From Anaerolineales bacterium (GTDB lineage Bacteria; Chloroflexota; Anaerolineae; Anaerolineales; Villigracilaceae), in assembly GCA_025938055.1 (NCBI GenBank), contig JAICQC010000144.1:1-10229 (forward strand): a stretch of DNA of 10,229 bases, in the 5' to 3' direction. Made by a program: the position numbers and the translations under genes. Below the pieces are notes generated by a model that did not search any database, was not told the origin of the DNA, and saw only the letters and a list, made by a program, of their open reading frames with translations. Position 1 is the first letter of the stretch; every line of letters starts with the position of its first letter. Below are positions 1-10,229 of this stretch, one piece after another.

Positions 1-1
1 C

Positions 2-82
2 GGATGCAGCCGACCCGGCTGCATGTTCCAGCGCCAGACGAAGGTTATCACGCTCATCGGTCAAGCGGTTATACCATTCTCG
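2..82 (-). pseudogene. In-frame continuation of the HTH/STAND regulator beyond the TAA
   Basis: Reading the minus strand past TAA (85-83) in the same frame gives REWYNRLTDERDNLRLALE and then HAAGSAAS up to the window edge, with no further stop. This matches the continuation expected after the ...LRGP segment in NB-ARC/TPR regulators, where a W-x-x-R/L-x-x-E-x-D/R-NLR-x-AL signature begins the helical repeat region. A single CAA-to-TAA change would explain the stop, since Gln is common at that position. The true 3' end of the gene lies outside the window. Confidence 0.7.
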
Positions 83-1495
83 TTAGTGAGGACCGCGCAA
101 AGCGAGTTCAGCCCGCCCGGAAAGATCGAGAAAATATTTCAGATGCTGACTGCGAATGGTTTCCTGTTCCCCTGCTTCGATGAGTTTTTCCTGCGCATAC
201 TGGTTGATCGTTTCATGCAGATGGAAACGCCGCTCACGCCCTGGCTGGCGGTTTGCGATCACCAATGACTTTGCCACCAGCTGGGTCATCAACTCCGATA
301 CTTGATTGGACTCGATATCACCTGCGCCATTGCAAACCGATTCGGCGGCTTCCAGAGTCCAGCCGCCTGCAAAGACAGCCAGGCACCGCAACAGTACACG
401 CTCGGGGTCGGAGAGCAGGTTCCAGCTCCAATCGATCGAAGCACGGAGGGTCTGTTGGCGCGGCAGGGCGGTGCGACTGCCGCCTGTGAGCAGGTTGAAG
501 CGGTCATCGAGGCGTGCCGCAATCTGTGTGGTGGAAAACATATTGACACGCGCCGCAGCTAATTCGATGGCGAGGGGAATACCATCCAGACGGGAGCAGA
601 TCTGGGCGATGGCGGAGGCGTTTTCCATCGTCAATTGGAAATCGGGTTGGGCAAGCCGGGCGCGCTCTTCGAACAGGCGCACGGACTCGTATCCCCGGAA
701 TGTTTCGAGCGTTTGCTGAAGATTGGGTAGGCGCAGGGACGGCATGGGGTAGACGACCTCGCCCAGAATGCCGAGCGCTTCGCGGCTGGTCGCCAGGATC
801 TTTAAGTGAGGGCAATGCTTCAGGAGCGCATCGGTTAAGGTTGCGCTGGCATCCAGGAGATGCTCGCAGTTATCGAGGATCAGCAACGTCGTTTTGGGGC
901 GCAGGAAGCTGATCAGCAATTGCGTATGCGAACGAGTGGCTTGGGTGACGATCCCAAACACGGATGCGACTGTTTGCGGCAATAGCTCAGGGTTGCTAAG
1001 GGGCGCCAGTTCTGCGAGCCAGACGCCGTTGACATACTCCTCCAGAACCTGTCTGCCCACTTCCAACGAGATGCGCGTCTTCCCAACCCCGCCCGAGCCA
1101 GTCAGCGTCACCAGTCGATGCATGCCGATCCGTTGCAGGATCTCTGCCTGTTCTTTTTCACGCCCGATGAAGGTAGTAAGGGAAGACGGCAGGTTGTTCG
1201 GGGTGACCTTCGTACCGGTTTCAGGGAATTCCCCAAGGCGCGCCTGTTTTGCCAGCTCCAACAAGCGCGTCACCCATTGCGGCTCATTTGCAAGGTGCAA
1301 GGCTGGCACGAATAAAGCCATGAGCATCGCCGCATCGGGCACACGTTGATTTTGTTCGAGGCGGCTGATCTGGGTATCGCTGTATCCCACCAGAAGGGCG
1401 AGCTCGCGCTGGGTGAATTCCTCCCGTTTGCGCAGGTATTTGAGCAGGTCCCCAAAGGTGGAAAATTTGTCTGGTGAAACGGCAGGTTTGCCCAA
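83..1495 (-). CDS. XRE-family HTH / NB-ARC-like STAND ATPase regulator, cut by an in-frame stop
   Basis: Predicted cytoplasmic transcription regulator of the XRE-HTH plus P-loop ATPase type (related to AfsR/MalT-like STAND proteins). Numbering from the longest possible start (GTG at 1573): XRE-type HTH about 37-80 (TQRELALLVGYSDTQISRLE), Walker A GSGGVGKT 159-166, Walker B LLILDNCEHLL 230-240, sensor-like LATSREALGI about 260-269, and GIPLAIELAA 331-340, the GxP motif of NB-ARC ATPases. A winged-helix region follows, ending at LALRGPH. I prefer a TTG start at 1495 because AAGGA lies 6 nt upstream and residues before it look unconserved; GTG at 1573 has no clear ribosome site. The frame closes at TAA 83-85, but relatives continue with an alpha-solenoid C-terminal sensor region, and the same frame beyond the stop still reads as family sequence. 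So this is a truncated or pseudogenised regulator. It is divergent from the secreted-protein gene at 1623. Confidence 0.85.
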   Translation of the reverse strand: MGKPAVSPDKFSTFGDLLKYLRKREEFTQRELALLVGYSDTQISRLEQNQRVPDAAMLMALFVPALHLANEPQWVTRLLELAKQARLGEFPETGTKVTPNNLPSSLTTFIGREKEQAEILQRIGMHRLVTLTGSGGVGKTRISLEVGRQVLEEYVNGVWLAELAPLSNPELLPQTVASVFGIVTQATRSHTQLLISFLRPKTTLLILDNCEHLLDASATLTDALLKHCPHLKILATSREALGILGEVVYPMPSLRLPNLQQTLETFRGYESVRLFEERARLAQPDFQLTMENASAIAQICSRLDGIPLAIELAAARVNMFSTTQIAARLDDRFNLLTGGSRTALPRQQTLRASIDWSWNLLSDPERVLLRCLAVFAGGWTLEAAESVCNGAGDIESNQVSELMTQLVAKSLVIANRQPGRERRFHLHETINQYAQEKLIEAGEQETIRSQHLKYFLDLSGRAELALRGPH

Positions 1496-1556
1496 GTTCT
1501 TTCCTTGGGACAAGTATAACTTGGGCAGGAAAGTCCTGGGGAATTTTTGGGGAATT
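1489..1556. promoter_or_regulatory. Candidate operator/promoter of the HTH/STAND regulator
   Basis: The region holds a perfect 10-bp inverted repeat, TGCCCAAGTT (1489-1498) and AACTTGGGCA (1518-1527), with an extra CTTGGG half-site between the arms (1504-1509). On the minus strand the inner edge of one arm includes TATACT (1518-1513), a good -10 box. Upstream of it, two copies of TGGGGAATT (1537-1545 and 1548-1556) recur with an 11-bp period, one helical turn apart. HTH regulators of this type often bind their own promoters, so autoregulation is plausible. The assignment rests on symmetry and position only. Confidence 0.4.
1502..1506 (-). promoter_or_regulatory. Shine-Dalgarno site supporting the TTG start of the HTH/STAND regulator
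   Basis: On the minus strand AAGGA (1506-1502) is followed by 6 nt and TTG (1495-1493), which would encode a protein starting (M)GKPAVSPDKFSTFGDLL. The upstream GTG at 1573 has no comparable site. A caveat is that the nearby TATACT -10-like box (1518-1513) would leave a leader of only about 10 nt. Confidence 0.4.
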
Positions 1557-1622
1557 ATGGCAAGTTTTAGCACACGCCGGATGCTAGACTGAGACTAATT
1601 CAGATATTCAAAAGGAGAAAAA

Positions 1623-2123
1623 ATGAAACATTATAAGTACGCATCCATGCTTGTGTTGGCTCTGGTCGCTGTCCTGCTCAGCGCTTTCCCAGCGATGGCG
1701 AAGGCTCAGAGGGCAGCTTTCACAGGTACATCGAATTTCGGCGGGACGCTCAACGCAGGGGAGTGGACCCATCTTCCCAGCGGCAACGTCCGGGCGCGTG
1801 GCATCGTCGAGGTCTATCACGATGTCAACACGGACTCCCGTGTCACCGGCGAGGAAACGATCATCAGTAACGGTAATTTCAGACCCGCGCCTTCTTCCGA
1901 GCTTGGCCTGGCGGGTTACCTGTGGGGCACCTTCCAAATCGTAAATGAGGGCGGGACCTGGGATGGCACCTTTACCAGCGAGATCACCGCAGACGGTGAA
2001 TACTTCTACCGCGGCGTCGCGCATGGGAGCGGCGGCTACGAAGGACTGGTGGGGCATTGGGAAGCCTATCGCAATGGCCACTCGGGACCGTTTGCGCTCA
2101 GCGGCTGGATCCTCGAGCCATAA
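1623..2123 (+). CDS. Small secreted beta-rich protein of unknown function
   Basis: A 166-residue protein with a clear Sec signal peptide: basic MKHYK, hydrophobic core about residues 9-22, and a small-residue cleavage region AMA-KA near residue 26 or 28. The mature part of about 138 residues is rich in Gly, Thr and aromatic residues with alternating beta-strand patterns (GTFQIVNEGGTWDGTFTSEI, then a final SGWILEP). This resembles small secreted barrel proteins of the allene-oxide-cyclase-like or DUF3224 kind, but I do not recognise a specific family. The start is well supported: AAGGAG at 1612-1617 lies 5 nt before ATG. No cysteines are present in the mature chain and no lipobox, so it is probably released from the cell or lies free outside the membrane. 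It is transcribed divergently from the broken HTH/STAND regulator and seems to be a single-gene unit closed by the hairpin at 2174-2205. Confidence 0.85.
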   Translation: MKHYKYASMLVLALVAVLLSAFPAMAKAQRAAFTGTSNFGGTLNAGEWTHLPSGNVRARGIVEVYHDVNTDSRVTGEETIISNGNFRPAPSSELGLAGYLWGTFQIVNEGGTWDGTFTSEITADGEYFYRGVAHGSGGYEGLVGHWEAYRNGHSGPFALSGWILEP

Positions 2124-2173
2124 ATCGAGAGACTGGCTCGCGAGACTCTTCACTTCAAAAGGGAGTACACTGG

Positions 2174-2205
2174 GCTCAAGCCGATTCACTCAAATCGGCT
2201 TGAGC
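2174..2205 (+). terminator. Strong hairpin after the secreted-protein gene
   Basis: Perfect 13-bp arms GCTCAAGCCGATT (2174-2186) and AATCGGCTTGAGC (2193-2205) enclose a 6-nt loop, starting 50 nt after the stop codon. No T-run follows on the plus strand (gtatctcatccc), so it may act as an mRNA 3' stabiliser or a weak/factor-assisted terminator rather than a classical intrinsic terminator. Confidence 0.6.
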
Positions 2206-2303
2206 GTATCTCATCCCACTGACGGGGCAGGCGAAGACCCTCGGGGATGATAATGCACATTGCTGGTGGAATTATCCATACATAGTCACACGGAGGCTGC
2301 AGT

Positions 2304-3161
2304 ATGAGCGAAGTCACAGTGATCGGTCTGGGAAATATGGGGTCGGCATTAGCACGCGCATTACTAGACGCTGCGCAGGGGCGTGCTGTCACTGTGTGGA
2401 ATCGCAACCCGGAGAAAGCTGCACCGCTGGTGAATAAGGGCGCAGTGCTGGCTTCCAGCCCGTCAGCCGCCATCACGGATAGCCCGATCATCATGGTGTG
2501 TGTGACGAACTACGCGGCGGCAAATCACATTCTTAATGAAGTTGTAACCGATCTTCCAGGCAAGTTACTGGTTCAGTTCACTACTGGTTCCCCGCAGGAT
2601 GCCCGTGCCAGCGAAACCTGGGCACATGCGCATGAAGCCGAATACATCGATTGTGCCATTACCGGAAGCCCAAATTCCATTGGAACACCCGGTGCCCATA
2701 TCCTGGTCTCGGGCAGAGAAGCTGTATTTCAAAAAGCAGAACCAATCTTGCGGGTACTGGCTAACAATCTGGATTACAAGGGTGAGCCAATTGGACTGGC
2801 TTCTGCTTGGGAAATGGTGTTCCTTATGCACTATTACGGGATGTTTTTGTCTCTGTTTCATAGCGTGCAGATTTGCCATGCCGAAGGCATCCCACTGGAA
2901 CAGTACATCACATTGCTGGGCGAGCAGGGCAAGAGCTACGAAAAGTGGTTGTGCGAAAATATTCAGTCGGGCAACTATCAGGAGACATCTGCTCCGCTAG
3001 AACTCTGGGCGGGAGGCATACAACAGATCGCCCGACATGCCCAGGATAGTCACATTCATACTGAGTTCCCAAAGCTAGTCGCCCGTCTCTTCCAACAGGC
3101 AATGGATGCAGGTTATGGCCGCGAAGAAGTATCGGCCTTGTTCAAAGTATTGCAGAAGTGA
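2304..3161 (+). CDS. NAD(P)-binding imine reductase-like oxidoreductase
   Basis: A 285-residue protein of the 6-phosphogluconate/beta-hydroxyacid dehydrogenase superfamily, most like imine reductases/reductive aminases. It probably uses NADPH to reduce a C=N or C=O bond in the cytoplasm; the substrate is not predictable. The N-terminal Rossmann fold shows VTVIGLGNMGSALARALL (residues 4-21) with GLGNMG at 8-13, then VWNRNPEKAA (31-40), where Asn-Arg after the second strand is typical of NADPH users. Next come ITGSP (119-123) and GAHILVSG (130-137), and then the long interdomain helix GLASAWEMVFLMHYYGMFLS (164-183) that forms the dimeric active site. The position usually occupied by a catalytic Asp in that helix appears to be Glu170. 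Length is normal for the family. GGAGG (2292-2296) lies 7 nt before ATG. It is monocistronic, flanked by hairpins on both sides. Confidence 0.88.
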   Translation: MSEVTVIGLGNMGSALARALLDAAQGRAVTVWNRNPEKAAPLVNKGAVLASSPSAAITDSPIIMVCVTNYAAANHILNEVVTDLPGKLLVQFTTGSPQDARASETWAHAHEAEYIDCAITGSPNSIGTPGAHILVSGREAVFQKAEPILRVLANNLDYKGEPIGLASAWEMVFLMHYYGMFLSLFHSVQICHAEGIPLEQYITLLGEQGKSYEKWLCENIQSGNYQETSAPLELWAGGIQQIARHAQDSHIHTEFPKLVARLFQQAMDAGYGREEVSALFKVLQK

Positions 3162-3191
3162 GCTTGAGGGCATCCCCATTTACAAATGAAA

Positions 3192-3234
3192 ATGCCGCTC
3201 CTCAAATCAATGAGGGGCGGCATATCTTGTTTTA
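3192..3234 (+). terminator. Intrinsic terminator after the oxidoreductase (possibly bidirectional)
   Basis: Arms ATGCCGCTCCTCA (3192-3204) and TGAGGGGCGGCAT (3211-3223) form a 13-bp stem with one G-U pair and a 6-nt loop AATCAA, 30 nt after the stop codon. On the plus strand a T-rich tail follows (atcttgtttta). On the minus strand the stem is followed by attttcattt, so it can also serve the decayed gene fragment at 3254-3319. Confidence 0.75.
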
Positions 3235-3253
3235 TAGAGAGTTATGCAAGGCG

Positions 3254-3319
3254 CTATTGAGGTACATTCCAGGCAGGTCTGAATTTATACCCGTATACAT
3301 GATTTGACCACAGCTTTAT
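3254..3319 (-). pseudogene. Remnant of the 3' end of a DUF35-type (Zn-ribbon/OB-fold) gene
   Basis: The minus-strand frame ending at TAG (3256-3254) reads ...SNHVYGYKFRPAWNVPQ-stop. Residues VYGYKFRPA (3298-3272) are identical to the end of the intact DUF35 protein at 9750-10154 (VYGYKFRPAVLTQ-stop). The two 27-nt segments differ at five bases, and all five are third codon positions that leave the protein unchanged. That pattern indicates two diverged coding copies, not a random match or a recent DNA copy. The frame meets a TGA (3322-3320) just upstream and nothing resembling the zinc ribbon is found further on, so the rest of the gene is gone. A hairpin with the same loop sequence lies downstream of both copies. 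Confidence 0.65.
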
Positions 3320-3468
3320 TCATTACAGTAACTTTCTAACCTACGCAAGTTGATTTACTAACTTATTCCTTTTTTGCCAGAATTGCTTGGCTAAGCATTT
3401 TCACCTCCTCAGATGTAAGAGAGAATAAAAGCGCTGCAGAATTTCAAACGCCACTTTATGCGTTCCGC

Positions 3469-4074
3469 TCACGAGTGTAGAGGAAACGGCGCTGCACTTA
3501 CGTCAATGCCGTCCGCGGGCTCAATTACCAAGTGGACTAGCCAGTGATATTGCGCTGCATCATTTTGCGCCCGGAAGTGCAGGGTGTGTTCTCCCGGGTT
3601 CAGATTGGTCATCACGAGATTCCAGTCGGTCACTCTTGCGAAGACTTCCCGGATAGGCGAGGGGCTTGCGGGTATGGCGGGCATCACATAGTCGAACGTG
3701 CCGAAGGACTCCAGGTCTATCACGTGATCGTCAATCGCCAATTCCCATACGAGCTCTGTGCCACCCCGGTTCAGGAGAGCCTGGTCTGTCAGCAGGAAGA
3801 GATGCCCAATTGCCAGGGTTTGCCAGACAGGGGCGCGGCAGTGAAAGGTCCGGATGTGCGTGTTTTCTTCCGAAGTTGAACAGTACGCCCAGAGCGGAGG
3901 CGCATCCTCTGCTCCGGTCGTGACGATCATGCCATCGATTTGGTCACCCGACTCGAGCATAGGGGAAACGGAAAGCGGCTGAACGGCTGGCTGATGCAGT
4001 CCTTGTTGGCCGCAGGCAACACCAATCAGTGGAGCAAAGGCGGCGAATAGGAATATTCGAAAAAGCTTATTCAT
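3469..4074 (-). CDS. Predicted lipoprotein of unknown function
   Basis: A 201-residue protein. I place the start at ATG 4074 because the sequence there reads MNKLFRIFLFAAFAPLIGVACGQQG, a typical signal peptide (two Lys/Arg, hydrophobic core, lipobox-like GVAC with Cys20), preceded by AAGGAAA about 5 nt upstream. The open frame reaches back to 4218, but the extra 48 residues are basic and unlike a protein start. The lipid-anchored mature chain has a Ser/Pro/Gln linker, then a domain with WAYCST (one Cys) and FHCRAPVW (one Cys), which could form a disulfide, and later beta-type stretches ending in LNPGEHTLHFRAQN...HWLVHLVIE, reminiscent of Ig-like or carbohydrate-binding beta-sandwich ends. No family is recognised. 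It shares its upstream region with the giant regulator at 4297 and is transcribed away from it, so it may be controlled by, or be an extracytoplasmic partner of, that protein (inference). Confidence 0.8.
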   Translation of the reverse strand: MNKLFRIFLFAAFAPLIGVACGQQGLHQPAVQPLSVSPMLESGDQIDGMIVTTGAEDAPPLWAYCSTSEENTHIRTFHCRAPVWQTLAIGHLFLLTDQALLNRGGTELVWELAIDDHVIDLESFGTFDYVMPAIPASPSPIREVFARVTDWNLVMTNLNPGEHTLHFRAQNDAAQYHWLVHLVIEPADGIDVSAAPFPLHS

Positions 4075-4114
4075 CAGATTTCCTTTCTTATCAATGTCGT
4101 TCTCTGGGCCTCCA

Positions 4115-4135
4115 AAACATTCACGTTGAATGTTT
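4115..4135. promoter_or_regulatory. 21-bp palindrome, candidate operator in the divergent promoter region
   Basis: Two perfect 9-bp arms, AAACATTCA (4115-4123) and TGAATGTTT (4127-4135), surround CGT. A third half-site ACATTC recurs at 4140-4145, 23 bp from the first ACATTC at 4117-4122. The palindrome sits 41 bp upstream of the lipoprotein start and 162 bp upstream of the giant regulator. Size and symmetry fit a dimeric HTH repressor or activator; the cognate protein is unknown. Confidence 0.5.
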
Positions 4136-4192
4136 GACCACATTCTGACAGACCTCCATCTCCGCAGCGTCGCTGGGCAAGATAAAATCTTT

Positions 4193-4224
4193 GAGACGCA
4201 ACGGAGACGCCTAGGCAATATATT
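4193..4224 (+). promoter_or_regulatory. Candidate SARP/AfsR-type promoter with heptamer direct repeats
   Basis: GAGACGC occurs at 4193-4199 and again at 4204-4210, separated by exactly 4 bp (11-bp period). The second copy ends 8 bp before TATATT (4219-4224), a near-consensus -10 box. The -35 position (about 4196-4201, acgcaa) is not consensus and is covered by the repeats. Known SARP-type activators bind heptamer direct repeats with 4-bp spacers that end 8 bp upstream of the -10, overlapping a poor -35. The gene driven from here encodes a protein with that DNA-binding domain, so positive autoregulation is the natural reading (inference). A second -10-like TATACT lies at 4241-4246. Confidence 0.55.
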
Positions 4225-4284
4225 CCCCTTATAAGAGTGCTATACTCTATTTATTCATCCGGATTGATTCACATGGTGTGGGAA

Positions 4285-4291
4285 AAGGAGG
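4285..4291 (+). promoter_or_regulatory. Shine-Dalgarno site fixing the start of the giant regulator
   Basis: AAGGAGG lies 5 nt before ATG 4297, whose product begins MLQIRLLGQFDIRVDGK, the usual start of AfsR-like winged-helix domains. The in-frame GTG at 4237 and ATG at 4273 would add residues absent from that fold and lack a ribosome site. Confidence 0.8.
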
Positions 4292-4296
4292 ATGTA

Positions 4297-7200
4297 ATGC
4301 TCCAAATTCGACTTCTTGGGCAATTTGATATTCGCGTTGATGGGAAACGCGTCACAATCCCCACTCGGGCGGCTCAATCCCTGCTGGCATATCTTGTGCT
4401 GACTGCCGGAATCCCTCATCGGCGCGAAAAGCTAGCCGGAATCTTCTGGCCGGAGACGAGTGACGAAAACGCACGTAAGAACTTGCGGCAGGAATTGTGG
4501 CGAATCCGCAAAGCGATCTCTGCCCAAGGATCTTCAGAAGATGATTACTTCCTTGCCGATGAATTAACCCTGACGTTCAATCGCGACGGGGATTATTGGC
4601 TTGATGTGGCTCAGATCGAACGGCCCGATACCGATCTGCAATCCTTGACGACGAATCTCGCACTGTATCAGGGTGAACTGTTACCCGGTTTTTATGAGGA
4701 ATGGATCACAATCGAGCGAGAACGCGTGCAAGCCATCTTTGAAGCCCGGATGGCACAACTCCTCGAGCAGCTTATTACGAACGAACGCTGGGTCGCAGTA
4801 GAGGAATGGGGGGAACGCTGGCTGGCGTTCAGCGGTGCCCGAGAGCCTGCTTACCGGGCGCTGATGCTGGCAAGCGGCGCGCGTGGAGATATGGCAAAAG
4901 TCGCTTCGCTCTACCAGCGCTGCACGGACGAATTAATGGAAAAATTGGGAGTTGAGCCTTCTGCCGAGACACGTGCCCTGTACGATGGACTCTTGAAAGG
5001 TGCAAAGGCGCCACGCACACAGATACAGCCATCCGGGACGATTACGTTTCTCTTCACAGATATCGAAGGTTCCACGCGCCTGCTCGAAAAGCTCGGTGAT
5101 CAATACGCGGTCGCATTAAGTCAGCATCACGAGATCATGCGCGCCGCACTTCGAAAGTGGAATGGTCATGAAGTGGATACGCAGGGAGACGCGTTCTTTG
5201 TGACCTTCACCCGCGCCATTGACGCCGTACAATGCGCCGCCGACGCGCAACGTGCCTTCGCCACACATTCTTGGACTCCTGGCGCTCAATTGCGCGTGCG
5301 GATGGGCTTGCATACCGGAGAACCGCTCATCGCTTCGACGGGCTATGTGGGCATGGACGTACATCGCGCCGCCCGGATCGGCGACGTGGGTCACGGCGGG
5401 CAGGTGCTCCTTTCTCAAACAACACGGGATCTTGTAGTACAGGATCTGCCGCAGGGACTTTCCATCCGCGACCTCGACGATCATCGTTTGAAGGATATGA
5501 AGTATCCTGCTCCCATCTATCAACTGGTGATCGACGGGTTACCAGCTGAGTTCCCCCCTCTCAAGACAAAATTCACCGGTACGGAAGCACCCACACCAGG
5601 CGAACCACCCTTTAAGGGTTTGCAATATTTTGACGAAGGAGACTCGGATCTTTTCTTCGGACGCGAATTGCTGACCGCCAAACTAGTGCAGCGCCTAAGG
5701 GAGACGCGTTTTCTTTCGGTTGTCATCGGCGCCTCGGGCAGCGGAAAATCTTCCCTGGTCCGGGCGGGGCTGCTGCCTGCGTTGAAAAAAGGCGATCCGC
5801 TGCTAGATGGAACCAAGCCGCCAAAAGACAGCACCGAGTGGCACATTCACATTCTGACGCCGACGGCACATCCGCTCGAAGCGCTAGCTACAGAGCTGAC
5901 CCGGGAGTCCGAGTCGGTGACGGCAACAGCCACCTTGCTGGATGATCTCACGCGCGAGCCGCGCAGCCTGTCTCTGTTTCTCACCCGCAAATATCCAAAG
6001 GGACACACGCTGCTGGTCATGGATCAGTTCGAAGAGCTGTTCACCCTCTGCAGGGACGAATTCGAGCGTGAAGCATTCATTGATAACCTGTTGAGTGCGG
6101 TCACCCCGGAAAATAGCCATATCTCTCTCATCGTCACGCTCAGGGCAGATTTTTACGCGCATCTGTCTCAATATCCGGAGCTGCGCGAGCTGGTTGCCCG
6201 CCACCAGGAATATATCGGTCCCATGACGCCTGATGAGTTGCGGCGCGCCATGGAAGAACCTGCCCGGCGGGGTCACTGGGAATTTGAACCCGGGCTTGTC
6301 GATCTCATTTTGCGCGACGTCGGTGATGAGCCAGGCGCGCTGCCTCTGCTTTCACACGCTCTGCTGGAAACCTGGAAACGTCGCGCCGGACACATGCTCA
6401 CCCTCAAAGGCTATGCCGACGCTGGGGGAGTGCATGGGGCGATTGCCCATACGGCAGAAAGTGTCTATCAAAACCTGAGTGAGGAAGAGCAGGTGATTGC
6501 CCGCAACATCTTCCTCCGTCTCACTGAATTGGGCGAAGGGACAGAAGACACTCGGCGGCGCGCATCATTTGATGAGCTCATGTCACAGGAAGGCGATGCC
6601 AGCACGATTCGCAACGTCTTGAACACCTTAGCGGACGCTCGGCTGGTGACACTCTCCGAAGATATGGCGGAAGTCGCCCATGAGGCATTGATCCGCGAAT
6701 GGCCCACCTTGCGGGAGTGGTTGAATCAGGACAGGGAGGGCCTGCGCATGCATCGGCATCTGACCGAGTCCGCTCGTGACTGGGAATTGCTGGGGCGCGA
6801 TCCTGGTGCGTTGTATCGGGGCGCTCATCTGGCACAGGCGCGCGGGTGGGCCGCTTTGCATCCCAACGCGTTGAATGCAGAGGACCGCGCATTCCTAAAC
6901 GCCTCCCTCCAGCAGGAGCAACAGGAACAGCGCGAACGGGAAGAACAGCAGCAGCGTGAATTGGAGGCCGCGCAAAAACTGGCGGAAACGGAACGAGTAC
7001 GCGCAGAAGAGCAAGCCCACTCTGCTGCAAACCTGCGAAAACGTTCTTTCTACTTGAGCGTCGCATTAGTGATTGCCATGGTGTCCATCGGGGTCGCTGT
7101 CTGGTTCACGATCCAATCGCGTCAGCAAGCCATCAGTGCAGGTGCCAGAGAGTTAGGGACTCAGGCTGTTCTTCAACGAAACAATAATTTCCAAGTAGCA

Positions 7201-9657
7201 TTATTGCTCGGCATCGAAGCATTTCATACCAGGGATTTACCAGTGACGCGCGGTGCCTTATTCAATAGCACTGAGTCTACGCCTCAGTTGATTCGTTACC
7301 TTTCCGGACACAGTGACGCTGTACGTGGTGTGGATTTCAGCCCCGATGGCAAAACATTGGCTGTGGGTAGTTATGACAACACGATTATTCTGTGGGATAT
7401 GCAAACGGGTCAACGAATCGGCGAACCGCTGACGAGGCACACCGATGATATTTATGCTGTGGCTTTCAGCCCCGATGGCAAGACGTTAGCCTCCGCTGGC
7501 GCGGACAATATGATCGTACTCTGGGATTTGGAAACACATACACAAATAGGGGAACCGCTCACAGGACATATTGTTAGCGTGGGACCTCCTGGTGTAGGCA
7601 GTGTCGCCTTCAGCCCCGATGGCAAGATCCTGGCTTCAGGCGGATACGACAAGACGGTTATCCTGTGGGATGTGCAAACGCACCGACAAATTGGGGAACC
7701 TCTAAAGATTCATAACGATGCTGTCGCTAGTGTTGCCTTCAGCCCCGATGGCAAAACTTTGGCGTCAGGTAGCATTGATAACACGATCATCCTGTGGGAC
7801 GTGGAAACGCACCGACAAACTGGAGAGCCCCTGCAGGGGCATAGCGGTAGAGTATTTAGCGTCGCCTTCAGCCCCGATGGCAAAACTTTGGCGTCAGGTA
7901 GCGACGATAACACGATCATCCTGTGGGACGTGGAAACGCATCAACAAATCGGTGAGCGCCTGCAAGGACATACCAATGCCATATTTAGTGTCGCCTTTCA
8001 TCCCAATGGCAGAACACTCGCCTCGGGCAGCGATGACCTAACTATTATTCTATGGGACGTGGAATCGCATCGACAAATCGGAGAGCCCTTGCGGGGACAT
8101 AGCGGTAGAGTATTTAACGTCGCCTTTAGCCCCGATGGCAAAACACTGGCATCGGGCAGCTGGGATAGCAACGTGATCTTATGGGATCTGGAAATACATC
8201 GGCAGATCAGAAAACAACTGCCAGAACTAAGTGACATATCGAGCGTTGCCTTTAGCCCGGATGGGAAAACATTGGCCCTGAGCAGCTACACCAACACTAT
8301 TATCTTGGGGAATCGGGAAACGCAGCAGCAGACTGGAGAATCGCTCGAGGGGCACAAAGCTCCCGTGGTGAGCATAGGCTTCAGCCCCGATGGCAAAACG
8401 CTGGCTTCCATCGATGCGGAAAGCACTATCATTCTATGGAATGTGCAAACACATCGCCCGATCGGGGAATCGTTCGAAGGACAGAGCAGGGTAACTAGCA
8501 TAGCATTCAGCCCTGATGGTAGAAGGCTCGTTTCCGGCGGCGAGGATCAAATGATTACGCTATGGGACGTGCAAACGCGCCGACAAATCGGAGAAGCGCT
8601 CCAGGTGAACAGTGGTCTTATAGACAGTGTGACCTTTAGCCCCAATGGCAAGGTCGTTGCTGTAGGAAATAGGGATGGCATCATCACCCTGTGGGATGTC
8701 GAATCAAACCAACCGATTGGTGAGCCGCTCCAGGGACACGGTGGACCGGTCAGCAGGGTAGTTTTCAGCCCTGATGGCAAAACACTTGCGTCAGGTAGCT
8801 GGGATGGTGCTATCATTTTGTGGGACGTGCAAACGCACCAACCGATTGGAGCGCCACTGCAGGCACATTCACGGCGTGTACTGGGCTTAGCCTTCAGCAC
8901 TGATGGAAAAAATCTAATTTCGGGCAGTGATGATCAAACGATGAGTGCGTGGGATTGGGATCCATCATCGTGGATTCAAAAAGGTTGTCAACGAGCAAGT
9001 CGTAATTTTACAAATGACGAGTGGAAACAATATTTCTCCGGCACAGAGTATCGTAAACCTTGTGAACAGTTCCCCAGGCATTCGAGTTATTACGAGGCGA
9101 TCGCGAACAAGTTGCTTGTGGATTTCAAGGATCTAGACCAAATTCAACAAGCCCTGGACGGCGTACGGCATGAAATGGAGTCAGATTCGGCGATCCATGA
9201 TCCAACCATCACCTCGAACAAGCTCGTTTCAGAATTAGTAGCAAATAGGATTAAGGCTATACCTAGTAGTGAACCGCAGAAAATCTTAGATTCACTCAAA
9301 CTGGCAGAAGCGAATCAGTTAATATTGGCCCCATTCTTAAACGACCCCAATTTTCTGAACGGCTTATGTTGGCATGGATCTCTACAAGGTTTTGTCGCCC
9401 GGGTATTCAGGTATTGTGAACAAGCTGTAGACCTGGCGCCAGGTGATGCAAGTATTCGGGATAGTCGGGGTTTGGCACGCGCGCTCACCGGTAACTACGC
9501 CGGGGCAATTGAGGATTTTCAATTTTTCGTTGATAACGAAAAACGTGAAGTGTTCATCCCCAATATGATTCAACAACGTCAACAATGGATCATGGATCTC
9601 AAGGTAGGGAGAGATCCATTCACGCCGGAGATGTTGGAGGAATTGATGAGTGAGTAA
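4297..9657 (+). CDS. AfsR-like activator fused to cyclase-like, nSTAND1 ATPase, membrane and WD40 domains
   Basis: A 1786-residue membrane-anchored signalling protein. Domains: OmpR/AfsR winged helix 1-95 (ARKNLRQELWRIRKAI 59-74); BTAD helical repeats about 99-235; class III nucleotide cyclase-like domain about 247-410 with metal-site Asp255 (FTDIEGS) and Asp298 (QGDAF), but Asp294 and His356 where active enzymes usually have Lys and Asn; nSTAND1 ATPase from about 438 with Walker A GASGSGKSS 478-486 and Walker B LLVMDQFEELF 572-582; Gln/Glu-rich coiled coil 870-905; one membrane span 918-939, preceded by RKR; 13 WD40 repeats 1005-1565; a C-terminal region with four Cys and a TPR-like segment about 1686-1745. 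The RKR flank predicts DNA-binding part inside and WD40 part outside. Likely role: sensing by the propellers, ATP-dependent switching, transcription control; the ligand and targets are unknown. It is monocistronic, with the lipoprotein gene divergent upstream. Confidence 0.9.
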   Translation: MLQIRLLGQFDIRVDGKRVTIPTRAAQSLLAYLVLTAGIPHRREKLAGIFWPETSDENARKNLRQELWRIRKAISAQGSSEDDYFLADELTLTFNRDGDYWLDVAQIERPDTDLQSLTTNLALYQGELLPGFYEEWITIERERVQAIFEARMAQLLEQLITNERWVAVEEWGERWLAFSGAREPAYRALMLASGARGDMAKVASLYQRCTDELMEKLGVEPSAETRALYDGLLKGAKAPRTQIQPSGTITFLFTDIEGSTRLLEKLGDQYAVALSQHHEIMRAALRKWNGHEVDTQGDAFFVTFTRAIDAVQCAADAQRAFATHSWTPGAQLRVRMGLHTGEPLIASTGYVGMDVHRAARIGDVGHGGQVLLSQTTRDLVVQDLPQGLSIRDLDDHRLKDMKYPAPIYQLVIDGLPAEFPPLKTKFTGTEAPTPGEPPFKGLQYFDEGDSDLFFGRELLTAKLVQRLRETRFLSVVIGASGSGKSSLVRAGLLPALKKGDPLLDGTKPPKDSTEWHIHILTPTAHPLEALATELTRESESVTATATLLDDLTREPRSLSLFLTRKYPKGHTLLVMDQFEELFTLCRDEFEREAFIDNLLSAVTPENSHISLIVTLRADFYAHLSQYPELRELVARHQEYIGPMTPDELRRAMEEPARRGHWEFEPGLVDLILRDVGDEPGALPLLSHALLETWKRRAGHMLTLKGYADAGGVHGAIAHTAESVYQNLSEEEQVIARNIFLRLTELGEGTEDTRRRASFDELMSQEGDASTIRNVLNTLADARLVTLSEDMAEVAHEALIREWPTLREWLNQDREGLRMHRHLTESARDWELLGRDPGALYRGAHLAQARGWAALHPNALNAEDRAFLNASLQQEQQEQREREEQQQRELEAAQKLAETERVRAEEQAHSAANLRKRSFYLSVALVIAMVSIGVAVWFTIQSRQQAISAGARELGTQAVLQRNNNFQVALLLGIEAFHTRDLPVTRGALFNSTESTPQLIRYLSGHSDAVRGVDFSPDGKTLAVGSYDNTIILWDMQTGQRIGEPLTRHTDDIYAVAFSPDGKTLASAGADNMIVLWDLETHTQIGEPLTGHIVSVGPPGVGSVAFSPDGKILASGGYDKTVILWDVQTHRQIGEPLKIHNDAVASVAFSPDGKTLASGSIDNTIILWDVETHRQTGEPLQGHSGRVFSVAFSPDGKTLASGSDDNTIILWDVETHQQIGERLQGHTNAIFSVAFHPNGRTLASGSDDLTIILWDVESHRQIGEPLRGHSGRVFNVAFSPDGKTLASGSWDSNVILWDLEIHRQIRKQLPELSDISSVAFSPDGKTLALSSYTNTIILGNRETQQQTGESLEGHKAPVVSIGFSPDGKTLASIDAESTIILWNVQTHRPIGESFEGQSRVTSIAFSPDGRRLVSGGEDQMITLWDVQTRRQIGEALQVNSGLIDSVTFSPNGKVVAVGNRDGIITLWDVESNQPIGEPLQGHGGPVSRVVFSPDGKTLASGSWDGAIILWDVQTHQPIGAPLQAHSRRVLGLAFSTDGKNLISGSDDQTMSAWDWDPSSWIQKGCQRASRNFTNDEWKQYFSGTEYRKPCEQFPRHSSYYEAIANKLLVDFKDLDQIQQALDGVRHEMESDSAIHDPTITSNKLVSELVANRIKAIPSSEPQKILDSLKLAEANQLILAPFLNDPNFLNGLCWHGSLQGFVARVFRYCEQAVDLAPGDASIRDSRGLARALTGNYAGAIEDFQFFVDNEKREVFIPNMIQQRQQWIMDLKVGRDPFTPEMLEELMSE
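7309..8961 (+). repeat. Tandem WD40-encoding repeats, 129-bp unit, 13 copies
   Basis: The coding DNA repeats with a period of 129 bp (43 residues), each unit carrying FSPDGKTLASGS and ILWDVETH. Units start at residues 1005, 1048, 1091, 1139, 1182, 1225, 1268, 1311, 1353, 1396, 1438, 1481 and 1524. Unit 3 has five extra residues (GPPGV region), and units 8, 10 and 11 lack the Gly-His start; unit 8 also lacks the Trp-Asp. Units 4 and 5 are 74/77 identical at DNA level (7735-7811 against 7864-7940). This is protein-repeat DNA, not an intergenic repeat. Confidence 0.9.
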
Positions 9658-9674
9658 TATGACCGGGTGATTAA

Positions 9675-9708
9675 AAGCCGCTTCTCCAAATCAAGGGAGA
9701 AGCGGCTT
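9675..9708 (-). terminator. Hairpin between convergent genes, terminator for the DUF35-type gene
   Basis: Perfect 13-bp arms AAGCCGCTTCTCC (9675-9687) and GGAGAAGCGGCTT (9696-9708) enclose an 8-nt loop. Read on the minus strand, the stem is followed by ttttaat, giving a short U-run and so a functional intrinsic terminator for the gene at 9750-10154. On the plus strand it begins 18 nt after the giant gene's stop, but the tail (cggtatag) is not U-rich, so it probably ends that transcript less efficiently. Confidence 0.75.
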
Positions 9709-9749
9709 CGGTATAGTTACTAAACGTCAAATTGCGGAAACGATGTTGC

Positions 9750-10154
9750 TTATTGGGTCAAAACTGCGGGCCTAAATTTATACCCATATACGATCAACCC
9801 GCGTTCATCCCCATCGTTCCTCATCTTGCGGGTAACCATCTCGACCGGCATGCCGATTTCCACGGCGTCGTTGTCTACATCGGTCAATTGGGCGGTGATC
9901 AGGGGACCTTCGTCCAGCTTGACGAGTGCCACGGTGTAAGGGGCGGTGCTGTCAAATCCGCTGGGGGCTTCATAAATCGTCGTGTAGGAATACACCTCCC
10001 CTTTGCCGCTAAACGTGTATAGATCCTTGGCTTCGTCGCCACAATTGGGGCAAACATCCCGGGGGGGGAAGATCTTGTAATCGCAGTGGGGGCAGACCTC
10101 ACCGACCAGCCCATAGCGCTGCTTCTTGAGTCTCCAATGTCTTGGGATTTCCAT
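9750..10154 (-). CDS. DUF35-type OB-fold protein with rubredoxin-like zinc ribbon
   Basis: A 134-residue cytoplasmic protein. The N-terminal helix (MEIPRHWRLKKQRYGLVGEV) leads to a zinc ribbon with two Cys pairs, CPHC and CPNC (Cys21/24 and Cys35/38 from the chosen start), and then an OB-fold (GKGEVYSYTTIYEAPSGFD, then APYTVALVKLDEGPLITAQL, ending VYGYKFRPAVLTQ). Proteins of this family usually partner a thiolase or HMG-CoA-synthase-like enzyme, forming a scaffold that channels acyl-CoA intermediates; the partner gene is often adjacent and may lie beyond the right window edge. I chose ATG 10154 because AAAGGA lies about 9 nt upstream; the GTG at 10175 would add seven residues that include this ribosome site. 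It is convergent with the giant regulator. A truncated second copy of its 3' end lies at 3254-3319. Confidence 0.88.
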   Translation of the reverse strand: MEIPRHWRLKKQRYGLVGEVCPHCDYKIFPPRDVCPNCGDEAKDLYTFSGKGEVYSYTTIYEAPSGFDSTAPYTVALVKLDEGPLITAQLTDVDNDAVEIGMPVEMVTRKMRNDGDERGLIVYGYKFRPAVLTQ

Positions 10155-10229
10155 AGAATAAGTTCCTTTCTCCACGTCTCATTCTATGTGAAAAAACTCT
10201 CAAAGACTATCAGCCTCCAGCCCTTGCAG
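10155..10229. other. Upstream region of the DUF35-type gene at the window edge
   Basis: These 75 bases contain the ribosome site for the minus-strand gene (AAAGGA, 10169-10164) and an A+T-rich stretch. I see no convincing -35/-10 pair and no start of another gene, so it is undecided whether the DUF35-type gene has its own promoter or is the last gene of an operon. Confidence 0.4.

Follow-up and report, generated by a model that had tools for sequence, protein, structure and literature searches.

The window, by which we mean the whole 10,229-nucleotide stretch of Anaerolineales DNA analysed, contains an open frame for a giant SARP regulator of 1786 amino acids (4297–9657, plus strand), whose ATG is preceded by a ribosome-binding site, AAAGGAGG (4284–4291). 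From its N terminus the protein comprises a SARP domain (4297–4995), consisting of an OmpR-type winged helix and a BTAD (PF03704, residues 108–233); a class III adenylate/guanylate cyclase-like domain (PF00211, 2.2e-12; 5050–5490); an nSTAND1 NTPase domain (PF20703, residues 438–836; 5608–6804); a predicted transmembrane helix at about residues 917–940 (7045–7116); and WD40 repeats at about residues 1052–1554 (7450–8958). Nine 19-residue hydropathy windows exceed 1.6, and the six best all lie at 917–922.

Pfam finds no domain other than the BTAD within residues 1–250, the winged helix lies at the N terminus, and the predicted fold of this N-terminal domain resembles those of AfsR and EmbR, OmpR/PhoB effector domains appearing from Foldseek rank 7 on. 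A preliminary description of this DNA had placed the first domain in the SARP class, in agreement with this domain order and predicted fold; the architecture of an OmpR/PhoB response regulator, a receiver and a winged helix without BTAD, is not that of the giant protein. The same description called the protein AfsR-like, a loose term here. NB-ARC, the central domain of large SARPs of the AfsR type, is not among the matches at 1e-3 for residues 431–901, which match nSTAND1 (2.2e-134) in its place and, weakly, AAA_16, NACHT and nSTAND6; the cyclase-like, transmembrane and WD40 parts are additions; and a TPR_9 trace at about residues 1701–1748 scores 33.4 bits, under the Pfam cut-off of 35.

A search with residues 1–450 gave 6774 matches among 7993 scored, and the best 120, those listed, all have at least 72% identity. 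The matches listed include P0139, which bears an Anaerolineales name (94% identity over 87%); some matches are named "WD40 repeat protein/DNA-binding SARP family transcriptional activator" by JGI. The same region is present in the nearest genome (G001), which has five SARP-domain genes at E 1e-3 or better, that is, four paralogues (C390, C396, C107 and C345) besides the giant gene.

Divergent from the giant gene lies the gene of a predicted lipoprotein of 201 amino acids (3469–4074, minus strand; MNKLF...GVAC, lipobox identified by eye) with no Pfam match. Its family numbers 180 homologues at E 1e-3 and is present in 6 of 150 relatives; neighbourhoods were viewed in G001 and the window. Another large one-component regulator, with HTH_3/HTH_31 and an AAA ATPase-like part (AAA_16 just below the cut-off), is encoded at 83–1573 on the minus strand.

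The heptamer repeat and its −10 box

The intergenic region (4075–4296) contains two copies of GAGACGC on the plus strand (4193–4199 and 4204–4210), the second beginning 11 bp after the first, with a 4-bp spacer between them. Eight base pairs (4211–4218) separate the second copy, which lies 86 bp upstream of the ATG, from TATATT (4219–4224), the −10 box of a candidate promoter that we call P1. P1 has no −35 element, since the hexamers 15–19 bp upstream of TATATT are GCAACG, CGCAAC, ACGCAA, GACGCA and AGACGC. Each element of this layout had been reported in the preliminary description and is present in the sequence. A SARP operator is recognised by direct repeats 11 or 22 bp apart, as found at 4193–4210, and by a 3′ repeat lying 8 bp from a −10 with a poor or absent −35, as found at 4193–4224; the accessible part of the published rule gives the same repeat periods and −10 distance (PMC10936776) and bears out the likeness to Streptomyces SARP/AfsR sites proposed earlier.

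The geometry, and not the heptamer, carries the weight, because the count of GAGACGC is by itself unremarkable (four copies in the window versus 1.49 expected; 15 of 200 shuffles reach four). Among 5000 dinucleotide shuffles of the intergenic region, a perfect 7-mer repeat arose at a period of 11 bp in 33 and at any period of 7–22 bp in 651; an 11-bp repeat followed 8 bp on by TANNNT arose in none.

The same pair can be read on the minus strand, where TATCTT also lies 8 bp away, as GCGTCTC-CGTT-GCGTCTC-AAAGATTT-TATCTT (−10 at 4184–4179), and would then serve the lipoprotein gene only. Although the geometry is likewise exact in this direction, and the sites of distant relatives face away from the SARP gene (see below), such a use is very unlikely: the minus-strand TATCTT is kept in neither of two relatives, G065 and G263; the polarity nnRACGn toward the −10, which most of the listed minus-strand sites of distant relatives display, falls on the plus strand in the window; and a separate minus-strand site with that polarity is present at 4142–4173. 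This weaker candidate, GCGACGC-TGCG-GAGATGG-AGGTCTGT-CAGAAT, faces the lipoprotein gene; its heptamers are alike at four of seven positions and its putative −10 is CAGAAT.

Conservation in the closest relatives

A search with the N-terminal domain found relatives in G263 (L101, 72% identity), in G065 (L126/L144, a shortened protein with 72% identity over 124 residues), and, at 55–59% identity, in G607 (two genes) and at locus L007, whose contig also occurs in G643. The promoter reads GAGACGC-TAAA-AAGACGG-CAAAAAGG-TATCTT in G263, GAGACGT-AAAA-AAGACGC-ATTTGGTC-TAAATT in G065, GAGACGC-TAAA-AAGACAC-CGCTTGGC-TAAAGT and GAGACGG-AAAT-TTAACGG-GGCAATCG-TAAAGT in G607 (contigs C336 and C358, respectively), and TAGATGT-AAAA-TAGATGC-GCTGGGTG-TATTGA in L007, where the final hexamer base deviates from TANNNT. 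The −10 stands at the distance seen in the window in G065, G263 and L007, and in a MAFFT alignment of these three with the window both the repeats and the −10 TA fall into register. The site starts 57 and 241 bp from the ATG in the two G607 genes versus 104 bp in the window. Invariant columns, counted with the ribosome-binding site and coding part left out, make up 14 of 17 in the operator versus 43 of 165 elsewhere for the window, G065 and G263 (p 7.6e-6), and 10 of 16 versus 25 of 154 with L007 added (p 1.4e-4).

We assembled the upstreams of 62 SARP homologues, of which G683 (18 bp) and G643 (the contig of L007) were dropped, leaving 60 (set A). At a threshold of at least 9/14 heptamer positions, a site facing its own SARP gene occurs in 5 of these 60, every one at a gene with at least 55% identity; L007, with TATTGA as its hexamer, is a sixth. 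Four genes at 55–57% identity with usable upstreams (G431, G698, G132 and G113) are without a self-facing site. Aligning the upstreams of close homologues, the check proposed at the outset, thus yields conserved heptamers and a −10 at 8 bp, and does so for the closest relatives only. Close orthologues were found in 1 of 24 genomes of the family of G263 (G263 itself) and in 2 of 6 of the family of G607 (G607 and G643).

The shortened gene in G065 (L276; G065:C109, 4717–5136, minus strand) is a 139-codon frame, ahead of which the operator and both promoter boxes are present. Alignment A2 shows a difference in the recognition-helix region, at residue 66 of the window protein: the window, L101 (G263), L007/L146 and L152 have RxELWR, and the remaining 12 of 17 rows have RxALW or another residue. 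Judged by these rows, RxELWR may accompany the GAGACGC-type heptamer, yet L152 (G542) is without such a site.

A 32-base pattern was scanned through five whole genomes, allowing at most three mismatches. The single best match is the SARP-gene promoter in both G263 and G065, with two mismatches each; in G607 the best match precedes the C336 gene and is seen again at the end of contig C239. The L007 promoter is missing from the G643 matches because it has six mismatches to the window pattern. G001 gave 10 matches versus 12 for the reversed control, and because totals do not exceed that control the scan is evidence on place, not number. Genome-wide enrichment of the bare pair GAGACGC-N4-GAGACGC was rejected, with five matches in 150 relatives versus seven for the reversed pattern, and the matches listed hold no excess of GAGACGC pairs at spacing 4. 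The lack of enrichment and the G001 totals are what a chance repeat beside an A+T-rich hexamer in intergenic DNA would produce. Chance is, however, already disfavoured because the operator is conserved in the closest relatives, and none of the 5000 shuffles reproduced it; we regard a coincidence as hardly credible. It is well supported, by geometry according to the rule (PMC10936776, accessible part), conservation in the closest orthologues and an AfsR/EmbR-like N-terminal fold, that 4193–4224 is a SARP-type operator.

Sites at other SARP genes

A second collection, set B, comprises 80 distant SARP genes (101 relatives), hand-picked from the best rows listed with a query start of at most 5, and served as an independent test. 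Rows with later starts and rows in set A were left out; a few others, namely G095:C124, G095:C223, G108:C599, G124:C430 and G125:C14, were passed over owing to short upstreams, stops or oversight. The GAGACGC-anchored count scored a heptamer pair (at least 10/14) with TANNNT across 13 spacers and 13 distances. In the 60 upstreams of set A, which contains the sequences that prompted the geometry idea, a spacer of 4 with a distance of 8 is the maximum on both strands. On the coding strand this cell has 4 and no other has more than 3; on the opposite strand it has 6, followed by 4 for spacer 3/distance 8 and no more than 2 elsewhere. On the opposite strand of set B this cell holds 7 at a threshold of at least 9/14 versus a mean of 0.37 (next 3), 2 versus 0.12 at 10/14, and 1 at 11/14; on the coding strand it holds 0.

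When the heptamer was left unnamed (6/7 identical), pairs with a spacer of 4 on the opposite strand of set B numbered 10, 11 and 7 of 80 at distances 8, 9 and 10, with a mean of 0.8 per cell. For this test three near-duplicates (G315, G493 and G367) were also removed from set A, leaving 57. On the coding strand, spacer 4/distance 8 is then the fullest cell, with 4 versus at most 3 in any other; the opposite strand has just 1 there, from the window group. Because repeats longer than seven slide, the unnamed-heptamer test fixes the 11-bp period and not the distance; the distance of 8 rests on the GAGACGC-anchored tests. On the coding strand of set B, the commonest cells combine a spacer of 4 with TANNNT at 14 or 15 bp (5/80 each).

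The exact geometry was compared in set B less three near-duplicates (77 genes). It occurs in 9 of the 77 on the opposite strand and in none on the coding strand; shuffles gave 0.35, with a maximum of 3 in 200. Controls, the upstreams of open frames of at least 180 amino acids in other loci, gave 3 and 4 of 255, with a G+C content of 0.64 versus 0.51. OmpR/PhoB winged helices also bind direct repeats of 11-bp period that replace the −35. A response-regulator box of that type would be compatible with the fold shared by the SARP winged helix and the OmpR/PhoB effector domains (Foldseek ranks 7 on), and according to the accessible part of PMC10972967 the AfsR site of Streptomyces is a recognition site for PhoP as well. 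The association of the geometry with SARP upstreams (9 of 77 on one strand versus 3 and 4 of 255 others, the latter richer in G+C) argues against such a box, which we consider quite improbable.

Sites of this type thus go together with SARP genes and are for the most part directed away from them; a self-facing orientation is characteristic of the closest relatives of the window. The heptamers vary between genes: in set B, a weight matrix trained on set A passes 4 of 77 (minus) and 3 of 77 (plus), with 1.5 expected, and was rejected as a finder of set B sites for its lack of transfer. Ten set B sites were followed to their targets. A plausible gene start lies within 250 bp of six, two of them before lipoprotein-like proteins and four before small proteins alike by eye; at the other four the gene is unclear or absent, or the contig ends. 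Small proteins of about 80 amino acids behind SARP-type sites in L204, L208, L260 and L267 are alike by eye (FLLRxW...W...G-R..F..L).

Several sites lie ahead of members of the lipoprotein family or of other lipoproteins. On contig C396 of G001, a gene truncated by the contig end resembles a second member of the family (by eye, near P0007), is divergent from another SARP gene and is preceded by GACACGT-CTGC-GACACGC-CCGCTGCG-TACACT. A third member, on C53 (46%), is preceded by GACACGT-TCGC-GACACGC-CCCTTCAA-TAGACT; C53 also begins with a fourth copy, which is partial. On C390 a different lipoprotein is divergent from a SARP gene, with GAGACGG-AAAG-CCGACGC-GCCATCCG-TAAACT. No window-type divergent operator was found before the neighbours in G263 and G065. 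A near-copy of the C53 and C396 sites, GACACGT-TCGC-GACACGC-N8-TATATT, lies at 803–834 of L281 (G001:C287); no open frame of at least 51 codons starts within 400 bp of it, and the contig also carries two lipoproteins resembling that of C390. On divergent strands, G465 (L154/L272) has GAGACGC-TGCG-TTAACGG-N8-TATGGT before a lipoprotein-like protein, and G698 (L147/L271) has a run of three repeats, with TATAGT 8 bp past the final one, ahead of a protein with a hydrophobic N terminus.

These neighbouring sites bear on the identity of the binder. Another SARP paralogue might occupy the operator, making the giant protein a cascade target and not its own activator. G001 does have five SARP-domain genes, and the divergent-side sites at the SARP genes of C390 and C396 resemble that of the window, so that paralogue heptamers overlap in sequence. 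In G001, G263 and G065, the heptamer nevertheless stays beside the SARP orthologue, the orthologous promoter is the best match genome-wide in the latter two, and the gene-to-gene variation of set B repeats favours a local binder; a paralogue as binder is, in our judgement, unlikely.

Four other exact GAGACGC pairs occur in the 150 relatives. That of L066/L270 (G103:C67, about 5886), GAGACGCTTTTGAGACGC-TTGCTTAC-TATACT, has the window's exact geometry (N8) and precedes secreted-type proteins; by eye, none of the neighbouring open frames listed is a SARP gene. No promoter fit was seen at L067. At L068 and L069 the pair is flanked by a small SARP gene and a tail-sheath gene, and CATAAT follows at 30 bp, not 8. 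In L268 (G053:C121, 1766–4676) and L269 (G072:C37, 730–3598) a small SARP gene (312–326 amino acids; BTAD 2.2e-19 in L268) stands directly 5′ of a phage-tail-sheath-like gene (PF04984 and PF17482), an arrangement alike in the two genomes. Between the two genes are a GAGACGC tandem, more degenerate repeats and CATAAT 30 bp past the second GAGACGC; a FLLRxW-like small protein (2826–3137 of L268) opens the sheath cluster.

Proposed autoregulation and known systems

A second candidate promoter, P2, with the extended −10 TGC-TATACT, lies at 4238–4246 on the plus strand. Of the 60 set A upstreams, 26 have TGnTATACT within 200 bp, so that P2 is commoner there than P1; the opposite strand has it in none of the 60, and set B in 2 of 80. 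By these counts P2 is very likely real. Among genes with self-facing sites, TGnTATACT is found in G001 and G065 and not in G263, the two G607 genes or L007. TATACT at 4241 had been named in the preliminary description as an alternative start, and it is a serious rival, if on balance a rather improbable one: P2 could be the main promoter, with the heptamers 30 bp above its −10 forming an upstream activator or repressor site like that of PimR. The 26 upstreams, including that of G065, suit this reading, as do the CATAAT hexamers of L268 and L269, which resemble a −10, and the spacing itself, 30 bp being 8 plus two helical turns; PimR, in the accessible part of PMC3367932, binds 55 nt upstream of its target's −35. 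Against P2 as the main promoter, G263 has the site with TATCTT at 8 bp and no TGnTATACT, a −10-like hexamer is kept at 8 bp in the site-bearing relatives (off-consensus in L007), the spacer 4/distance 8 cell stands out, and most P2-type boxes belong to upstreams that lack a self-facing site.

Since the operator faces the SARP gene itself, positive autoregulation by the giant protein appears the likeliest use of it. We propose that 4193–4224 is a SARP-type activator site in the giant gene's own promoter, through which the protein raises its own synthesis, with P2 giving basal expression and the lipoprotein co-activated, and we put the probability of this reading at roughly 0.55. P1, with two GAGACGC heptamers on one helix face, TATATT 8 bp on and no −35, would be a weak promoter. 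Two copies of the SARP domain would bind next to each other on the heptamers, in the position from which sigma region 4 otherwise reads a −35, and would recruit RNA polymerase, leading to more giant protein. P2 would supply the basal level, and the weaker minus-strand site would co-activate the divergent lipoprotein gene. By analogy with PimR, which acts at a distance, the weighting of the promoters could also be reversed, the heptamers lying 30 bp upstream of P2. Confinement of the self-facing site to the closest relatives, the wider occurrence of P2 than of P1, and the fact that PimR is not autoregulated all speak against this reading, as do the absence of coding-strand sites in set B, the varying distance to the ATG in G607, the six mismatches of L007, the low count of the unnamed-heptamer test in set A and the failure of the set A matrix to transfer to set B.

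Most of what is known of SARPs concerns the control of antibiotics in actinobacteria. If their operator rule is kept in Chloroflexota, the sigma adaptation at promoters without a −35 would be older or more widely spread, and targets of many uncharacterised SARP-STAND proteins of uncultured bacteria could be predicted from sequence; the self-facing or away-facing orientation of the site makes feedback directly testable. We suggest, tentatively and with more doubt than confidence, that Anaerolineae-type Chloroflexota have a large undescribed group of SARPs, membrane-spanning and soluble, whose operators follow the canonical 11-bp/8-bp layout with a heptamer particular to each regulator. The majority of sites would face neighbours (lipoproteins, the small-protein family and possibly the tail-sheath cluster), and the clade of the window would have turned the site on itself; with its SARP domain in the cytoplasm and its WD40 propeller on the far side of the membrane, the protein would sense the envelope and amplify itself and its lipoprotein partner.

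Among known regulators, EmbR carries an FHA domain. The Mycobacterium tuberculosis protein (PDB 2fez, 2ff4) differs from the giant protein in having no transmembrane helix and in its targets. AfsR, bound to the afs box of the Streptomyces coelicolor afsS promoter (PDB 8k60, 8hvr), shows about 22% identity in structural alignment with the giant protein. In the accessible descriptions AfsR combines NOD and TPR domains, where the giant protein has cyclase-like, nSTAND1, transmembrane and WD40 parts, and its site precedes afsS, not afsR itself, in contrast to the window site.

A further comparison is with the SARP-LALs of Streptomyces (PimR, SanG and FilR), which, in the accessible parts of PMC3367932 and PMC10972967, join a SARP to a part homologous to guanylate cyclase and a large ATPase and have a known intergenic operator. 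The giant protein has a cyclase-like part (PF00211, 2.2e-12), and its ATPase is nSTAND1 (2.2e-134) with a transmembrane helix and WD40 repeats, where PimR has its LAL half. The operator of PimR likewise consists of heptamers with 4-bp spacers and lies between two regulatory genes; as described there, however, PimR is not autoregulated and its site lies off the −35, while the window site faces the SARP gene (PMC3367932).

A search of the literature, with subscription papers mostly outside its reach, found no account of a SARP-type operator in Chloroflexota; the accessible text linking SARPs with Chloroflexi concerns an MmyB-like regulator. To call the layout new outside actinobacteria, as had been done at first, overstates the case: GSU1771, a SARP of Geobacter sulfurreducens, binds the promoter of its own gene, which it is said to activate, according to the accessible part of PMC10599522, where no operator geometry is given. 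It carries a receiver domain where the giant protein has its cyclase-like, NTPase and WD40 parts, and resembles it in being a SARP outside actinobacteria that acts on its own promoter, as we propose for the window.
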